Positions 1-64,000 of a stretch of DNA of 64,000 nucleotides are shown here, piece by piece. Each line of letters opens with the position of its first letter. Positions within the stretch are counted from its first letter, which is position 1. Below the pieces are notes generated by a model that was not told the DNA's origin, searched no databases, and saw only the letters and a list, made by a program, of their open reading frames with translations. The translations under genes were made by a program, and so were the position numbers. This DNA comes from an uncultured Coriobacteriaceae bacterium (GTDB lineage: Bacteria; Actinomycetota; Coriobacteriia; Coriobacteriales; Atopobiaceae), in the NCBI GenBank assembly GCA_948439405.1, contig CAOJNB010000002.1:1-64000 (forward strand), written 5' to 3'.

Positions 1-927
1 GCGGGCCTTGAGCACGCCGTCCTGGTGGATGCCGGAGGAGTGGGCGAAGGCGTTGGCGCCGACAATGGCCTTGTTGGGCTGCACGTTGATGCCCGTGATG
101 GAGCTCACGAGACGGCTGGCGCGCGTGAGCTCGCGGGTGTTGACGTCGGTGTGGGCGTCGAGCTCCTCACCGTGCATCTTGATGGCCATGACGACCTCTT
201 CGAGCGCGGTGTTGCCGGCGCGCTCGCCCAGGCCGTTGATGGTGCACTCGATCTGGCGGGCGCCGTTCTTCACGCCCTCGAGGGCCAGCGCGGTGGCCAT
301 GCCCAGGTCGTTGTGGGTGTGGACCGAGATGATGACGTTCTCGATGCCGATGACGTTGTCCGAGAGGCTCTTGATGCGCGCGCCGAAGTCCTCGGGCAGG
401 CTGTAGCCGGTGGTGTCGGGGATGTTGACCACAGTGGCGCCTGCGTCGACGGCGGCCTGGATCACGCGGATGAGGAAGTCCTGGTCGGAGCGGCCGGCGT
501 CCTCGGCGTAGAACTCGACGTCGTCGACGAAGCGGCGGGCGTAGGAGACGCAGTGGGCGGCGCGCTCGATGCACTCCTCCTCGGTGATGTTGAGCTTCTC
601 GCGCAGGTGCGAGGGCGACACGCCGAGGCCGGTGTGGATGCGCGGGCGGGCCGCCGTCTTGAGGGCCTCGGCGGCGACGTCGATGTCGTGGTCCACCGCG
701 CGGGTGAGGCCGCACACGACGCACTGGTCGCCGGCCATGCGGCCGATCTCGCTCACGCTCTTGAAGTCGCCGGGGCTCGAGACGGGGAAGCCGGCCTCGA
801 TGACGTCGACGTTGAGGCGGAGCAGCTGGCGGGCGATCACGAGCTTGTCGTCGGTGGTCATGCCGGCACCGGGCGACTGCTCGCCGTCGCGCAGGGTGGT
901 GTCGAAGATGGCGATCTTGCGGGTCAT
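1..927 (-). CDS. leuA: 2-isopropylmalate synthase, C-terminus cut by window edge
   Basis: It condenses acetyl-CoA with 2-oxoisovalerate, the first committed step of leucine synthesis in the cytoplasm. The first 309 codons are visible. The N-terminus has the [12 protein letters not shown] signature of the DRE-TIM metallolyase family. The metal-binding HTHND motif and the following GLGERAGN block are both intact. The start ATG has an AGGAGGA Shine-Dalgarno sequence just upstream. The C-terminal regulatory (LeuA dimer) domain lies beyond position 1 and cannot be assessed. A leader-peptide gene rich in leucine and valine codons lies 150 bases upstream in the same direction, so transcription attenuation by leucyl-tRNA supply is likely. 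Citramalate or homocitrate synthase are the usual confusions in this family; the leader favours leuA. Confidence 0.93.
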
Positions 928-1020
928 GGCTACTCCTCCTGGTACGTGGGCTTCCCTGCATGGAGCACGTCCGGGAGATGTGCGGTGCCATGTCCGCGTG
1001 GAGCCGTCGCCCAGACGTTC

Positions 1021-1092
1021 CGCGAACGCTGGCGCTGGCTGCTTCCTATGGCCGAGGCGAGGTCAGACGAGGAGGGCTAGCGCGCGTTCGCG
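1021..1092 (-). promoter_or_regulatory. Candidate leuA attenuator stem-loop
   Basis: In the leuA transcript the 9-base segment CGCGAACGC, at the end of the leader-peptide gene (1084-1092), is exactly complementary to GCGTTCGCG downstream (1021-1029). A ribosome paused at the Leu/Val codons would leave this segment free, and one finishing the leader would cover it. That is the expected antiterminator/terminator switch. I could not fold the region, and no clear U-run follows, so control could act on translation or Rho access rather than on an intrinsic terminator. A -10-like TACGAT lies at 1209-1214, about 30 bases before the leader ATG. Confidence 0.5.
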
Positions 1093-1178
1093 CTGGATAC
1101 GAGCAGTACTAGTAGGTCGAGGCCGCAGGCAGCCGGGCGCGGGGCGCCGGTGCGAGCGATGGTGGCCGTGACCTGCAT
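1077..1178 (-). CDS. leuL: leuA leader peptide (33 aa) with Leu/Val control codons
   Basis: This is a short reading frame preceded by a GAGGAGA ribosome site 6 bases before its ATG. Codons 20-27 read Leu-Asp-Leu-Leu-Val-Leu-Leu-Val and use CTA, CTA, GTA and GTA, codons that are rare in a genome this GC-rich. Such a run is what ribosome-stalling attenuation needs: when charged leucyl- or valyl-tRNA is scarce the ribosome pauses there. The frame stops with TAG, and the messenger then enters a region able to base-pair with the end of the leader gene. Leader peptides ahead of leuA are known in other actinobacteria (Streptomyces, Corynebacterium). The assignment here rests on position, ribosome site and codon content only. 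Confidence 0.8.
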   Translation of the reverse strand: MQVTATIARTGAPRPAACGLDLLVLLVSSANAR

Positions 1179-1278
1179 GCTGTTCTCCTCGTCGAATCGA
1201 ATGGGGTAATCGTAGCAGAACGGGCGCCTCGCGGCGGCAGGATTCCGTAAGGGGGGAGCGGGTCCGGGACCCGGACCC

Positions 1279-2106
1279 CTAGTAAAGCATCGCGTAGCTG
1301 CCGATGGGCTCGAAGCCCAGGCGCTCGCAGAGCCTGCCCGTCTCGCGGGAGCGGTAGAAGCCGCACACGAAGCGCTTGCCGTCGGCGAGGCACTCCTCCA
1401 CGAGCCGCGCGACCAGCGCCGAGGCGATGCCCTCCAGACGCATGTCTGCGCGCGTGCCCAGGCCCACGATCACGGCGCCGTCGCGCGTGGCCGTGCCGGT
1501 GGAGGCGGTGCCTACCATCTCGCCGTCGAGGAAGGCGCCGTAGGTGAGGCAGCCGCGCGCCTCGTTGGCGATGCGCTGCTGGGTGGCCATGGCCACGGAG
1601 GCCGGGTCGTCGTAGAGGCCGCGGTACGCGCGCATGCCACCCAGCAGGGCGAACAGCTCGCCGTACTCGTGCTCCGTCACGCGGCGCAGCTCGATGCCGG
1701 GGTCGAGCGGGGCCACGGAGCCCTCGATGATCGAGGTGCAGCGGGCGAGGTACTGCGTGTGCAGGCTCGACTCCTCGAAGTAGTTCGACAGCGGCCCCAC
1801 GACCTCGAGCTTGCCGTTGATCGAGCCCAGCACGCGCTGGCCGCCGGAGGCCGCGCGGATGAAGTCGGCCACGGCGCCCGCGTCGTAGAGCGGGTTGGGG
1901 CTGTAGACGACGTAGTTGCCGTAGAAGCGCACGACGACGCTGTCCCACGAGCCGTCGCCGCTCACCATGGCGTAGGCGTTCACGGGCTCGGAGAGGCCGA
2001 ACTGCTCGACGTCGCCGGTGATGAAGATGTTCATCTCCGGCTCGAGCGACGCGTAGCCGAGCAGGGCGTCCAGGCTCTCGGGACCGAGCAGCTCGGGGGT
2101 GGGCAT
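1279..2106 (-). CDS. GNAT-family N-acetyltransferase
   Basis: This 275-residue protein has a GCN5-related acetyltransferase domain in its C-terminal half. The acetyl-CoA-binding motif A follows the pattern VGLGTRADMRLEGIASALV at about residues 215-235, ending in a typical CERLGFEPIGSYAMLY tail. The N-terminal half resembles the divergent domain of two-domain acetyltransferases and probably forms the substrate pocket. The substrate is unknown. It lies 30 bases after a histidine phosphatase on the same strand and may be cotranscribed with it. The ATG follows a GAAAGGAG ribosome site. Confidence 0.8.
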   Translation of the reverse strand: MPTPELLGPESLDALLGYASLEPEMNIFITGDVEQFGLSEPVNAYAMVSGDGSWDSVVVRFYGNYVVYSPNPLYDAGAVADFIRAASGGQRVLGSINGKLEVVGPLSNYFEESSLHTQYLARCTSIIEGSVAPLDPGIELRRVTEHEYGELFALLGGMRAYRGLYDDPASVAMATQQRIANEARGCLTYGAFLDGEMVGTASTGTATRDGAVIVGLGTRADMRLEGIASALVARLVEECLADGKRFVCGFYRSRETGRLCERLGFEPIGSYAMLY

Positions 2107-2136
2107 GGGGGCTCCTTTCCTCGCGCGGCGCCGGGG

Positions 2137-2742
2137 CTAGGCCTCGGGGTCGGGCAGGATCTTGTCGACGCAGGAGAACGCGCCGGAGGCGGCATCGAAC
2201 TCGTAGGCGATCACGGCGCAGTTCGGAACGCCGCGCTGGCCGGGGACCACCTCGCCCTCGCCGGTGACGTCCCGGTAGAACAGCGACCCCACGCCGCCGT
2301 GGCTCACGGCGAGCGCGCGCTCGGGCCCGCGGCGCATGACCGCGGTCACGGTGCGGCGGAAGCGCTCGAGCGCCTCGTCGTCGCCCTCGCCGCCGTAGTC
2401 GGTGAAGAAGGTGCGGCGCACCTCGCGGTCGGTCGGCATCAGGTAGAGGGGCTCGCCCTCGAAGATGCCGCGGTTGAACTCCTTGAGCCCCCTCATGCGC
2501 TCGTAGGGGCGCACCTCGCCGTACAGGGCCCCCATCACGTGCTCGAGGGTGTCGCAGGCGCGCTCGGAGGTGGAGCTGCAGTGGAGGTCGAAGGAGAGCC
2601 CCAGCGCGCGCAGGCGCTCGCCTGCCGCGCGGCACTGCCCGATCCCGTGCTCGGTGAGCGGGGAGTCGGCGAAGCCCTGCACGCGGCGGAGGCGGTTGAA
2701 CAGCGTCTCGCCGTGGCGCATCACGTAGAGCGTCTGGGACAT
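2137..2742 (-). CDS. Histidine phosphatase (phosphoglycerate-mutase-like)
   Basis: This is a cytoplasmic phosphatase of the histidine acid/phosphoglycerate-mutase superfamily, 201 residues long. The catalytic RHG motif lies at residues 9-11 in YVMRHGETLFN. The second catalytic histidine is in AVSHGGVGSLF at about residue 145. A substrate-contacting arginine and glutamate lie in the segment MRGLKEFNRGIFEGE. Family members act on sugar phosphates, cobalamin precursors or phosphoserine; nothing in the sequence picks one. The following acetyltransferase gene is close behind. A strong GC hairpin at 2759-2783 separates it from the upstream araD gene. Confidence 0.85.
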   Translation of the reverse strand: MSQTLYVMRHGETLFNRLRRVQGFADSPLTEHGIGQCRAAGERLRALGLSFDLHCSSTSERACDTLEHVMGALYGEVRPYERMRGLKEFNRGIFEGEPLYLMPTDREVRRTFFTDYGGEGDDEALERFRRTVTAVMRRGPERALAVSHGGVGSLFYRDVTGEGEVVPGQRGVPNCAVIAYEFDAASGAFSCVDKILPDPEA

Positions 2743-2758
2743 GGGTGACCTCCGGGAT

Positions 2759-2783
2759 GAGGGGCCGCGCGCGGCGGCCCCTC
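2759..2783 (-). terminator. GC hairpin after araD
   Basis: A 10-bp stem of GAGGGGCCGC paired with GCGGCCCCTC closes a 5-base loop between the araD stop and the histidine phosphatase start. There is no long U-run, as is usual for this high-GC genome. Confidence 0.5.
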
Positions 2784-2806
2784 GGGACGGGTGCGGCGGG
2801 GAGGCG

Positions 2807-3499
2807 CTAGCGCGCCTGCCCGTAGTAGGCGTTGGGACCGTGCTTGCGCTGGTAGTGCTTGTCCTGCAGGTACTGGGGCGCGGGGCTCGCCTGGCCGGCG
2901 ACGGCCTCGGTGCGCGTCGCCATCTTGGCGACCTCCTCGAGCACGACCGCGTGGTACACGGCGTCGGCCGCGTCGGTGCCCCAGGTGAAGGGGCCGTGGT
3001 GCTTGCAGAGCGCGGCGGGGACGGCCATGTAGTCGAGGCCCTCGAAGGCGTCGGCGATCGCGACGCCCGTCTCGTGCTCGTAGGCGCGCTCGACCTCCTC
3101 GGCCGTCAGGGCGCGCACGCAGGGGATCTCGCCGTAGAAGTAGTCCGCGTGGGTGGTGCCGTAGCACGGGATCGCGCGGCCCGCCTGCGCCCAGCTCGTC
3201 GCCCAGCTCGAGTGCGTGTGGACGACGCCGCCGATGCGCTCGAAGCGCTGGTAGAGCACGGCGTGGGTGGGGGTGTCGGAGCTCGGGTTGAGCTCGCCCT
3301 CGACCTTGTTGCCCTCCAGGTCGCACACGACCAGGTCGCTCGGGCGCAGCTCGTCGTAGTCCACGCCGGACGGCTTGATCACGAACAGGCCGCGCTCGCG
3401 GTCGACGCCGCTGACGTTGCCCCACGTGTAGGTCACGAGCCCGCGCGCGGGCAGCTCCATGTTGGCCTCGTAGACCTGGTCCCTCAGTTCCTCGAGCAT
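2807..3499 (-). CDS. araD: L-ribulose-5-phosphate 4-epimerase
   Basis: This 230-residue class II aldolase/adducin-family enzyme interconverts L-ribulose 5-phosphate and D-xylulose 5-phosphate, feeding pentoses into the pentose-phosphate route. Zinc ligands are visible as VHTHSSWA (two histidines, about residues 94-96) and a later histidine in the TTHADYFYGEIP segment. The phosphate-binding signature TWGNVSG and the IKPSG motif are both present. The ATG has a GAGAGGAG ribosome site. It lies 32 bases after an FGGY kinase on the same strand, so the pair should phosphorylate a ketopentose and epimerise the product. AraD-like paralogues (SgaE/UlaF type) act on L-ascorbate catabolites, which is the main alternative. 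Confidence 0.88.
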   Translation of the reverse strand: MLEELRDQVYEANMELPARGLVTYTWGNVSGVDRERGLFVIKPSGVDYDELRPSDLVVCDLEGNKVEGELNPSSDTPTHAVLYQRFERIGGVVHTHSSWATSWAQAGRAIPCYGTTHADYFYGEIPCVRALTAEEVERAYEHETGVAIADAFEGLDYMAVPAALCKHHGPFTWGTDAADAVYHAVVLEEVAKMATRTEAVAGQASPAPQYLQDKHYQRKHGPNAYYGQAR

Positions 3500-3531
3500 G
3501 TGCGCTCTCCTCTCGTGCGGCTGTCGTGTCC

Positions 3532-5142
3532 CTAGGCCTCGGCCATCGAGCGCTCCGCGGCGGCCTCGGCCTCGTTGGCGCGGCGGAAGCGGTCGAGGAA
3601 GGCGCGGTAGCCCTCGACGTCGGCCGCGTCGGGCTCGAGCGTCGTCGAGCCCACGCCGCCAAACACCTCGGCGTCGAGGTACTCGGCGAGCGACTGGCCC
3701 TCGGCCTTGCGGACGAGGTAGTTCGCGGCGACGGCCTGGCCCCACGCGCCGCCCTCGGAGGCGGTGTCCATCACCGTGACGGGGGCCTCGAGCGCGGCGG
3801 CGAGCAGCGACTGCGCCACCTTCGGCGTCTTGAAGATGCCGCCGTGGCCGTAGAGGCGGTCGATGGCGACGCCCTCACGGCGCAGGACGACGTTGCCGGC
3901 GGCGAGCGCGCCGAAGGCGGCCATGATGCTCGAGCGCATGAGGTTCGCGAGCGTGAGGCGCGCCGTCGGGGTCCTCAGCAGCAGCGGGTAGCCGGTCTGG
4001 ATGCCCATGACCGTCTCGCCGGAGACGAACGGCAGGCTCACGACGCCACCGCCGTCCGCGTCGCCCGCGAGGGCGAGCTCGAACAGGCGGGTGAACGCCT
4101 CGCCGCGGTCGGGCTCCTGCCCCATCAGCGCGCCGAACTCGCAGAGCAGCTCGACCCAGGCGTTGATGTCGGAGGTGCAGTTGTTGCAGTGCACCATCGC
4201 GACGGCGTCGCCCACCGGGGTGGTGACGAGGTCGATCTCGGGGACCTTCTGGTCCGAGAGCGGGCGCTCGAGCACGACCATGGAGAACACGGAGGTGCCG
4301 GCCGAGACGTTGCCCGTGCGCGGGGCGACGGAGTTGGTGGCGATCATGCCGGTGCCGGCGTCGCCCTCGGCGGGGCACAGCGGGCAGCCCGGCTCGAGCT
4401 CGCCCTCGGCGTCGAGCAGGCGCGCGCCCTCGGGGGTGAGGGTGCCGGCCCGCTCGCCGGCGACGAGGACGCGCGGCAGCAGGTCCTCGAGCCTCCAGGG
4501 CACGCCGCGGGAGGCGGCCAGCTCGTCGAAGGCGTCGAGCATCGCGCGGTCGTAGTCGCGCGTGGACGAGTCGATCGGGAACATGCCCGAGGCGTCGCCC
4601 ACCGAGAGCGCGTGCTCGCCGGTGAGGCGCAGGTGGACGAGGCCGGCGAGGGTGGTGAGCGAGGCGATGCGGCCCACGTGCTCCTCGCCGTCGAGGACGG
4701 CCTGCCACACGTGGGAGACGCTCCAGCGCTCCGGGATGTGGAAGGAGAGCAGGTCGGTGAGCTGGTGGGCGGCCTGCGTCGTGGTGGTGTCGCGCCAGGT
4801 GCGGAACGGTACGAGCAGCCTCCCCTCGGCGTCGAGGGCGAGGTAGCCGTGCATCATCGCGGAGACGCCCATCGAGGCGAGGCGGCGCAGGCGGACGCCG
4901 TGGCGCGCGGCCACGTCGGCCTTGAGGCTGGCGTAGCAGGCGGCGAGCCCCTCCCAGACCTCCTCCTCGGCGTAGGTCCAGTGGCCGTCGACGTAGGAGT
5001 TCTCCCAGTCGTGGGTGCCGACCGCCACCGGCGCGTTCGTGGGGTCGACGAGGACCGCCTTGATGCGGGTGGACCCGAACTCGATGCCCAGAGCGCACGA
5101 CCCGGACTCGATCGCGGCGGCGACGTCCTGAGGCTCTGCCAT
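3532..5142 (-). CDS. FGGY-family carbohydrate kinase, probably ribulokinase or xylulokinase
   Basis: This 536-residue sugar kinase has the two-domain actin-like fold. The N-terminal phosphate-1 motif is [15 protein letters not shown] (about residues 19-33). The adenosine-facing glycines appear as [10 protein letters not shown] near residue 430. The start MAEPQD is preferred over a longer upstream frame because GGGGGAAG precedes it and homology begins soon after. A cysteine-bearing [12 protein letters not shown] stretch near residue 320 is unusual among FGGY kinases and may mark the subfamily. The araD gene directly downstream makes a ketopentose, most likely L-ribulose, the best-supported substrate. 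The exact sugar is an inference. Confidence 0.8.
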
Positions 5143-5221
5143 GCTTCCCCCCGATTCCCGGACCCGCACCGCGGCGCGCGCCCGCATCGCGTCCATGCTG
5201 TCGGGACATTGTACCAGCTCG

Positions 5222-5227
5222 TATAAT
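5222..5227 (+). promoter_or_regulatory. -10 box for the UPF0210 gene
   Basis: A perfect TATAAT lies 47 bases before the UPF0210 start. The upstream hexamer CTGTCG, 18 bases away, is a poor -35. The divergent FGGY kinase starts 80 bases to the left, so both promoters share this gap. Confidence 0.6.
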
Positions 5228-5273
5228 GGGCCCTGCTCGCCAGGACCCGCCACCCGCCGAAGAAGGAGCCCCG

Positions 5274-6638
5274 ATGCCCATCACGCCCGAGGAGGTCTTC
5301 GAGACCCTCAACATGGTCTCCCAGCAGAACCTCGACATCCGAACCCTCACCATGGGCATCTCGCTCGCGGGCTGCGCCGACGAGGACATGGGCCGCATGT
5401 GCCGCAAGGTCTACGACCACGTCACCCGCACCGCGGCGGACCTCGTCGAGGTGGCGGAGAGCCTCGAGGCCGAGTACGGCATCCCCATCGTCAACAAGCG
5501 CATCTCCGTGACGCCCGTCGCCCAGATCGCGGCGGCCTGCCCCGACGCCGACCTCACCCCCATCGCGCTCGCGATGGACCGCGCCGCCGAGGAGCTCGGC
5601 ATCGACTTCATGGGCGGCTTCTCCGCCCTCGTGCAGAAGGGCATGGGCGACGCCGACCGGCGCCTGATCGACTCCATCCCGGCCGCGCTCTCCACGACGG
5701 ACCGCGTCTGCTCCTCCGTCAACGTCGCCTCCGTGCGCGCCGGCATCAACATGGACGCCGTGCTGCGCATGGCGGAGGTCATCCGCGAGGCGGCCGTGCT
5801 CACGAGCGACATCAGCTGCTACGGCGCGGCGAAGCTCGTCGTGTTCTCCAACATGGTCGAGGACTCCCCCTTCATGGCCGGCGCCGTCCACGGCACCGGC
5901 GAGGCCGACGCCGTCATCAACGTGGGCGTCTCCGGGCCCGGCGTCATGGCGGCGGCCCTCGAGGAGCTGCCCGCCGACGCCGACCTCATGGAGGTGGCCG
6001 AGCGCATCAAGCAGACGGCCTTCAAGATCACCCGCGCCGGCGAGCTCATGAGCCGCGAGGCCGCGCGCCGCCTCGGCGTGCAGAAGGGCATCGTCGACCT
6101 CTCGCTCGCCCCGACGCCCGCCGTCGGCGACTCCGTCGCCCGCATCCTCGAGATCATCGGCGTGGGCGAGTGCGGCGGCCCGGGCACCACCTGCGCGCTC
6201 GCGCTGCTCAACGACGCCGTGAAGAAGGGCGGCGTCATGGCGAGCTCGAGCGTGGGCGGGCTCTCCGGCGCCTTCATCCCCGTCTCGGAGGACGCCGGCA
6301 TGATCCGCGCGGCCTGCGACGGCGCGCTCACCCTCGAGAAGCTCGAGGCCATGACCTGCGTGTGCTCCGTCGGCCTCGACATGATCGCCATCCCGGGCGA
6401 CACGAGCGTCGAGGCGATCGCCGGCATCATCGCGGACGAGATGGCGATCGGCGTCATCAACAACAAGACGACCGCCGTGCGCGTGATCCCGGCGATCGGG
6501 CGCTGCGAGGGCGACGTCCTCGAGTTCGGGGGCCTCTTCGGCTCGGCCCCGGTCATGCCCGTGAACCGCTTCGCCGGCGAGGTCCTCGCCCACCGCGGCG
6601 GGCGCTTCCCGGCGCCGCTCAACTCGCTGCGCAACTAG
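5274..6638 (+). CDS. UPF0210/PFL-family protein (DUF711)
   Basis: This 454-residue member of the UPF0210 family is related in fold to pyruvate formate-lyase/glycyl-radical barrels but lacks a known activity. Typical family blocks are visible: [13 protein letters not shown] near the start, [10 protein letters not shown] in the middle and a glycine-rich [13 protein letters not shown] near the end. In other bacteria the gene usually follows a small ACT-domain gene (UPF0237); that partner is absent here. The ATG follows AGAAGGAG. It is transcribed alone from its own TATAAT promoter and ends in a convergent hairpin region. Confidence 0.85.
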
Positions 6639-6640
6639 GA

Positions 6641-6656
6641 CGCGCCCGCGGGCGCG
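6641..6656. terminator. GC palindrome between convergent genes
   Basis: CGCGCCCGCGGGCGCG is a perfect palindrome just after the UPF0210 stop and facing the end of the peptidoglycan hydrolase gene. It may serve both directions; the tail lacks a U-run. Confidence 0.4.
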
Positions 6657-6680
6657 CCCGGACGGCCGGGATCGGGACGG

Positions 6681-7877
6681 TTACGACAGGACGATGCCGC
6701 CCAGCCAGCCCCAACGAGCCGGCACGGTGGCGCCGTAGTAGCTCGCCCACTCGTCGATGCTGATCGAGCGGATGTAGCCCACGTTGTCCATAACGGTGCC
6801 GCCGCCGACGTAGATGCCCACGTGGCCGTAGATCTGGCCGGCGGTGGTGTGGGGGTGCGTCGAGACGGCCACGATCATGCCGGCCGCGAGGTTGGCCCGG
6901 TTCGAGCTCGTGCACCAGGCGGCGTACATGTCGCAGGCGTTGCCGCCCACGTAGCCGAGGCCCGCGTTGCTGAACACGTTGGACACCCACGCCGCGCACC
7001 AGCCGAGGCCGGGCGAGGGCGTGGAGTGGCAGGCGCTGACCACGGCGGCCAGCGAGCCGGAGCCGGACGCGGGCGGGTTCGAGACGTGGCTCCCGCCGCC
7101 ACCGCCGCCGGAGCCGCCGGCGGACGCGGCCTCCTGGACGGAGGCGGCCAGCTCGGCGTCGCGCTGGGCCATGAGGTCGCGGACCTCCGAGTCGAGCCCG
7201 TTGACGACGTCCTGGACCTGCTGCTGGTTGGCCTGCATCTCGTCGAGCTGGGCCTGCTCGTCGGCGGAGAGCTGCTCGAGCTCGTCCTGCTCGGCCTCGA
7301 GCTCGGCCTGCTGGGCCTCGAGCTCCTCCTTGGCGGAGCGCACGTCCTCGATCAGGGCGGCGTCGGACTCCGAGATCTTGTTGAAGTAGTAGATGTTCGA
7401 GGTGAGCTCGTCGAAGGAGCTCGACTCGAGAAGGATGTTCAGGAGGTCGACGTTGCCGCCCTTGTAGACGGAGGCCACGCGCGAGGCGAGCACCTCCTGC
7501 TTCTCCTCGAGCTCTGCCTGGCGCTCGTCGATGTCCTCCTGGAGGGCGTCGATGTCGGCCTGGAGGTCGTCGATGCGGCCGAGGGTCTCGGCGTGGGCGA
7601 CGCTGAGCGCCTCGTAGTCCGCCGCGATCGCGTCAAGCTGCGCCTGGGCCTCGGCGAGCTCGGCCTCCGCGCCCGCGAGGTCCGAGGAGGTGTCGGCGCG
7701 CGCGACGCGCGGGGAGCACGCCAGGGCGAGCCCGGCGGCGCCGGCGCCGGCGGCGAGCAGCAGCCGGATGGCGTCGCGCCGCGAGAGGCAGCACCCGGAG
7801 GCCGCCTGCCCTGCCTGATCGTTCGCCTGTGACGTCATGGCCCCGACGATGGGCCGTTCGCCGGACGGGTTGGTCAT
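6681..7877 (-). CDS. Secreted coiled-coil peptidoglycan hydrolase (CwlO/RipA-like)
   Basis: This 398-residue exported cell-wall enzyme has a long n-region and a twin-arginine-like LSRRDAIRLLLAAG segment at about residues 30-45, followed by a hydrophobic alanine-rich core. That suggests Tat export or an atypical Sec signal. Residues 65-245 form an E/A/L/Q-rich coiled coil of the CwlO/PcsB type, which normally couples hydrolysis to an FtsEX-like regulator. A Gly/Ser linker follows. The last 115 residues are a cysteine-peptidase (NlpC/P60 or CHAP) domain with the catalytic cysteine in LGWCAAWV and the histidine in GHVGIYVGGG. The start was chosen for its AAGGAG ribosome site. The role is probably cell separation. 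Confidence 0.85.
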   Translation of the reverse strand: MTNPSGERPIVGAMTSQANDQAGQAASGCCLSRRDAIRLLLAAGAGAAGLALACSPRVARADTSSDLAGAEAELAEAQAQLDAIAADYEALSVAHAETLGRIDDLQADIDALQEDIDERQAELEEKQEVLASRVASVYKGGNVDLLNILLESSSFDELTSNIYYFNKISESDAALIEDVRSAKEELEAQQAELEAEQDELEQLSADEQAQLDEMQANQQQVQDVVNGLDSEVRDLMAQRDAELAASVQEAASAGGSGGGGGGSHVSNPPASGSGSLAAVVSACHSTPSPGLGWCAAWVSNVFSNAGLGYVGGNACDMYAAWCTSSNRANLAAGMIVAVSTHPHTTAGQIYGHVGIYVGGGTVMDNVGYIRSISIDEWASYYGATVPARWGWLGGIVLS

Positions 7878-7980
7878 GGAAGCTCCTTGTGTTCGGATGA
7901 GATGCGAGTGAGCTGCTGTATGACGCGTCCGTGCATGGTAGCACAACGGCGGCGCCCCTCCGCGACCGCCCGGGGCCGGC

Positions 7981-8904
7981 CTAGGGCAGCATCCGCACCT
8001 CGGGCTCCAGGCGGACGCCGAACCGACGCTCGACCTCGTCCTGCACGTGGGCGATGAGGGCGCGGACGTCGGCCGCCGTCGCCCCGCCCGCGTTCACCAC
8101 GAAGCCGGCGTGCTTCTCGGAGACCTGCGCGCCCCCGACCCTGCATCCCTTGAGGCCCGCGTCGGTGATGAGCTTGCCGGCGAAGTGGCCCTCCGGTCGC
8201 TTGAACGTGGAGCCCGCGGAGGGCATGTCGAGCGGCTGCTTGTCCTCGCGCCTCGCCGTGAGCTCGTCCATGCGGGCGCGGATCGCGGCGCGGTCGCCCT
8301 CGGCGAGCTCGAAGTTCGCGCGCAGGCAGACGAGCCCGTCGGTGCGCACGCGGCTCGTGCGGTAGCCGAGCGCGAGCTCGGAGGCGGCGAGCTCGGAGAC
8401 CCTCCCCTCGGCGTCGAGCACGAGGGCGGAGACGAGTACGCCGGACACCTGGCCGTCGTAGGCGCCGGCGTTCATGAACACGGCGCCGCCCACGGTGCCC
8501 GGGATGCCGCAGGCGAACTCGAGGCCCGAGAGCCCACGCTCGCAGGCCGCCTCGCTCGCCTCGCGCAGCGACACGCCGGCGTCGCACGTCATCACGCGGC
8601 CGTCGAACGCCGTCCCGCGCAGGGCCTCGGCCGTGCACACGACCACGCCGCGCAGCCCCGCGTCGTCGACGAGGAGGTTGGAGCCGTTGCCCACCACGTA
8701 CGCCGGCGCGCCGGCGGCGCGCGCGGCGGAGAGGGCGGCCGCGACCTCCTCGGCGGACGACGGGGTCACGAACAGGTCCGCGGGGCCCCCGATCCGGAAG
8801 GTCGTGTGGGGCGCCATCGGCTCGTCGCGCAGGACGCGCCCCTCGCCCGTGACGCGGACGAGCTCGTCCGCGAGCGCCTCGACGTCGTACGCATGCTCGG
8901 CCAC
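7981..8904 (-). CDS. murB: UDP-N-acetylenolpyruvoylglucosamine reductase
   Basis: This FAD enzyme reduces enolpyruvyl-UDP-GlcNAc to UDP-MurNAc in cytoplasmic peptidoglycan synthesis. It is 307 residues long, normal for the short type II MurB. FAD-binding blocks are clear: TFRIGGPADLF, GNGSNLLVDD and GIPGTVGGAVFMNAGAY. The catalytic serine lies in PSAGSTFKRPEGHFAG and the conserved glutamate in the final RRFGVRLEPEVRML. The peptidoglycan hydrolase follows 103 bases downstream on the same strand, and a divergent lipoprotein begins 82 bases upstream. Confidence 0.95.
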   Translation of the reverse strand: MAEHAYDVEALADELVRVTGEGRVLRDEPMAPHTTFRIGGPADLFVTPSSAEEVAAALSAARAAGAPAYVVGNGSNLLVDDAGLRGVVVCTAEALRGTAFDGRVMTCDAGVSLREASEAACERGLSGLEFACGIPGTVGGAVFMNAGAYDGQVSGVLVSALVLDAEGRVSELAASELALGYRTSRVRTDGLVCLRANFELAEGDRAAIRARMDELTARREDKQPLDMPSAGSTFKRPEGHFAGKLITDAGLKGCRVGGAQVSEKHAGFVVNAGGATAADVRALIAHVQDEVERRFGVRLEPEVRMLP

Positions 8905-8985
8905 GCCGGCTCCTCACCCTCGCCTGCCCCGCGGCCGGCTCGTCCGGCGGCGGGGTCCTCCTGCGGCTGAGTATAGTAGGGCTCC

Positions 8986-9990
8986 ATGGGAGGATTCCTT
9001 CGACACGCGGACGCGACGCGACCGCGCGACCCGGCCGGGCGCGCGCCGCTGGCCCTCGCCGCCGCGCTCGCCTGCGCCCTCGCGCTCGCCTGCCTCCTAG
9101 CCGGCTGCTCGGCGGCGTCCGGGGGGCCCTCGGCCGAGACGGGCGGGGCGGGGCGCTCGGCGAGCGACGCCGCGGCGGCCCCCGAGCCCGAGGAGGAGCC
9201 CGGGCCCGAGTTCGTCGAGGCCACGACGGGCTCCGGGATCTCCTACGCCGGCGCGAGCTCCTTCGCCGCCTCCGACGAGCTCGCCGAGCTCGAGGCGCTC
9301 GTCGCGGACTGCGAGGCGCGCGGCGTCTCCCTCTCGATCGTGGTGCGCGACCTCGAGGGCGACGTCTCGCTCTCCTACCGCCCGGACACCCGGGCCTACT
9401 CCGCGAGCGCGATCAAGGGGCCCTACGCCGTCTTCGTCTACGAGCGCCTCGTCGGGGGCGGGCTCGTCTCGGAGGGCGCCGTGCGCGACCTCGTCGCCTC
9501 CGCCGTCGCCTACTCCGACAACGAGGCCTACCGCCAGCTCCGCGAGGCGACCTACGGGATGGGCTGGTCCTCCTGGCTCGCCGACGCGGGCGTGGACGTG
9601 TCGGGAGGGCGCGCGTCGCTGTTCGACGACTACTGGTACGCGGACGTGAGCGCGCGCGACCTCGCGCTCATGTGGGAGGCGTCCTGGCCCTACCTCTCGG
9701 GCGGCTCGGAGGGGGCCCGCGCGCTCGCCCCCTCGTTCGCCCAGACCCCGAACTCCGCCATCCGGGAGCTGCTCGGGGAGACCTGCCCCACCTGGTCGAA
9801 GGCGGGCTGGTTCTACTCGACGGACGGCAACGCGTCGCCCGCCACCAACGACGCCGGGATCGTCGAGGCGGAGTCGGGCGCCTACGTGCTGGCCGTCGTG
9901 ACCTCCGCCCCCGGGGACTTCGAGCTCGTGGGCGAGCTCGTCTCGACGCTCGCGGGATGCCACGAGGCGCTCGCGATGGAGCGGGGCTGA
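8986..9990 (+). CDS. Lipoprotein with class A beta-lactamase-like serine hydrolase fold
   Basis: This 334-residue secreted protein has a signal peptide ending in a lipobox (CLLAGC, cysteine near residue 41) and a disordered acidic linker. The C-terminal domain keeps the serine-hydrolase triad in order: SAIK as the SxxK motif, YSDNEAY as the SDN motif, and WSKAGW in place of KTG. The ExxLN omega-loop motif of true class A beta-lactamases was not found. Acylation without efficient deacylation is therefore more likely than antibiotic hydrolysis. Such proteins are common in Gram-positive anaerobes and may be penicillin-binding or peptidase-like. A -10-like TATAGT lies shortly before the start. 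Confidence 0.72.
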   Translation: MGGFLRHADATRPRDPAGRAPLALAAALACALALACLLAGCSAASGGPSAETGGAGRSASDAAAAPEPEEEPGPEFVEATTGSGISYAGASSFAASDELAELEALVADCEARGVSLSIVVRDLEGDVSLSYRPDTRAYSASAIKGPYAVFVYERLVGGGLVSEGAVRDLVASAVAYSDNEAYRQLREATYGMGWSSWLADAGVDVSGGRASLFDDYWYADVSARDLALMWEASWPYLSGGSEGARALAPSFAQTPNSAIRELLGETCPTWSKAGWFYSTDGNASPATNDAGIVEAESGAYVLAVVTSAPGDFELVGELVSTLAGCHEALAMERG

Positions 9991-10045
9991 AAAATCGGAG
10001 CCCGCGCGAACTCGCGCCGCGAATCTGCTAGGATGACCTGTGCAT

Positions 10046-10122
<77 letters not shown>

Positions 10123-10131
10123 CGAATCCGC

Positions 10132-10164
10132 AGGGCCGGGGGCGTCGCGTCCCCGGCCCTTCCT
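10132..10164 (+). terminator. Terminator after tRNA-Pro
   Basis: The 10-bp stem AGGGCCGGGG/CCCCGGCCCT is followed by TCCT, 9 bases after the tRNA CCA end. Confidence 0.7.
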
Positions 10165-10186
10165 CGTCTCCGGGAGGGACGCCGCC

Positions 10187-11011
10187 ATGGACGCAGTCGG
10201 ACGCGTGGACATCGTGTTCTCCGACATCGACGGCACCATCGCCGCCGACGACCACCACCCCATCCCCGAGAGCGCCCCGACGCTGCGGCGCGTGCACGCC
10301 TCGGGCGTGCCGGTATGCCTGGTCACCGCCCGCTCGCCCACGTGCGTGGAGCCCTTCCGGCGCGCGCTCGGCTTCGTGGGCCCGATCGCCTGCTACTCGG
10401 GCGCCTACGTGCTGGACGCGGACGGCACCGAGCTGCTCAGCCGGACGATGCCCGTCGACGTCGCGCTCGGGCTGCTCGGCTGGCTGCGCTCCGAGCTGCC
10501 CGGCGTCCTGCCGATGGCCTACGGCTTCCACGACTGGGTCGTCGAGGACCGCGACGACCCGCGCGTGCGCGAGGAGGAGCGCAACGTCCAGACGGCCTCG
10601 CGCGAGTGCCGCGACCTGCGCGGGGCCTTCGGGGAGCGTGGCCTGCACAAGCTGCTGCTCTCCGGCTCGTCCGAGCAGGTGGGTGCCGCGGAGCGCGCCG
10701 TCGGCGAGCGCTTCCCCGAGCTCACCGTGGTGCGCTCGAACGACGTGCTCTGCGAGGTCATGGCCGGGGGCGTCGGCAAGGCCGAGGCCGTGCGCGTGCT
10801 CTGCGGACGCTACGGCGTCGACCCGGCGAACGCCGCCGCCTTCGGCGACGGCCCCAACGACCTCGACATGCTCCTGGCGGTCGGCCACGGCTACGCGATG
10901 GCCAACGCGGAGGAGGGCGTGAGGAGGGCCGTCGGGCGCGTCACGCGCTGGACGAACATGGAGCTCGGCGTCCCGCGCACCCTCGAGGAGCTGCTGCCGG
11001 CGGCGCGGTGA
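10187..11011 (+). CDS. Cof-type HAD-IIB hydrolase
   Basis: This 274-residue haloacid-dehalogenase phosphatase is of the Cof/YbiV class with a IIB cap. Motif I is FSDIDGTI at residues 11-18 and supplies the catalytic aspartates. Motif II is the threonine of CLVTARSP. Motif III lysine is in GVGKAEAV, and motif IV is AAFGDGPNDLDML. Family members dephosphorylate sugar phosphates, pyridoxal phosphate or FMN, so the true substrate is open. The start MDAVGR has CGGGAGG upstream and follows the tRNA terminator closely. Confidence 0.88.
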   Translation: MDAVGRVDIVFSDIDGTIAADDHHPIPESAPTLRRVHASGVPVCLVTARSPTCVEPFRRALGFVGPIACYSGAYVLDADGTELLSRTMPVDVALGLLGWLRSELPGVLPMAYGFHDWVVEDRDDPRVREEERNVQTASRECRDLRGAFGERGLHKLLLSGSSEQVGAAERAVGERFPELTVVRSNDVLCEVMAGGVGKAEAVRVLCGRYGVDPANAAAFGDGPNDLDMLLAVGHGYAMANAEEGVRRAVGRVTRWTNMELGVPRTLEELLPAAR

Positions 11012-11092
11012 GCGGCGCGCGGCGCGGGCGCGCGAGCCGAAGGGGTATAACAAAGCATGCCCAAGCCGTCCGACGCAGGAGGAGGCTCCCCC

Positions 11093-12397
11093 ATGGAGCA
11101 GGCAGGCGAGAGGACCCGCCGGGACGAGGACGTCCGCGCGCGCAACCATGACGCGGTCGTCGCGTACGTGCGCTCGGGGGCGCACGGAGGGGCGAGCCGG
11201 GGCCTCCTCGGCGTCGAGGTCGAGCACTTCCCCCTCTTCGACGACGGCACTCCCCTCTCCTACCTCCCCCGCGACGGGCGCATCGGCGTCGTGGACCTGC
11301 TCGAGGCCCTCTCCGCGCGCTATCCGGAGCGCGGCCTCACCCCCGCGGGCGACCTCGTGGAGCTCTCCGGCCCCGAGGGGACGATCACGCTCGAGCCGGC
11401 CGCCCAGGTGGAGATGAGCCTCGCCCCGCACTGCGGCATCGACTCGATCGAGCGCGACTACCGCGCCTTCCTCGAGGCCGCGGACGGCTTCCTCGCCGAG
11501 CACGGGGCGCACCTCGTGAGCCTGGGCTACCATCCCACGCGCCGCGCCTTCGACATGCCGCTCATCCCCAAGGACCGCTACCGCCTCATGGACGAGTACT
11601 TCGTGCGCCACGTCCGCCAGCACGGCGAGCGCATGATGCGCGGGTCGGCCTCCGAGCAGGTGAGCGTCGACTACGCGGACGAGGCCGACTGCGTCCGCAA
11701 GATGCGCGTCGCCTCGGCCCTCGCCCCGGTGCTCGCCGCGATCTGCGACAACACGCCCGTCTTCGAGGCCGAGCCCAACGCCACCCCGATCCGCCGCCTC
11801 GACATGTGGCGGCACGTCTCCCCCGCGAACTGCGGCGTCGTGCCCGGGGTGTTCGACGAGGGGTTCGGCTTCGACGCCTACGCGGACTGGGTCCTCGGCA
11901 CCGTGCCCATCTTCGTGACGCGCCCCGAGGTCCGGCCCGTCTTCGACCGCACCGCGGCCGAGGCCTACGCCGACGCCCCCATGGGCGAGGCCGACGTCGC
12001 GCACCTGCTCTCGATGTTCTGGCCCGACGCCCGCCTCAAGCGCGTGATCGAGATCCGCCCGGCGGACTGCCTGCCGCCCGACTGCGTCGCCGGCTACGCC
12101 GCCCTCGTGAAGGGCCTCCTCTACGACGAGGAGTCGCGCCGCGAGGTCGAGGGGATGGTCGGCGTCGAGGGCGGCGCCTGGCCGATCCGCGAGGACGACG
12201 TCGAGGCGGCCCGCGTCGACGTCGAGCGCCGCGGGTTCGACGGGCTCGTCTACGGCATCCCGCTGCTGGACTGGGAGGACGAGCTGTTCTCGCTCGCCCG
12301 CGCGGCGCTGCCCGACGGGGAGGCCGCGCGCCTCGACGCGCTCGAGGCCTTCGCGAACGAGAAGCCCTGGTGGAAGCCGGAGGGGGCACGGGCCTAG
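11093..12397 (+). CDS. Glutamate-cysteine ligase family protein
   Basis: This 434-residue protein has the carboxylate-amine ligase fold (GCS2-like). The N-terminal block GLLGVEVEHFPLF resembles the glutamate/ATP site of gamma-glutamylcysteine synthetases, as do EMSLAPH and the later KRVIEIRPADCLPPDC. It may make gamma-glutamylcysteine, or ligate another amine to glutamate; the sequence does not decide. I chose the ATG preceded by GGAGGAGG, because a TATAAC box at 11046 places the upstream ATG (11057) almost at the transcript start. It stands alone between a HAD hydrolase and the convergent aspS. Confidence 0.75.
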   Translation: MEQAGERTRRDEDVRARNHDAVVAYVRSGAHGGASRGLLGVEVEHFPLFDDGTPLSYLPRDGRIGVVDLLEALSARYPERGLTPAGDLVELSGPEGTITLEPAAQVEMSLAPHCGIDSIERDYRAFLEAADGFLAEHGAHLVSLGYHPTRRAFDMPLIPKDRYRLMDEYFVRHVRQHGERMMRGSASEQVSVDYADEADCVRKMRVASALAPVLAAICDNTPVFEAEPNATPIRRLDMWRHVSPANCGVVPGVFDEGFGFDAYADWVLGTVPIFVTRPEVRPVFDRTAAEAYADAPMGEADVAHLLSMFWPDARLKRVIEIRPADCLPPDCVAGYAALVKGLLYDEESRREVEGMVGVEGGAWPIREDDVEAARVDVERRGFDGLVYGIPLLDWEDELFSLARAALPDGEAARLDALEAFANEKPWWKPEGARA

Positions 12398-12453
12398 GGC
12401 CCGCACCCCCTCTCTGAGTCAGCTTCTCGGCGCCGCCGGCGCCCCGCCTCCCG

Positions 12454-14223
12454 CTAGAGCAGGCGCAGCGAGACGTCCTTGAGCTGCGCGCCCGTCACGG
12501 GGCTCGGGGCGGCGCTCATCAGGTCGGAGCCGGAGCTCGTCTTGGGGAACGCCATGACGTCGCGGATGGAGTCGGCGCCCACGAGCAGCATGCACACGCG
12601 GTCGAGGCCGAGCGCGAAGCCGCCCATCGGGGGCGCGCCGAAGCGCAGCGCCTCCATGAGGAAGCCGAACTGCTCCTCCGCGCGCTCCTCGGTGAAGCCC
12701 AGCAGCCTGAGGATGCGCATCTGCAGCTCGGCGTCGTGGATGCGCATGCCGCCGCCACCGGCCTCGAAGCCGTCCATCACGAAGTCGTAGGTGTGCGAGA
12801 CAACGGACAAAGGATCGCTCTCCAGCTGGTCGATCTGGTCCTCGAAGGGCTGGGTGAACGGCTGGTGCTCGGAGGCGTAGGCGCCGCGGTCCTCGTCCCA
12901 GTGGAACAGGGGGAAGTCGACAACCCACAGGAAGTCGTGGCCCTCGCGCTCGATGCCCAGGGCGTCGGCCATGTGGACGCGCATCCCGCCCAGGATCTCG
13001 TCGGCGGCCAGGCGCCCCTCGACGGCGAACATCACGAGGTCGCCGGGCTCGACGTCCATCTCGGCGCGCAGCGCCGCCATCTCCTCGTCGGAGAAGAACT
13101 TGACGATGGGGCTCGTGATCGAGCCGTCCTCGCGGAAGGCGATGTAGGCGAGGCCCTTGGCGCCGAACTCGGCGGCGACGTCGGCGAGGCGGTCGATCTG
13201 GGCGCGCGGCCAGGTGCCGGCCCCCTTGGCGTTGATGCACTTGACGTACTGGCCCTCGGTGGCGGCGGCGCCGGCGAACAGCTTGAACTTGGACCCGGCG
13301 AAGATGTCCGTCACGTCATGGAGCTCCATGCCGTAGCGGGTGTCGGGCTTGTCGGTGCCGTAGGTGTCCATCGCCTCCCAGTAGGGCATGCGGCGCAGCG
13401 GGCGCGGCATCTCGACGCCGACCTCGGCGAAGGCGGCGGCGAGCACGTCCTCGATCTCGGACATGACGTCGTCCTGGTCGACGAAGCTCATCTCGAGGTC
13501 CACCTGGGTGAACTCGGGCTGGCGGTCGGCGCGCAGGTCCTCGTCGCGGAAGCACTTGGCCACCTGGTAGTAGCGCTCCACGCCGGCGACCATGAGCAGC
13601 TGCTTGAGCAGCTGCGGGGACTGGGGCAGCGCGTAGAAGCTGCCCGGCTGGGTGCGGCTGGGCACGATGAAGTCGCGCGCGCCCTCGGGCGTGGACTTGA
13701 ACAGCGACGGGGTCTCCACCTCGGTGAAGGCGCGGTCGTGCAGCGCGCGGCGGATCGCGAAGGTGAAGTCGTTGCGCAGGCGCAGGTTGGCGGCGAGCTC
13801 GGGGCGACGCAGGTCGAGGTAGCGGTAGCGCAGGCGCACGTCCTCGCTCGTCTCGATGCCGTCCTCGATCTGGAAGGGCGGGGTCTTGGCGCGGTTGAAG
13901 ACCTCTATCTCGGAGACGAGGACCTCGACCTCGCCCGTCTCGATCTTGGGGTTGTACATGTCCTCGGGGCGCTGGCGCACGAGACCGCTCACCTTGATGG
14001 GCCACTCGCTGCGCAGGGCCTCCGCCGTGCGGAAGGCGGTGCCGCCGGAGTGCTCCGGGTCGAAGGTGAGCTGGGTGACGCCCGCGCGGTCGCGCAGGTC
14101 GACGAAGATCAGGCCGCCGTGGTCGCGGCGGCGCCACACCCAGCCGGTGAGGGTGACGGTGCTGCCCACGTCCGAGGGGCGGAGCTCGCCGCAGGTGTGG
14201 GTGTGGAGGGAGTGCTGTTCCAT
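12454..14223 (-). CDS. aspS: Aspartyl-tRNA synthetase
   Basis: This 589-residue class IIb synthetase charges tRNA-Asp. It begins with the OB-fold anticodon-binding domain (VTLTGWVWRRRDHGGLIF, about residues 25-42). Motif 2 is YYQVAKCFRDEDLRADRQPE with its class II arginine. The bacterial GAD insertion domain follows. Motif 3 is GFALGLDRVCMLL near the C-terminus. Length and layout match bacterial AspRS. Whether it also charges tRNA-Asn cannot be told here. The start has a GAGAGGA ribosome site; a longer upstream open frame has no coding character. Confidence 0.97.
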   Translation of the reverse strand: MEQHSLHTHTCGELRPSDVGSTVTLTGWVWRRRDHGGLIFVDLRDRAGVTQLTFDPEHSGGTAFRTAEALRSEWPIKVSGLVRQRPEDMYNPKIETGEVEVLVSEIEVFNRAKTPPFQIEDGIETSEDVRLRYRYLDLRRPELAANLRLRNDFTFAIRRALHDRAFTEVETPSLFKSTPEGARDFIVPSRTQPGSFYALPQSPQLLKQLLMVAGVERYYQVAKCFRDEDLRADRQPEFTQVDLEMSFVDQDDVMSEIEDVLAAAFAEVGVEMPRPLRRMPYWEAMDTYGTDKPDTRYGMELHDVTDIFAGSKFKLFAGAAATEGQYVKCINAKGAGTWPRAQIDRLADVAAEFGAKGLAYIAFREDGSITSPIVKFFSDEEMAALRAEMDVEPGDLVMFAVEGRLAADEILGGMRVHMADALGIEREGHDFLWVVDFPLFHWDEDRGAYASEHQPFTQPFEDQIDQLESDPLSVVSHTYDFVMDGFEAGGGGMRIHDAELQMRILRLLGFTEERAEEQFGFLMEALRFGAPPMGGFALGLDRVCMLLVGADSIRDVMAFPKTSSGSDLMSAAPSPVTGAQLKDVSLRLL

Positions 14224-14417
14224 GGGGTTCCTCTCATCTGCGCCGCCCCGTGTCGTCTCGGGCGGCAGGCTCACAGACGGCACCCGATGCGTAGACCGCG
14301 CACCGGACGCACACGTCGTCAGATGGTAGCAGGTCACGCCCGCAGGAGGTGGCGCCCGCGCGAGGCCGACAAACCTCCCACGGCGAGGTCGTGGGCGAGG
14401 GGGGCCGGGGCGGGCCG

Positions 14418-15692
14418 CTATCCCGAGCGCACCTCGCCTCCCCGGAGCACGTGGGCCGACCGGTCGTAGCCCTCGCCGAGAACCTCGGCGCAGAAGTCGT
14501 CGATCTGGCCGACGGTGCCGGACTGCGACCAGTTCACGGCCGCGAGGTCGTCGCTGTAGGCGGAGAGGGGGTAGGTCGTGAAGGCGGTCCCCGAGGCCTG
14601 GTGCGTCACGACCGGGACGAGCTCGTAGCCGGCGATCCAGCACTCGTCCCCCTGCTTGGCGAGCGTGACCTTGGCCATGCCGCCCGTCGCCTTGAGCGTC
14701 GAGCTCTGGCAGGAGACGAAGTTGCCGAGCGACCAGTAGCACAGCGTCCGCTGCCCGTTCGCGCCCTCGATGACCTCGACGGGCTCGAGGCAGTGCGGGT
14801 GGCACCCGATGATGAGGTCGGCCCCGTTGTCGCAGAGGAACTGCGCCCACTGGCGCTGGTAGGAGCTGGGCTCGGTCACGTACTCGTTGCCCCAGTGCGG
14901 CAGCACGACGACCATGTCGGCCGTCTCGCGGGCGATCTCGAGGTCGCGCCCCACCTTCCCCTCGTCCAGCAGCATCGTGGCCCAGGGGTTCTCCGCGGGG
15001 ATGGGCAGCCCGTTGGTGCCGTAGGTGTAGTTCAGCAGGGCGATCCGGAAGCCGTCCTTCTCGTAGTAGTGGATCTCGTCGTAGGTCTCCTGCGAGTCCG
15101 CCATGCCGAGGACCATCATCTCGGGGTGTTCCTCGCGCCAGAAGGCGAGGGTGTTCGCGACGCCCGCGGCCCCCTGGTCGACGGTGTGGTTCGTCGCCGA
15201 GGCGGCGACGTCGAAGCCGGCCGCCACCTCCGCGTCGCCGAGCTCCTGGGGGCTGTTGAACGTGGGGAAGCCCTGGAGCCCCAGCTCCGTGCCGCCGAGC
15301 GGCGTCTCCTGGTTGACGATCGCGAGGTCCGCCGCGGAGACGTCGGCCGAGACGTGCGCGAAGAGGTGGTCGTAGTCGTAGGTGCCGTCGGCGCGCTGGC
15401 CGCTCTGCCACACGCCCTGGTGGACGAGCATGTCGCCGACCATGAGGAGGTCGATCTCGACGACGGGGTCGGGCGCCTCGTCGAGCACGGTCGGGACGAC
15501 GGCGTCCTCGGAGGCGCGCCCGCCTCCCCCGATCAGGGAGGCCGGGTCGACGAGGCCGAGCGCGGTGAGGGAGAGCGAGCCGAACGCGAGGGCCACGACG
15601 ACGGCGAGCGCGCACACCGCCGCCCTGAGCCCGCGGCCCCGCGAGGGGCGGGGCGGCCTCGCGTCCCTTGTGGTCTCGGCGCGGCTGCGCAT
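14418..15692 (-). CDS. CapA-like membrane-anchored metallophosphatase-fold protein
   Basis: This 424-residue protein has one N-terminal membrane anchor (about residues 22-50) and a large outside domain of the CapA/PgsA family. Family marks are LLMVGDMLVHQGVW, the central ATNHTVDQG, VVLPHWGNEYV and IIGCHPHCLEPVE, all in a calcineurin-like fold that binds metal. In Bacillus CapA takes part in poly-gamma-glutamate export, but no CapB/CapC neighbour exists here. A role in cell-envelope polymer handling is only an inference. It follows aspS on the same strand with a 194-base gap and starts next to a divergent HAD gene. Confidence 0.8.
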   Translation of the reverse strand: MRSRAETTRDARPPRPSRGRGLRAAVCALAVVVALAFGSLSLTALGLVDPASLIGGGGRASEDAVVPTVLDEAPDPVVEIDLLMVGDMLVHQGVWQSGQRADGTYDYDHLFAHVSADVSAADLAIVNQETPLGGTELGLQGFPTFNSPQELGDAEVAAGFDVAASATNHTVDQGAAGVANTLAFWREEHPEMMVLGMADSQETYDEIHYYEKDGFRIALLNYTYGTNGLPIPAENPWATMLLDEGKVGRDLEIARETADMVVVLPHWGNEYVTEPSSYQRQWAQFLCDNGADLIIGCHPHCLEPVEVIEGANGQRTLCYWSLGNFVSCQSSTLKATGGMAKVTLAKQGDECWIAGYELVPVVTHQASGTAFTTYPLSAYSDDLAAVNWSQSGTVGQIDDFCAEVLGEGYDRSAHVLRGGEVRSG

Positions 15693-15799
15693 GGTGGGCC
15701 CCTTCCGTGGGTGACACGCGCCCGACATGCGTCGATAATACCAGCGAGCGCGCGGGGGCCGCCATCCCCCGTCCGGCGGCGAGAGCGAAGGAGGGCGCC

Positions 15800-16450
15800 A
15801 TGGCGTACGGGACGGTCGTGTTCGACCTCGACGGCACGATCCTCGACACCCTCGAGGACCTCCACGCCTCCGTCGCCCACACCCTCGCCGCGCTCGGGAT
15901 GCCGCCGCGCACCCTCGCCCAGACGCGCGCAAGCGTGGGCAACGGCATCCGCCGGCTCGTGGAGCGCTCGATCCCCGACGGGACGGCGAACCCCCTCTTC
16001 GAGCGGGCCTTCGAGGAGTTCCGGGCGCACTACGCCGCGCACTCGGAGGACGCGACGGCCCCCTACCCGGGCGTCGTCGAGCTCGTCGCCCGGCTCAGGG
16101 GGCGCGGCGTCGCCTGCGGCGTGTGCACCAACAAGGACGACGACGTCGCGCAGGTCCTCATCCCCCACTTCTTCCCGGGGGTGTTCGGCGCGGTCCAGGG
16201 GGTGCGCGACGGCATCGAGCCCAAGCCCGCGCCCGACTCCGCCCTGGCGGTGCTGCGCGCGCTCGGCGGCACGCCCGACGACGCCTGCTTCGTCGGCGAC
16301 TCGGAGGTCGACGTCGCCACCGCGGCGAACGCAGGCCTTCCCTGCATCGCCGTGACCTGGGGCTTCCGCACGCGGGACCAGCTCGTGGCCGCCGGGGCGA
16401 CGACGTTCGCCGACACGATGGGCGAGCTCGAGCGCCTCGTCCTCGCCTGA
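15800..16450 (+). CDS. HAD hydrolase, phosphoglycolate-phosphatase-like
   Basis: This 216-residue HAD-IA phosphatase has motif I FDLDGTILDTLED at residues 8-20, which matches Gph/PgmB-type enzymes. Motif II threonine is in GVCTNKDDD, motif III lysine in EPKPAPDSAL, and motif IV in CFVGDSEVDVATAANAG. The ending AVTWGFRTRDQLVAAGA is typical of phosphoglycolate phosphatase. The start is preceded by GAAGGAGG. A hairpin terminator follows the stop codon. Confidence 0.87.
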   Translation: MAYGTVVFDLDGTILDTLEDLHASVAHTLAALGMPPRTLAQTRASVGNGIRRLVERSIPDGTANPLFERAFEEFRAHYAAHSEDATAPYPGVVELVARLRGRGVACGVCTNKDDDVAQVLIPHFFPGVFGAVQGVRDGIEPKPAPDSALAVLRALGGTPDDACFVGDSEVDVATAANAGLPCIAVTWGFRTRDQLVAAGATTFADTMGELERLVLA

Positions 16451-16451
16451 G

Positions 16452-16483
16452 CCCCCGGCACGGCCGGCAGCTACCGCCGGGGG
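16452..16483 (+). terminator. Hairpin after HAD gene
   Basis: CCCCCGGC pairs with GCCGGGGG across a 16-base loop immediately after the stop codon; the tail is AAGTG, with no U-run. Confidence 0.5.
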
Positions 16484-16560
16484 AAGTGACGCTCGGACGG
16501 CGGGCCGTCGGGGCATACTGTCTATAAGACGAGTGTCCGACCCCGAGGAAAGGACCGGAT

Positions 16561-16866
16561 ATGGGCAAGATGGCAGAGGAGCCCCTGGACATCACCTATG
16601 AGGACCTCCGGGAGTACCTGCACGTGAACCACTCCGTGTACATGGTCGTCGGCGACAAGACCTACTACCTCACCGACGTGAACTCCCACTACTGGCGCGC
16701 CCAGGACACGAGCAAGCTGAACGAGAAGAACCACTACGTGGACTGCAGCGACCTCGTTCCCACCATCTCCGAGCTCTGCGTGATCCCCTTCATCGACGGC
16801 CGGACCATCCAGGAGGCCTTCGACGACGCAACGCTGTACGCCTCCGTCAAGGGGGAGAAGCAGTAG
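16561..16866 (+). CDS. Small conserved-looking protein of unknown function
   Basis: This 101-residue acidic soluble protein has no signal peptide or membrane segment. It is rich in tyrosine and aspartate and contains the stretches YMVVGDKTYYLTDVNSHYW and ELCVIPFIDGRTIQEAF. I do not recognise a family. It looks genuine: a TATAAG box lies at 16523-16528, a GAGGAAAGGA ribosome site precedes the ATG, codon use matches the genome, and a 13-bp hairpin follows. It is probably monocistronic. Confidence 0.75.
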   Translation: MGKMAEEPLDITYEDLREYLHVNHSVYMVVGDKTYYLTDVNSHYWRAQDTSKLNEKNHYVDCSDLVPTISELCVIPFIDGRTIQEAFDDATLYASVKGEKQ

Positions 16867-16895
16867 CCTCCCCTCCGCGAAGCGAGACCGGCATC

Positions 16896-16925
16896 CGGGC
16901 CGGGCGGGTCCTCCCGCCCGGCCCG
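16896..16925. terminator. Bidirectional 13-bp hairpin
   Basis: CGGGCCGGGCGGG and its exact complement flank a 4-base TCCT loop between two convergent genes, so the hairpin can end both transcripts. Confidence 0.75.
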
Positions 16926-16927
16926 TC

Positions 16928-17611
16928 TCATGCGGAGGGGTCTCGCCCGCCCCAGCGACGCCACGCGACGACGCCGGCCACGGCGAGCGCCGCGGCGACG
17001 CCGAGCGTGGCCGCGACGAGCCCCCAGTTCCCGTCGCCGGCGGCCGAGGCAGCGATGGTCGACGTCACGATCGACGGCAGCCGTCCCAGGGTCGCGATCG
17101 CGAGCACGGGCCCGAGCCTCAGCTTCGTGAGGCCCGCGAAGTAGGTGAGGAAGTCCTTCGGAGTGCCGGGCACGAGGAAGACCACGAACATCACGGCCCC
17201 GAGCTCGCGCTCGCGCGACAGCCACGAGAAGCGCTCGAGGTCGGTCTCCCCGAAGAGCCTGCTGACGAGGGGCCGACCCCACCTGCGCACGACGAGCCAG
17301 ATGAGCGTCGTCCCGATCGCGGCGGAGAGCAGGCACAGCACGGTGCCCTCCCACGCCCCGAAGGCGTAGCCCATCGCCAGCTCGATCGGCTCGCCCGGCA
17401 GGATGGCGAGCAGGACCTGAACCACGTTCGCCCCCACGAGCGCCGCGCGGCTCGCCAGGGCGTTCTCGCCGACGAACGCGCGCACCGCCTCCGGGTCGGA
17501 CGCCCAGGCGTAGAGGTCGGGGGCGACCAGCCAGCAGACGAGGGCGATCGCGGACGCCACCGCGAGCGTCGCGGCGACGGTGCGCAGCTGGGGAGGACGC
17601 CACGCGCTCAT
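16928..17611 (-). CDS. VTT-domain membrane protein (TVP38/TMEM64 type)
   Basis: This 227-residue inner-membrane protein of the DedA/TVP38 group has about five hydrophobic segments. Family marks are ELAMGYAFGAWEG and the re-entrant FLVPGTPKDFLTYFAGL, which carries the proline and aspartate typical of VTT proteins. Such proteins are linked to lipid scrambling or membrane homeostasis. The start MSAWRPPQ lacks a good ribosome site of its own but overlaps the stop of a 12-codon upstream frame that has one, so translation is probably coupled. A DtxR-like palindrome lies 158 bases upstream. Confidence 0.82.
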   Translation of the reverse strand: MSAWRPPQLRTVAATLAVASAIALVCWLVAPDLYAWASDPEAVRAFVGENALASRAALVGANVVQVLLAILPGEPIELAMGYAFGAWEGTVLCLLSAAIGTTLIWLVVRRWGRPLVSRLFGETDLERFSWLSRERELGAVMFVVFLVPGTPKDFLTYFAGLTKLRLGPVLAIATLGRLPSIVTSTIAASAAGDGNWGLVAATLGVAAALAVAGVVAWRRWGGRDPSA

Positions 17612-17643
17612 GGCGCGTCCGTCGCGTGCGTCTTCGTGGCCAT
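17608..17643 (-). CDS. 11-aa upstream ORF coupled to the VTT gene
   Basis: The frame MATKTHATDAP is preceded by GGGGGAGG, four bases before its ATG. Its TGA overlaps the downstream ATG as ATGA. No function is implied beyond delivering ribosomes to the VTT gene. Confidence 0.45.
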   Translation of the reverse strand: MATKTHATDAP

Positions 17644-17779
17644 CGCGCCTCCCCCGTCGTCCGCGAGGCGTGTCTCCCCCATGGTCGCACCTCCCGCGGC
17701 TCCCGGCCGTCCCGACCGGGACAGATGGCATGATGCGGGAGGGGGTCGGCGAAGTCCTTATCGCCAGGCTAAGGCTTGC

Positions 17780-19243
17780 CTAATCCTCGGACGGGGCGGG
17801 CGCCACCTCGGAGGCCACGCTCTCCACCTCGGCGTCGAGCAGGAGCGCGTCGCCCGGGTCGTGGGTGGCCACAACGAGGGTGCGCCCCCTCAGATGCCTC
17901 CCGACCAGGCTGGCGCACCGCAGGTGGGCGGCGCCGTCGAGCGAGGAGAAGGGCTCGTCGAGCAGCACCGCCGAGCCCGGCGCGGCGAGCGCCCGCACGA
18001 GCTCCACCCGGCGGCGCTCCCCGCCCGAGAGGCGCGAGCAGGGCACGTCGATCACCATCGAGGGCAGGACGTCCATGAGCATCGACCGGGCCGCGTCGCG
18101 CGAGAGGGCGCCCCCGCAGACGAGCAGCAGGTTGTCGGTGGGGCTCAGCTCCTCGATGAGGCAGGTCCCCTGCCACGCCATCGACAGCCGCGCGGGCCGC
18201 ACGACCCTGCCGGCGTCCGGCTCGGCGAGCCCGGCGAGAAGCCGCAGCGCCGTCGTCTTGCCCGCGCCGGACGGGTCCGTCAGGCAGGTCCGGCTGCCGG
18301 CGGGGAAGCTCCGGCTCGCGCCCGAGAGGACGTGCCGGTCGCCGAAGGAGACGTCCACGCCCTCGAGGGCCAGAGCCGCCGGGGGGTCCTCCTTCGGCTC
18401 GCTCCCGTGCTCCCTTGGGTAGCCCCAGTCGTCGGACCTGCGCCGCGGGCTGGCCGCCACCGCGAGGCGACGCGAGAGGACGGCCGACAGCTCGAGGAGG
18501 GCGAGGAAGACGCGCTCGCACACGAAGGCGGCGAGCACCACCGCGGCGGTCCAGGCGAACAGGCTCGGCGTCTCGAGCAGGAGCTTCGACTGGTAGATGC
18601 GCTCCCCCATCGAGCCCAGGGGCATGCCGATGAGCTCGGCCGCCACCCCTGCCTTCCAGCTCATGCCCACCACCATGCGGCAGGTGGCGAGCAGGAACGG
18701 CGTCATGGAGGGCCACGTGAGCACCAGGGCGCGCCGGACCGCCCCCACGCCGAAGAGGCGGAGCATCTCGCGCCGGGACGCGTCCACCTCGCCCAGCGCC
18801 TCGTAGGCGGAGAAGTAGACCGCGGGCAGCGCCACGAGGACCACCGCGGCCTCCACCACGCGCGCCGACCCCAGCCACACGAGCAGGATCACGACGATGC
18901 AGGCCACGGGCGTCGCCTTGACGACCGACATCGGCGGGCGCAGCAGCGCCTCGGCCACGGAGGAGCGGCGCGCGAGGGCGGCGAGCGCCAGGGCGCAGGC
19001 GAACGACGCGAGGAAGGAGCCGACGATGCGCGCGGACGACCACGCGACGCTGCCCCAGAACTCGGCGGTCGCGGCGAGGCGGACGAAGGTCGCGAGGGTC
19101 TCCAGGGGGCCGGGCACGAGCAGCGCGGTGCCCACCGTCCAGGCGGCGAGCTGCCACACGAGCAGCCACAGCGCGACCGAGCCCGCGCCGCGCGCGACGC
19201 GGCGCGCGGTCCGATCGGTACGGCTCCCGTCGGTGCCTGCCAT
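17780..19243 (-). CDS. One-chain ABC transporter: SsuC/TauC-type permease fused to ATPase
   Basis: This 487-residue protein is open throughout. Residues 20-265 form a permease with about six membrane spans and the EAA-like loop seen in nitrate/sulfonate/taurine-type importers. Residues 290-485 form an ATPase with Walker A PSGAGKTT, a Q-loop in SMAWQGTCLIEEL, signature RLSGGERRR, Walker B VLLDEPFSSLD and switch histidine VVATHDPG. The first glycine of Walker A is aspartate (TDPSGAGKTT), which is unusual. These two subunits are normally separate genes. No substrate-binding protein gene is adjacent, so the substrate is unknown. The start has an SD-like AGGGGTC, and the gene follows the hydrogenase operon terminator. 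Confidence 0.85.
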   Translation of the reverse strand: MAGTDGSRTDRTARRVARGAGSVALWLLVWQLAAWTVGTALLVPGPLETLATFVRLAATAEFWGSVAWSSARIVGSFLASFACALALAALARRSSVAEALLRPPMSVVKATPVACIVVILLVWLGSARVVEAAVVLVALPAVYFSAYEALGEVDASRREMLRLFGVGAVRRALVLTWPSMTPFLLATCRMVVGMSWKAGVAAELIGMPLGSMGERIYQSKLLLETPSLFAWTAAVVLAAFVCERVFLALLELSAVLSRRLAVAASPRRRSDDWGYPREHGSEPKEDPPAALALEGVDVSFGDRHVLSGASRSFPAGSRTCLTDPSGAGKTTALRLLAGLAEPDAGRVVRPARLSMAWQGTCLIEELSPTDNLLLVCGGALSRDAARSMLMDVLPSMVIDVPCSRLSGGERRRVELVRALAAPGSAVLLDEPFSSLDGAAHLRCASLVGRHLRGRTLVVATHDPGDALLLDAEVESVASEVAPAPSED

Positions 19244-19261
19244 GACCCCTCCCGAATACGA

Positions 19262-19287
19262 GGACGGCCCCCTCGCGGGGGCCGTCC
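19262..19287 (-). terminator. Terminator of the A2-type hydrogenase operon
   Basis: The 11-bp stem GGACGGCCCCC/GGGGGCCGTCC lies between the hydrogenase stop and the ABC fusion start. Confidence 0.6.
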
Positions 19288-19311
19288 GAGGCGTCGGTTC
19301 CCGTCGTGAGC

Positions 19312-21090
19312 CTACTCTACGGCATGCTCCTTCTCCCAGGCAATGCGGCGGGCGTCCTCGTAGGGCATCGACCAGCCGTGCAGGTCGGTGTGGAGGAGCC
19401 GCTCCGCGAGCTCGGAGTTCGGCTCGCCGAGGAAGTCCTCGTAGATCCGCTTGATGTCCGGGTTGTCGTGGGAGTTGCGGATCTTGCCGGCCTTGTCGAT
19501 CCCGTAGAGCACGGTCCCGCGCTCGAAGGCGAGCTCCTCGCCGTCGTGGATCGGCTGGCCGCCGCCGCCGACGCAGCCGCCGGGGCAGGCCATGATCTCG
19601 ACGAAGTCGTAGTGGGCCTCGCCCGCGAGGATCGCGCGGCACACCTTGTCGGCGTTGCCGAGCCCGCTGGCGACGGCGACGCGCACGTCGGTGCCGGCCA
19701 GGTCGAAGGTGGCCTCGCGCCAGCCGCCCGTGCCGTCCACGTCGCGGACGTCGCGGAACATGTCGTCGCCCGGCTGCTCCTTCGTGACCAGGTAGTACGC
19801 CGTCCTGAGGGCGGCCTCGAGCACGCCGCCGGTCGCGCCGAAGATGACGCCCGCGCCCGAGCCGAAGCCGAACGGGTCGTCGAAGGGCACCTCCTCGAGT
19901 GCGTGAACGTCGATGTGGTCGGCCTTGATCATGCGGTCGACCTCGCGGACGGTGAGCACCACGTCCACGTCGGGGTCGCCGCAGGCGTCGTTCATCGTCG
20001 GGTAGGCGATCTCGGCCTTCTTCGCCAGGCACGGCATGATCGACACCGAGAACACCTTGTGCGGGTCGAGGCCGTTGATGTCGGCGAAGTGGCTCTTGAG
20101 GATCGCGCCGAACATGCCCTGCGGGGACTTGGAGGTGGAGACGTTGTCCACCAGCATCGGGTAGTGGCTCTTCACGAAGCGCACCCAGCCCGGGCAGCAG
20201 CTCGTGAACATGGGCCAGCCGCTCTCGCGGATCTGCGGCAGGCGGTGCAGCAGCTCCGTGCCCTCCTCCATGATGGTGAGGTCGGCGGTGAAGTCCGTGT
20301 TGACGACGCCGTCGAAGCCGAGCTGCTTGAGGGCGTCGACGAGCTTGTTGATCGACGTGTCCGGGGCGAGCCCCCAGGCGTCGCCCCAGGAGGTGCGCAC
20401 GGAGGGCGCGATCTGGGCGACGACGTAGGTGTCCGGGTCGGCGATGGCGTCGAAGACGAGGTCGGTGTCGTCGCGCTCGCGCAGCGCGCCCGTGGGGCAG
20501 TGGGTGATGCACTGGCCGCACAGGGCGCAGTCGCTCTCCTCGATGCCGAAGCCGCGGCTCACGTTGACGGTGGTGTGGCCCGCGCGGTTCGCGAGGTCCC
20601 ACACGCCGGTGGCCTGGACGTGGTCGCACACCTGGATGCAGCGCATGCACTTGATGCACTTGTCGTTGTTGCGGATGAGCGGGAACGACTTGTCCCAGTG
20701 CTCGTGGCGCACGTCCTTGCGGTACGGCAGGTCGAAGATGCCGAGGTCGTTCGCGAGCGTCTGCAGGGTGCAGTTGCCGGAGCGCACGCAGCTCGTGCAC
20801 TCGGAGTCGTGCTGGGTCAGGATCAGCTCGACGTTGGTCCTGCGGGCGCGGCGCACCTTCGGGCTGTTGGTGTGGACCACCATGCCGTCGAGCACGTAGT
20901 TGTTGCAGGCGGCGACCAGCTGGTCGATGCCCTCGACCTCCACGATGCACACGCGGCACGCGCCGATCTCGTTGAGCTCGCGCAGGTAGCACAAGGTCGG
21001 GATGGTGATGCCCGCCTCGCGGGCGGCGTCCAGGATGGTCGTGTGCTCGGGCACCTCCACCTGGCGCCCGTCGATGGTCAGCTTTACCAC
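19312..21090 (-). CDS. [FeFe] hydrogenase catalytic subunit, glutamate-synthase-linked (A2-like)
   Basis: This 592-residue hydrogenase reduces protons or oxidises H2. In order it has an N-terminal [2Fe-2S] domain (GACRVC near residue 45), the His-Cys3 cluster segment CTSCVRSGNC, two ferredoxin clusters (CIKCMRCIQVC and CALCGQCITHCP), and the H-cluster domain. L1 is TSCCPGW, L2 is MPCLAKKAE and L3 is MACPGGCVGGGGQP, so all cluster ligands are present. The GTG start lies inside the last codons of the upstream flavoprotein gene, with GGAGG 8 bases before it, so the two are translationally coupled. The partner makes group A2 (glutamate-synthase-linked) the best fit, implying NAD(P)H or ferredoxin coupling. 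Maturases HydEFG are not in the window. Confidence 0.92.
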   Translation of the reverse strand: MVKLTIDGRQVEVPEHTTILDAAREAGITIPTLCYLRELNEIGACRVCIVEVEGIDQLVAACNNYVLDGMVVHTNSPKVRRARRTNVELILTQHDSECTSCVRSGNCTLQTLANDLGIFDLPYRKDVRHEHWDKSFPLIRNNDKCIKCMRCIQVCDHVQATGVWDLANRAGHTTVNVSRGFGIEESDCALCGQCITHCPTGALRERDDTDLVFDAIADPDTYVVAQIAPSVRTSWGDAWGLAPDTSINKLVDALKQLGFDGVVNTDFTADLTIMEEGTELLHRLPQIRESGWPMFTSCCPGWVRFVKSHYPMLVDNVSTSKSPQGMFGAILKSHFADINGLDPHKVFSVSIMPCLAKKAEIAYPTMNDACGDPDVDVVLTVREVDRMIKADHIDVHALEEVPFDDPFGFGSGAGVIFGATGGVLEAALRTAYYLVTKEQPGDDMFRDVRDVDGTGGWREATFDLAGTDVRVAVASGLGNADKVCRAILAGEAHYDFVEIMACPGGCVGGGGQPIHDGEELAFERGTVLYGIDKAGKIRNSHDNPDIKRIYEDFLGEPNSELAERLLHTDLHGWSMPYEDARRIAWEKEHAVE

Positions 21091-22907
21091 TGCTCGATCC
21101 TCCCCCCACGGAACGCGCCGAAGCCGAAGTGGTCGCAGCGCAGGCACCTCGAGGCCTCCTGCAGGACCTCCTCGGTCGTGAGGCCGCGCTCGACGAGGTC
21201 GAAGTCCTCCCTGCGCTCCATGGCCTCGCGCTCGGTCATCTCGCAGCGCGCGCAGCTCGTCTTGCCGCGGAACTGCACCTGCGGGATCTCGACGTCGAGC
21301 TTGATCTCGTGGTTGTAGCCCAGGTAGTTGTCGATGTTGCCCGCGGCGACCTTGCCGGCGTGCACCGCGCGGATGACGGTGGCCGGACCCGTCTGGCAGT
21401 CGCCGCCGCAGAAGACGTCCTCGAAGCCGGGCAGCGAGCAGTCCTCGCCGATCACGAACCGGCCGCGGTTGCACTGGACGCCCTGGGCCTCGAACGGCTC
21501 GCTCTCGATCTTCTGGCCGATGGCGACGATGACGCGCTCGCACGGGATGACGACCTCGTCGGTCGCCGCGGCGCGCGGCGCGGGGCGCCCCCACTTGAGG
21601 CCGCCGATGATCTGCGGCTGGACGGCGAGGCCCGCCACATGCCCGGCCTCGTCGACCTCGATGCGCATCGGCGCGTTGAGCTCGAGCAGCTCGCAGCCCT
21701 CCTCGCGGGCGCCGGCGATCTCGGCGTCCTGGGCCGTCATGTCGGCGATGCGGCGTCGGTAGACGATCGTGACCTTCTCGGCCCCGCAGCGCATGGCCGA
21801 GCGGGCGACGTCCATCGCGACGTTGCCGCCGCCGACGACGCACACGCGCTCGCCGGTGAAGTCGGGGTAGGTCTCGTCGCCGATCTCGCGCAGCATCTCG
21901 ACCGCGGAGATGACGCCCTCGGCGTCCTCGCCGGGAAGCCCCAGCTTGTTGTCCGTGTGGGCGCCGATGGCGAGGTAGACGGCGTCGTAGTCGCGGCGCA
22001 GCTCGTCGAGCGACTCGACCTTGGTCTCGGTGCGGACCTCGATGCCGCAGCGCAGGATCCAGGCGATCTCGTCGTCGAGCATCTCGCGCGGCAGGCGGTA
22101 GCTCGGGATGCCGTAGCGCAGCATGCCGCCGAGCTGCTTGCGGGCCTCGAAGATCGTCGCCTTGTGCCCCATGAGGGTGAGGTAGTAGGCGGCGGAGAGG
22201 CCGGCGGGGCCGCCGCCGACGACGGCGACGCGCTTGCCGGTGGGCTCGGCCATGGTCGGGGTGTAGTCGCTCTCCATGTGCTCGCAGGCGTAGCGCTTGA
22301 TGCCGCGGATGTTGAGCGGGTCCTCCACCATGCCGCGGCGGCAGTGCATCTCGCAGGGGTGCTCGCACACCATGCCGCACACGACGGGCAGCGGGTTGTC
22401 CTTGCGGATGAGGCGGACGGCGTCGGTGTTGCGGCCGGCCTCGACGAGGGCGATGTAGCCCGGGATGTCGACGCCCGCCGGGCAGCCGGAGACGCACGGC
22501 GTGAGCTCGCTCTGCGTGAAGCCGCAGGCGTGGCGCTCGACGTGGTGCACGAAGTCGTCGCGGAACCCGCGGATGGCGGTGAGCGCCATCTCGCCGGCCT
22601 CGTAGCCGATCGCGCAGTCGCTCGAGAGGTAGATCGTCTCGGCGGTGCGCTCGATGACGTCGAGCGTGTTGAGCGTGGCGCGGCCCTCGAGGACGTCGTC
22701 GATCAGGTCGCGCAGCACCCCGATGCCGATGCGGCACGGCGTGCACTTGCCGCAGCTCTGCGTGTGGCACATCGCGATGAACGCCGCCGTGAACTCGACG
22801 GGGCACGGCGCGAGCGAGCTCACCGAGAGGCGGCGCTCGACCGCCTCGTGAAGCCCGTCCATTACGGCTTGGGCCTCGCTCCGTTCCATTACGTGCATTC
22901 TGGCCAT
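21084..22907 (-). CDS. NuoF-end/GltD-like flavoprotein partner of the hydrogenase
   Basis: This 607-residue electron-transfer protein begins with the iron-sulfur end of a NuoF-type subunit (SCGKCTPCRIGIG, about residues 65-77). It continues with a GltD-like module: cysteine clusters CVSGCPAGVDIPGY and CGMVCEHPCEMHC, an FAD site VVGGGPAGLSAAYY and an NAD(P)H site VVGGGNVAMDVARS. GltD-like proteins beside [FeFe] hydrogenases define the A2 group. It probably passes electrons between NAD(P)H and the hydrogenase, possibly by bifurcation. The ATG is preceded by GGGAGGG. The stop overlaps the hydrogenase GTG start by 7 bases. Confidence 0.88.
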   Translation of the reverse strand: MARMHVMERSEAQAVMDGLHEAVERRLSVSSLAPCPVEFTAAFIAMCHTQSCGKCTPCRIGIGVLRDLIDDVLEGRATLNTLDVIERTAETIYLSSDCAIGYEAGEMALTAIRGFRDDFVHHVERHACGFTQSELTPCVSGCPAGVDIPGYIALVEAGRNTDAVRLIRKDNPLPVVCGMVCEHPCEMHCRRGMVEDPLNIRGIKRYACEHMESDYTPTMAEPTGKRVAVVGGGPAGLSAAYYLTLMGHKATIFEARKQLGGMLRYGIPSYRLPREMLDDEIAWILRCGIEVRTETKVESLDELRRDYDAVYLAIGAHTDNKLGLPGEDAEGVISAVEMLREIGDETYPDFTGERVCVVGGGNVAMDVARSAMRCGAEKVTIVYRRRIADMTAQDAEIAGAREEGCELLELNAPMRIEVDEAGHVAGLAVQPQIIGGLKWGRPAPRAAATDEVVIPCERVIVAIGQKIESEPFEAQGVQCNRGRFVIGEDCSLPGFEDVFCGGDCQTGPATVIRAVHAGKVAAGNIDNYLGYNHEIKLDVEIPQVQFRGKTSCARCEMTEREAMERREDFDLVERGLTTEEVLQEASRCLRCDHFGFGAFRGGRIEQW

Positions 22908-23013
22908 ACGGTCCCTCCCCCTTGCGTGGCCGTGACCACCGACCGGGCAGGTACCGAGCGCCCGCGGACGATGGGGCCACAGTCCATGCGGGCTCCATCC
23001 CGCACCGTAGACA

Positions 23014-23031
23014 CAGTGCAACTTTACACAA
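23014..23031 (-). promoter_or_regulatory. Rex-like operator before the hydrogenase operon
   Basis: On the coding strand this reads TTGTGTAAAGTTGCACTG, close to the Rex consensus TTGTGA-N6-TCACAA. TTGTG and CAC are kept at the expected spacing; the outer right arm is poor. Rex senses NADH/NAD+ and often controls hydrogenases. The site is 107 bases before the flavoprotein start. Confidence 0.4.
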
Positions 23032-23052
23032 CAGAAACCTTGTGGGAGACGA

Positions 23053-23082
23053 CGAGGCCCCCCGCCGGCGGCGGAGGGCCTC
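23053..23082 (-). terminator. Terminator after group B-like hydrogenase
   Basis: A GC-rich hairpin built on GAGGCCCTCCGCC and GGCGGGGGGCCTC (coding strand) lies about 40 bases after the stop, with a weak CGTCTCC tail. Confidence 0.5.
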
Positions 23083-23118
23083 GCGAGGGACCCTATGCGG
23101 CTCGCGCCGAGGCCGAGG

Positions 23119-24696
23119 CTACTCGGCGTCGCGCTTGACGGCCTTCGCCATCACGGCGCCCTCGAGGTTCTGCAGCTCGCTCACGTTGATGTCGTCGCCG
23201 GCGACCGAGCGCGAGGCGCGGCGGGCGTAGGACTTCACGAGCGCGGAGGTCTTGCGGACGTTGCCGAGGGTGCCGGGGCCGGCGACGCAGCCGCCCGGGC
23301 AGGCCATGCCCTCGAGCAGGTAGCCCTTGTACTGGCCCTTGACGGCCTTCTTCATCATCGCGCGGCAGTCGTCGAGGCCCTCGGCCGCGAAGGTCTTGAC
23401 CTCCACGTCCGGGTGGTCGTGCTTGATCTGGTTGGCGACCGCCTGGGCGACGCCGCCGGAGACGGCGAAGCCGCGGCCGTCGGCGGAGGAGTCGATGAAG
23501 TCGGAGCCGGACTCCTCCTCGATCTCCATGTACTTGATGCCCTTGGCCTCCATCATGGCCGCGACCTCCTCGAAGGTGAGGACGAAGTCGACCTCGGAGC
23601 GCACGGACTTGCGCATGGCCTCGAGCTTCTTGGCCGAGCAGGGCCCGACGAAGACGATCTTGGCGTCGGGGTGCAGGCTGCGGATGAGGCGCGCCTCGAG
23701 CACCATCGGGGTGTTGGCCATCGAGATGTTGCAGGCGTGGTCGGGGAACTCCTTCTTCGCCATCGAGGCCCAGGCCGGGCAGCAGGAGGTGCCCATGAAC
23801 TCGAGCTTCTCGGGGACCTCGTCGAGGAAGTCGCGGGCCTCCTGGACGGTGCACAGGTCCGCGCCGACGGCGACCTCCTCGACCCCGGCGAAGCCGAGCT
23901 GGGCGAACATGCCCTTGAGCTTGCCGATGTTGCCGCGCCCGCCGTACTGGCCGACGAAGGCCGGGGCCACGGCGGCGATGACGCGCTCGCCTTCGCCGAT
24001 CGCCTTGATGACCTGGAAGAGCTGGCTCTTGTCGGCGATGGCGCCGAACGGGCAGTTGACCAGGCACTGGCCGCAGCTCACGCACTTCTCGTAGTCGATG
24101 TCGGCGCGGCCGTTCTCGTCGCTGCCGATCGCGTGCATGCCGCAGGCCTCGGCGCAGGGGCGCACGTGGTGGTGGATCGCCTGGTACGGGCACACGCTCG
24201 CGCACATGCCGCACTTCACGCACTTCTCCTGGTCGATGAAGGCGCGCTTGTTCACGAAGGAGATGGCCTGCTTCGGGCACACCTCGCGGCAGGGGTGGGC
24301 CAGGCAGCCCTGGCAGAAGTTCGTCACCTCGTAGACGTTGTCCTGGCAGGCGTTGCAGGCGAACTTGATGATGTTGATCAGGGGCGGCTCGTAGTAGGTC
24401 TCCGGCTTGGCGGCCTCCTCGAGGCCCTCGGAGATCCTCTGCGGCTTATCGACGTCCTGCAGGGGCAGGCCCATCGCGAGGCGGATGCGCTCGCTGATGA
24501 TGGCGCGCTCCAGGAACACGCTCTCGCGATAGGTGGCGACGTCGCCGGGAAGGATCTCGTAGGGCAGGTTGTCCGCCTTGGCGGCCACCTCCTCGACGCT
24601 GTCGTCCTTCGCGTAGGCGAGCTTCGCGACCTCGGCGAAGACCCTGCGACGGATGTCGGTGAGGTTGGTGTAGACGCCTCGCATCGTGCCGGGCAT
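23119..24696 (-). CDS. [FeFe] hydrogenase, group B-like
   Basis: This 525-residue stand-alone hydrogenase has cysteine-rich ferredoxin-type clusters in its N-terminal half (CNACQDN, CQGCLAHPCREVCP, CVKCGMCASVCP, CVSGQCL-type as CVSCGQCLVNCP). The H-cluster domain has L1 TSCCPAW, L2 GPCSAKKLE and L3 MACPGGCVAGPG. The alanine in L1 and the serine-alanine in L2 distinguish it from the A2 enzyme and match group B enzymes of gut fermenters. No other redox subunit accompanies it, so ferredoxin is the likely partner. The start MPGTMRG was chosen for AGGAGG six bases upstream. It is a separate transcript from the A2 pair. Confidence 0.88.
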   Translation of the reverse strand: MPGTMRGVYTNLTDIRRRVFAEVAKLAYAKDDSVEEVAAKADNLPYEILPGDVATYRESVFLERAIISERIRLAMGLPLQDVDKPQRISEGLEEAAKPETYYEPPLINIIKFACNACQDNVYEVTNFCQGCLAHPCREVCPKQAISFVNKRAFIDQEKCVKCGMCASVCPYQAIHHHVRPCAEACGMHAIGSDENGRADIDYEKCVSCGQCLVNCPFGAIADKSQLFQVIKAIGEGERVIAAVAPAFVGQYGGRGNIGKLKGMFAQLGFAGVEEVAVGADLCTVQEARDFLDEVPEKLEFMGTSCCPAWASMAKKEFPDHACNISMANTPMVLEARLIRSLHPDAKIVFVGPCSAKKLEAMRKSVRSEVDFVLTFEEVAAMMEAKGIKYMEIEEESGSDFIDSSADGRGFAVSGGVAQAVANQIKHDHPDVEVKTFAAEGLDDCRAMMKKAVKGQYKGYLLEGMACPGGCVAGPGTLGNVRKTSALVKSYARRASRSVAGDDINVSELQNLEGAVMAKAVKRDAE

Positions 24697-24856
24697 GTGA
24701 GCCTCCTCGTTCACGGTTGGACGGACCCGCCCTCCTCGACGGGTTCGTTGCCGATTCGTTTCAGCCCCTAGTATGCCCGAAAACGCGCCGCCCGAAGGTC
24801 GGAACGGAACCGTCCGCCGACTCGACGCAACTACCGCTCGGGAGGGTGCTCTCCGG

Positions 24857-26176
24857 CTAGGCCAGGACCTCGGCCACGCGCTCCGCGAGGCGGTCGCGCG
24901 GCACGCTCTCCTGCTCGTGGGTCCCCATGTCGCGCAGCGTGGCGCAGCCCGCGGCGAGCTCGTCGGGGCCGAGCATCACGACGGCGCGGGCGCCGGCGCG
25001 GTTGGCCTGCTTGAGCTGGCTCTTGAGGGAGCGCCCCTGGTAGTCGGCCTCGACGCGCAGGCCGGCGCGGCGCAGCTCCAGGCAGGCGGCGAAGGCCTCG
25101 CTGCGCAGGTCGGGCGAGGTGGTGGCGACGTAGGCGCAGGGGGCGGGCTCGCCGGCGAGGTCGACGCCGGCGTTCTCGAGCGCGATCATGATGCGCTCGA
25201 AGCCGACCGCGAAGCCGACGGCCGGCGTCGGCCTGCCGCCCTCGATCTCCACGAGGCCGTCGTAGCGGCCGCCTCCGCCGATCGAGCCCTGGGCGTTGCC
25301 GTCGCGCGTCTCGACCTCGAAGACGGTGCGCGTGTAGTAGTCCAGGCCGCGCACGAGCGTGGGGTCCTCCTCGTAGGCGACGCCGGCGGCGTCGAGGTAG
25401 CGCTTCACCTGCTCGTAGTGGTCGCGGCACTCGTCGCAGAGGTGGTCGGTGACGAGCGGGGCGGACGCCATGGCCGCGCGGCAGCCCGGGTTCTTGCAGT
25501 CGAAGGCACGCAGCGGGTTGACCTCGGCGCGCTCGAGGCAGTCGGGGCACATCTCGTCGGCGTGGTCCAAGATGAACGAGCGAACCAGCTCGCGGTAGGC
25601 CGGGCGGCACGCGGCGTCGCCCATCGAGTTCACCTTGAGCGCGAGGCGCTCGCGGGGAAGCCCCAGCGCCTCGAAGAAGTCCATGAGCATGACGATGGTC
25701 TCGGCGTCGGCGGCGGCGTCCTGGGCCCCGATCCACTCGATGCCGACCTGGTGGAACTGGCGCAGCCGGCCCTTCTGCGGACGCTCGCCGCGGAACATCG
25801 GCATGGCGTACCACAGCTTGGCGGGGGCGGAGCCCTGCGGGACGAGGTTGTCCTCGACCACCAGGCGCACGACGCCGGCCGTGCCCTCGGGGCGCAGCGC
25901 GAGGCGCTGGCGCGGCTTGAGGTGCGCCTCGCTGCCGCGCTCGAGCACGTCGGCCATGAGGGCGCCACTCACGACGCGGAACATCTCCTTGCGCACCACG
26001 TCCGTGGACTCGCCGATGCCGTGGACGAAGGTGTCCACCTGCTCCATCGCGGGGGTCTCGACGCGGTCGAAGCCGTAGGGGCCGAAGGTCTCGGCCGCCA
26101 CGGCCTGCATGCGCTCCCACGCGCGCATGTAGCCGCCGTAGAGGTCCTCGGTTCCCTGTGCCCTGTGTGCCTGCAT
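24857..26176 (-). CDS. hisS: Histidyl-tRNA synthetase
   Basis: This 439-residue class II synthetase has the N-terminal GTEDLYGG block that in HisRS is GTxDxxP-like. Motif 2 is PMFRGERPQKGRLRQFHQVG, the histidine-specific blocks are VRGLDYYTRTVFE and IGGGGRYDGL, and motif 3 is VGFAVGFERI. A C-terminal anticodon-binding domain follows. Four cysteines in CDECRDHY and CPDCLERAEVN suggest a zinc-binding insertion, seen in some lineages. A TATACT box at 26216-26221 lies 40 bases before the ATG; the ribosome site is AAGGA. Confidence 0.95.
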   Translation of the reverse strand: MQAHRAQGTEDLYGGYMRAWERMQAVAAETFGPYGFDRVETPAMEQVDTFVHGIGESTDVVRKEMFRVVSGALMADVLERGSEAHLKPRQRLALRPEGTAGVVRLVVEDNLVPQGSAPAKLWYAMPMFRGERPQKGRLRQFHQVGIEWIGAQDAAADAETIVMLMDFFEALGLPRERLALKVNSMGDAACRPAYRELVRSFILDHADEMCPDCLERAEVNPLRAFDCKNPGCRAAMASAPLVTDHLCDECRDHYEQVKRYLDAAGVAYEEDPTLVRGLDYYTRTVFEVETRDGNAQGSIGGGGRYDGLVEIEGGRPTPAVGFAVGFERIMIALENAGVDLAGEPAPCAYVATTSPDLRSEAFAACLELRRAGLRVEADYQGRSLKSQLKQANRAGARAVVMLGPDELAAGCATLRDMGTHEQESVPRDRLAERVAEVLA

Positions 26177-26247
26177 GCTCGCCCAATCCTTCCCGCTCAC
26201 GACGGACAAGGGCAGAGTATACCGCGCGCGTACGTGCGGCGGAGCGC

Positions 26248-27294
26248 CTAGCAGATCTCGCAGACCCAGCCCTCGGGGCCCTCGATCTTGCACTGCTGGA
26301 TGTCGGTGAGGGTCTCGCGCAGCTTCGCCATCACCGGGCCGACGTGGTCCATGCCGCCCTCGCCGAACAGCACCTCGTCCTCGCCGGCGACGACCTTGCC
26401 CACCGGGCTGATGACGGCGGCGGTGCCGCACATGCCGCACTCGACGAAGGCGCCGTCGAGCACCTCCTGGAAGGGCACCTGGCGCTCGACGACCTCCATG
26501 CCCAGCATGTCGCGGGCCACCTGGACGAGCGAGCGGCGCGTGACCGAGGGCAGGATCGAGTCGGTCGCGGACTTGGGGACCACGAGCGTGCCCTCGCGGT
26601 CCACGAACAGGAAGTTCGCCCCGCCGGACTCCTCCACGTAGGTGTGGGTCATCGGGTCGAGGAACATGTTGTCGGCGAAGCCGGCCTCGTGGGCGAGGAC
26701 GCTCGGGTACAGCGACATCGCGTAGTTGAGGCCCGCCTTGATGTTGCCGGTGCCGTGCGGGGCGGCGCGGTCGTACTCAGGCACCTGCACCGCGACGGGG
26801 CGCACGCCGCCGGAGTAGTACGGGCCGACCGGCGTCACGAGGATGCGGAACTGGTACTCGTCGGCCGGCGCCACGCCGATGACCTCGCCGGTGGCGACCA
26901 TGAACGGGCGGACGTAGAGGGTCGCGCCCGAGCCGAACGGCGGCACCCAGGCCTCGTTGGCGCGCACGACCTCCTTGACGGCCTCCACGAAGCGGTCCTC
27001 CGGGAAGGGCGGCATCACGATGCGGCGGGCGGAGTCGGCCATGCGGGCGGCGTTGAGGTCGGGACGGAAGCACACGATGCGGCCGTCCTCGGTGGTGTAG
27101 GCCTTGAGGCCCTCGAAGATCTCCTGGCAGTAGTGGAAGATGCCGGCGCACTCGGAGAGGGTGAGCGTGTGGTCCTCGGTGAGGCGCCCCTCGCCCCAGG
27201 CCCCGTCCCTGTAGTCGCAGACGTAGCTGTAGTCCGTGGGACGGTAGGCGAAGCCGATGCTGCCCCAGTCCAGATCCTTCTTCTCAACCGCCAT
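26248..27294 (-). CDS. ilvE: Branched-chain amino acid aminotransferase
   Basis: This 348-residue PLP fold-type IV transaminase moves the amino group between glutamate and branched-chain 2-oxo acids, the last step of Leu/Ile/Val synthesis. The N-terminal FEGLKAYTTEDGRIVCFRP and the arginine region ATLYVRPFMVATG are typical of the long BCAT form. The PLP lysine is in NIKAGLNYAMS. The C-terminal SGGANFLFVD and GTAAVISPVG motifs are present. It works in the same pathway as leuA but is far from it. The next gene, hisS, is on the same strand with its own promoter. Confidence 0.95.
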   Translation of the reverse strand: MAVEKKDLDWGSIGFAYRPTDYSYVCDYRDGAWGEGRLTEDHTLTLSECAGIFHYCQEIFEGLKAYTTEDGRIVCFRPDLNAARMADSARRIVMPPFPEDRFVEAVKEVVRANEAWVPPFGSGATLYVRPFMVATGEVIGVAPADEYQFRILVTPVGPYYSGGVRPVAVQVPEYDRAAPHGTGNIKAGLNYAMSLYPSVLAHEAGFADNMFLDPMTHTYVEESGGANFLFVDREGTLVVPKSATDSILPSVTRRSLVQVARDMLGMEVVERQVPFQEVLDGAFVECGMCGTAAVISPVGKVVAGEDEVLFGEGGMDHVGPVMAKLRETLTDIQQCKIEGPEGWVCEIC

Positions 27295-27492
27295 CGTGGC
27301 CCCCTCGCTCCTCGGGCCCGGGACCGGGCCTTGCTCATCCCTACCCTAGACCTTTTCGCCCGCGGCCCCCGCGGCCGTCCTCCCTTGTCCCCAACCGTTT
27401 ACATAGTGTCGGGAGCACCCCGGCGGGCGATGCTCGTATAGTTGGGGCGCGCGAACGCAAGGGGTGGAGAGCCCAACGGAAGGAGTCACGTC

Positions 27493-28467
27493 ATGAACAA
27501 GCACGAGCGCGTCGTCGCGGCCATCAAGGGCGAGGAGGTCGACGGGCTGCCCAGCAGCTTCTCGCTGCACTTCCCGCCCGAGGCGGCCGTCGGGCCCGAG
27601 GCGGTCGAGGCGCACCTGCGCTTCTTCGAGGACACCGACACCGACATCCTCAAGGTCATGAACGAGCACCTGCTGCGCCAGTACGACATGGTGTACACGC
27701 CGTCCGAGTACAACACCGCGGTCGTCAAGCTCACGAGCGACACGTCCTACATCGAGAAGCAGGTCGAGATGACCAAGCAGATCCTCGACCGCGCGGAGAA
27801 GGACGCCTTCACCCAGGGCACGCTCCACGGCATCGTCGCCACGGCGATCCACGTGATCGGCCACATGGGCGAGCACTACCCGTGGATGGCCGAGCGCCAG
27901 ATGCTCACCGACTTCTGCCGCTGGGACGAGCCCGCCATGGCCGACGCCTTCGAGCGCATCGCCGACTACATGTGCGAGCTCGCCCGCGCCTACGTGCAGG
28001 ACGCCGGCGTCGACTCCGTGTACTACGCGGCCCTCGGCGGCGAGACCCGCTGGTTCACCGACGACGAGTTCGCCCGCCTGGTCGAGCCGGGCGACCGGAA
28101 GATCATGAAGGCGGTCAAGGACGCCGGCGGCTACTGCTTCCTGCACGTGTGCAAGGACACCCTCAACATGGAGCGCTACCGCCCCTACGCCGCCGAGGCC
28201 GACGTCATGAACTGGGGCGTCTACGAGGTGCCGTTCTCCCTCGAGCAGGGTCGCGAGCTGTGGCCGGGCAAGACGCTCATGGGCGGCCTCGAGAACCGCT
28301 CCGGCGCGATCGCCTCGGGCGACGCCGAGCAGGCCCGCCAGGCCGTGCGCGACCTCGTCGCCGACTTCGGCCGCACCGGCCTGATCGTGGGCGCCGACTG
28401 CACGCTGGCCACCGAGCAGGACCGCTCGGTCGTGCGCGCCGTGGTCGAGGAGGCCAGGAGCCTGTAG
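27493..28467 (+). CDS. Uroporphyrinogen decarboxylase-family protein
   Basis: This 324-residue TIM-barrel protein belongs to the UroD/methyltransferase superfamily. It is related to HemE, but no other heme genes are near. In anaerobes such proteins are often corrinoid or coenzyme-M-type methyltransferases. A possible zinc site is suggested by FLHVCKDTLN and the later GADCTL. The N-terminal arginines that define HemE are not in the expected pattern, so haem synthesis is unlikely. A TATAGT box at 27437-27442 and a GGAAGGAG ribosome site support the start. A strong terminator follows. Confidence 0.78.
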   Translation: MNKHERVVAAIKGEEVDGLPSSFSLHFPPEAAVGPEAVEAHLRFFEDTDTDILKVMNEHLLRQYDMVYTPSEYNTAVVKLTSDTSYIEKQVEMTKQILDRAEKDAFTQGTLHGIVATAIHVIGHMGEHYPWMAERQMLTDFCRWDEPAMADAFERIADYMCELARAYVQDAGVDSVYYAALGGETRWFTDDEFARLVEPGDRKIMKAVKDAGGYCFLHVCKDTLNMERYRPYAAEADVMNWGVYEVPFSLEQGRELWPGKTLMGGLENRSGAIASGDAEQARQAVRDLVADFGRTGLIVGADCTLATEQDRSVVRAVVEEARSL

Positions 28468-28524
28468 CGGGACGGGACGCGGCGCTGCGGACGCTGCGGG
28501 CGCCGCGCGTCGACGCGGATTCGA

Positions 28525-28557
28525 GGGGCCGGGACGGCAGCGTCCCGGCCCCTTCCT
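28525..28557 (+). terminator. Intrinsic terminator after the UroD-family gene
   Basis: A perfect 12-bp stem (GGGGCCGGGACG and its complement) with a 4-base loop is followed by TTCCT. Confidence 0.75.
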
Positions 28558-28634
28558 CGTGCGCCGCCCGGGCGGGCTCCCCGCAGGCCCACCCGGGCGG
28601 GTCTTATTGCGGGGGCATGGATGTTCCTTTCGAA

Positions 28635-28786
28635 CCCTTGTTTCTGACCTGGGCATTCGTGGCACGAATCCGTGCGTACGCACGGATTCGCCACCGTTGG
28701 CCGACGCGAACGCCGGTGGCCGAATTCCGGGGAACTTATGCGCACGCACAAATTCGGCCTGCAAAACCGCAGGTCGCAGACAAGGG
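28635..28786. repeat. Compound palindromic element, possible REPIN/MITE
   Basis: The 310-base gene-free stretch before coaX holds nested inverted repeats. The outer arms CCCTTGTTTCTGACCTG (28635-28651) and CAGGTCGCAGACAAGGG (28770-28786) are complementary at 15 of 17 positions. Inside lie a perfect 26-bp palindrome (28665-28690, half-site CGAATCCGTGCGT), a GCCACCG/CGGTGGC pair, and a GGCCGAATT/AATTCGGCC pair. No protein is encoded. The structure resembles small non-autonomous repeats, but no target-site duplication is obvious. Confidence 0.65.
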
Positions 28787-28845
28787 ATCCGGGAGAGATG
28801 CGACCCCTCCCACGAGCTCGGCCGCCGGCGGGAGACGGAGCGGGC

Positions 28846-29646
28846 CTACCGCGCGTTCGCGGCCCAGAGCAGGGCGAGGCCGCGCAGGGTGAGGGTGTCG
28901 TCCACCTCGGCGTCATGGGCGATCAGGCAGGCGACGCCCGCTGCGTCGTCGCCGGTGAGCACGACGGTCGGCGCGCACCCGAGTTCGGCCGCCACGCCGT
29001 CGAGCAGGCCGTCGATGCGGGCGGCCTCGCCGAGCACGACGCCGGACTGCATGGCCGCGCGCGTGTTGCGCCCGATCACGCCGGCGGGGGCGCGCAGCTC
29101 CACCTCGGGCAGGCGCGCGGCGGCCTCGGCGAGGGCGTGCGCCCCCAGCGCCATGCCGGGCGCGATGACGCCGCCCGCGAAGGCGCCGTCGGCGTCGATC
29201 ACCTCGAGGTTCGTCGTCGTGCCCAGGTCCACCACGACCACCGGGGCGCCGTAGCGGTGCCGCGCCGCGACGACGTCGGCGACGCGGTCCGGGCCGACCT
29301 CGCCGGGGTCGTCGTAGCGCATGCGCAGGCCCGTCCTGAGCCCGGGACCCACGACGAGCGCCCTCGAGGGGACGGCCGCGGCGCACGCGCGGCGCCAGGC
29401 GTCGGTGACGGAGGGGACCACGCACGACAGGATCGCCCCGGCGGGCTCGACGTCGGGCAGCAGCGTGAGCGCCTGGCTCAACCGCACGCGGGCCTCGTCC
29501 GCCGTGACGGGCGCGAGGGTGGTGAGCTCGCACGACCCCAGCAGCTCGGGCTCGTCCGAGCCCGAGGCGGCGTCGAACAGCCCGAAGCGCGTCACCGTGT
29601 TGCCCACGTCGACCGCGAGCACGCGCCTCCCGCGCGCCTTCGCCAT
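28846..29646 (-). CDS. coaX: Type III pantothenate kinase
   Basis: This 266-residue ASKHA-fold kinase phosphorylates pantothenate in the first step of coenzyme A synthesis. The P-loop block is AVDVGNTVTRFGLFD. The pantothenate-binding motif is VGPDRVADVVAARH, matching the family's GADR region with Pro for Ala. The metal-binding block is VVVDLGTTTNLEVID. A later GGVIAPGM completes the signature. It is of normal length and has a GAGGTGGGA ribosome site. Type III enzymes need a monovalent cation and are not feedback-inhibited by CoA. Confidence 0.93.
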   Translation of the reverse strand: MAKARGRRVLAVDVGNTVTRFGLFDAASGSDEPELLGSCELTTLAPVTADEARVRLSQALTLLPDVEPAGAILSCVVPSVTDAWRRACAAAVPSRALVVGPGLRTGLRMRYDDPGEVGPDRVADVVAARHRYGAPVVVVDLGTTTNLEVIDADGAFAGGVIAPGMALGAHALAEAAARLPEVELRAPAGVIGRNTRAAMQSGVVLGEAARIDGLLDGVAAELGCAPTVVLTGDDAAGVACLIAHDAEVDDTLTLRGLALLWAANAR

Positions 29647-29764
29647 CGTCCCACCTCGCCTTCCGGGCCCTCCGGCCCCTCGCAGACCGTCCCGGATTAT
29701 ACTGTGCGCCGTCCCGTAACCCGACTCCCCGACGAGGGGGAGCGGATATACGAAGGAGCATCGC

Positions 29765-31456
29765 ATGAGCGAGAAGAGCGACCGCGCCGGCGTGCGCGGG
29801 CAGCTCACGCCGGCCGGCGTCGCGATCGGCTGCGTGGGTTGCGTCATCATCACCGCGTCGTCGGTGTACACCGCCCTCAAGATGGGCGCCCTCCCCTGGC
29901 CCACGATCTTCACCTCGATCACCGCGCTGGTGCTGCTGCGCGCGCTGGGCCACTCGAGCCTCAACGAGGCCAACGTCACCCAGATCGTCATGAGCGCCGG
30001 CTCCATGGTGGCCGGAGGCATCGCCTTCACCATCCCGGGCATCTGGATCCTGGGCCTCGCCCACGAGGTGAGCTGGCAGGAGATGCTCGCCGTGGCCCTC
30101 GCGGGGACGCTTCTGGGCCTCGTGTGCACGGCGCTGATCCGCAAGCGCTTCGTCGACGACTCCGACCTCGAGTACCCCATCGGCACCGCCGCGGCCGAGA
30201 CGCTGCTCGCGAGCGGCGCGGGCGCGGACACCCGGGCGCGCCTGTTCGGCTCGATGGGCTTCGCCGGGCTGTGGACCGTCGCCCGCGACGTCCTGCATTG
30301 GATTCCCGCGACGATCCTGCAGCTGCCGATCCCCGGCGTGGCCTTCGGCTTCCAGCTCTCCCCGATGCGCCTCGCCACCGGCTTCCTCGTCGGGGGCCGC
30401 TCGATCGCGTGGTGGACGGCGGGCGCCGTGCTCGCCGCCTTCGGCATCACCGTGGGGGGCACGGCGGCCGGGCTGTGGGACCTCGCCTCGTGCGACGGCA
30501 TCGTGAAGAGCCTCGGCATGGGCCTCATGATGGGCTCCGGCTTCGGCGTCGTCGTCCGCGACATCGTCGCCCCCGCCGTCCGCAGGGCCGCCTCCCGGCG
30601 CGCCGCCGCGGGCGCCTCCGCGGGCGTGGACGGGGACGCGGGGGCCCGCGCGTCGCGCTGGACCGACCTCTCCCGCGCCGACGCGGGCCTGCTCGCCCTC
30701 ATGGCGGCGGCAGCGGCGCTGCTCGCCTGCATCGCCCTCGGGCTCGGGCCCGTCGTGAGCGTCGCGATCGTGGCCCTCTCCTTCGTCACGGCGATCATGA
30801 GCGCGCAGTCCGTCGGCCAGTCCGGCATCGACCCGATGGAGATCTTCGGTCTCATCGTCCTGCTGTTCGTCGCCGCCTTCTCCGACGCGACGCAGGTCCA
30901 GCTCTTCTACGTCGCGGGCGTCGTGGCCGTGGCGTGCGGGCTCGCCGGCGACGTCATGAGCGACTTCAAGACGGGCCAGATCATCGGCACGAGCCCGCGC
31001 TCGATGTGGCTCGGCCAGGCGCTCGGCGCGCTGCTCGGCACCGTCGTCTCGGTCGCCGTCATGGCGGTGCTCGTGGGCGCCTACGGCCAGGACGCCTTCG
31101 GCGGCGACGGCGCGTTCGTGGCCGCGCAGGCCGAGGTCGTCGCGACGATGGTCTCGGGCATCCCGAGCCTGCCCGCCTTCGTCGCGGGCCTCGTCGGCGG
31201 CGTGCTGCTGCACTGCCTGGGCTTCCCCGCGATGATGCTGGGCCTCGGCGTGTACCTGCCCTTCTACATGTCCATCTCGGCCGCCGTCGGCGCGCTCGTG
31301 CGCAAGGCGCTCGACCTCGTCGTCGCCAGGCGCCGCCTCGACGCCGAGAAGGCGGACGAGGCGGGCGTGGTGATCGCCTCCGGCGTGCTGGGCGGCGAGT
31401 CGATCGTGGGCGTGCTCGTGGCGCTCGCCAGCGTGGTCGCCGGGCTGGGGGGCTAG
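29765..31456 (+). CDS. OPT-family oligopeptide/metal-complex transporter
   Basis: This 563-residue protein has about 14 hydrophobic segments and belongs to the oligopeptide transporter superfamily. The N-terminal pattern YTALKMGALPWPTIFTSI and the FVDDSDLEYPIGTA loop resemble bacterial OPT proteins, as does QSGIDPMEIFG in the second half. Bacterial OPT members take up peptides or metal chelates, perhaps by proton symport. There is no adjacent peptidase. TATACT at 29698-29703 and GAAGGAG before the ATG support the start. Its last 4 bases overlap the convergent PIN gene. Confidence 0.85.
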   Translation: MSEKSDRAGVRGQLTPAGVAIGCVGCVIITASSVYTALKMGALPWPTIFTSITALVLLRALGHSSLNEANVTQIVMSAGSMVAGGIAFTIPGIWILGLAHEVSWQEMLAVALAGTLLGLVCTALIRKRFVDDSDLEYPIGTAAAETLLASGAGADTRARLFGSMGFAGLWTVARDVLHWIPATILQLPIPGVAFGFQLSPMRLATGFLVGGRSIAWWTAGAVLAAFGITVGGTAAGLWDLASCDGIVKSLGMGLMMGSGFGVVVRDIVAPAVRRAASRRAAAGASAGVDGDAGARASRWTDLSRADAGLLALMAAAAALLACIALGLGPVVSVAIVALSFVTAIMSAQSVGQSGIDPMEIFGLIVLLFVAAFSDATQVQLFYVAGVVAVACGLAGDVMSDFKTGQIIGTSPRSMWLGQALGALLGTVVSVAVMAVLVGAYGQDAFGGDGAFVAAQAEVVATMVSGIPSLPAFVAGLVGGVLLHCLGFPAMMLGLGVYLPFYMSISAAVGALVRKALDLVVARRRLDAEKADEAGVVIASGVLGGESIVGVLVALASVVAGLGG

Positions 31457-31950
31457 GCCTCGCGGGCGAGCTCGGCGGCGCGGGCGACGTCCACGCACGG
31501 GACGGGCGAGCGCCGAGCGAGCTCGCGGTCGTGCGTGACCACATAGTCCGCCCCGGCGCAGCAAGCCGCCCCGAGGAGCAGGTCGTCCTCGAGGTCGTCG
31601 TGAACGGGACGGAGCGCGAACGCCCGGAGCACCTCGTCGCGGCCAACCGGCACGACGAGCGATGCGTCGAGGACGAAGCGCGCGCACGCCCACGCCGTCT
31701 CCCGCGCCGCCGCGGCGACCTCAGGGGTGACCTCGGCGCCCGCGGCGCGCGCTCCCACCTTCATGTCCTGCGCGAGGACGTAGGCGAGGTCCTTGAGGGA
31801 GAGGGAGGACGTGAGCAGCGCGACGCGCTCGGAGCCGTCCGCCGCCGCAATCAGCTCCGCCGCCTCGGCGTGCGTGCGGGAGCGCGCGAGGAAGTAGTCG
31901 AGCCACACGTTGGTGTCGACGAGCAGCTTGAGGGGACCCCGAGCGGCCAT
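31453..31950 (-). CDS. PIN-domain toxin of a type II toxin-antitoxin pair
   Basis: This 165-residue PIN-domain ribonuclease has acidic residues in LLVDTNVWLDYF (first Asp), a glutamate in HAEAAELI, an aspartate in DDLLLGAAC and an aspartate in YVVTHDRELA. That is the full catalytic set for cleaving RNA in a metal-dependent way. The start codon overlaps the stop of the upstream antitoxin gene by one base (TGATG), so translation is coupled. The gene converges on the OPT transporter. VapC-like proteins often cut tRNA or rRNA; the target here is unknown. Confidence 0.85.
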   Translation of the reverse strand: MAARGPLKLLVDTNVWLDYFLARSRTHAEAAELIAAADGSERVALLTSSLSLKDLAYVLAQDMKVGARAAGAEVTPEVAAAARETAWACARFVLDASLVVPVGRDEVLRAFALRPVHDDLEDDLLLGAACCAGADYVVTHDRELARRSPVPCVDVARAAELAREA

Positions 31951-32285
31951 CACGCGCGCTCCAACTCGGCGAGACGCTCGTCCGCGAGGCTCTCTCGAAG
32001 CGCCTCGTAGTCCGGCTCGGGCAGGACGCCCCCATCGACGCCGATGCGCTCGTAGAAGCCGGCGACGATGCTCGCTCCGGCCTCGCGGGGGTCCGTGGGA
32101 GCAGGAGCCACGTCGTCGCGGACGCTCCTCGGGTCGATCTCGGCGGGAAGGGAGCCGTGCACCGCAAGGTACTCCCAAAGCGCCCTGACGGCGCGCGTGG
32201 GCGTGAGCCCGGCTCGGACGAGCGCGGCGTCCCCCGCGCGCTTCAGGACCGAGTCCATCCTCACGTTCATCTGCATGGTCGCCAT
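31950..32285 (-). CDS. RelB/DinJ-type antitoxin
   Basis: This 111-residue protein begins with a ribbon-helix-helix DNA-binding region (MQMNVRMDSVLKRAGDAALV), typical of RelB/DinJ antitoxins. A flexible acidic C-terminal half should mask the PIN toxin. The pairing of a RelB-type antitoxin with a PIN toxin is a mixed arrangement. Several starts are possible; I chose the ATG at 32285, and the GTG 12 bases upstream sits right on a GGAG. An inverted repeat upstream is the likely autoregulatory operator. Confidence 0.8.
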   Translation of the reverse strand: MATMQMNVRMDSVLKRAGDAALVRAGLTPTRAVRALWEYLAVHGSLPAEIDPRSVRDDVAPAPTDPREAGASIVAGFYERIGVDGGVLPEPDYEALRESLADERLAELERA

Positions 32286-32304
32286 GGCCCCACCCACTCC
32301 GGAT

Positions 32305-32334
32305 AGCTATACATGCTACGCTTCAAGTATAGCT
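32305..32334 (-). promoter_or_regulatory. Operator/promoter of the toxin-antitoxin operon
   Basis: AGCTATAC and GTATAGCT form a perfect 8-bp inverted repeat with a 14-base spacer, 20 bases before the antitoxin start. One arm contains a -10-like TATACT, so binding would block transcription. Confidence 0.6.
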
Positions 32335-32473
32335 CGCACAAGCGCAAGCTTCTACCGTCGCAGTTGGGGAACAGGAGTCGGCCGAACCCGGCAGGCTCGG
32401 CCAACTCGCGGTCTCACTCGCTCTCGGTTCCACAGAAGCGCAGGTGCACTCCGGCGCACTCGCAGGCTCTCTC

Positions 32474-32812
32474 CTAGAGCGCCGCCTCGCCCCGCTCCCT
32501 CGTGCGGATGCGCACGCATTCCTCCACGGCCGTCACGAAGATCTTGCCGTCGCCCACCTCGCCGGTGAGCGCCGTGTCGCACACCAGGTCGATCAGGTCG
32601 TCGACCTGGTCGTCGGGCGCGACGAGCTCCAGCTTCACCTTCGGGATCATGCTGAGCATAACCTCGTTGCCGCGCACGTACTCGCTCCAGCCCCTCTGGC
32701 TGCCGCACCCCATCACCTCGTACACGGTCATGCCGCGCACGCCGGCCCCGTCGAGGGCTGCCTTGAGCTCCACGAGCTTCTCGGGCCGGACGATCGCCGC
32801 GATCCTCTTCAT
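32474..32812 (-). CDS. glnB: Nitrogen regulatory PII protein lacking Tyr51
   Basis: This 112-residue trimeric PII signal protein senses ATP/ADP and 2-oxoglutarate. The N-terminal MKRIAAIVRPEKLVEL, the Walker-like GDGKIFV and the C-terminal RIRTRERGEAAL match GlnB/GlnK. Position 51, the uridylylated or adenylylated tyrosine in RGAEY of other bacteria, is valine here (RGNEVML), so covalent modification at that site is impossible. The gene lies 27 bases after amt on the same strand, so its likely job is to block the ammonium channel when nitrogen is ample (GlnK role). Confidence 0.93.
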   Translation of the reverse strand: MKRIAAIVRPEKLVELKAALDGAGVRGMTVYEVMGCGSQRGWSEYVRGNEVMLSMIPKVKLELVAPDDQVDDLIDLVCDTALTGEVGDGKIFVTAVEECVRIRTRERGEAAL

Positions 32813-32839
32813 GTCGCACCTCCCGTGCGTCGATGCCAC

Positions 32840-34117
32840 CTAGGCGTCCAGGCCGTTGAAGGTCGGGTACGCGCTCTCGCCGTGCTCGGACACGTCCAGG
32901 CCGAGCGCCTCCTCGTGGTCGGTGACCCGCAGCCTGCCTCCGAAGGCCAGGCGCACCACGCCCACGATCAGCAGGTCGAGCACGACCACGATCGCGAGCG
33001 TCACCGCGATCCCCGCGACCTGGCTCGCGAGCAGCGACGGGTCGCCCGTGTAGAGCAGGCCGCCGGCGCCGGTCCAGGACAGCTCGGGCACGCAGAACAG
33101 GCCCGTGAGCAGCCCGCCCAGGATGCCGCCGACCCCGTGGCAGCCGAAGGCGTCGAGCGCATCGTCGTAGCCGAAGCGCGCCTTGAGCCGGGAGATCGCC
33201 AGGTAGCACACCGGAGAGACGACGAGCCCCATCACCACGGCGGCCCAGGGCTCCACGAAGCCGGCGCCCGGTGTCACCACGACGAGCCCGGCGACGAGCC
33301 CCGTGCAGGCGCCCACGAGGGTGGGCTTGCCGGTTGCCACGCGCTCGACGAGGATCCACGAGACGAGGCCCGCCGCGCTCGAGACGGCCGTGTTCAGGAT
33401 CGCGAGGGCCGCGACGCCGTCGGCCGCGAACTCGGAGCCGCCGTTGAAGCCGAACCAGCCGAGCCACAGCAGGCCCGCGCCCAGGGCCACGAACGGCACG
33501 TTGTGCGGACGCGAGCTCCTGAGCCCGAAGTCGCTGCGCGCGCCGAGGGCGAGGCACAGGATCAGCCCCGTCACGCCCGAGCTGATGTGGACGACGTCGC
33601 CGCCGGCGAAGTCGAGCGCACCGATGACGTCGCCGATCAGCGACCCCTCGCCTCCCCACACCATGTGGGCGAGCGGCGCATAGACGACGAGCACCCACAC
33701 GACCAGGAACGCCGAGACCGCGCCGAAGCGCATGCGGCCCGCCACGGACCCCGTGACGATGGCCGCCGTGATCATGGCGAAGGCCATCTGGAAGCACACG
33801 TCGACGACGGAGGGGTAGGTCGCGTCGGCGGGGACGTCCGCCGCCTCGCCGAGCATCCCGTCGACGAGCCCCGACAGGCCCAGCTGGTCGAGGCCGCCGA
33901 ACCAGGACAGCGACCCGTCACCGCCGTAGGCGAACGACCAGCCAGCCGCCACCCAGGCGAGCCCGACGATCCCGATGGCCGCGAAGCACATGAGCATGGT
34001 GTTGACGACGTTCTTCCGGCGCGCGAGCCCCCCGTAGAAGAACGCCAGCCCGGGCGTCATGAACAGCACGAGCATCGTGCACACGAGCATGAACGCCGTC
34101 GATCCGGTGTCGTACAT
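32840..34117 (-). CDS. amt: Ammonium transporter
   Basis: This 425-residue channel has 11 predicted membrane spans and conducts ammonium/ammonia across the membrane. Family blocks include FFYGGLARRKNVVNTMLM near the N-terminus, the pore aromatic region and FHHISSGVTGLILCL-type VVHISSGVTGLILCLALG, and the late GCHGVGGILGGL. The conserved pore histidines are in VVHISSG and GCHGVGG. The ATG follows GGAGGAGGG. Downstream glnB is the standard partner. The upstream gap carries repeated GTNAC/GAAAC half-sites resembling GlnR boxes. Confidence 0.95.
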   Translation of the reverse strand: MYDTGSTAFMLVCTMLVLFMTPGLAFFYGGLARRKNVVNTMLMCFAAIGIVGLAWVAAGWSFAYGGDGSLSWFGGLDQLGLSGLVDGMLGEAADVPADATYPSVVDVCFQMAFAMITAAIVTGSVAGRMRFGAVSAFLVVWVLVVYAPLAHMVWGGEGSLIGDVIGALDFAGGDVVHISSGVTGLILCLALGARSDFGLRSSRPHNVPFVALGAGLLWLGWFGFNGGSEFAADGVAALAILNTAVSSAAGLVSWILVERVATGKPTLVGACTGLVAGLVVVTPGAGFVEPWAAVVMGLVVSPVCYLAISRLKARFGYDDALDAFGCHGVGGILGGLLTGLFCVPELSWTGAGGLLYTGDPSLLASQVAGIAVTLAIVVVLDLLIVGVVRLAFGGRLRVTDHEEALGLDVSEHGESAYPTFNGLDA

Positions 34118-34232
34118 GTCGCATCCCTCCTCCGTCCGCAACGTCATTGCGCGGCCATCCTGGCATCGGGGGAGGTCGGAGACCGCGGCGTCGCGGACAT
34201 GGTTACGGCACGGCCCCGGGCCCGAAACATCC

Positions 34233-34280
34233 GTAGCGGGGCCGAAACATCGCGTCACGGAACCGAAGCCGCGGCGAAAC
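34233..34280. promoter_or_regulatory. GlnR-like half-site array upstream of amt-glnB
   Basis: Read on the plus strand the array is GTAGC-N6-GAAAC-N5-GTCAC-N6-GAAGC-N6-GAAAC, with starts 10-11 bases apart, close to one helical turn. The actinobacterial GlnR box is GTNAC-N6-GAAAC repeated. Two further elements (GTTAC at 34202, GAAAC at 34224) lie just before it. The array is 116 bases from the amt start, and the rest of this 286-base gap holds nothing else that I recognise. Confidence 0.4.
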
Positions 34281-34403
34281 ACGCGCGGGGACGCGCGTGG
34301 GCCCGCGCGCCGGCGCTCCCCGAATTCCGGCGCGTCCCCGCCGCCGTCGCCTCCCCGCGGACGGACGATGAGGACGTCATCGCGCCACGACCAGGGAGGC
34401 CCC

Positions 34404-35039
34404 ATGTTCTGCACGCGCTGCGGCTCGCAGGTCCCGGACGGCTCGCGCTTCTGCCCCTCCTGCGGCGGACCCGTCGCCGCGCCCGCGCGGGAGGCGGCCG
34501 CGACGGAGGTCGTGCTCGCCTCCGGGCAGCCGGTCCCCGCCGCGATCCCGGGCGCGCCCGGGGCCTGCACGCCCGAGGTCCTCGCTGCCTACGTTGCCCA
34601 CGTCGCGGCCAGGCTCGGACAACGGCCCGGCTACGTGCCGGAGCTCGGCGCCTCCCTGCTGCTCACCACGAGGTTCTCGGCGGCGCTCGCCAACATCCAC
34701 CAGTACTTCCTCGTGCGCGCGGGCGACGGCTGGGAACGCGAGGAGGTGGCACGCCACACGGACGCCTGCGTCGCCTGGGCGCTCGAGAACTACCAGGGCG
34801 TGCCGCGCGGCCTGCAGAAGGGCATCGGCATCTACCCCGTCGTCCTGCAGCACCCGATCGAGCCGGGCGCCCTGGCCTACGTGCGGGAGAAGCCCAAGGC
34901 CCACTTCGCCGCCTTCGCGCTGCCGACGCTCGTGGACCCCTTCGACCACGTCGTGTGCCACATGGAGGCCACGCCCGTGTGGGGCTGGGCGATGTGGGGT
35001 GGGATCAAGAAGGTCGCCGACGAGGCGCTGGCGTACTAG
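34404..35039 (+). CDS. Zinc-ribbon protein of unknown function
   Basis: This 211-residue protein starts with a double-CxxC zinc ribbon (FCTRCGSQVPDG and FCPSCGGPV, residues 2-23). A proline/alanine linker leads to a folded domain rich in Trp and His with no membrane span; the central QGVPRGLQKGIGIYPVV and C-terminal ATPVWGWAMWGG are its most conserved-looking parts. I do not recognise the second domain. The start has CAGGGAGG. The stop codon overlaps that of the convergent MFS gene. Confidence 0.75.
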   Translation: MFCTRCGSQVPDGSRFCPSCGGPVAAPAREAAATEVVLASGQPVPAAIPGAPGACTPEVLAAYVAHVAARLGQRPGYVPELGASLLLTTRFSAALANIHQYFLVRAGDGWEREEVARHTDACVAWALENYQGVPRGLQKGIGIYPVVLQHPIEPGALAYVREKPKAHFAAFALPTLVDPFDHVVCHMEATPVWGWAMWGGIKKVADEALAY

Positions 35040-36244
35040 CCCGCCTCCGGGTCCGAGCCGTTGCGCCTGCGGTCGAGCAGGAACGTCACGGCGCCGAGCC
35101 CCCACGCGACGAGCGCGAGCGCGGCGCCCACGAGCCCGACGCCCGCGATGCCGGGGCCCGCGACCACGGCGCCGCCCACGGCGGTGCCCGTCGCGATGCC
35201 GATGTTGAACGAGGTGGGCTCGAGCGAGCTCGCGAGCGTGAGCGCCTTGGGATGGCGCCTGCGCGCGGTGCGCATGAACATCGAGACGCACGGCACGCAG
35301 AGGAAGTACATCACGAGGCCGACGGCGAGGACCGCCCCGAGCGCCCACGGCATCGCGTCGCCCAGCGCCCACAGGCCGGCGAGCAGGCACGCGAGCACCG
35401 GGAAGCAGACGAGCAGCGTCCGGAGGCCGAGGCGCTCGTCCAGCCAGCCGGAGAGCAGGTTCGAGAAGAAGCACATCACGCCGAACGCCATGAGGACCAT
35501 GCTCGCGCCCATGGGCTCCATGCCGAGCACGCCCTCGAGGTAGGGCGTCACGTAGCCGTAGAACACGTACACGGACCCGACGCCGAACAGGAACACCAGC
35601 ATCCCGCAGAGGACCTGGGGCTCGCAGAGCAGCGAGGCCTGGTCGCGCATGGTGGCGGGCTCGTCGGTGGCGCCGCTGCGCGGCAGCAGGGCCACGAGCG
35701 CCACCGACACCGCGACGGAGAGCACGAACGCCCCCACGAACACGAGCCTCCAGTGCAGGACGTGGGAGACCATGCGCCCGACGGAGGTCACGACGACCAT
35801 CGACACCGAGAAGGCGGCGTACACGAGCGAGATCATGCCGGGGACGCGCCGCGCCTCGACGAGCTCCGGGATGCAGGTGATGCCCACGGCCAGCAGCGCG
35901 CCCGAGACGCCGCCGAGCAGGACGCGCGAGAGCAGAAGCAGCTCGAAGGTGGGCGCGAACGTCATGACGACGTTGGCGGCGACGAAGACGGACGCGTAGG
36001 CGAGCAGCAGGGTGTAGCGGCGGAAGCGCCCCGTCACCACGGCGAGGACGGGCGTGAGCACGGCGTAGGCGGCCGAGTACCAGCTGATGAGCTCGCCGAC
36101 GCGCTCGAGCCCGACGCCGAACGACTCGGCGAGCTCGGTCTCGACGCCGATGACGGTGAACTCCGACGCGCCGAGCGCGAAGCCGAGCAGCACCAGCAGC
36201 GCGATGCAGAGCCTCGCGCGACCCCTCGTCATCGTCCCCTCCAT
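35036..36244 (-). CDS. MFS transporter, DHA1-type efflux family
   Basis: This 402-residue major-facilitator protein has 12 hydrophobic segments. The segment GASEFTVIGVETELAESFGV in helix 1 and the loop VTGRFRRYTLL between helices 2 and 3 resemble arabinose/purine-efflux (AraJ/PbuE-like) exporters. It probably exports sugars, nucleosides or drugs with proton exchange; the substrate is not apparent. GGGGAGG eight bases before the chosen ATG supports the start. A 6-bp stem hairpin at 36298-36332 separates it from the lipoprotein gene upstream. Confidence 0.85.
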   Translation of the reverse strand: MEGTMTRGRARLCIALLVLLGFALGASEFTVIGVETELAESFGVGLERVGELISWYSAAYAVLTPVLAVVTGRFRRYTLLLAYASVFVAANVVMTFAPTFELLLLSRVLLGGVSGALLAVGITCIPELVEARRVPGMISLVYAAFSVSMVVVTSVGRMVSHVLHWRLVFVGAFVLSVAVSVALVALLPRSGATDEPATMRDQASLLCEPQVLCGMLVFLFGVGSVYVFYGYVTPYLEGVLGMEPMGASMVLMAFGVMCFFSNLLSGWLDERLGLRTLLVCFPVLACLLAGLWALGDAMPWALGAVLAVGLVMYFLCVPCVSMFMRTARRRHPKALTLASSLEPTSFNIGIATGTAVGGAVVAGPGIAGVGLVGAALALVAWGLGAVTFLLDRRRNGSDPEAG

Positions 36245-36358
36245 GAGCGACACCTCCCCGTCCGTAGCAGGCCACGAGGCAGCACTCTACATGAAGGAGG
36301 GGCGCCGGGACACACCTCCCGACGCCCCAAAGAGAGCCCTGCATTGCATGAACTTCGA

Positions 36359-37186
36359 CTAAGCGGCAGGCGACACGTATCCGTTTACGCCGCCATCGCC
36401 AGCAGACCCGTCATAGAACAGATCTATCTCGTATGCGCCGTCCGCAGTCGCGGCATAGAACACGTCTTCGGTCGAGGTGGTCACGTTCGTAAACCCTGAC
36501 TCCTGGCATGCCGACACATAGTCCTCCCATTGCTCGGGAGTAACGCATATTCCGTTGAAGGAGAACTGCGTCTCCAGGTCCCTCGTCCCAATGACCATGA
36601 ATTCCGGCTCTGGGAGAAGCGACGCGAGTTCCGAGTTGGACCACTGGTGGACATCGACCACCTCGTCGTCGAGGTCATAGGTGTCATTGGAATAATCGTA
36701 GTACTCGGTGTAGAGCTCGTCCTCATAGAGGTAGCAGACCTTGAGCATGCTGGGCTCGTAGAGCTCGACCTGCTCCTCGTGGAGCACGTAGTACATGCCG
36801 ATATTTGCGGCATTCTCCTCGCTCGTCTCACCCGGAGCGACAAGGGTGCCGCTCGTGCAGGACAAGACGGAATCACGGATGTCCTGCTCGGTGGCCCCGC
36901 TCTCGATTAGGTAGTCGAACGCCTCCTCGATCTCCTCTGACTTGGCATCCTCGCGCATCTCCATGTCAAGATCGACGCTTACGATCTCATACGCGCTGTT
37001 GTTCTCGTACTCGAACATCACATGACTCATGCCATCCTCAACGCCGAGCTCGCAGCTGTAGGAGATGTCATCCGCCTTGATCGAATCATCCTTCGGTGGT
37101 CCGCCCACCTCGCCCTCACAAGCCACGAGCCCGATCGAGAGCAGCCCCGCAAGAGCAAGCGAGAGCACCCGCCTCGTCCTTCCCAT
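36359..37186 (-). CDS. Secreted lipoprotein, unknown function
   Basis: This 275-residue lipoprotein has signal peptide MGRTRRVLSLALAGLLSIG and lipobox LVAC (cysteine near residue 24). The mature part is very acidic and tyrosine-rich (YEDELYTEYYDYSNDTYDLD) with a predicted beta-rich FxIDNxS-like domain (MFEYENNSAYEIVSVDLDM), as in extracellular domains that describe response to ligands. I recognise no enzyme motif. The ribosome site GAGGTGATGG and signal region resemble those of the next lipoprotein gene upstream, so they are probably related. The base composition is clearly lower in GC than the neighbours. Confidence 0.75.
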   Translation of the reverse strand: MGRTRRVLSLALAGLLSIGLVACEGEVGGPPKDDSIKADDISYSCELGVEDGMSHVMFEYENNSAYEIVSVDLDMEMREDAKSEEIEEAFDYLIESGATEQDIRDSVLSCTSGTLVAPGETSEENAANIGMYYVLHEEQVELYEPSMLKVCYLYEDELYTEYYDYSNDTYDLDDEVVDVHQWSNSELASLLPEPEFMVIGTRDLETQFSFNGICVTPEQWEDYVSACQESGFTNVTTSTEDVFYAATADGAYEIDLFYDGSAGDGGVNGYVSPAA

Positions 37187-37347
37187 CCATCCATCACCTC
37201 GTACGCACGCATCTGACACGACGAGTGCAAGCGTAGAAGCGAGGGGATTCGGATTCATCAGTCCACGACGGAATGCGACGGGAGGCAAAGGAGAAAGTGA
37301 CGAGGTCGGGCAGGAAGCGACGAGGACCTCAGGACACGTCGGGCGAC

Positions 37348-38499
37348 TCAGCTGACCAAGAAGTCCGTGACGTTCCCATTGCCCGCGATTCCCTGCGCAT
37401 ACGTCCGACGCTCGACGCCATACTCGTTCGTTATCGTGACGCCGACCTTGATGAAGTACGCCCCGTCACCCTGCGGCTCACAGTTGACGAGGTCCATCAT
37501 CCAATGGCACTCGAACCCGTACGGGTACAGAATCTGCCCGAAGCGCTCGAACGTCTGCCTGGCCTCCCATTCCAAGTCCCAATTGTCATTGGGGTCCTCG
37601 GACTCCTCGACCGGAGCCGGCATGTTATATCGGACGACGACGGTGCTCTCGTAGGGGAAGGCCTGGCCAGAGTCAAATGAACTCTCAGGCAGGAACGAAC
37701 CGTCGTCGATGTCGATTCCGACGACCGCGTCGACGGCGAAGTCAGGGTCATGACTCGAGACCGCCTCGGCAGTAACCTCTGCAAAACCTGCCGCCTCGAA
37801 CTGGCTGACGACCTCCGGATAGTTCGTTCCCACAAGCTCGTCCGAGCTGGCCGGAACGACGACGTCCTCGGGCAGGCGATATGAGATCACGACCTCTTCG
37901 TCCTCGTAGAACGACTCCTCAGCGGAATAGTCCTGGGCTCCCCCTATCGAAACCGATGCGACCGTCATGACGGCATCCGCCTCGTCTCTGCCCAGGTCGC
38001 GTATCTCGACGAAGGACACGTCTGTGAATCCAGCGTCTCGAAACGCATCCTCGACATCGTCCTTGTTCTGGCCCGCCGCATCGTGCGAGGCGAACGGAGG
38101 CACGGCCGTATCGATTTCTTCCACCTGAACCTCGGAGCTCGTGCAGTGAATCGAAAAACCGGCCTTCCCCTCCCCGGAAACGACGAACGTCTCTTCCCCG
38201 CTCACCCCGGAATCGTCGTCCTCCTCTGCTCGGAAGACGTGTTCTCCTTCCGTGAGATTCAGTTCGAAGACCTCGTCCTCTCCATGCGGCAACACGCCAT
38301 ACGATTCCCCGTCGACGAACACTTCGACGTCATAGCGGCTGAAGAAGAGGTTCGTGTCGCAGTCAACCCGGAGGTTGACGGGAACGCCCTCCTCCTCTGT
38401 CGGATCCCCTCGGTGGCCGGACAGGGAGGCACAGGCCACGAGCTCTATCGAGAGCAGTGCCACAACGGCGAAAGACGCTGCATATCTCATCCTCCCCAT
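37348..38499 (-). CDS. Secreted lipoprotein with PASTA-like repeats
   Basis: This 383-residue lipoprotein has lipobox ELVAC near residue 24. After a beta-sandwich-like segment (VEVFVDGESYGVLPHGEDEV), two imperfect repeats follow the pattern VPxxxxxxxxNxxDVxxAFxxAGFTDV: one near VPPFASHDAAGQNKDDVEDA and one near VPASSDELVGTNYPEVVSQF. These resemble PASTA domains, which bind peptidoglycan. The start MGRMRY was chosen by alignment with the neighbouring lipoprotein, and GTG/ATG codons 6-9 bases upstream are alternatives. A palindromic 15-mer lies 69 bases before the start and is repeated before the kinase operon. The two may belong to one envelope-sensing regulon. Confidence 0.75.
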   Translation of the reverse strand: MGRMRYAASFAVVALLSIELVACASLSGHRGDPTEEEGVPVNLRVDCDTNLFFSRYDVEVFVDGESYGVLPHGEDEVFELNLTEGEHVFRAEEDDDSGVSGEETFVVSGEGKAGFSIHCTSSEVQVEEIDTAVPPFASHDAAGQNKDDVEDAFRDAGFTDVSFVEIRDLGRDEADAVMTVASVSIGGAQDYSAEESFYEDEEVVISYRLPEDVVVPASSDELVGTNYPEVVSQFEAAGFAEVTAEAVSSHDPDFAVDAVVGIDIDDGSFLPESSFDSGQAFPYESTVVVRYNMPAPVEESEDPNDNWDLEWEARQTFERFGQILYPYGFECHWMMDLVNCEPQGDGAYFIKVGVTITNEYGVERRTYAQGIAGNGNVTDFLVS

Positions 38500-38568
38500 C
38501 TCCATCACCCCTCATGCCTCGTGCCGACACGACGGCTCCGAGTGTGGTGCGAGAGGCGGGAGGCTTCC

Positions 38569-38583
38569 TCAGCTGCCAACTGA
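38569..38583 (-). promoter_or_regulatory. Palindromic operator copy 1 (TCAG(T/C)TG-type)
   Basis: The coding strand reads TCAGTTGGCAGCTGA, a near-perfect palindrome inside a 27-base block that is also found before the kinase operon with four changes. A -10-like CACACT lies 22 bases further on. Confidence 0.6.
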
Positions 38584-38618
38584 ATCCGACCCGTGGGTCG
38601 GACGAGCGGCGGAAGGGG

Positions 38619-40289
38619 CTAGAACCAGGGGAGGACGTGGGCCTCGGCGGTCGCGTACTCGGGCACGTCCCCACCGAGCGTCTCGTACGAAACGGACGCG
38701 CCTTCGGCAGGACGCGTGACGAAGGCGCTGTCCCCACACACGATGGCGCCCGACGCGTCACGTAGCACGATGACGACCATGAGCTGCGTTGCAGGGGCGG
38801 AAAGGTCGATGCCATCCCGCACGAGGGCCACCTCGCCGACGAAGGCGGTGCCCCCGAGCCCGTCTGAGACCTCTCGCGGGACGCTCGATTCGTAGACAGG
38901 CATCTCGTCCGGGGAGACGGTCGATGCGACGCAGTCGCCCGTGCTCAGCTGGAATTCCACCTCGGCGGGAGCGTTGCCGTTGCCTCCCTGTGCCGCGCAC
39001 CAGGACGTCTCTCCCGGCCTTGCGACGCTCGAGACCATCGTGTCCGAGAACAGGACCTCGCCGTCCTCGTCACGACCCGTCACCAGAACGGTCGGGTACT
39101 CGTAGAGCGTGTCCTCCGAGGAGTTATCGATTCCGAACGCATAGTGGATGTACCCGCTGGGGCTCACGAAGTAGCCCGTGTCGACGAGCTCGAGGTCCTC
39201 CTCCGCCTGGGAGGCGGCCGCCGAGGGGGCCGACGAGGCCTCGCCGGCGCCGTCGCCGTCGGACGCGGCGCCCGACACGGCACCCGAGAGCCACGACGCG
39301 TCCGAGGCCGCGTCCGTCCCGCCCGCGTCGCTCCCGTCACCGCCGGCGCGCCCGGCGCCGGTGACGAGCAGCCACGCGGCGGCGAGGGCGCACGCCGTCG
39401 CCGCCAGCGCCAGGATGGTCGCCGGCCGCAGCAGGAGACGGAGCCGCGAGGGCGTCCTCCCCTCCCCCTCGGGTGCCGCAGGCGCCGCGATCGGGGAGGA
39501 TGCGGGGATGCCTGACTCCGCCGCCTCGACGGCGTCCGCGAGCTCGCGCGCCGTGGCGACGCGGTGGCTCGGCTCGAACGCGCACGCGTCGCGGATGACG
39601 CCGCGGACGGCCGAGGGCACCAGTCGCTCGTCGTCGAGGGCGTCCGCGTAGGCGCGCGTGCTGGGGTCGACGCCGGTCAGCAGGTAGCCGAGCATGCGTC
39701 CGAGGGCGTAGACGTCCGAGCGCTCGTCAACGGTCACGACGCGGTTGGCGCCCTGCTGCTCGGGCGCCGCGAACCCGAAGGTCCCGAAGGCGCGCTCGAC
39801 CCCCTCCTCGTGGAACGGGACGGGGCGCGCGTTGCCGAGGTCGATCAGGTGGGCGCCGTCGGCGGCGAGCACGACGTTGGTCGGCGACACGTCGCAGTGC
39901 GCGACGTGTCGCACGTGGAGGTCGGTCACGGCCTCGCACAGCTCGCGCACGGTCCGCGCGGCCTCGCCGAGCGGCAGCCGGTCGCGCTCGGCGACGACCT
40001 CGGCGAGCGTCGGCCCCTCGACGTAGTCGAGCACGACGACAAAGGAGTCAGGCAGCTCGTAGGAGGCGAGCACGTGGGGCAGCCGGGAGCTCTGGCAGTC
40101 GGCCAGAGCCGCCCACGCCATGCGCCGCACGCGTCCGCGCGGGATGCGCTTGCGCACGTAGGGGCCGGAGCCGTCGAGCGTCACGAGCTCGGTGCGCCCC
40201 TCGACGCCCTCCGCCAGGACCCGCTCGACCCGGTAGAGATCGTCCACGCCCATGGCGTGGCCCGCGCGCGAGTCGCCCGCCTGGCTCAT
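38619..40289 (-). CDS. Membrane-anchored Ser/Thr kinase with atypical catalytic loop
   Basis: This 556-residue Hanks-type protein has its kinase domain at residues 18-275. The ATP lysine is in YVRKRIPRGR. The catalytic loop reads HCDVSPTNVVL, with cysteine in place of the arginine of HRD, and the DFG motif is IDLGNARP (DLG). The APE-like AAPEQQG and YALGRMLGYLLTG are normal. The arginine-less loop means activity without activation-loop phosphorylation. One membrane span lies near residues 315-335, followed by an outside domain of about 220 residues with CFGIDNSS-type YHYAFGIDNSSEDTLYEY. The ATG overlaps the stop of an upstream HTH gene. It could transduce an envelope signal to that regulator. 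Confidence 0.85.
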   Translation of the reverse strand: MSQAGDSRAGHAMGVDDLYRVERVLAEGVEGRTELVTLDGSGPYVRKRIPRGRVRRMAWAALADCQSSRLPHVLASYELPDSFVVVLDYVEGPTLAEVVAERDRLPLGEAARTVRELCEAVTDLHVRHVAHCDVSPTNVVLAADGAHLIDLGNARPVPFHEEGVERAFGTFGFAAPEQQGANRVVTVDERSDVYALGRMLGYLLTGVDPSTRAYADALDDERLVPSAVRGVIRDACAFEPSHRVATARELADAVEAAESGIPASSPIAAPAAPEGEGRTPSRLRLLLRPATILALAATACALAAAWLLVTGAGRAGGDGSDAGGTDAASDASWLSGAVSGAASDGDGAGEASSAPSAAASQAEEDLELVDTGYFVSPSGYIHYAFGIDNSSEDTLYEYPTVLVTGRDEDGEVLFSDTMVSSVARPGETSWCAAQGGNGNAPAEVEFQLSTGDCVASTVSPDEMPVYESSVPREVSDGLGGTAFVGEVALVRDGIDLSAPATQLMVVIVLRDASGAIVCGDSAFVTRPAEGASVSYETLGGDVPEYATAEAHVLPWF

Positions 40290-40789
40290 GCCCGGTCGCC
40301 CTCGGCGGCCCGCCCGCGGGCGACGTCGGGCCGGTCCTTGAGCAGCGTCTCCTCCCCGAAGCGATGGAGCTGGTCGTCGCACTCCACGCGCGAGAGGCCG
40401 TGCTCGAGGCACCAGATCACGATCGCGTCGCGACGCACCTTGGGCCACAGCTCGGAGACGCCGGCGAGGCGCAGCAGGCGCTGGGTCTCGGTGAGGTCGC
40501 ACCCGAGCCCGAAGGCCAGCATGACCGCGGCGTCGCGCCCCGGCCTGGTCTTGCCGGAGAAGACGTCGTAGCAGTGCGTCTGGGTGAGGCCGGAGGCACG
40601 TATGACGTCGGCCTTCGTCCCGCCGCGTCGCTCGAGCAGCTGCCCCATGTACTCGGCGACGGTCCGCTCCATGGTGACGCCCTGGGAGAGGTAGGCCTCG
40701 GGGCTCTCCGAGGCGAGCAGCCGCTCGAGGAGGTCCTCGGTCAGCCTCTCCTCGGGCATCGCCGTGCGGGCGATCGTCTGCTCGGACAT
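40286..40789 (-). CDS. HTH protein coupled to the kinase
   Basis: This 167-residue soluble protein has a helix-turn-helix domain in its middle, VIRASGLTQTHCYDVFSGKTRPGRD (about residues 68-92), like XRE-family or phage-type regulators. A family with this layout sits beside Hanks kinases in Coriobacteriia-type genomes, from memory and not checked. The N-terminus is acidic and the C-terminal half is helical. The stop overlaps the kinase start (ATGA), so both are translated in step. It is a plausible substrate or partner of the kinase. The ribosome site CAGGAG is clear. Confidence 0.75.
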   Translation of the reverse strand: MSEQTIARTAMPEERLTEDLLERLLASESPEAYLSQGVTMERTVAEYMGQLLERRGGTKADVIRASGLTQTHCYDVFSGKTRPGRDAAVMLAFGLGCDLTETQRLLRLAGVSELWPKVRRDAIVIWCLEHGLSRVECDDQLHRFGEETLLKDRPDVARGRAAEGDRA

Positions 40790-40859
40790 GCGGTCTCCTG
40801 CCGTTCGCGGGACGGATGCATACAGGCTCACGATATAGCACCGGGGCCGGGACGCCTCC

Positions 40860-40874
40860 TCAGCTGGCAACTGA
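40860..40874 (-). promoter_or_regulatory. Palindromic operator copy 2 before the HTH-kinase operon
   Basis: The coding strand reads TCAGTTGCCAGCTGA, 70 bases before the HTH start and 22 bases before a TATATC -10. The -35 position is a poor match, so an activator bound here is likely. Confidence 0.6.
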
Positions 40875-40968
40875 ATCGGCGTGGTGCCAGGCGGGAGGCA
40901 CGCCTCCGATATAGTGGGTCCCAGCGGCCCGAGCGCCGCCGGCCACCCACCCAGAAGGAGCTGATCGA

Positions 40969-42090
40969 ATGAGCGCAGCCGTCGCCAAGGGACCCTTCCG
41001 CTACGACATCGTGGGCAGCTTCCTGCGCCCCGCCCGCCTCAAGGAGGCCCGCGCCGGCTTCGCCGCGGGCACCGTCACCCGCGAGGAGCTCGCCGCCGTC
41101 GAGGACGAGGAGATCCGCTCCCTCGTCGCCCGCGAGCGGGAGGCCGGCCTGCACGCCGTCACCGACGGCGAGTTCCGCCGCCGCTGGTGGCACCTCGACT
41201 TCCTCGCCGGCCTCGAGGGCATCACCGTGTACGAGTTCGAGGCGTCCGGATTCGGCGTCAAGAAGACCATGCAGAACACCTACGTGAGCGCTCCCCTCGC
41301 CTTCTCGGCGGACCACCCCTTCCTCGACCACTTCCGCTTCACCCAGGAGGTCGCAGGCGACGCCCTCGTGAAGCAGACCATCCCGGGGCCGAACATGGTG
41401 ACCCTGGACTCCGTGGTGCTCTCCGCCCAGTACGCCGAGAATCCCGTCTACGCCGACCTCGACGAGCTGCGCGAGGACCTCGCCCAGGCGTACCGCGACG
41501 CCATCCGCGCGTTCCGCGACGCGGGCTGCCGCTACCTGCAGCTCGACGACACGAGCTGGGGCGCCCTGTTCTCCGCGCCCCACCGCGAGCGCATCAGGAA
41601 GGCGGGCTACGACCCCGACGAGCTGATCGACGTCTTCGGCGACATCACCGAGGCGGCGCTCGAGGGCCGTCCCGAGGACATGACCATCACCACGCACATG
41701 TGCAAGGGCAACTTCATGTCGCGCTGGCTCTACGAGGGCACCTACGACAACATCGCGCGGCGCCTGCTCGCGATCGAGGGCTTCGACGGCTTCTTCCTCG
41801 AGTACGACGACGAGCGCTCCGGCGACTTCTCGCCGCTGCGCCACCTGCGCGACCAGCGCATGGTGCTCGGCCTCGTCACCACGAAGTCCGGCGAGCTGGA
41901 GGACCCGGAGGCCGTGAAGGCGCGCATCCGCGAGGCGACCCGGTGGGTGCCGCTCGAGCAGCTGTGCCTCTCGCCGCAGTGCGGCTTCTCCTCCACCGAG
42001 GAGGGCAACGCGATCGAGCCCGAGGACCAGTGGCGCAAGCTCGAGCTCGTGCGCTCGATCGCCCGCGACGTGTGGGAGGACGCCGACTAG
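40969..42090 (+). CDS. Cobalamin-independent methionine synthase-like protein (MetE C-terminal type)
   Basis: This 373-residue protein matches only the C-terminal catalytic barrel of MetE, as in YxjG/YxjH or archaeal MetE. Zinc ligands are in TTHMCKGNF (His and Cys), a glutamate in FFLEYDDERSG, and a cysteine in LSPQCGFSS. The start region FRYDIVGSFLRP and ARRWWHLDF-type RRRWWHLDF are family marks. It would methylate homocysteine or another thiol; the methyl donor may not be 5-methyl-tetrahydrofolate. A TATAGT box at 40910-40915 and AGAAGGAG support the start. No riboswitch was seen in the short leader. Confidence 0.88.
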   Translation: MSAAVAKGPFRYDIVGSFLRPARLKEARAGFAAGTVTREELAAVEDEEIRSLVAREREAGLHAVTDGEFRRRWWHLDFLAGLEGITVYEFEASGFGVKKTMQNTYVSAPLAFSADHPFLDHFRFTQEVAGDALVKQTIPGPNMVTLDSVVLSAQYAENPVYADLDELREDLAQAYRDAIRAFRDAGCRYLQLDDTSWGALFSAPHRERIRKAGYDPDELIDVFGDITEAALEGRPEDMTITTHMCKGNFMSRWLYEGTYDNIARRLLAIEGFDGFFLEYDDERSGDFSPLRHLRDQRMVLGLVTTKSGELEDPEAVKARIREATRWVPLEQLCLSPQCGFSSTEEGNAIEPEDQWRKLELVRSIARDVWEDAD

Positions 42091-42117
42091 CGGGACGCCC
42101 GCGCGCGGCGGGATGTC

Positions 42118-42234
42118 CCCGAACCTGTGTGCGCCGCAGTCCCGCTCCGGCGCCCAAGCCCCGAACGTGTGTGCGCCCGAGGCTCTTTTCGGCCCCGAAA
42201 CGGAAATCAGCGCACACACGTTCGGGGTTTTCTT
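42118..42234 (+). repeat. CCCGAAC-GTGTGTGCGC palindromic repeat, acts like a terminator
   Basis: The 17-base unit CCCGAACSTGTGTGCGC occurs at about 42118 and again at 42160, and its inverse GCGCACACACGTTCGGGG lies at 42210-42227. The second copy and the inverse form an 18-bp stem with a 33-base loop, followed by TTTTCTT. It can terminate the MetE-like transcript. The unit resembles the palindrome near 28665, which shares the CGAA...GTGYG core. Confidence 0.65.
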
Positions 42235-42294
42235 GCCGCGCGGGGTCTCGATCGCGCACATCCCGTCCCATCCTGCGCACGCCGCGTCGGGGAC

Positions 42295-42580
42295 TCAGAT
42301 GAACAGGAACGCGAGAACCACGGTGAACATGGCGACGGCTCCCAACAGAACGAGCCCAAGGTACATGGGTACGGCGACAAGCCGCATGACGAGCATGATG
42401 TTGCCCGCGACCTCGTCATACAGCTCCTCTCGCCCCGCCTTGGCGATGACGGAGAGGTAGGCGTACTGGGCGTGATAGGCGCCGCCGCAGACGAGGGCAA
42501 GGGCGAGCAGCGCCGCAATCAGCTAGACGAACCAAGCGAGGTGCTCTCCGAGCGCGACTTTGGGCGGAACATCATGGATG
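42295..42580 (-). pseudogene. Decayed copy of the membrane protein at 56 kb
   Basis: The minus strand matches the gene at 55901-56536 over most of its middle. The deduced stretch reads LVCGGAYHAQYAYLSVIAKA and continues like the intact copy. An in-frame TAG replaces a tryptophan codon of the intact gene. The region that encodes the intact copy's last 60 residues is missing except for the final membrane segment. The N-terminal third is absent or unrecognisable. The next 240 bases, up to the AraC gene, hold no gene that I can support. Confidence 0.8.
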
Positions 42581-42824
42581 GCGAGGCCACGAGGTCCGCA
42601 AGCTTCCCCTCTATGTAGCGTTTTACCTCGACGAGGACTGCCGGAAGGCACCGTCCTGGCGGAGAAGGAGCGGGGTCGGTCACCCCACCTGATCAGGACC
42701 CTCTACCACCGCGACGAGCCCTCATGACCTGAAGCAGTCCCAGTTCATTGCCCAGCCCATGCCGATGCGAGGGGCACCACGACGGCGACGTCCCAGCACC
42801 CTCCCGATTCGCTCAAAAGTGCTC

Positions 42825-43838
42825 TCATCGGGTTTGTCCGGGCGAATCTCCCTCATGGGGACCAACCTGCTCCACCTCCGCCTTCGCCGCGTCCCTCCAC
42901 CTCGCTGGCGAAAGGCCGTGCATCCGGGCGAAGGCCGCGGAGAAACTCGTGGAAGAGCGGTACCCAACCTCCCGCGCGACCTCGGCGACGCCCCTCCCGG
43001 CCAGCAGCAGGGCCCTCGCCTCGCGCATTCGTCGCGCGGTTATATAGGCCGACCAGGAGCTTCCGGTCGCCCGCTTGAACAAGAGCTTGAACTTGGTGAT
43101 CCCCATGCCGGCGGCGGACGCAGCCTCCTTTTGGCTTGCGCCCTCCCGCCATCGCGCGTTCGCGAGCTCGATGGCGGCAAGGATGCCGGTTCGTGCGCTG
43201 CCTTCCTTCGGAAGAGCTGCTGCCGCGGTCCCAACAAGCGAGCCGAGAAGGACCTTCGCCGCCCCCTCGTAGACGAGCGCGGCGCCCGGCGCGGCGGGGT
43301 CGACGCCGGAAATCTCGCCGAGCGCGGAGAGGACCCCGGGGGCCCAGCCCACGCTGTGCCGCGTCTCGGCGAGAAGGGACGAGATCCCCTCGATGGACCT
43401 CCATCCGAGCTCGGCGAACGCGCTCCGGAGCGCTTTCTCGAAGTACTCGACCTCCGCGTAGGCGAAGTGGGAACCGGCCGGCACGGGCGTGCTGACCCAC
43501 CCTTCCCGCGTCTCGATGTAGGCAATCGCCACAGGGCCAGATGCGGCCGCATCTCCGCCCGCCCCCGGTGCCGGGCCCCTCACCGTGAGGTAGCGGCGCG
43601 TGTCTATAGCGAAGAGCGTGTCGACGAGGATGGTGAAGTCGCAGGTGACCACCGTGAGGCCTTCACCCGCCCACGCGCGGTACCAGCCCTCGGCGCGCAC
43701 GCCGTCGCCCACGAACAGCTCGCCGGCGCCCCGGTCGTCGCCTGCGAGCAGGAGCCCCATGCGCTCGAGCTCCTCCGCCTGGAAAAGCCGGGACTCTTCG
43801 TTTGGTCGCGCGCCTCTCGGGTCGGTCGTTTCCCCCAT
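42825..43838 (-). CDS. AraC-family regulator, cassette A
   Basis: This 337-residue transcription factor has two helix-turn-helix motifs in its C-terminal 110 residues. The first is EAASAAGMGITKFKLLFK. The second is GVAEVAREVGYRSSTSFSAAFARMHGLSPARW, typical of the AraC/XylS family. The N-terminal 200 residues are a sensor domain of unknown ligand. It is transcribed away from the ABC pair to its right, across a 106-base gap carrying a GTGAG-N6-CTAAC operator. YbtA-type regulators in iron systems activate such pairs when bound to a siderophore, which is the analogy here. GGAAGG supports the start. Confidence 0.85.
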   Translation of the reverse strand: MGETTDPRGARPNEESRLFQAEELERMGLLLAGDDRGAGELFVGDGVRAEGWYRAWAGEGLTVVTCDFTILVDTLFAIDTRRYLTVRGPAPGAGGDAAASGPVAIAYIETREGWVSTPVPAGSHFAYAEVEYFEKALRSAFAELGWRSIEGISSLLAETRHSVGWAPGVLSALGEISGVDPAAPGAALVYEGAAKVLLGSLVGTAAAALPKEGSARTGILAAIELANARWREGASQKEAASAAGMGITKFKLLFKRATGSSWSAYITARRMREARALLLAGRGVAEVAREVGYRSSTSFSAAFARMHGLSPARWRDAAKAEVEQVGPHEGDSPGQTR

Positions 43839-43876
43839 GCTCACACGCCCTTCCTTCCCGCTGCTGCACAATCACA

Positions 43877-43892
43877 GTGAGTCTAGTCTAAC
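43877..43892. promoter_or_regulatory. GTGAG-N6-CTAAC operator, cassette A
   Basis: GTGAG-TCTAGT-CTAAC lies in the gap between the AraC gene and the ABC operon, 53 bases from the first ABC start. It differs by one base from the GTTAG-N6-CTAAC sites at 57.8 and 61.4 kb. Confidence 0.55.
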
Positions 43893-43944
43893 TTGCCGCG
43901 CCCGCATCGGCCTATCCGAACGGTCGCAGCGGAAAGGGGGCCTC

Positions 43945-45798
43945 ATGGCCAAGCGAAAGGAGGGCGCGGGCAAGGAGGAGTCCTGGGCCGCCCGCGTCAT
44001 CGGCTTCACCGGAGGCGGGAGGTGGCTCATCTACCTCTCGATGGCGCTCTCGGCGCTCTCGTCGGTGTGCTCGTTCGTCCCGTTCGTCGCGGTCTACCTC
44101 GTGGTGGCGGACGTCGTCGCGGTCTACCCCGACTTCGCCGCGCTCGACGCGGCCCGCATGGCGGGCCTCGGCTGGATGGCCCTCGGGGGCGTGGCGGGCA
44201 ACATCGGCCTCTACCTCGCGGCGCTTCTCTGCGCGCACTCGGCGGCCTTCGACGCCGAGTACAACCTCAAGCTCCAGATCGTCGAGCACCTGGGGCGCAT
44301 CCCGCTGGGGCGGCTCGAGGAGCTGGGCACGGGGCGCGTCGGGAAGGTCATGGACGAGAGCGTCGGCGCCATCGAGGGGTTTCTGGCCCACTCGCTGCCG
44401 GACACGGCGGCGGCGTTCACGGCGCCGGTGGCGATCGTGGTGCTGCTCTTCGTCTTCGACTGGCGCTTCGGGCTCGCGGCGGTGGCGTGCGTGGTCGCCG
44501 CGTTCGGCGTCGAGGCGGCGGGTTTCTCCAACAAGGCCATCACGGACAAGATGCGGCGCCATCTGGTCAACCAGGAGCGCATGACCAACGCCACCGTGGA
44601 GTACGTGCGCGGCATGCCCGTCGTGAAGACGTTCGGCCAGACGGCGGAGTCGTTCGGGCGCCTGTCCGCGGCGGTGCGCGCCTACACGGACCTCGCTCTC
44701 GACGTGGCGCTCTTCTGGCAGAGCCTCATGCCGGCGTTCACGGCCATCATCAACAACGCCTACCTGTTCGTCCTGCCGGTGGGCATCGCGCTCGGCGCGG
44801 GGCTCTCCGGCGCGGACTTCCGCCCGTTCGCGCTCGACTTCATCTTCTACCTGCTGTTCGTGCCGTCCATCGCGGGTGCGCTCAACAAGATGATGTACAT
44901 CTCGGAGGACAGCATGATCATCTCCTCCCACCTCTCGCGCATCGACGAGGTGCTCGGCATCCCGGCGCTCCCCGCGCCGGGGCCCGGAGCCGCCCGCGTG
45001 CCGGAGCGCTTCGACGTCGAGCTCGACGGCGTGTCGTTCTCCTACGAGGCGGGCGGCGGGGAGGGAGCCCCGCTCGCCCTCGACGGCGTGAGCCTCTCCG
45101 TGCCGGAGGGCACCACCTGCGCCCTCGTCGGGCCGTCGGGCGCCGGAAAGTCCACCGTGGCGAGCCTCGTGGCGCGCTTCTGGGACGTCTCGGCGGGCGC
45201 GGTGCGCATTGGCGGCGTCGACGTGCGCGACATCGACCCGGACGAGCTCATGGGATGCGTGAGCCTCGTCTTCCAGGACGTGCACCTCTTCCGGGCGAGC
45301 ATGCTCGAGAACATCCGCATGGCGCGGCCGGACGCCACGCGCGAGGAGGTCGTCGAGGCGGCGCGCGCCGCGCAGGCCGACGCCTTCATCCGGGAGCTGC
45401 CACAGGGATACGACACCGTCTACGGCAGCGAGGGCGTGCACCTCTCCGGCGGCGAGGCGCAGCGCGTCTCCATCGCCCGCGCCATCCTCGCCGACCGGCC
45501 CATCGTGGTGCTCGACGAGGCCACGGCGTTCTCGGATCCGGAGAACGAGCACCTCATCCAGAAGGCGTTCGAGCGCCTCATGGCGGGCAGGACCGTGATC
45601 ATGATCGCGCACCGGCTCTCGACCGTGGCGGGCGCGGACCAGATCGTCGTCATCGACGGCGGCCGCGTGGCGGAGCGGGGCCGGCACGAGGACCTGCTCG
45701 CCGCGCACGGCACCTACGCACGCATGTGGGAGCGCTACACGCAGGCCCTCTCGTGGGGCATCGGGTCGGAAGCACCGAACGGAAAGGAGGTGGCTTAA
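43945..45798 (+). CDS. ABC exporter-fold half-transporter A1 (IrtA/YbtQ-like)
   Basis: This 617-residue protein has six membrane spans (residues 25-310) and a C-terminal ATPase (residues 365-600). Motifs are Walker A GPSGAGKST, Q-loop VFQDVHLF, signature LSGGEAQR, Walker B VVLDEATAFSDPE and switch IAHRLST. The EYVRGMPVVKTFGQT coupling region is nearly repeated in the cassette B protein. IrtAB and YbtPQ have this fold yet import iron-siderophore complexes, which is the favoured role. Drug or peptide export is the alternative. It forms a heterodimer with the next gene, 1 base away. Confidence 0.85.
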   Translation: MAKRKEGAGKEESWAARVIGFTGGGRWLIYLSMALSALSSVCSFVPFVAVYLVVADVVAVYPDFAALDAARMAGLGWMALGGVAGNIGLYLAALLCAHSAAFDAEYNLKLQIVEHLGRIPLGRLEELGTGRVGKVMDESVGAIEGFLAHSLPDTAAAFTAPVAIVVLLFVFDWRFGLAAVACVVAAFGVEAAGFSNKAITDKMRRHLVNQERMTNATVEYVRGMPVVKTFGQTAESFGRLSAAVRAYTDLALDVALFWQSLMPAFTAIINNAYLFVLPVGIALGAGLSGADFRPFALDFIFYLLFVPSIAGALNKMMYISEDSMIISSHLSRIDEVLGIPALPAPGPGAARVPERFDVELDGVSFSYEAGGGEGAPLALDGVSLSVPEGTTCALVGPSGAGKSTVASLVARFWDVSAGAVRIGGVDVRDIDPDELMGCVSLVFQDVHLFRASMLENIRMARPDATREEVVEAARAAQADAFIRELPQGYDTVYGSEGVHLSGGEAQRVSIARAILADRPIVVLDEATAFSDPENEHLIQKAFERLMAGRTVIMIAHRLSTVAGADQIVVIDGGRVAERGRHEDLLAAHGTYARMWERYTQALSWGIGSEAPNGKEVA

Positions 45799-45799
45799 G

Positions 45800-47581
45800 A
45801 TGGCTGCCCCGAACAGGATCCCGCGCCTCCAGCGTGCACTAGCACTCACGGACCAGGGGTACCGCGGCCTCAAGCGCGCCATCGCGGCGTGCACCCTCAC
45901 GAACCTCGCCCTCATGGTGCCCTTCGCCGTCACGGTCATGGCGTTCGGCGTGGTGCTCATGCGGCTCACGGGGGAGGACGTCGACTGGCAGGCCCTCTGG
46001 GGCCTCTTCGCCGCGGGCGTCGCAGGCCTCGTCGTCGTGTTCCTCTGCGCGCGCAACGACTACCGGCGCACGTACGTGACGGCGTACCGCGAGACCGAGG
46101 CAACGCGCATGGGCCTCGCCGAGCATCTGCGGCGGCTTCCCATGTCCTTCTTCAACCAACGCGATCTCTCCGAGCTCACCGAGAACCTCATGGGGGACGT
46201 CTCCAGTCGCGAGTCGCTCATGTCGAGCACCATCCCGCAGCTCGTGGCGAGCTGCGTCTCCACGGCGGTCGTGTGCGTCATGCTCGCCTTCTTCGAGTGG
46301 CGCCTCGCGCTCTGCGTGTTCTCGACGCTGCCGACGGCGCTCCTCATCGTGCTCGCCGCGCGCGGCCACGAGAGGCGGCTCTTCGAGCGTCAGACCGGCG
46401 CGCGCCTCGCGGCGTCCGCCCGCCTCATGGACTACGTCGGGGGCATCCGCGACATCCGCGCGTGCCGGCAGGTGGGCGCACAGTCCGCGCCCATGCGCGC
46501 CGCGCTCCAGACCCTGCGCGACATAGCGATGCGGGTGGAGCTCTCCGTGGACGTGTGCGTCTCGGCTGCCACGACGGTGCTCCAGGCGGGCGTGGGCCTT
46601 ACGGTCTTCGTCGGCACGGCGCTGCTCGCGGCGGGCGAGGTCGACTTCCTGACCCTCCTCATGTTCCTGCTCATCGCCTCGCGCGTGTACGGGCCCATCA
46701 CCTCGATCCTCTCCCAGCTGCCGAACCTCCTCCAGCTCTCGGGACGCGCGGCGCGCCTTCGCGCCCTCGCCGACGAGCCGGTCGCGGCGGGCTCCGCCGA
46801 CGCCGCCGACCTGGGTGATAAGGGCGTCGAGCTTGCCGACGTGCGCTTCTCGTACGGCGCGGGCGGCGACGAGGTCCTGCGCGGCGTCTCCCTCCGCATG
46901 GAGCCGGGCACCGTGACGGCGCTCGTGGGACCCTCGGGCTCGGGCAAGTCCACCGTGGCCAAGCTCGTCGCGCGCTTCTTCAGCCCGAGTTCCGGCGCCA
47001 TCGCGGCGGGCGGGGTCGACCTCGCGACGCTCGACGAGGAGTCGTGGCTCGGCAACGTCTCGGTCGTCTTCCAGGACGTGACGCTCTTCGACGACACGGT
47101 CATGGAGAACATCCGCATGGGGCGCGCCGGCGCCACCGACGAGGAGGTACGCGCCGCGGCCCGGGCCGCCCACTGCGAGGAGTTCGTGGGGCGGCTGCCG
47201 GAGGGCTGGGGCACGCGCCTCGGCGAGAACGGTGCCAGGCTCTCCGGCGGCGAGCGCCAGCGCATCTCCATCGCCCGGGCCCTGCTCAAGGACGCGCCGA
47301 TCGTGCTGCTCGACGAGGCGACGAGCTCGCTCGACCCCGAGAACGAGACGCTCGTGCAGGACGCCGTGAGCAGGCTCTGCTCCGGCAAGACGGTGCTCGT
47401 GATCGCGCACCGCCTGCGCACCGTGGCGGGCGCCGACCAGATCGTGGTGCTGGATGGCGGATGCGTGGCCGAGCAGGGCACCCACGCCGAGCTCATGGCC
47501 GTGGACGGCCTCTACGCCCGCCTCGTTCGCATCCAGGCCGAGAGCCTCGGCTGGAGCGTCGGTGGCAGGGGAGGCCACTGA
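45800..47581 (+). CDS. ABC exporter-fold half-transporter A2 (IrtB/YbtP-like)
   Basis: This 593-residue partner has six spans (residues 25-305) and an ATPase (residues 345-590) with Walker A GPSGSGKST, signature LSGGERQR, Walker B VLLDEATSSLD and switch IAHRLRT. All ATP-site residues are canonical. AAAGGAGG lies eight bases before the ATG, inside the end of A1, so the two are cotranslated. FFNQRDLSELTENLMGDVSS is the coupling helix region and is shared with cassette B (FFGRRDLADLTETLMTDVKT). A terminator follows at 47721. Confidence 0.85.
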   Translation: MAAPNRIPRLQRALALTDQGYRGLKRAIAACTLTNLALMVPFAVTVMAFGVVLMRLTGEDVDWQALWGLFAAGVAGLVVVFLCARNDYRRTYVTAYRETEATRMGLAEHLRRLPMSFFNQRDLSELTENLMGDVSSRESLMSSTIPQLVASCVSTAVVCVMLAFFEWRLALCVFSTLPTALLIVLAARGHERRLFERQTGARLAASARLMDYVGGIRDIRACRQVGAQSAPMRAALQTLRDIAMRVELSVDVCVSAATTVLQAGVGLTVFVGTALLAAGEVDFLTLLMFLLIASRVYGPITSILSQLPNLLQLSGRAARLRALADEPVAAGSADAADLGDKGVELADVRFSYGAGGDEVLRGVSLRMEPGTVTALVGPSGSGKSTVAKLVARFFSPSSGAIAAGGVDLATLDEESWLGNVSVVFQDVTLFDDTVMENIRMGRAGATDEEVRAAARAAHCEEFVGRLPEGWGTRLGENGARLSGGERQRISIARALLKDAPIVLLDEATSSLDPENETLVQDAVSRLCSGKTVLVIAHRLRTVAGADQIVVLDGGCVAEQGTHAELMAVDGLYARLVRIQAESLGWSVGGRGGH

Positions 47582-47605
47582 GGCCGGCTGGCCGAACGGC
47601 GGATG

Positions 47606-47648
47606 GGCCGCCTAAACGAACAGTCCCGCGGGCGGATCCTCCCGCCGC
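47606..47648. repeat. Intergenic repeat copy 1 (GGGCCGCC-AAACGAACAG)
   Basis: The block contains GGGCCGCCTAAACGAACAG and then a CCCGCGGGCGG tail. It recurs at 52813-52856 at roughly 80% identity by eye. No protein spans it. Confidence 0.5.
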
Positions 47649-47720
47649 CAGCCTCTCCCGGGCCAAGCGATGAACCGCCTTGAGCGGAATCAGACATCGT
47701 CTGTCCGGCCTACCAAAATG

Positions 47721-47765
47721 GCAGCGCCCCTCGGGGAACAAACCCACGGGGCGCTGCGCCTTCTT
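47721..47765 (+). terminator. Terminator of the cassette A ABC operon
   Basis: A perfect 10-bp stem GCAGCGCCCC/GGGGCGCTGC closes a 17-base loop and is followed by CTTCTT. Confidence 0.75.
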
Positions 47766-48222
47766 ATGGGCTGGGTCGCTGGGGCGGCGGACGCCTGGGG
47801 GGAGTCAGGCCTCCTGCGCTGACGAGCTGGCCGCCCTGCCTGAGCAGGACCTCGACCACCGCGACGAACGCCGCGACCGCCGCGACGAGCAGCGCGACGA
47901 GCCCCCACGACGGACCCTACCCGTCGACGTGCCATCCTCCCACGCGACTGGTTCGCCGTCGTGGGCGGCGCGGTCTCGCTCCTCGCGTTCTGGGCGATCG
48001 GGCGGAGGAAGCGCCGCGGGTAGGCGCGGCGCCGCCAGAACCGACGAGGCCGTCGGGCGCCCCGCGGGAGCCTCCCGTGGGGCGTCTTCGCGTCTCTGTG
48101 CATCCATGCGCCCCTCTGCGGGTAGGATCACCCCGATCGTCCCCTCCCGAGGAGGCAACACATGACGACAGACCTCTAGCCGATGAGGCCCGACGCTTTC
48201 GCTATCGGATGGAGGGACGGTT
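47766..48222. other. Gene-poor stretch with coding remnants
   Basis: No intact gene is supported. A plus-strand fragment ending at 48021 reads WFAVVGGAVSLLAFWAIG and then a basic tail, like the last membrane span of a lost protein. A minus-strand stretch at 47805-47920 also reads as one membrane span. Both look like relics. Confidence 0.5.
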
Positions 48223-48446
48223 ATGTCGAAAGCCAGGGAGATGCTGCCCGGTGAGTACGGGCTGCTGGACGAGTTCCTGTACCAGGCGATCCACACCGAG
48301 CCGGACGAGCCGCGCCCGCCGCGCTGTCGCTCTCGGTTCAGCGCTCCAACCCTGCCGCGCACCTCTACGAGCGGCTCGGCTTCCGGGAGGTCTCCGGCGA
48401 CGACAGGGAGGCCGTGATGGCGCTCCCGCTCGGCGGGCGTGACGAG
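48223..48446 (+). pseudogene. GNAT acetyltransferase with its centre deleted
   Basis: The 5' part encodes MLPGEYGLLDEFLYQAIH, typical of the N-terminus of a GNAT subfamily. After about 34 codons the frame shifts. The other frame then encodes SLSVQRSNPAAHLYERLGFR, the C-terminal motif of the same family. About 80 central codons, including the acetyl-CoA site, are missing. The C-terminal frame runs on into the next gene without a stop. GGATGGAGGG precedes the original ATG. Confidence 0.75.
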
Positions 48447-49082
48447 GGCGCCCGAGGGGGAGCCCCCTTCGAGCGGGCGCACGCGGCCGCCCTGCGGGTG
48501 CTGACCGCCCCCGGCCTCGCCGGGAGGGCGTACCTCCAGGGAGGCCTCGTGCCCTGGGTCGCCTCCGGGTGCGACTCCGGGAGGCCCCACGGCGACGTGG
48601 ACGTCTCGGTGCGTCTGGGCGACATGCCGGCCGTGCGCGCATGGCTCGCCGCCGAGGGCCTGTACGACCCCGCGCTCGACTCGCTCAGCCTGGGATGCAA
48701 CGAGAACCAGAACGACTTCGGCGCCCACGCGATCGTCGACGGCGTGCTCGTGAGCTTCTGCCCGTTCCGCTTCGAGGGTCGCGAGCTGCGCCAGCGCAAC
48801 GCCGCGCTCGCGGCGACCGACGGCTTCGACGCCCTGCTCGAGGCGGTCTTCCCCAGCGTCGAGGAGGGCGACCTCTTCGAGGGGCGCACGCTGCCGGGCG
48901 GCACCGTCGTCGGCTGCGCCACGCTCGAGTCCGTCCGCGCCGCCAAGGTCACGAGCGGGCGCGAGAAGGACGCGTACGACGTCGCCGAGATCGACCGCAT
49001 CGGCTACGACCCCGCGCGCTACGCCCGCGTCGCCACCGCCTACGCCGCCATGCGCATCGAGTGCGTCGCCCACGGGGGGTAG
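48417..49082 (+). CDS. Nucleotidyltransferase-fold protein
   Basis: This 221-residue protein carries a nucleotidyltransferase-like motif, GLVPWVASGCDSGRPHGDVD (about residues 42-61), as in lincosamide or aminoglycoside nucleotidyltransferases, with a DxD pair after HG. A second motif, GAHAIVDGVLVSF, follows. It could modify a small molecule or be a toxin-like MNT protein. The start is uncertain: the upstream frame is open into the broken acetyltransferase, and the ATG at 48417 has GGAGG five bases before it. A perfect hairpin terminator follows. Confidence 0.65.
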   Translation: MALPLGGRDEGARGGAPFERAHAAALRVLTAPGLAGRAYLQGGLVPWVASGCDSGRPHGDVDVSVRLGDMPAVRAWLAAEGLYDPALDSLSLGCNENQNDFGAHAIVDGVLVSFCPFRFEGRELRQRNAALAATDGFDALLEAVFPSVEEGDLFEGRTLPGGTVVGCATLESVRAAKVTSGREKDAYDVAEIDRIGYDPARYARVATAYAAMRIECVAHGG

Positions 49083-49099
49083 GCGGGCAATCTGAAGGT

Positions 49100-49130
49100 G
49101 GGGGTGCGGGTCGCCGCCACCCGCACCCCC
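49100..49130. terminator. Hairpin between convergent genes
   Basis: A 12-bp perfect stem (GGGGGTGCGGGT and complement) has a 7-base loop. Confidence 0.7.
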
Positions 49131-49173
49131 AATCGGCCCGGCATCGCGGCCCGCGCGCCCCCGCCGCCGGCTC

Positions 49174-49560
49174 CTACCTCACGAAGAGGCCCCCGCTGAG
49201 AACCCCGCAGGCCACCACCAGGGCGAAGAGCGCCAGGACGACGCAGCCGACGACGAGGAACGCCCGCCAGGCCCTGAGCGCCGCCTCCTTGCCCCGCTCG
49301 ACGTCGGAGTAGATCGACGAGATCTGCTTGTCGGACTCGTTGAGGGCGCGCACGTCGCCCACGTCGACGCCCCTCACGAGCTCGTCGAGGCTCATATCGT
49401 AGTAGTCTGACAGCAGGACGAGCCTCTGGAAGTCGGGGTAGGACTGCCCGAGCTCCCACTTCGACACCGTCTGCCTCGAGACGCCGAGCTCGTATCCCAG
49501 CTGCTCCTGCGAGAGCCCCTTCTTCCTCCTGAGGTCGGCGAGCCTGTCGTTGAAGTTCAT
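49174..49560 (-). CDS. XRE-family regulator with C-terminal membrane span
   Basis: This 128-residue protein has an N-terminal helix-turn-helix, LSQEQLGYELGVSRQTVSKW (residues 18-37), and one membrane span (AFLVVGCVVLALFALVVACG) near the C-terminus. Between them is a short acidic stretch. Membrane-tethered XRE proteins of this layout are common in Gram-positive anaerobes, but targets are unknown. AAAGGAAC precedes the ATG. A larger relative of similar build lies at 50875-51504. Confidence 0.82.
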   Translation of the reverse strand: MNFNDRLADLRRKKGLSQEQLGYELGVSRQTVSKWELGQSYPDFQRLVLLSDYYDMSLDELVRGVDVGDVRALNESDKQISSIYSDVERGKEAALRAWRAFLVVGCVVLALFALVVACGVLSGGLFVR

Positions 49561-49698
49561 GGTCGTTCCTTTCGGTCGGTCCGGGTGTGAGACCATGGAA
49601 CCGTGCGGCGGGCACGGGCGCCACCAACGACGGTTGGCAATCCGTCAACCAAGGGAGGCATCTGGGGGTTGCGAAAGCTAGGGTACGGCAGGAGCCTC

Positions 49699-50220
49699 GT
49701 GTGCGGAAATGCCAGAGGTGTCGACCTCGCCGATTCCGTCGAGCTGCTCGATGAGGGGGAGGCCCGTCGGGTCGTCAACCTCGACGCCGCCGAGGATGAC
49801 GGTGTCGTCGCGCGTGTCTATCTGGGTCGTGAACACGGGGACCTCTCGCGCATAGACGCCCGCCTGCTCTCGCGCCCCGGCGCAACCAAGGCCCTCCACG
49901 AGAAGTGGGGCTGGATGGTGTACTGGGTTGGTGGCAAGCAGTTCGCCTGCGAGTTCGTCGCTTCTCCCGACGCCAAGCCGCCCTACGAGGGGCGCCACCT
50001 GCTCTCGCTCAAGTGCGACCCCGACCGCATCTTGGAACTGCGCGCCGAATACCCGGATGCGGTGTTGCCCGGTTATTACTCCGACGGGCGCACGTGGATC
50101 TCGCTCGACCTTGACGCCGACCTGCCCGAGGGACTCATGTTCGATCTGTGCGATATGAGCTACGACCTCGTCTTTTCCAAGCTGCCCAAGCGCGTTCAGC
50201 GGGAGCTCGCGAGCGAGTAG
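49699..50220 (+). CDS. MmcQ/YjbR-family protein with unusual N-terminus
   Basis: Residues 60-173 match the MmcQ/YjbR fold: KALHEKWGWMVYWVGGKQFA, HLLSLKCDPDRILELRAEYP and the C-terminal YDLVFSKLPKRVQRELASE. Family members are about 115 residues, so the first 55 residues here are extra. They may be an artefact, because the minus strand across 49678-49850 reads as a protein-like tail. No in-frame ATG lies near the domain start. The GTG at 49699 with AGGAG before it is the best start I can find. The domain resembles a DNA-binding fold, but its function is not known. Confidence 0.6.
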   Translation: MCGNARGVDLADSVELLDEGEARRVVNLDAAEDDGVVARVYLGREHGDLSRIDARLLSRPGATKALHEKWGWMVYWVGGKQFACEFVASPDAKPPYEGRHLLSLKCDPDRILELRAEYPDAVLPGYYSDGRTWISLDLDADLPEGLMFDLCDMSYDLVFSKLPKRVQRELASE

Positions 50221-50300
50221 CCGCGAAACGATCTGTTGCTCGACGGGCGGCCCAACCTCCGGGATAGTGGACGAGAAGGACCCGTACGAGAGGAGCCCCG

Positions 50301-50747
50301 ATGATCATGCTCAAGGACACCCTCGCCCGCCTGCGCCGAGAGCGCGGGCTCACCCAGGAGGGGCTGGCGCGCCGGCTCTACATCACGAGGCAGGCGGTGA
50401 GCAGGTGGGAATGCGGGGCGACCGAGCCCGGCATCGACATGCTCAAGCTCATTGCCCGCGAGCTGGACGTGCCCGTGACCGCCCTCCTCGACATGCCCGA
50501 GCACTACTGCCAGAGCTGCGGCATGATGTTCACCGGCCCCGGCCAGCACGGCCGCGAGGCCGACGGCTCCGAGACCGAGGACTTCTGCCGCTGGTGCTAC
50601 GACGGGGGCGCATACACCTACGAGACCACGATGGACGAGATGATCGAGGACTGCGCCCCGCGCATGGCCGAGGCGATGGGGTGGACCGTCGACGAGGCGG
50701 CCTCGCTCCTCGGCGCGGTGCTGCCGACGCTGCGCCGCTGGGCATGA
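50301..50747 (+). CDS. XRE regulator with C-terminal zinc-binding domain
   Basis: This 148-residue protein has an HTH, LTQEGLARRLYITRQAVSRW (residues 19-38), and a putative zinc-ribbon domain with CQSCGMMFTG and FCRWCYDGG (four cysteines). A helical tail follows. The combination of XRE HTH with this 'putative zinc ribbon' domain is known from many Firmicutes and Actinobacteria. GAGAGGAG lies five bases before the ATG. A GATAGT box at about 50263 followed by GGACGAGAAG forms the likely promoter. Confidence 0.83.
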   Translation: MIMLKDTLARLRRERGLTQEGLARRLYITRQAVSRWECGATEPGIDMLKLIARELDVPVTALLDMPEHYCQSCGMMFTGPGQHGREADGSETEDFCRWCYDGGAYTYETTMDEMIEDCAPRMAEAMGWTVDEAASLLGAVLPTLRRWA

Positions 50748-50874
50748 GAGCCGCTCGCAAATCCGAGTGGCACCAAGGACTATTGCAACCTAAGCCGAGC
50801 GGGGCCAGAACAGCCCACACCCCACCACCGCCCGCTTACCGTCGAGGGTAGTCCGCAGCCCAATGGAGCTGCCC

Positions 50875-51504
50875 TTAGCCGAGGAGCCCCTGCAAGAGCT
50901 GGACGCCGTAGCGGGCGCACAGGTAGCCGACCGCGGCGGCGAGGACCACCATGCCGACCGAGCGCACGGCGCGCATCCAGCCCGGAATCGCCCGTTCGCG
51001 GCGACCGCGCTCGGTGTCGCGGTTTGGCTCGACGCCGTTCCAGAAGTCCAGCACCTCACGATAGGTCGCGAGGTCGTGGTCGCGCTTGATCCTCTCCGCC
51101 CAGTGCGAGCAGAACATGAGGCACGCCCAGAGCACGAGCGTGAGCAGGAGGGTGGGCACCACCTGGACGCCCTTCCACCCCCAGATCTCGACCTGCGCCA
51201 CCGCCCATAGTGCGGCGGCGACCGTGCATGCCGCGAGGGCGATCATCGCCGCGCCCAGCCTCCTGATGATGACGACGTCCCTCTCGATGGTCTCGTTCAT
51301 GGTCTCCACGTCTCCTTTGATGAGAGAGTCCACAGACGCGCCGAAGATCTCGGAGAGCAGAAGCAGGCTCTGGACGTCGGGGTAGGTCTTGCCGTTCTCC
51401 CACGAGCTGATCGTCTGGCGGCTCACGTACACGCGCGCCGCGAGGTCGTCCTGCGACATCCCGTGCGTCGCGCGCAGCTCGCGTATCCTCCCGCCGACCT
51501 CCAT
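50875..51504 (-). CDS. XRE regulator with membrane domain
   Basis: This 209-residue protein has an HTH, MSQDDLAARVYVSRQTISSW (residues 16-35), then three hydrophobic segments: AAMIALAACTVAAALWAV, VVPTLLLTLVLWACLM and SVGMVVLAAAVGYLCA. It is a membrane-bound relative of the protein at 49174. GGAGGGAG supports the start. It probably responds to an envelope or antibiotic signal, by analogy only. The convergent gap to its left (50748-50874) holds no gene. Confidence 0.8.
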   Translation of the reverse strand: MEVGGRIRELRATHGMSQDDLAARVYVSRQTISSWENGKTYPDVQSLLLLSEIFGASVDSLIKGDVETMNETIERDVVIIRRLGAAMIALAACTVAAALWAVAQVEIWGWKGVQVVPTLLLTLVLWACLMFCSHWAERIKRDHDLATYREVLDFWNGVEPNRDTERGRRERAIPGWMRAVRSVGMVVLAAAVGYLCARYGVQLLQGLLG

Positions 51505-52020
51505 GCCCGCTCTCCCTCCGTTCTCCTCGGCGCGGCCCCTTACGGGCCAGACCATGGCACGTCCCGCGGAATCGTACCGTCAAAGGGTCCCGACATCGGG
51601 CGCTACGGGGCGAGAAACGCGCGTCAAGAGTTCTTTACGTGGCCTCTACCTGCGGCTTTCCGAAGCGCGCGTGGCCCGGTCGACGGTCGCGGCGCCACCT
51701 TCACGGCGGACGAGAAGAACGACCGCGCACGCACCGCCACCAGCGGTTTCGCACATTCCAACGAGAACTTGTCGACAACCTCCCGGCGCCCCGCGCGTTC
51801 CGTCGCCCAGCGTTCCAAAGCGTCTCATGCCGAGAAGAACGCCTAGAAGCCCCAATGTGGAAAACTCCCACATGTGCCCCGTATAATGGGGCGAGAAGAA
51901 CCGCGCGACCATACGCTGGCCTAAGCGTGCGCCCGCTTCCTACGGTGTTGCCCGGGCCACGTCGCCGTCGAAAGGATCCAGATAATCACTCATACGCTCG
52001 GCACGGGCGCGCGGACGGCA
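51505..52020. other. Intergenic stretch with scattered promoter-like motifs
   Basis: No gene is supported here. The stretch has three copies of CGAGAAGAAC (51711, 51831, 51892), a TATAAT at 51882-51887 just before the last copy, and a short inverted repeat ATGTGG-N7-CCACAT near 51855-51873. The last part, from 51925, is open in the hydrolase frame. Confidence 0.5.
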
Positions 52021-52719
52021 GTGCTCCTGCACGGGGGCGGCCTCTCGTGGTGGAACTACCGGGCAGTCGCCGACCTGCTCGCCGCCAACGGGTACCGCGT
52101 CGTGCTACCCGTTCTCGACGGGCACGCCGGCTCGGACCGCCCATTTACGTCGATCGAGGAAAACGCTTCCGAGCTCGTTGCCCTCATCGACCGCGTGCTC
52201 GGCGGGCACGTCGACGCGCTTTGCGGCGTCTCCCTTGGGGCGCAGGTCGCTCTCGAGGCCCTTGCGCAGCGGCCGCGGATCGCGGAGCGCGCCGTCATCG
52301 AGAGCGCGCTTGTGCTCCCCATGCGCGCTGCCCGCGCCCTCGTCGCGCCCTCTGTCGCCCTGAGCTACCCGCTCGTGCGGCGTCCCTGGTTCTCGCGGGC
52401 GCAGTTCGCGAGTCTCCATCTCCCCAAGGAGCTCTACGAGTCCTATTACCGTGACAGCTGCGCCATATCAAAGCGGGACATGATCGCCTTTATGCGGGCG
52501 AACAGCTCCTACCGGCTGAAGCCCGAGCTCGCGGGCTGCGGGGCGCGGGCCACCATCCTTGTCGGCGGGAGGGAGCCCCGCATCATGGTGCGATCGGCGC
52601 GCGCCCTGGCTAAGGCCATGCCGGACAGCACGCTCGTCGAGCACCCTGGCTGGCGGCACGGCGAGGCGAGCTTGTGGCATCCCGAGGTCTACCTCGAGGC
52701 GCTCGAGGGTCGCCCATAG
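52021..52719 (+). CDS. Alpha/beta hydrolase with no normal start codon
   Basis: This protein of at least 232 residues has the alpha/beta-hydrolase pattern: the oxyanion loop LLHGGGLSWW, the nucleophile elbow CGVSLGAQVALEAL (Ser in GVSLG), an aspartate region ILVGGREPRI and a terminal histidine HPGWRHGE. The GTG given is inside the first strand, so the true start is probably upstream. Homology reads back through ITHTLGTGARTA to an ATA codon at 51982 that has AAAGGA six bases before it, where ATG would be expected. It is either a rare start or a start-codon mutation, so the gene could be silent. Substrate unknown. Confidence 0.65.
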   Translation: MLLHGGGLSWWNYRAVADLLAANGYRVVLPVLDGHAGSDRPFTSIEENASELVALIDRVLGGHVDALCGVSLGAQVALEALAQRPRIAERAVIESALVLPMRAARALVAPSVALSYPLVRRPWFSRAQFASLHLPKELYESYYRDSCAISKRDMIAFMRANSSYRLKPELAGCGARATILVGGREPRIMVRSARALAKAMPDSTLVEHPGWRHGEASLWHPEVYLEALEGRP

Positions 52720-52812
52720 GCAAGCGCCCGAGCACCGCTACGGCAGATGCAAGGCGTTGCGTATCAAAATAGGACGAGAAGAACGCCCACGCGGCGCCTC
52801 CCCGGGCGGGCG

Positions 52813-52856
52813 GGGCCGCCCAAACGAACAGCTCCCACGGGCGGCCCTCGCGCCGT
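52813..52856. repeat. Intergenic repeat copy 2
   Basis: GGGCCGCCCAAACGAACAG followed by CACGGGCGG matches the block at 47606 with only a few changes. Confidence 0.5.
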
Positions 52857-52867
52857 CACCCCCATTA

Positions 52868-52882
52868 TTGACCATTGTTCAA
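52868..52882. promoter_or_regulatory. TetR operator copy 1
   Basis: TTGACCATTGTTCAA, the pattern TTGA-N-CA-N-TG-N-TCAA, lies 37 bases before the TetR gene start. Confidence 0.7.
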
Positions 52883-52918
52883 CCAAGGTGTACGATTCCT
52901 CCCGAGGAGGTGGCCGCC

Positions 52919-53509
52919 GTGACCAGAACCGTGATGGACCCCGGGGAGCGCCGGCGCGAGCTGCTGGCGTGCGCCATGAGGCTCTTCGCCGAGGAGGGCT
53001 ACGACAACGTGTCCGTGCGCGCCGTGGCGCGCGCCGCCGGCGTGGCGCCGGGGCTCGCCTACCACTACTTCGACTCCAAGGAGAAGATGTTCGCCGAGGC
53101 CATCGGGGACTACGCCCGCCGCTGCGCCGAGGGGATAAACGCCATCCTGGACGAGGAGGGCCCCTCGCTGGACGAGAGGCTCGACCGCGCCGTCTCCCTC
53201 GCGGCGGACCACGCGTCCTTCCCGCACGAGGCGTACTTCCACGCCGAGGGCCACGGCGCCCTGCACGACAGGCTCTCGCTCGCCATGTGCGAGGCGGTGC
53301 GGCCGCACCTGCGCGCCGCGCTCGAGGCCGACGCCGCCTCGCGCGGCGCGGCTGCGCCTGACGCCGACGAGCTCGCCGCGATTATGACCTACGGCGCGGT
53401 GGGCCTCGCCTCGGGCCCGGGCATGCCGGACGGGGCCGCGACCGCCGCCGCACGCCGCTACCTCCGGGCGCTGCTCGCCGAGTTCCGCTCTGGGGGCGCC
53501 GCCGACTAG
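52919..53509 (+). CDS. TetR-family regulator
   Basis: This 196-residue regulator has the N-terminal HTH ACAMRLFAEEGYDNVSVRAV, followed by AGVAPGLAYHYFDSKEKMFA (residues 20-58), diagnostic of TetR. The C-terminal ligand domain is alanine-rich and helical. The same 15-base palindrome lies before this gene and before the next, so it most likely represses both. The GTG start was chosen because GAGGAGG lies eight bases upstream; an ATG 15 bases later is possible. Confidence 0.88.
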   Translation: MTRTVMDPGERRRELLACAMRLFAEEGYDNVSVRAVARAAGVAPGLAYHYFDSKEKMFAEAIGDYARRCAEGINAILDEEGPSLDERLDRAVSLAADHASFPHEAYFHAEGHGALHDRLSLAMCEAVRPHLRAALEADAASRGAAAPDADELAAIMTYGAVGLASGPGMPDGAATAAARRYLRALLAEFRSGGAAD

Positions 53510-53554
53510 GGATCCCGCCCCGGTTCCGGCCGGGGCTCTTTTCGGCCGATTGTA

Positions 53555-53569
53555 TTGAACAATGCTCAA
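53555..53569. promoter_or_regulatory. TetR operator copy 2
   Basis: TTGAACAATGCTCAA lies 15 bases before the methyltransferase start and matches copy 1 in every consensus position. Confidence 0.7.
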
Positions 53570-53584
53570 CAGAAAGGACGCGAG

Positions 53585-54238
53585 ATGGAAAGCAAGATGG
53601 ACGAGAAGGACGCCGAGCTGCTGCGCTCACGCTCCCGTGCGGCCTTCGACGCGCAGGCGCCGACCTACGACACCGGGACGGGGGGCGAGCACGCGAGGCG
53701 CCTCTACCCGCACGTGCTCGCGGAGGTGAGGCGCGCCGTGGCCGGGAGGCCCGCCCCGCGCCTGCTCGACCTGGGCTGCGACACGGGCGCCCTCGCCGCG
53801 CTGGTGCTCGAAGGGGTCCCGGGCGCGCGCCTCAGCTGCGTGGACCTGTCGCCGAGGATGGCCGAGGCGGCCCGCGCGCGCCTGGGCGAGCGGGCCGACG
53901 TCCTACTCTGCGACGCCGAGCGCCTGCCCTTCCGCGACGGCTCGTTCGACGCCGCCTGGTGCAACGACTCCTTCCACCACTACCCGGACCCCGAGCGCGC
54001 GGCCTTCCAGGCGTGGCGCGTGCTCGCTCCCGGCGGCACCTTCGTCATTGGCGACGCGTGGCAGCCGGCGCCGGCCCGCGCGATCATGAACGCGTGGATG
54101 CCTCACTCGAAGGAGGGCGACGTGCGCATCTACTCCGAAGCCGAGATGCGCCGCATCCTCGGCACCTGGTTCAGCGACGTGTCCTGGCGCCGCGTGGGCT
54201 CGACCGCCTGCGTCGCCGTCGCGCGCAAGGGTGCCTGA
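53585..54238 (+). CDS. Class I SAM-dependent methyltransferase
   Basis: This 217-residue methyltransferase has motif I LLDLGCDTGALAALV, motif II SCVDLSPRMAEAA and a later DGSFDAAWCNDSFHHYPDPE, typical of the UbiE/Methyltransf_11 type. The D in CDTG replaces the usual G. It lies in the TetR regulon shown by the shared operator. The substrate is not apparent; small-molecule O- or N-methylation for defence or detoxification is possible. GAAAGGACG precedes the ATG. Confidence 0.85.
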   Translation: MESKMDEKDAELLRSRSRAAFDAQAPTYDTGTGGEHARRLYPHVLAEVRRAVAGRPAPRLLDLGCDTGALAALVLEGVPGARLSCVDLSPRMAEAARARLGERADVLLCDAERLPFRDGSFDAAWCNDSFHHYPDPERAAFQAWRVLAPGGTFVIGDAWQPAPARAIMNAWMPHSKEGDVRIYSEAEMRRILGTWFSDVSWRRVGSTACVAVARKGA

Positions 54239-54290
54239 TCGACCTGTCAGTATGATCGCTCATGGCAATCGCGCAAGCGCAATAGCTTTT

Positions 54291-54342
54291 TAGACAAACA
54301 TATTTTTCCGTTATATACTATTACAGAGACAATCCTTTCTGT
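54291..54342 (+). promoter_or_regulatory. hipBA promoter and possible HipB operator
   Basis: TAGACA and TATACT (54314-54319) are separated by 17 bases, the best promoter in the window, in an unusually AT-rich patch. Just after it ACAGA and TCTGT (54323-54342) make an inverted repeat that HipB could bind. Confidence 0.7.
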
Positions 54343-54352
54343 TAGGAGCGCT

Positions 54353-54649
54353 ATGGCGGGAAGAACCCCCATACCGGTGTCGCGTGCGATGCGTACCATT
54401 GCGGCCAATCTCGACCTGGCGCGTCGCCAGCAGCGCATCACGCTTGAGCTGCTCGCCGAGCGTGCGAACCTCTCTGTCCCCACAGTTCGTCGCCTTTTGA
54501 ACGAGGGTGCGGGCACATTCGAGAACTTCCTGCGCGTCGCTCGCATTCTGGGTTTGCTGCAGGGCGTCGAGGACGCAACCGACCCGCTGAACACGCCTAT
54601 CGGCCGCGCACGGGCGGAGCAGGACGTGCCCAAGCGCGTGAGGAGGTGA
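54353..54649 (+). CDS. hipB: HipB-like antitoxin
   Basis: This 98-residue XRE-type DNA-binding protein has HTH ITLELLAERANLSVPTVRRL (residues 30-49). It lies 4 bases before hipA and should neutralise the toxin and repress the operon. GTTAGGAG precedes the ATG. Codon use is less GC-biased than in flanking genes, which agrees with an acquired toxin-antitoxin pair. Confidence 0.85.
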   Translation: MAGRTPIPVSRAMRTIAANLDLARRQQRITLELLAERANLSVPTVRRLLNEGAGTFENFLRVARILGLLQGVEDATDPLNTPIGRARAEQDVPKRVRR

Positions 54650-54653
54650 GGGT

Positions 54654-55889
54654 ATGCAGCTCGACGTTACCGTTCAGATCGAGGGCGAGGACGTCCTGGC
54701 GGGAAGGCTGTATCAAAACGTCCGTCACGGCGATGAGACGGCGACCTTCTCTTATGCGACCTCTTATCTGGATGGCGCCCGAGCCTTCACCCTGGCGCCG
54801 GACATGCCGCTCGGCCCGGGAACTTTTCACTCCGAGGGGCTTCGGGATTTTCGCGCACTCGAGGACTGCATGCCAGACCGGTGGGGGCGCAACCTGATGC
54901 TTCGTGCGGAGCGCGCCCGAGCACGGGAGGACGAGCGGGTTCCCAGGACGCTTTTCGAAGCCGATATGCTCGCCGGCGTCAACGACGAGGCAAGGCAGGG
55001 CGCCCTGCGTATTTGGGATACGGATGGCCGGGTGCTTTCGGGAATTGCGGACGGGGTGCCGCGCGAGACGAGCATCCCCTCCCTTCTGCGGGCTGCCGAC
55101 ATCGCGGCCTCGGACATGGACGCCGATGTCCGTGACCTTCTCGCCGCCGGGTCAAGCCTGGGCGGCGCTCGGCCCAAGGCCTCTGTTCGGGACGAGGGAG
55201 GCTTTCTCTGCATCGCGAAGTTTCCCAAGGCGGACGAGTCGGCTATCGACGACGTGTGCGCGTGGGAGCACGTCGCTCTGTGCCTCATGGAGAGGTCGGG
55301 TATTCCCGTGCCGGTCTCCCGCCTGCTGCGCGTCGCCGGGCGCTCGGTTCTGCTGACGCGGCGCTTTGACCGAAGGGGGCGCGAGCGAGTCCCTTACATC
55401 AGCGGTCTGACCGCGGTTCAAGGCACCGATGGCGGGCGGTATTCCTATCTCGAGCTAGTTGACTTCATCGAGACTGAGGGGTCGCAGCCTGCCCGGGACC
55501 TCAGGAACCTCTGGGCGCGGGCGCTCTTCTCCTGTGCCGTTGGCAACACGGACAACCACCTGAGGAACTACGGCTTTCTCCGGGAGGCGTCCGGCTGGAG
55601 GCTCTCGCCCGCATTCGACGTGAACCCCACGCCAGGCTCCGAGCCCAAGTTCCTCGCAACTGGCCTCGAGTTCGGTGCGCGTGAAGCAGAACCGGAGCGG
55701 GCGTTCGAGGTTCTCGACTTCTTCCGTCTGAGTCTCGCCGAGGCGCGTGACGTCGCGTCCCGTATGGCGTCGGTCCTCTCCGGTTGGCGCAGGCAGGCCC
55801 GAGCGGACGGCATATCCGAGGCGTCCATCGACTACATGGCAGAATGTTTCGAGGCCGGCGTTCGCAAGCTGAGGGCACTCTCTCGGTAG
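54654..55889 (+). CDS. hipA: HipA-like toxin kinase
   Basis: This 411-residue Ser/Thr kinase-fold toxin's homologues phosphorylate glutamyl-tRNA synthetase and cause persistence. The Gly-rich loop is SSLGGARPKASV (about residues 163-174). The catalytic motif is AVGNTDNHLRNYGF and the metal motif is SPAFDVNPTP. The lysine for ATP is in FLCIAKFP. All key residues are present. The N-terminal HipA_N-like domain begins MQLDVTVQIEGEDVLAGRLY. It is translated right after hipB. Confidence 0.9.
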   Translation: MQLDVTVQIEGEDVLAGRLYQNVRHGDETATFSYATSYLDGARAFTLAPDMPLGPGTFHSEGLRDFRALEDCMPDRWGRNLMLRAERARAREDERVPRTLFEADMLAGVNDEARQGALRIWDTDGRVLSGIADGVPRETSIPSLLRAADIAASDMDADVRDLLAAGSSLGGARPKASVRDEGGFLCIAKFPKADESAIDDVCAWEHVALCLMERSGIPVPVSRLLRVAGRSVLLTRRFDRRGRERVPYISGLTAVQGTDGGRYSYLELVDFIETEGSQPARDLRNLWARALFSCAVGNTDNHLRNYGFLREASGWRLSPAFDVNPTPGSEPKFLATGLEFGAREAEPERAFEVLDFFRLSLAEARDVASRMASVLSGWRRQARADGISEASIDYMAECFEAGVRKLRALSR

Positions 55890-55900
55890 GCGCCACCACC

Positions 55901-56536
55901 TCACGGAAGTCCGAGGGCAAGAACCATCGCGGCGAACATAATCGTGAATACCAGGTTGCTCCATCCGCCAAAGAGGATGCAGCGCGCCGGCTGCGGCACG
56001 CGCATCCGCACGAGGCCGAGAAAGCTCGTGACCAGCGGCGTGAGGACGACAAACCATGTGGGAAAGGCCGTCTGCCCCAGCACTATGGCAACGCCGAGAA
56101 CAACAAAGCCCAGGTACATGGGCACGGTGGCAAACCGCATGACGAACATGATGTTGTCCGCGACCTCGTCATACAGCTCTTCTCGCCCCGCCTTGGCGAT
56201 GACGGAGAGATAGACGTACTGGGCGTGATAGGCACCGCCGCAGACGAGGGCAAAGGCGAGCAGCGCCGCAGCCAGCCAGACGAGCCAGTCCATCTCGCCG
56301 TGCGCCGTGAGCGTAAGCCCCGCAAATCCGAGCACGTACAGGAACGCGGCGACCGGCCCAAGTACCCCTCCAAGCCGCACTCGACCGGCAGGCACGTCGC
56401 GCATGATGCACATGTACGGCCTGAGCGTCCCGTCCATGTCGTAGGCGCCGGGCGTGAAGTAGAGCAGCATGTCCCCGGCGAACATGAGAAGCGACCCCAG
56501 GAGCCCCAGGGCGAGAAGAACGAGCATCAACGGCAT
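55901..56536 (-). CDS. Multi-pass membrane protein, unknown function
   Basis: This 211-residue membrane protein has six hydrophobic segments, the first at residues 5-25. A loop with GAYHAQYVYLSVIAKAGREE and DEVADNIMFVMRFATVPMY is the most distinctive part. The family resembles the uncharacterised DUF6796-type proteins, though I am unsure of the number. The start with GGGAGG four bases upstream was preferred over two earlier ATGs. A broken copy lies at 42295. It follows the flavodoxin gene but is separated from it by a hairpin. Confidence 0.75.
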   Translation of the reverse strand: MPLMLVLLALGLLGSLLMFAGDMLLYFTPGAYDMDGTLRPYMCIMRDVPAGRVRLGGVLGPVAAFLYVLGFAGLTLTAHGEMDWLVWLAAALLAFALVCGGAYHAQYVYLSVIAKAGREELYDEVADNIMFVMRFATVPMYLGFVVLGVAIVLGQTAFPTWFVVLTPLVTSFLGLVRMRVPQPARCILFGGWSNLVFTIMFAAMVLALGLP

Positions 56537-56565
56537 GGCGCCTCCCATCATCGCGGGCGTCAGAT

Positions 56566-56594
56566 GGCCCCGGAGCTCGCTCGGCTCCGGGGCC
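56566..56594 (-). terminator. Terminator after the flavodoxin gene
   Basis: An 11-bp stem GGCCCCGGAGC and its exact complement close a 7-base loop; there is no U-run on the exit side. Confidence 0.6.
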
Positions 56595-56608
56595 TCAGCT
56601 TTGAGCCA

Positions 56609-57037
56609 TTACGCCTCGACGAGATTCCTTGCGGCCGCCTCGAGCTTGACGACGGCATCGTCGTCGGGGGCCTCGTTGGCAATCACGGTGCAGACTACGT
56701 TCACGCCCGCCCCTTCCGCGTCTGCCTGCCAGGTTTCCATCCACTCGCCGGTGCCCCAGCCGTAGCTGCCGAACAGCACTACGGGCTTGTCGCCCAGAGC
56801 GGCGCGGCACGCTTCCCAGACGGGCTCGAACTCGTCGGATTCAAGCTCCTCGGCGCCCATGGCGGGGCAGCCAAAGGCAAGCGCGTCATAGTTGGGCACA
56901 TCCTCTGCTGAGAAGTCCGCGACGGGCACGACACGAGCCTCGGCCCCTGCTGCGGCGACGCCCGTTTCGAGCGCACGGGCCATCTCCTCGGTGTTGCCCG
57001 TCCCCGTCCAGTACACGATCGCGATGCTCTTGCTCAT
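56609..57037 (-). CDS. Flavodoxin
   Basis: This 142-residue FMN protein replaces ferredoxin when iron is scarce. The phosphate-binding loop is YWTGTGNTEEMARAL (residues 9-23). The FMN ring contacts are in GCPAMGAEE and LFGSYGWGTGEWM. It lies 38 bases after the DUF3793 gene, whose promoter has two GTTAG-N6-CTAAC-type sites, so iron-dependent repression is likely. It would supply electrons to the hydrogenases or other ferredoxin partners. Confidence 0.92.
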   Translation of the reverse strand: MSKSIAIVYWTGTGNTEEMARALETGVAAAGAEARVVPVADFSAEDVPNYDALAFGCPAMGAEELESDEFEPVWEACRAALGDKPVVLFGSYGWGTGEWMETWQADAEGAGVNVVCTVIANEAPDDDAVVKLEAAARNLVEA

Positions 57038-57075
57038 GGAAGTCTCCCTCCGTCGTGCGGACTCAGCCGCCCTTG

Positions 57076-57744
57076 CTATGCCGTTGCCATCCGAAGAAGC
57101 CCCCGCAGGGGCGTTCCCTCGGAGTAGAGCCTCTTGATTCTGAGCTCCTCGAGCTCGAGCTCCTTGAAGCGCCGCAGCGCCTCGTCCACGTCTCCGTAGA
57201 CCTTCCAGCGTCCGCACGCCCGCGCCCCCTGGCCCCCGTTCGACATGAAGCCGTCGACGTCCTCGATGGGATAGCCAAGGACAAAGCCGATCTCGTGAGG
57301 AAAGGGGGCTCTGTTGCCGTAGTAGGCGCGCAGGCGGCGCCGGAGCTCTCCCATGAGCACTCCGCTGCGAGAGGGAAGGTGGTTCTTGGCGAGAAACGGC
57401 CTCGCGACTGCGCCGGAGAGAAGGCGCCGGATGTGGCGCGGGCGCCAGACGAGCAGCATTGCTCGCCCTTCTCGCCACCCCAGCAGGGAGACTCGCACGC
57501 CGAAGCGCCGAAGGTGCCACGCGTAGGTTCCTATGAGGGTCTTTACAAGAAGGCGGCGCATGGACGTCGGACGCGCGGCCTCGTTGGGCGGCATCCGGAA
57601 GCCAAAGACTGCGGCCGGCTTGCGTCCTGCGAGCACGATGCCCGCCTGACAGACGAGACAGCGCACGAACCTCGCCTCAAGACGCTCGTGAGGCGAGGCG
57701 TCGCTGGCGTCAACGGCAAGACAGATGTCCATCCCCTGACCCAT
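57076..57744 (-). CDS. DUF3793-family protein
   Basis: This 222-residue protein is typical of DUF3793: LVCQAGIVLAGRKPAAVF near residue 35, HEIGFVLGYPIEDVDGFM near residue 155 and a WKVYGDVDEALRRF tail. Members usually neighbour flavodoxins or iron transporters in anaerobes; the biochemical role is unknown. The start has GGAGG three bases away, and another ATG 12 bases later is possible. Its promoter region contains two operator sites. Confidence 0.8.
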   Translation of the reverse strand: MGQGMDICLAVDASDASPHERLEARFVRCLVCQAGIVLAGRKPAAVFGFRMPPNEAARPTSMRRLLVKTLIGTYAWHLRRFGVRVSLLGWREGRAMLLVWRPRHIRRLLSGAVARPFLAKNHLPSRSGVLMGELRRRLRAYYGNRAPFPHEIGFVLGYPIEDVDGFMSNGGQGARACGRWKVYGDVDEALRRFKELELEELRIKRLYSEGTPLRGLLRMATA

Positions 57745-57756
57745 ACGCCTCCAATA

Positions 57757-57803
57757 GTTAGCTAAGTCTAACTCTGTTGAGCATAGAGTAAACCTTAGCT
57801 AAC
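57757..57803 (-). promoter_or_regulatory. Tandem GTTAG-N6-CTAAC operators before DUF3793-flavodoxin
   Basis: GTTAG-CTAAGT-CTAAC (57757-57772) is perfect, and GTAAA-CCTTAG-CTAAC (57788-57803) is a weaker second copy. The first copy starts 13 bases before the DUF3793 ATG. Confidence 0.6.
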
Positions 57804-57816
57804 ATATTGTCTATGA

Positions 57817-57843
57817 TCCAAAAGGGACCTGGCCCCTTTTGGA
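57817..57843 (-). terminator. Hairpin after the cassette B ABC operon
   Basis: TCCAAAAGGG pairs with CCCTTTTGGA across a 7-base loop, just after the ABC stop; it is palindromic and could also face the DUF3793 promoter. Confidence 0.6.
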
Positions 57844-59577
57844 TTACAGCGTCCAGTCTGCGCTTTGGGTCTGCAGGCGCACCATGCGGGCGAAGAGGCC
57901 GCCCGCGGCGAGCAGCTCTTCCGGCGAGCCCTGCTCGGCCACGCGACCGTCCTCGAGCACCACGATCTTGTCCGCGCTCATGACGGTGCGCATGCGGTGG
58001 GCGATCACGATGACGGTCTTGCCGGCGAGCAGGCGCGAGAGCGCCTCCTGGACCTGCGTCTCGTTCTCCACGTCGAGCGACGCCGTGGCCTCGTCCAGGA
58101 GCACGACCGGCGCGTCCTTGAGCAGGGCGCGGGCGATGGAGATGCGCTGGCGCTCGCCGCCGGAGAGCCGCGTGCCGTTCTCGCCGATCATCGTGTCGTA
58201 GCCCTGCGGCAGACGGCTCACGAACTCGTCGCAGTTGGCCGCCCGCGCCGCGGCGAGCACCTCCTCGTCGGTGGCACCGCGCCTGCCCAGGCGGATGTTG
58301 CCCATCACCGTGTCGTCAAAGAGCAGCACGTCCTGGAAGACCACGGAGAAGTCCGCGAGAAGGACCTCGGGGTCCACGGCCGCAACGTCCGCCCCACCCA
58401 CGGTGACGCGTCCCGCGTCGGCGTCCCACAGCCGCGCCGCCAGCCTCGCGCACGTTGACTTGCCGGATCCGGACGGCCCCACGAGCGCCGTGACCTCGCC
58501 CTCGCGCGCGGTGAACGTCACGCCGTCCAGGACCTTCTCGCCGCGATCGTAGGAGAAGGACACGTCCTCGAAGGCGACGTCGTGCCCGGCAGGCTCGTAC
58601 GTCTCGCCGCCCTGCGCGAGCGGCTCCTCGTAGAAGCCCTTCATGCGCGCCGCAGCGGTCTTGGCCGAGAAGAGCTCGGCGATGAGCATGAGGCACTGGT
58701 CGAAGGGCGCGTAGATGCGGCTCACCACCACGAGGAAGGCGAAGAGCGTCATGAACGTGCAGGAGCCCTCCAGGATGAGCGCCGCGCCCACGAGCACCGT
58801 GGTGGCGAGGCCCAGGCGCAGCACGATCTGGGCGCCGTTGACGGCGATGCCGCAGGCGACCTCCGAGCGGGCGGCCTGGCGCTCCGCGGCGTCCACGTCG
58901 GCGTGGATGTGCTCGAGGTAGCGCTCCTCCTGGTTGGTCGCGCGCACCTCGCGCACGCACTCGAGCGCCTCCTGGATGTCCTCCGAGGTGGCAAGGCCGC
59001 GCATGCGCGTAGCCTCCATCATGGGCTGGAGGGCGCGCCGCGCGCCGAAGAGGATGGCAAGCCCCACCGGGCAGCTCCAGAGCGACGCGAGCGCGAGCCG
59101 CCAGTCGAAGGAGAAGAGGCAGACGGCCGCCACGGCAAGCGTGATGTAGGCGCCGTAGAGCTCGGGCAGCACGTGGCTGTAGGCGTGCTCGGTGGTCTTG
59201 ACGTCGGTCATGAGGGTCTCGGTGAGGTCGGCGAGGTCGCGGCGGCCGAAGAAGCCCAGGGGCAGCTTGCGCAGGCGTTCGGCGAGGCCGATGCGCTGCC
59301 GGCCGCTCTCCTTGTAGATGACGCCGTACTGGTAGTAGTAGGCCCAGTACTCCGCCACGAAGAGCGCGACGGCAAAGGCGACGAGGCCAGCGGCGTACGG
59401 GAGGAGGTCCGGCAGCGGCGCGCCCTCGGTGAGGTGCGCCACGAGCTCGCCCATGAGCAGGTAGAGGGCACCCACGCCGCCAAAGACCACGAGGTTCGCG
59501 GCGGCCGTCCACACGGCGCCGAGCTTGACGTTGCGCATGCCCTCGTCGGTGAGGGCGTACTTCTCCTGGATGCTCAT
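57844..59577 (-). CDS. ABC exporter-fold half-transporter B2 (IrtB/YbtP-like)
   Basis: This 577-residue protein has six spans (residues 20-300) and an ATPase (residues 335-575) with Walker A GPSGSGKST, Q-loop VFQDVLLF, signature LSGGERQR, Walker B VLLDEATASLD and switch IAHRMRT. It is the counterpart of A2 in cassette A (same FF(G/N)xRDL(A/S)(D/E)LTE coupling region). Its ATG directly abuts the stop of B1. A divergent AraC gene and an operator control the pair. Iron-chelate import is the favoured role. Confidence 0.85.
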   Translation of the reverse strand: MSIQEKYALTDEGMRNVKLGAVWTAAANLVVFGGVGALYLLMGELVAHLTEGAPLPDLLPYAAGLVAFAVALFVAEYWAYYYQYGVIYKESGRQRIGLAERLRKLPLGFFGRRDLADLTETLMTDVKTTEHAYSHVLPELYGAYITLAVAAVCLFSFDWRLALASLWSCPVGLAILFGARRALQPMMEATRMRGLATSEDIQEALECVREVRATNQEERYLEHIHADVDAAERQAARSEVACGIAVNGAQIVLRLGLATTVLVGAALILEGSCTFMTLFAFLVVVSRIYAPFDQCLMLIAELFSAKTAAARMKGFYEEPLAQGGETYEPAGHDVAFEDVSFSYDRGEKVLDGVTFTAREGEVTALVGPSGSGKSTCARLAARLWDADAGRVTVGGADVAAVDPEVLLADFSVVFQDVLLFDDTVMGNIRLGRRGATDEEVLAAARAANCDEFVSRLPQGYDTMIGENGTRLSGGERQRISIARALLKDAPVVLLDEATASLDVENETQVQEALSRLLAGKTVIVIAHRMRTVMSADKIVVLEDGRVAEQGSPEELLAAGGLFARMVRLQTQSADWTL

Positions 59578-61410
59578 CTACTCCACCTCCGCGGCGCTCG
59601 TGATGCGCCAGCTCACGGACTTCTCGTAGTCGGCCCACATGCGGGCGTAGAGGCCGCCAGCCGCCAGCAGCTCGTCGTGCGTGCCCTGCTCGGCCACGCG
59701 TCCGGCGTCGAGCACCACGATCCTGTCGGCGTTCCGCACCGTGGAGAGGCGGTGCGCGATCATGAGGACGGTGCGCGGGGAGCCGTCGCGCCCGTGGGCG
59801 AGGCGCTTGAAGGCTGCCTGGATCTTGACCTCGTTCTCGGGGTCGGCGAAGGCCGTCGCCTCGTCGAGCACCACCACTGGGGCGTCCTTGAGAATCGCGC
59901 GGGCGATCATGAGACGCTGCGCCTCGCCGCCGGAGAGGTGGGTGCCGCCCGTCCCCACGAGCGTGTCGGCACCTTGGGGGAGCTTCTCCAGGATGTCCGC
60001 GCACTGGGCGGCCTCGAGCGCGGCGAGCGCCTCCTCGCGGGTGGCCTCGGGGCGCGCGGCGCGGACGTTCTCCAGGATCGTCTGGCGGAAGGGGCGGTTG
60101 GCCTGGAAGACGAAGGCCACGCGGTCCATGAGGTCGTGCGGGTCCATCTCGCGCACGTCCACGCCGCCGAGCGTCACGCGCCCGGCGTCCACGTCCCAGA
60201 AGCGCGGCACGAGGCTCGCCGCCGTGGTCTTGCCGCCGCCGGAGGGGCCCACGAGCGCCACCGTCGCGCCGGCGGGCACCTCGAAGCTCACGTGGTCGAG
60301 CGCCGGAGCGTCCGCGCCCTCGTAGGTAAAGCTCACGTCCTCGAAGCGGATGGCGTTGCCCGCGGGCGTGCGAGGTGCGGCGGGAGCGGAGATCACGGGC
60401 GCGGCCAGCACCTCCTCGACGCGCGACACGGCGTCTGCGGCGGACTGGAACGCCTCGGACATGAACATCACGCGCGTCATGGCGGTGGGGATCACGGCCG
60501 AGAAGATCGCGTAGAACGCGAAGTTGGCCAGGAAGCGCGCGAAGTCCCCCTCGCCGGGCGCAACGAGGATCGCCGCCGGCACGAGGAAGATCGCGACGCC
60601 GTTGATGATGGTGAGCGAGAGCGACTGCGGCGTCTGGCACCACTTGACGGCGTAGTCCTGCGCGAGCCGCGTGAACTCCTCGATGGCGTCATGGAACGCG
60701 CGGAAGCTGTAAACCGTCTGCTGGAACACCTTGACCACAGGAATGCCGCGCACGTACTCAGTGCCGGTCTTGTTCATCTTGACGAGCGACTCCATGTAGC
60801 GCGTCATGAAGTCCATGCCGCGCCCGCCCATCATGTAGAACATGCAGCCGAGCGAGATGACCACCGCAACAAGGCACGCGAGGCCGAGCCGCCAGTCAAA
60901 GACGAAGAACAGCACCAGCATGCCGACGATCATGGCGATGCTGCCCGCGGTGTCCGGGAGCTTGTGGGCGAGAAGCCCCTCGGTCTCGGCGGCGCAGCCG
61001 TCCACGACGCGACGGAGCGCGCCGCTCGCGTGCGTGTCGAAGTAGCCGAGGCTCGCGTGCATGAGGTGGTCCGTGGTCGCCTTGCGCATGTTGGACGCGC
61101 AGCGGAAGGCGGCGAGGTGCGTGCACATGAGGCCGGCGAAGTAGATGAGGATGCTCGCGGCCGCAAGGCCGAACGCCCACCAGCCGTACGCGGCGATCCC
61201 CGTGGCCGCGCCCCAGTCGGGGGCTACGGCGATGAGGTCGCGCGCCACGAGCCAGATGCAGACGTACGGGCCAAAGCTCACGAGCATCGAGACGGCCGAG
61301 AGCGCGCAGCCCAGGTAGGTGAGGGACCTCCTCCTACCCGCGAAGTCCAGGAGCCGCGCGATGGCGCCGCGCTCCCGGGGACGCGACTCGTCCGCACGCT
61401 CGTCGATCAT
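59578..61410 (-). CDS. ABC exporter-fold half-transporter B1 (IrtA/YbtQ-like)
   Basis: This 610-residue protein has six spans (residues 30-300) and an ATPase (residues 345-600) with Walker A GPSGGGKTT, signature LSGGEAQR, Walker B VVLDEATAFADPE and switch IAHRLST. The segment EYVRGIPVVKVFQQT equals the same region of A1 with few changes, so the two cassettes are paralogous. GAGGAGG lies before the ATG. The GTTAG-N6-CTAAC operator ends 23 bases upstream and overlaps the likely promoter. Confidence 0.86.
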   Translation of the reverse strand: MIDERADESRPRERGAIARLLDFAGRRRSLTYLGCALSAVSMLVSFGPYVCIWLVARDLIAVAPDWGAATGIAAYGWWAFGLAAASILIYFAGLMCTHLAAFRCASNMRKATTDHLMHASLGYFDTHASGALRRVVDGCAAETEGLLAHKLPDTAGSIAMIVGMLVLFFVFDWRLGLACLVAVVISLGCMFYMMGGRGMDFMTRYMESLVKMNKTGTEYVRGIPVVKVFQQTVYSFRAFHDAIEEFTRLAQDYAVKWCQTPQSLSLTIINGVAIFLVPAAILVAPGEGDFARFLANFAFYAIFSAVIPTAMTRVMFMSEAFQSAADAVSRVEEVLAAPVISAPAAPRTPAGNAIRFEDVSFTYEGADAPALDHVSFEVPAGATVALVGPSGGGKTTAASLVPRFWDVDAGRVTLGGVDVREMDPHDLMDRVAFVFQANRPFRQTILENVRAARPEATREEALAALEAAQCADILEKLPQGADTLVGTGGTHLSGGEAQRLMIARAILKDAPVVVLDEATAFADPENEVKIQAAFKRLAHGRDGSPRTVLMIAHRLSTVRNADRIVVLDAGRVAEQGTHDELLAAGGLYARMWADYEKSVSWRITSAAEVE

Positions 61411-61432
61411 GATGCCTCCTCCTCGCTTGTTT

Positions 61433-61448
61433 GTTAGCCAGGACTAAC
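61433..61448. promoter_or_regulatory. GTTAG-N6-CTAAC operator, cassette B
   Basis: GTTAG-CCAGGA-CTAAC is a perfect inverted repeat in the gap between ABC B1 and the AraC gene; a CATAGT -10-like box adjoins it on the ABC side. Confidence 0.65.
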
Positions 61449-61488
61449 TTACTATGCGCACAAGGCGGTGAACGGGGTGTGACGAGGG

Positions 61489-62463
61489 TTGGGACGAATT
61501 CGAAACGACGGGCGCGACGAGCTCGCACGCCTCTACGCACCCCAGGTCGAGCAGTTCGGGATCGAGCTGCGCCCCATCGGCGACGCTCTCGTGGGAGCGG
61601 TCTCCAACGAGCTCGCAGACGCGACGGTGTGCGTCCACCGCATCGAGGGCCTTGCCGTCGTCACCTCGCACCGCATCCGCGTGCGACGCGACATGCCCTT
61701 CGTCGAGCACGGCGGCCCGGGCCTCTGCGTATGCACCCTCTCCTCCGACAGCCTCGCGCTGTGCCAGGTCGAGGGCGCGGACCAGCCATCGCCCGAGGGC
61801 AACGTCGCCGTGTTCGGCGTCGGCGGCGGGGAGCGGACGACGCCCCTCGCCGCGGGGAGCGTCCAGGACGCGACCTCGATGACGCTGCTGCCCGCATGGT
61901 TCGACAGGTTGGGCCCCACGCGACGCGAGACGGTCCGCTCGCTGGTCGAAACGGTCCGCGAGACGTGCCCGCACGAGGAGGGACGCCTCCTCGACGCCCT
62001 CCTGCGCGAGGTGTCGCCCCTGTTCGGAGGGCGCCTCGTGAGCGAGCGACGCATGGTCGAGCAGCTGGACCGCGTGAGCGAGGCGGCAATCTCATGGCAC
62101 GCCGAGCGCGAGCGCGCGGAGCGGGCCGCGGGCACCCTCCGACAGGCGCGCCTCGCGCGAGCGGCGCGAGGGCTCGTCCTCCAGCACCTCTCGGAGCCGA
62201 TCTCGATCGACTCGCTCGCCCGCGACCTGCTCACAAGCAGGAGCCGCCTGTGCGCGGCCTTCCGCCGCGAGACCGGCGAGCCGCTCGGCGGCTACGTGCG
62301 TCGCAAGCGGATGGAGCGAGCCGAGCAGCTGCTCGGCGTTCCGAGCCTCACCGTCGCCGAGGTCGCGGCAGAGGTCGGCTACTCCCGGACCTCGAGCTTC
62401 ACCGTAGCGTTCGAGCGCGAGCACGGACGCCCGCCGAGCGCATGGCGCAGGGAGGCGAGCTAG
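61489..62463 (+). CDS. AraC-family regulator, cassette B
   Basis: This 324-residue regulator has a C-terminal AraC DNA-binding domain (first HTH ISIDSLARDLLTSRSRLCAA, second TVAEVAAEVGYSRTSSFTVA followed by FEREHGRPPSAWRREAS). The N-terminal 200 residues match cassette A's regulator only loosely. It is divergent from ABC B1. The reading frame opens after a TGA at 61480 and the first possible start is TTG at 61489 with a poor ribosome site, so the exact N-terminus is uncertain. It probably activates the ABC pair in response to a chelator. Confidence 0.82.
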   Translation: MGRIRNDGRDELARLYAPQVEQFGIELRPIGDALVGAVSNELADATVCVHRIEGLAVVTSHRIRVRRDMPFVEHGGPGLCVCTLSSDSLALCQVEGADQPSPEGNVAVFGVGGGERTTPLAAGSVQDATSMTLLPAWFDRLGPTRRETVRSLVETVRETCPHEEGRLLDALLREVSPLFGGRLVSERRMVEQLDRVSEAAISWHAERERAERAAGTLRQARLARAARGLVLQHLSEPISIDSLARDLLTSRSRLCAAFRRETGEPLGGYVRRKRMERAEQLLGVPSLTVAEVAAEVGYSRTSSFTVAFEREHGRPPSAWRREAS

Positions 62464-62505
62464 CGCGCTCCGTCCGCGACGGAAGGTGCCGTCGCAGGAC
62501 TTCGA

Positions 62506-62705
62506 CCTGCAACACTCCGCCTTTTCTGCACTGGTGGCACGTATGTCCGAGTGTTGCAGGCTCTCGGGGCCGCCGCCCGGCGGCAGGCGCGGCGCCCGAA
62601 CCTCAGGCTGCACGAAACGCGCAGGTAAAACGAACGCGCCCCGCACGCCCCCTAGGAACGGGCGCGTGCGGGGCGCGGTGCGGGCCATGCGGACCTGCAA
62701 CACTC
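62506..62705. repeat. CCTGCAACACTC repeat triplet
   Basis: CCTGCAACACTC occurs at 62506-62517, its inverse GAGTGTTGCAGG at 62549-62560, and a third copy at 62694-62705. The first two form a 12-bp stem. The gene-free gap (62464-62760) holds nothing else except a terminator. Confidence 0.6.
62635..62677 (-). terminator. Terminator of the phosphate transport operon
   Basis: CGCGCCCCGCACGC and its exact complement form a 14-bp stem; on the minus strand it is followed by TTCGTTTTACC. Confidence 0.75.
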
Positions 62706-62760
62706 GGCTCCCGGCGCCACCGGAACACGGCGCCAGCAGCGTGCGGGCCGGCCGGCGCGC

Positions 62761-63390
62761 CTACGCCTCCTTGATGACGATGCGGCGGCCGACGCTCGAG
62801 ACGCGGTCGTAGGCGTCCAGGCAGTACTCCATGCGGTCGAACAGGCGCAGCCACGCGAGGCGCTCCGTGGAGGGCGACTCCTCGTGGAACAGGCGATACA
62901 GGGCGCGCTCGTACACCTTGTCGCCCTTGTTCTCGATGTGGGAGAGCTTGTGGGCGGCGTCGCTCAGGCCCGAGTCCTGGTTCTGGAAGTCGGGGAGCAG
63001 GTAAATCATCTCCTTGAGGGCCTTCGCGGCCTCGTAGGAGAGGTCGGCCATCTCGGTGCCCTCCTCGCGGACCTCCTTGATGTTGAAGAGGTCGAGGCGC
63101 AGCGAGGCGCCCTCGGTCTGGTCGATGATGTCGTCCATGGCGAGCGTGAGGTCGCTGATGTCCTCGCGGTCGAACGGCGTCATGAACGAGGTCACGAGGC
63201 GGTCCATGATGTCGCGGACGAACCCGTCGCCCTTCGACTCGGCCGCGGAGATGGACTTCATGAGGTCCATCGAGCCCTCCCCGGGGAAGGCGTGGAACAG
63301 CTCGGAGTAGACCTTCGCGGTCTCCTCGACGAGGGCGGCGAAGCCCTTGAGGGACGTGAAGAACGGGTCTTCCTTCTTGCGGCGTGCCAT
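62761..63390 (-). CDS. DUF47-family (PhoU-like) phosphate transport regulator
   Basis: This 209-residue all-helical protein of the YkaA/PitA-partner family has the PhoU-type acidic metal-binding motifs DFxxxxDDIIDQTEGA-like LAMDDIIDQTEGASLRLD and HIENKGDKVYERAL. It regulates PiT phosphate transporters, here the gene just upstream. The start MARRKKEDPFF has AAGGAGG. Together they form a low-affinity phosphate uptake operon. Confidence 0.9.
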   Translation of the reverse strand: MARRKKEDPFFTSLKGFAALVEETAKVYSELFHAFPGEGSMDLMKSISAAESKGDGFVRDIMDRLVTSFMTPFDREDISDLTLAMDDIIDQTEGASLRLDLFNIKEVREEGTEMADLSYEAAKALKEMIYLLPDFQNQDSGLSDAAHKLSHIENKGDKVYERALYRLFHEESPSTERLAWLRLFDRMEYCLDAYDRVSSVGRRIVIKEA

Positions 63391-63469
63391 GCGGTGCCTC
63401 CTTGGACGACGTTGCTTGCGAGAGCGCGCAGGCGCGCGCGACGCCCGGCGGCGGCCGGGCGGAGTCCGG

Positions 63470-64000
63470 CTAGAACAGGAACAGGAACAGCTTGGCCATC
63501 GCGAAGCCGAGAAGCCCGCAGCCCGGGAAGGTGCAGACCCAGGTGTAGACGAGCTCCTTGGCGACGGACCAGTCGACCTCGCGCGGGTCCTTCGAGGCGC
63601 CCGCGCCCATCATCGCGGCCGACGAGGTGTGGGTGGTCGAGACGGGCAGGCCGGTGAGGGTGGCGGCGAGCAGCGAGATCGTCGCGGAGAGGGCCGCGGC
63701 GAAGCCCTGGTACTGCTCGAGGTCGACCATCTCGACGCCGACCTTCTTGATGATGCGCTTGCCGCCCACGGCGGTGCCGAGCGAGATGGCGCCTGCGCAC
63801 AGGACCTCGAGCCACAGCGGGAAGTTGAGGTCGCTCGCGGAGAGGCCGGCGGACAGCGCCACGGCCATCATGGCCATGGACATGAACTTCTGGCCGTCCT
63901 GCGCGCCGTGCATGCAGGCGGCGCCCGCGGCGGCGGCGACCTGCATCTTGCGGAAGAAGCGGTTCACGTGGCGACGATCCTGGTCGCGGCAGACGACCTC
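63470..64000 (-). CDS. PiT-family inorganic phosphate transporter, N-terminus cut by window edge
   Basis: Only the C-terminal 176 codons are visible. The signature GAACMHGAQDGQKFMSM and the second repeat LPVSTTHTSSAAMMGAGAS with its PVSTTH motif define PiT symporters, which take up phosphate with Na+ or H+. Four membrane spans remain. An ATG at 63967 is internal; the frame is open to the window edge and codes for the preceding loop. DUF47 follows 79 bases downstream. Confidence 0.92.
   Translation of the reverse strand, partial: EVVCRDQDRRHVNRFFRKMQVAAAAGAACMHGAQDGQKFMSMAMMAVALSAGLSASDLNFPLWLEVLCAGAISLGTAVGGKRIIKKVGVEMVDLEQYQGFAAALSATISLLAATLTGLPVSTTHTSSAAMMGAGASKDPREVDWSVAKELVYTWVCTFPGCGLLGFAMAKLFLFLF

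Follow-up and report, generated by a model that had tools for sequence, protein, structure and literature searches.

The window, that is the whole stretch of 64,000 nucleotides analysed here, begins with the 5' part of leuA read on the minus strand. A short open reading frame (ORF) with a leucine-rich end lies ahead of it, together with three RNA segments, A, B and C, of which B can pair with either A or C. The elements of the locus are the following:

1..927, minus strand: leuA, coding the N-terminal 309 residues of 2-isopropylmalate synthase; the gene runs off the contig end
933..940, minus strand: ribosome-binding site of leuA, AGGAGGAG
1002..1040, minus strand: B:C hairpin (-19.6 kcal/mol), proposed U-less terminator
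1021..1029, minus strand: segment B, GCGTTCGCG, pairing with A (antiterminator) or with C
1077..1178, minus strand: leader peptide ORF of 33 codons, MQVTATIARTGAPRPAACGLDLLVLLVSSANAR, with ATG at 1178 and TAG ending at 1077
1084..1092, minus strand: segment A, CGCGAACGC, partner of B at the leader end; a ribosome standing on the stop codon covers it
1098..1121, minus strand: control codons CTC GAC CTA CTA GTA CTG CTC GTA, a Leu-Asp-Leu-Leu-Val-Leu-Leu-Val block
1185..1190, minus strand: ribosome-binding site of the leader ORF, GAGGAG, 6 nt 5' of the ATG
1209..1217, minus strand: putative promoter-like extended -10, TGCTACGAT, 39 nt 5' of the leader ATG

The partial LeuA protein matches NCBIfam models NF002086 (E 3e-148) and TIGR00973 (E 2e-140). 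Beyond Coriobacteriia and a handful of further actinobacterial MAGs, its closest matches in a genome scan are from Bacteroidota (Flavobacteriaceae and others; ~65% identity), a resemblance that hints at a horizontal origin of the gene. The single congener of the window's genome among the genomes compared (G001) has a LeuA 88% identical; it is a MAG labelled uncultured Coriobacteriaceae bacterium RUG14091 (L092) and, by its name, is probably of rumen origin.

The 33-codon frame and its good ribosome site had been proposed in an initial annotation of the sequence and are found as described. The peptide ends in LDLLVLLVSSANAR, and 5 of its last 14 codons are Leu codons. The CTA and GTA codons of the control block are indeed scarce in this DNA, where CTA represents 1.1% of Leu codons and GTA 1.6% of Val codons (34 large ORFs of the window); the leader has two CTA among five Leu codons (P ~0.001) and two GTA among three Val codons (P ~0.0007). 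A leader-type ORF (5 Leu in the last 18 codons) occurred in 1 of 1000 dinucleotide shuffles (p = 0.001). An extended -10 motif (TGNYANNNT) is found in the 90 nt that precede the leader start in 60/81 loci, the window included, versus 10% of shuffled upstream regions, which indicates that the leader probably belongs to the leuA transcript and disfavours a transcription start downstream of 1178, the circumstance named at the outset as speaking against the element. A scan of positions 700-2400 for a canonical terminator or a sigma-70 consensus gave none. Note that the leader ribosome site GACGAGGAG (1193-1185) is exactly complementary over 9 bp to CTCCTCGTC (1074-1066), just 3' of the leader stop.

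The exact 9-base pairing announced between the leader end and a downstream segment is that of A (1092-1084) with B (1029-1021), which are separated by 54 nt. The A:B duplex has p = 0.03 against dinucleotide shuffles and the fold energy of the whole region 925-1205 is ordinary (z = -0.92), so the case is built on comparison rather than on stability. In the congener locus L002 the leader end reads CGCGGACGCG and the downstream segment reads CGCGTCCGCG, a two-sided change that keeps the A:B pairing; covariation of the window's own A:B is that of this one congener. Both in the window and in L002, B can fold alternatively with the sequence just downstream. The effect of ribosome position was calculated by removing the RNA under the ribosome, with its front edge set 11-15 nt past the ribosomal A site, as an equilibrium estimate without shuffled control. 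For the window, a ribosome at Leu codons 20-25 gives A:B a predicted probability of 0.88-0.99 and B:C one of 0-0.06, while a ribosome at the stop codon gives 0 for A:B and 0.88-0.89 for B:C. With the ribosome at codon 26, the last one for Leu, the outcome varies with the assumed footprint. The computed switch of L002 is similar. The folds of the window and of L002 are, as modelled, the anatomy of a three-segment attenuator. The range first assigned to it, 1021-1178, is too short at both ends: the competing hairpin extends with its 3' half to 1002, and the probable promoter is at 1217-1209.

As it had been suggested that relatives be aligned, the regions upstream of leuA were read at about 120 loci of the order. 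Families are designated by presumed names: Atopobiaceae (Olsenella, Thermophilibacter and Atopobium; f1, the window's family), Coriobacteriaceae (Collinsella and Enorma; f10) and Eggerthellaceae (Gordonibacter and others; f2). A leader ORF whose end is rich in leucine, 80-220 nt 5' of leuA, is present in most cases, namely 63/81 loci of Atopobiaceae, 19/19 of Coriobacteriaceae and the single locus of a further family (f3). The 18 Atopobiaceae loci without leader, corresponding to about one fifth of the leuA genes of this family, were excluded once the automatic ORF calls of the family, a few of them imperfect (e.g., L064), had been read through. No leader precedes leuA in the 20 Eggerthellaceae loci or in ~19 readable loci of other families. 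Seven Eggerthellaceae ORFs that passed a crude filter have similar ends (e.g., LWYVKL), appear to belong to the 3' end of an adjacent gene and were rejected.

The position of the leader, its leucine end and its rare codons are conserved while the remainder of the peptide diverges. CTA accounts for 30% of leader Leu codons in Atopobiaceae and 74% in Coriobacteriaceae, versus 0.4% and 0%, respectively, in the first codons of leuA at the same loci. Valine is not conserved in the leaders of relatives. The conserved signal, judged from the sequences, is thus leucine, mostly as CTA, and of the leucine/valine attenuator originally put forward the leucine part stands and the valine part is abandoned.

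In Coriobacteriaceae the leaders typically end in GAUGCGCGCUAGGGU. The helix is formed there by GAUGCGCG and CGCGCAUC, the latter within the upper 5' arm of a hairpin (-25 to -37 kcal/mol) that has a U tail and starts 25-45 nt past the stop codon in 16/19 loci. Compensatory variants of A:B (AUGCGCG/CGCGCAU, AUACGCG/CGCGUAU, AUAGCGC/GCGCUAU) change 4 of 8 pairs on both sides, 95.7% of cells being paired, and the covariation score exceeds that of 500/500 shuffles and of every slid version. The terminator stem is likewise kept, and UAGGGU 3' of A can lengthen the pairing onto ACCC of the terminator lower arm. U-tailed terminators are also found in many Atopobiaceae, where, taken singly, only 13/63 loci have an A:B pairing significant against shuffles (p <= 0.05). 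The alignment of relatives therefore displays both the conserved leader codons and a stem with compensatory changes (L002 and Coriobacteriaceae). A covariance model built from Coriobacteriaceae finds the element in 30/30 genomes with leuA and in 0/31 without it (61 in total, the division being taken from comparison with a separate leuA survey); of the 30 matched genomes, 18 had gone into the model, which leaves 12 as independent cases. Applied to the genome of the window, the model detects nothing at leuA (its best hit, E 0.3, lies elsewhere) and the sequence there is therefore too diverged for it. A DNA search of plasmid records gave no match.

These features are best explained if leuA is controlled by a leucine-sensing, ribosome-mediated attenuator of the type known from enterobacterial leu (probability roughly 0.7). 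Transcription would start near 1200, 5' of the leader, from the promoter that we infer there, and a ribosome would translate the 33-codon leader behind RNA polymerase. When charged tRNA-Leu is short, above all the one reading CTA, the ribosome would wait at codons 20-26 and leave A, just ahead of it, free to pair with B; B would then be unavailable to C, so polymerase would continue into leuA. With plentiful leucine, the ribosome reaching the stop codon would cover A, and the GC-rich B:C hairpin would form and stop transcription before leuA. Computational support comes from the conserved leader, its rare-codon bias, the A:B covariation, the mutually exclusive folds and the U-tailed terminators of relatives; the leucine response in vivo is predicted from them.

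The output step is deduced, since no U-tract follows the window's terminator arm; none follows C in L002 either. Strong, near-perfect GC hairpins at gene ends of the window's genome are mostly devoid of U's. The scan that found them used mechanically chosen ORFs, so only hairpins located in short gaps count. Examples in the window are located at:

1278-1260: U-less gene-end hairpin
16867-16927: U-less gene-end hairpin
just below 23119: U-less gene-end hairpin
28468-28558: U-less gene-end hairpin
49083-49173: U-less gene-end hairpin
just below 57844: U-less gene-end hairpin

U-less terminators may thus be the rule in this genome. They resemble the I-shaped terminators described for mycobacteria, for which termination without U's is disputed (review PMC12288462). 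Their presence at many gene ends makes U-less termination plausible here and favours the view that the B:C hairpin ends transcription in the window's organism, Rho-dependent or translational output being kept as alternatives.

The same leader and folds could act through an output other than intrinsic termination, with B:C being a pause site or a Rho-dependent signal or affecting leuA translation. We consider this unlikely. The missing U-tract and the dominance of Rho-dependent termination in mycobacteria (PMC12288462) speak for it, and the frequent U-less hairpins at gene ends stand against it. Its translational version draws on Coriobacteriaceae, in which a conserved CCTCCTGC, at most ~80 nt before leuA (L196-L214), is complementary to the leuA Shine-Dalgarno (14/19 loci at p <= 0.05). 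The same sequence matches the terminator loop YUGCAGG, with which its flanking bases covary (permutation p 0.0016, a test that ignores relatedness), which makes translational control a possibility in this clade. Against its extension to the window, sequestration of the leuA ribosome site is at chance level there (p = 0.34) and a significant anti-Shine-Dalgarno is seen in 6/63 Atopobiaceae loci, also chance level.

For Coriobacteriaceae a second, translational lock is possible from this sequence arrangement: the terminator loop YUGCAGG would capture CCUCCUGCR, which would otherwise hide the leuA start, so that stalling of one ribosome would free transcription and translation together. A tentative generalization, which we hold to be possible rather than probable, is that leucine attenuators form a family specific to this clade and have diverged in their output: in the window's genus a U-less terminator that ribosome position would switch, in Coriobacteriaceae this double lock. 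In genus g33 (Olsenella/Thermophilibacter), from the window's family, a U-tailed terminator lies 3' of A:B without overlap with B, and equilibrium masking predicts no switching, the terminator forming in both states. In most Coriobacteriaceae masking likewise lets the terminator prevail at equilibrium, whether or not A is covered; switching in these would require a kinetic argument, and thermodynamics alone is insufficient in both groups.

The enterobacterial leu attenuator (leuL of Salmonella and E. coli; PMC1183508) shares with the leuA-preceding element of the window a leader with leucine codons, rare CUA control codons, alternative hairpins and leuA as first gene. In Salmonella leu, sensitivity fell when the CUA control codon was replaced by CUG (Carter et al. 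1986, as cited in PMC1183508). The window element differs in having three segments, with A at the leader end, instead of four, and in lacking a U-tract and an Rfam match. The actinobacterial precedents first invoked, Streptomyces and Corynebacterium, are less clean than supposed. The putative leuA leader peptide of C. glutamicum (PMC4046766), like the ilvBNC attenuator of that species, is assigned to attenuation and has consecutive Leu codons before leuA; C. glutamicum belongs to another class of the same phylum and its likeness to the window leader is by description. The leader mutations of S. coelicolor leuA are inconsistent with classical attenuation (PMC1262725), and the LEU element described for other Actinobacteria is a different RNA (Seliverstov et al. 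2005, PMC1262725). The latter combines a pseudoknot with a base stem of Leu codons and the leuA Shine-Dalgarno and has no terminator.

A regulator of the LEU-element type, perhaps protein-bound, would account for the leucine-rich leader ahead of the same gene, and the A:B pairing of Coriobacteriaceae, which crosses the terminator stem, would make a pseudoknot; it is nevertheless highly improbable. The defining base stem does not exceed chance (window p = 0.46; 2/19 Coriobacteriaceae and 6/63 Atopobiaceae loci), which led to rejection of identity with the LEU element, and relatives have U-tailed terminators where the published element has none. The crossing helices of Coriobacteriaceae are more simply read as alternatives than as a pseudoknot. 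A short frame that arose by chance, or that codes for a small protein and regulates nothing, as the moderate statistics of the window alone would allow, is very hard to reconcile with the conservation of position, leucine end and rare codons in an otherwise divergent peptide and with an element that tracks leuA exactly in Coriobacteriaceae.

The claim that no such attenuator had been described for this class agrees with a literature search, in which no paper linked attenuation, leuA and Coriobacteria (one 2010 attenuator survey lay outside the search), and with Rfam, whose models, including T-box and other cis-regulators, have no match at the window leuA and no credible match in 14 relatives. 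Elsewhere in the window, positions 14309-14229 (minus strand) match the Rfam aspS RNA motif RF02930 with 71.8 bits, well over its gathering score. Leucine attenuation of leuA as favoured here would provide common gut and rumen bacteria (relatives of Collinsella, Olsenella and Thermophilibacter) with a testable leucine sensor, for which no prior description was found, and one that makes the same rare CUA choice as enterobacteria in a distant lineage. The clade would offer a natural series in which the sensor is kept and the output changes, and the window's hairpin could serve to test the disputed U-tract-free termination in high-GC Actinobacteria.

Further variation was observed among the relatives compared. 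Loci L032-L034, L176, L180, L183 and L187 of g33 share a leader whose N-terminus is conserved (MARHEAADVRV-like), and a GC-rich hairpin separates this leader from the promoter. In genus g30, loci L074, L075, L078 and L085 carry a variant leader with CTTCGACTTACC or similar, followed by GGCCTC. In genera g30 and g35, GGCCUC in or near the leader is, by eye, complementary to GAGGCC adjoining a U-run, and a ribosome stalled at the Leu codons could there mask the terminator 5' arm directly.
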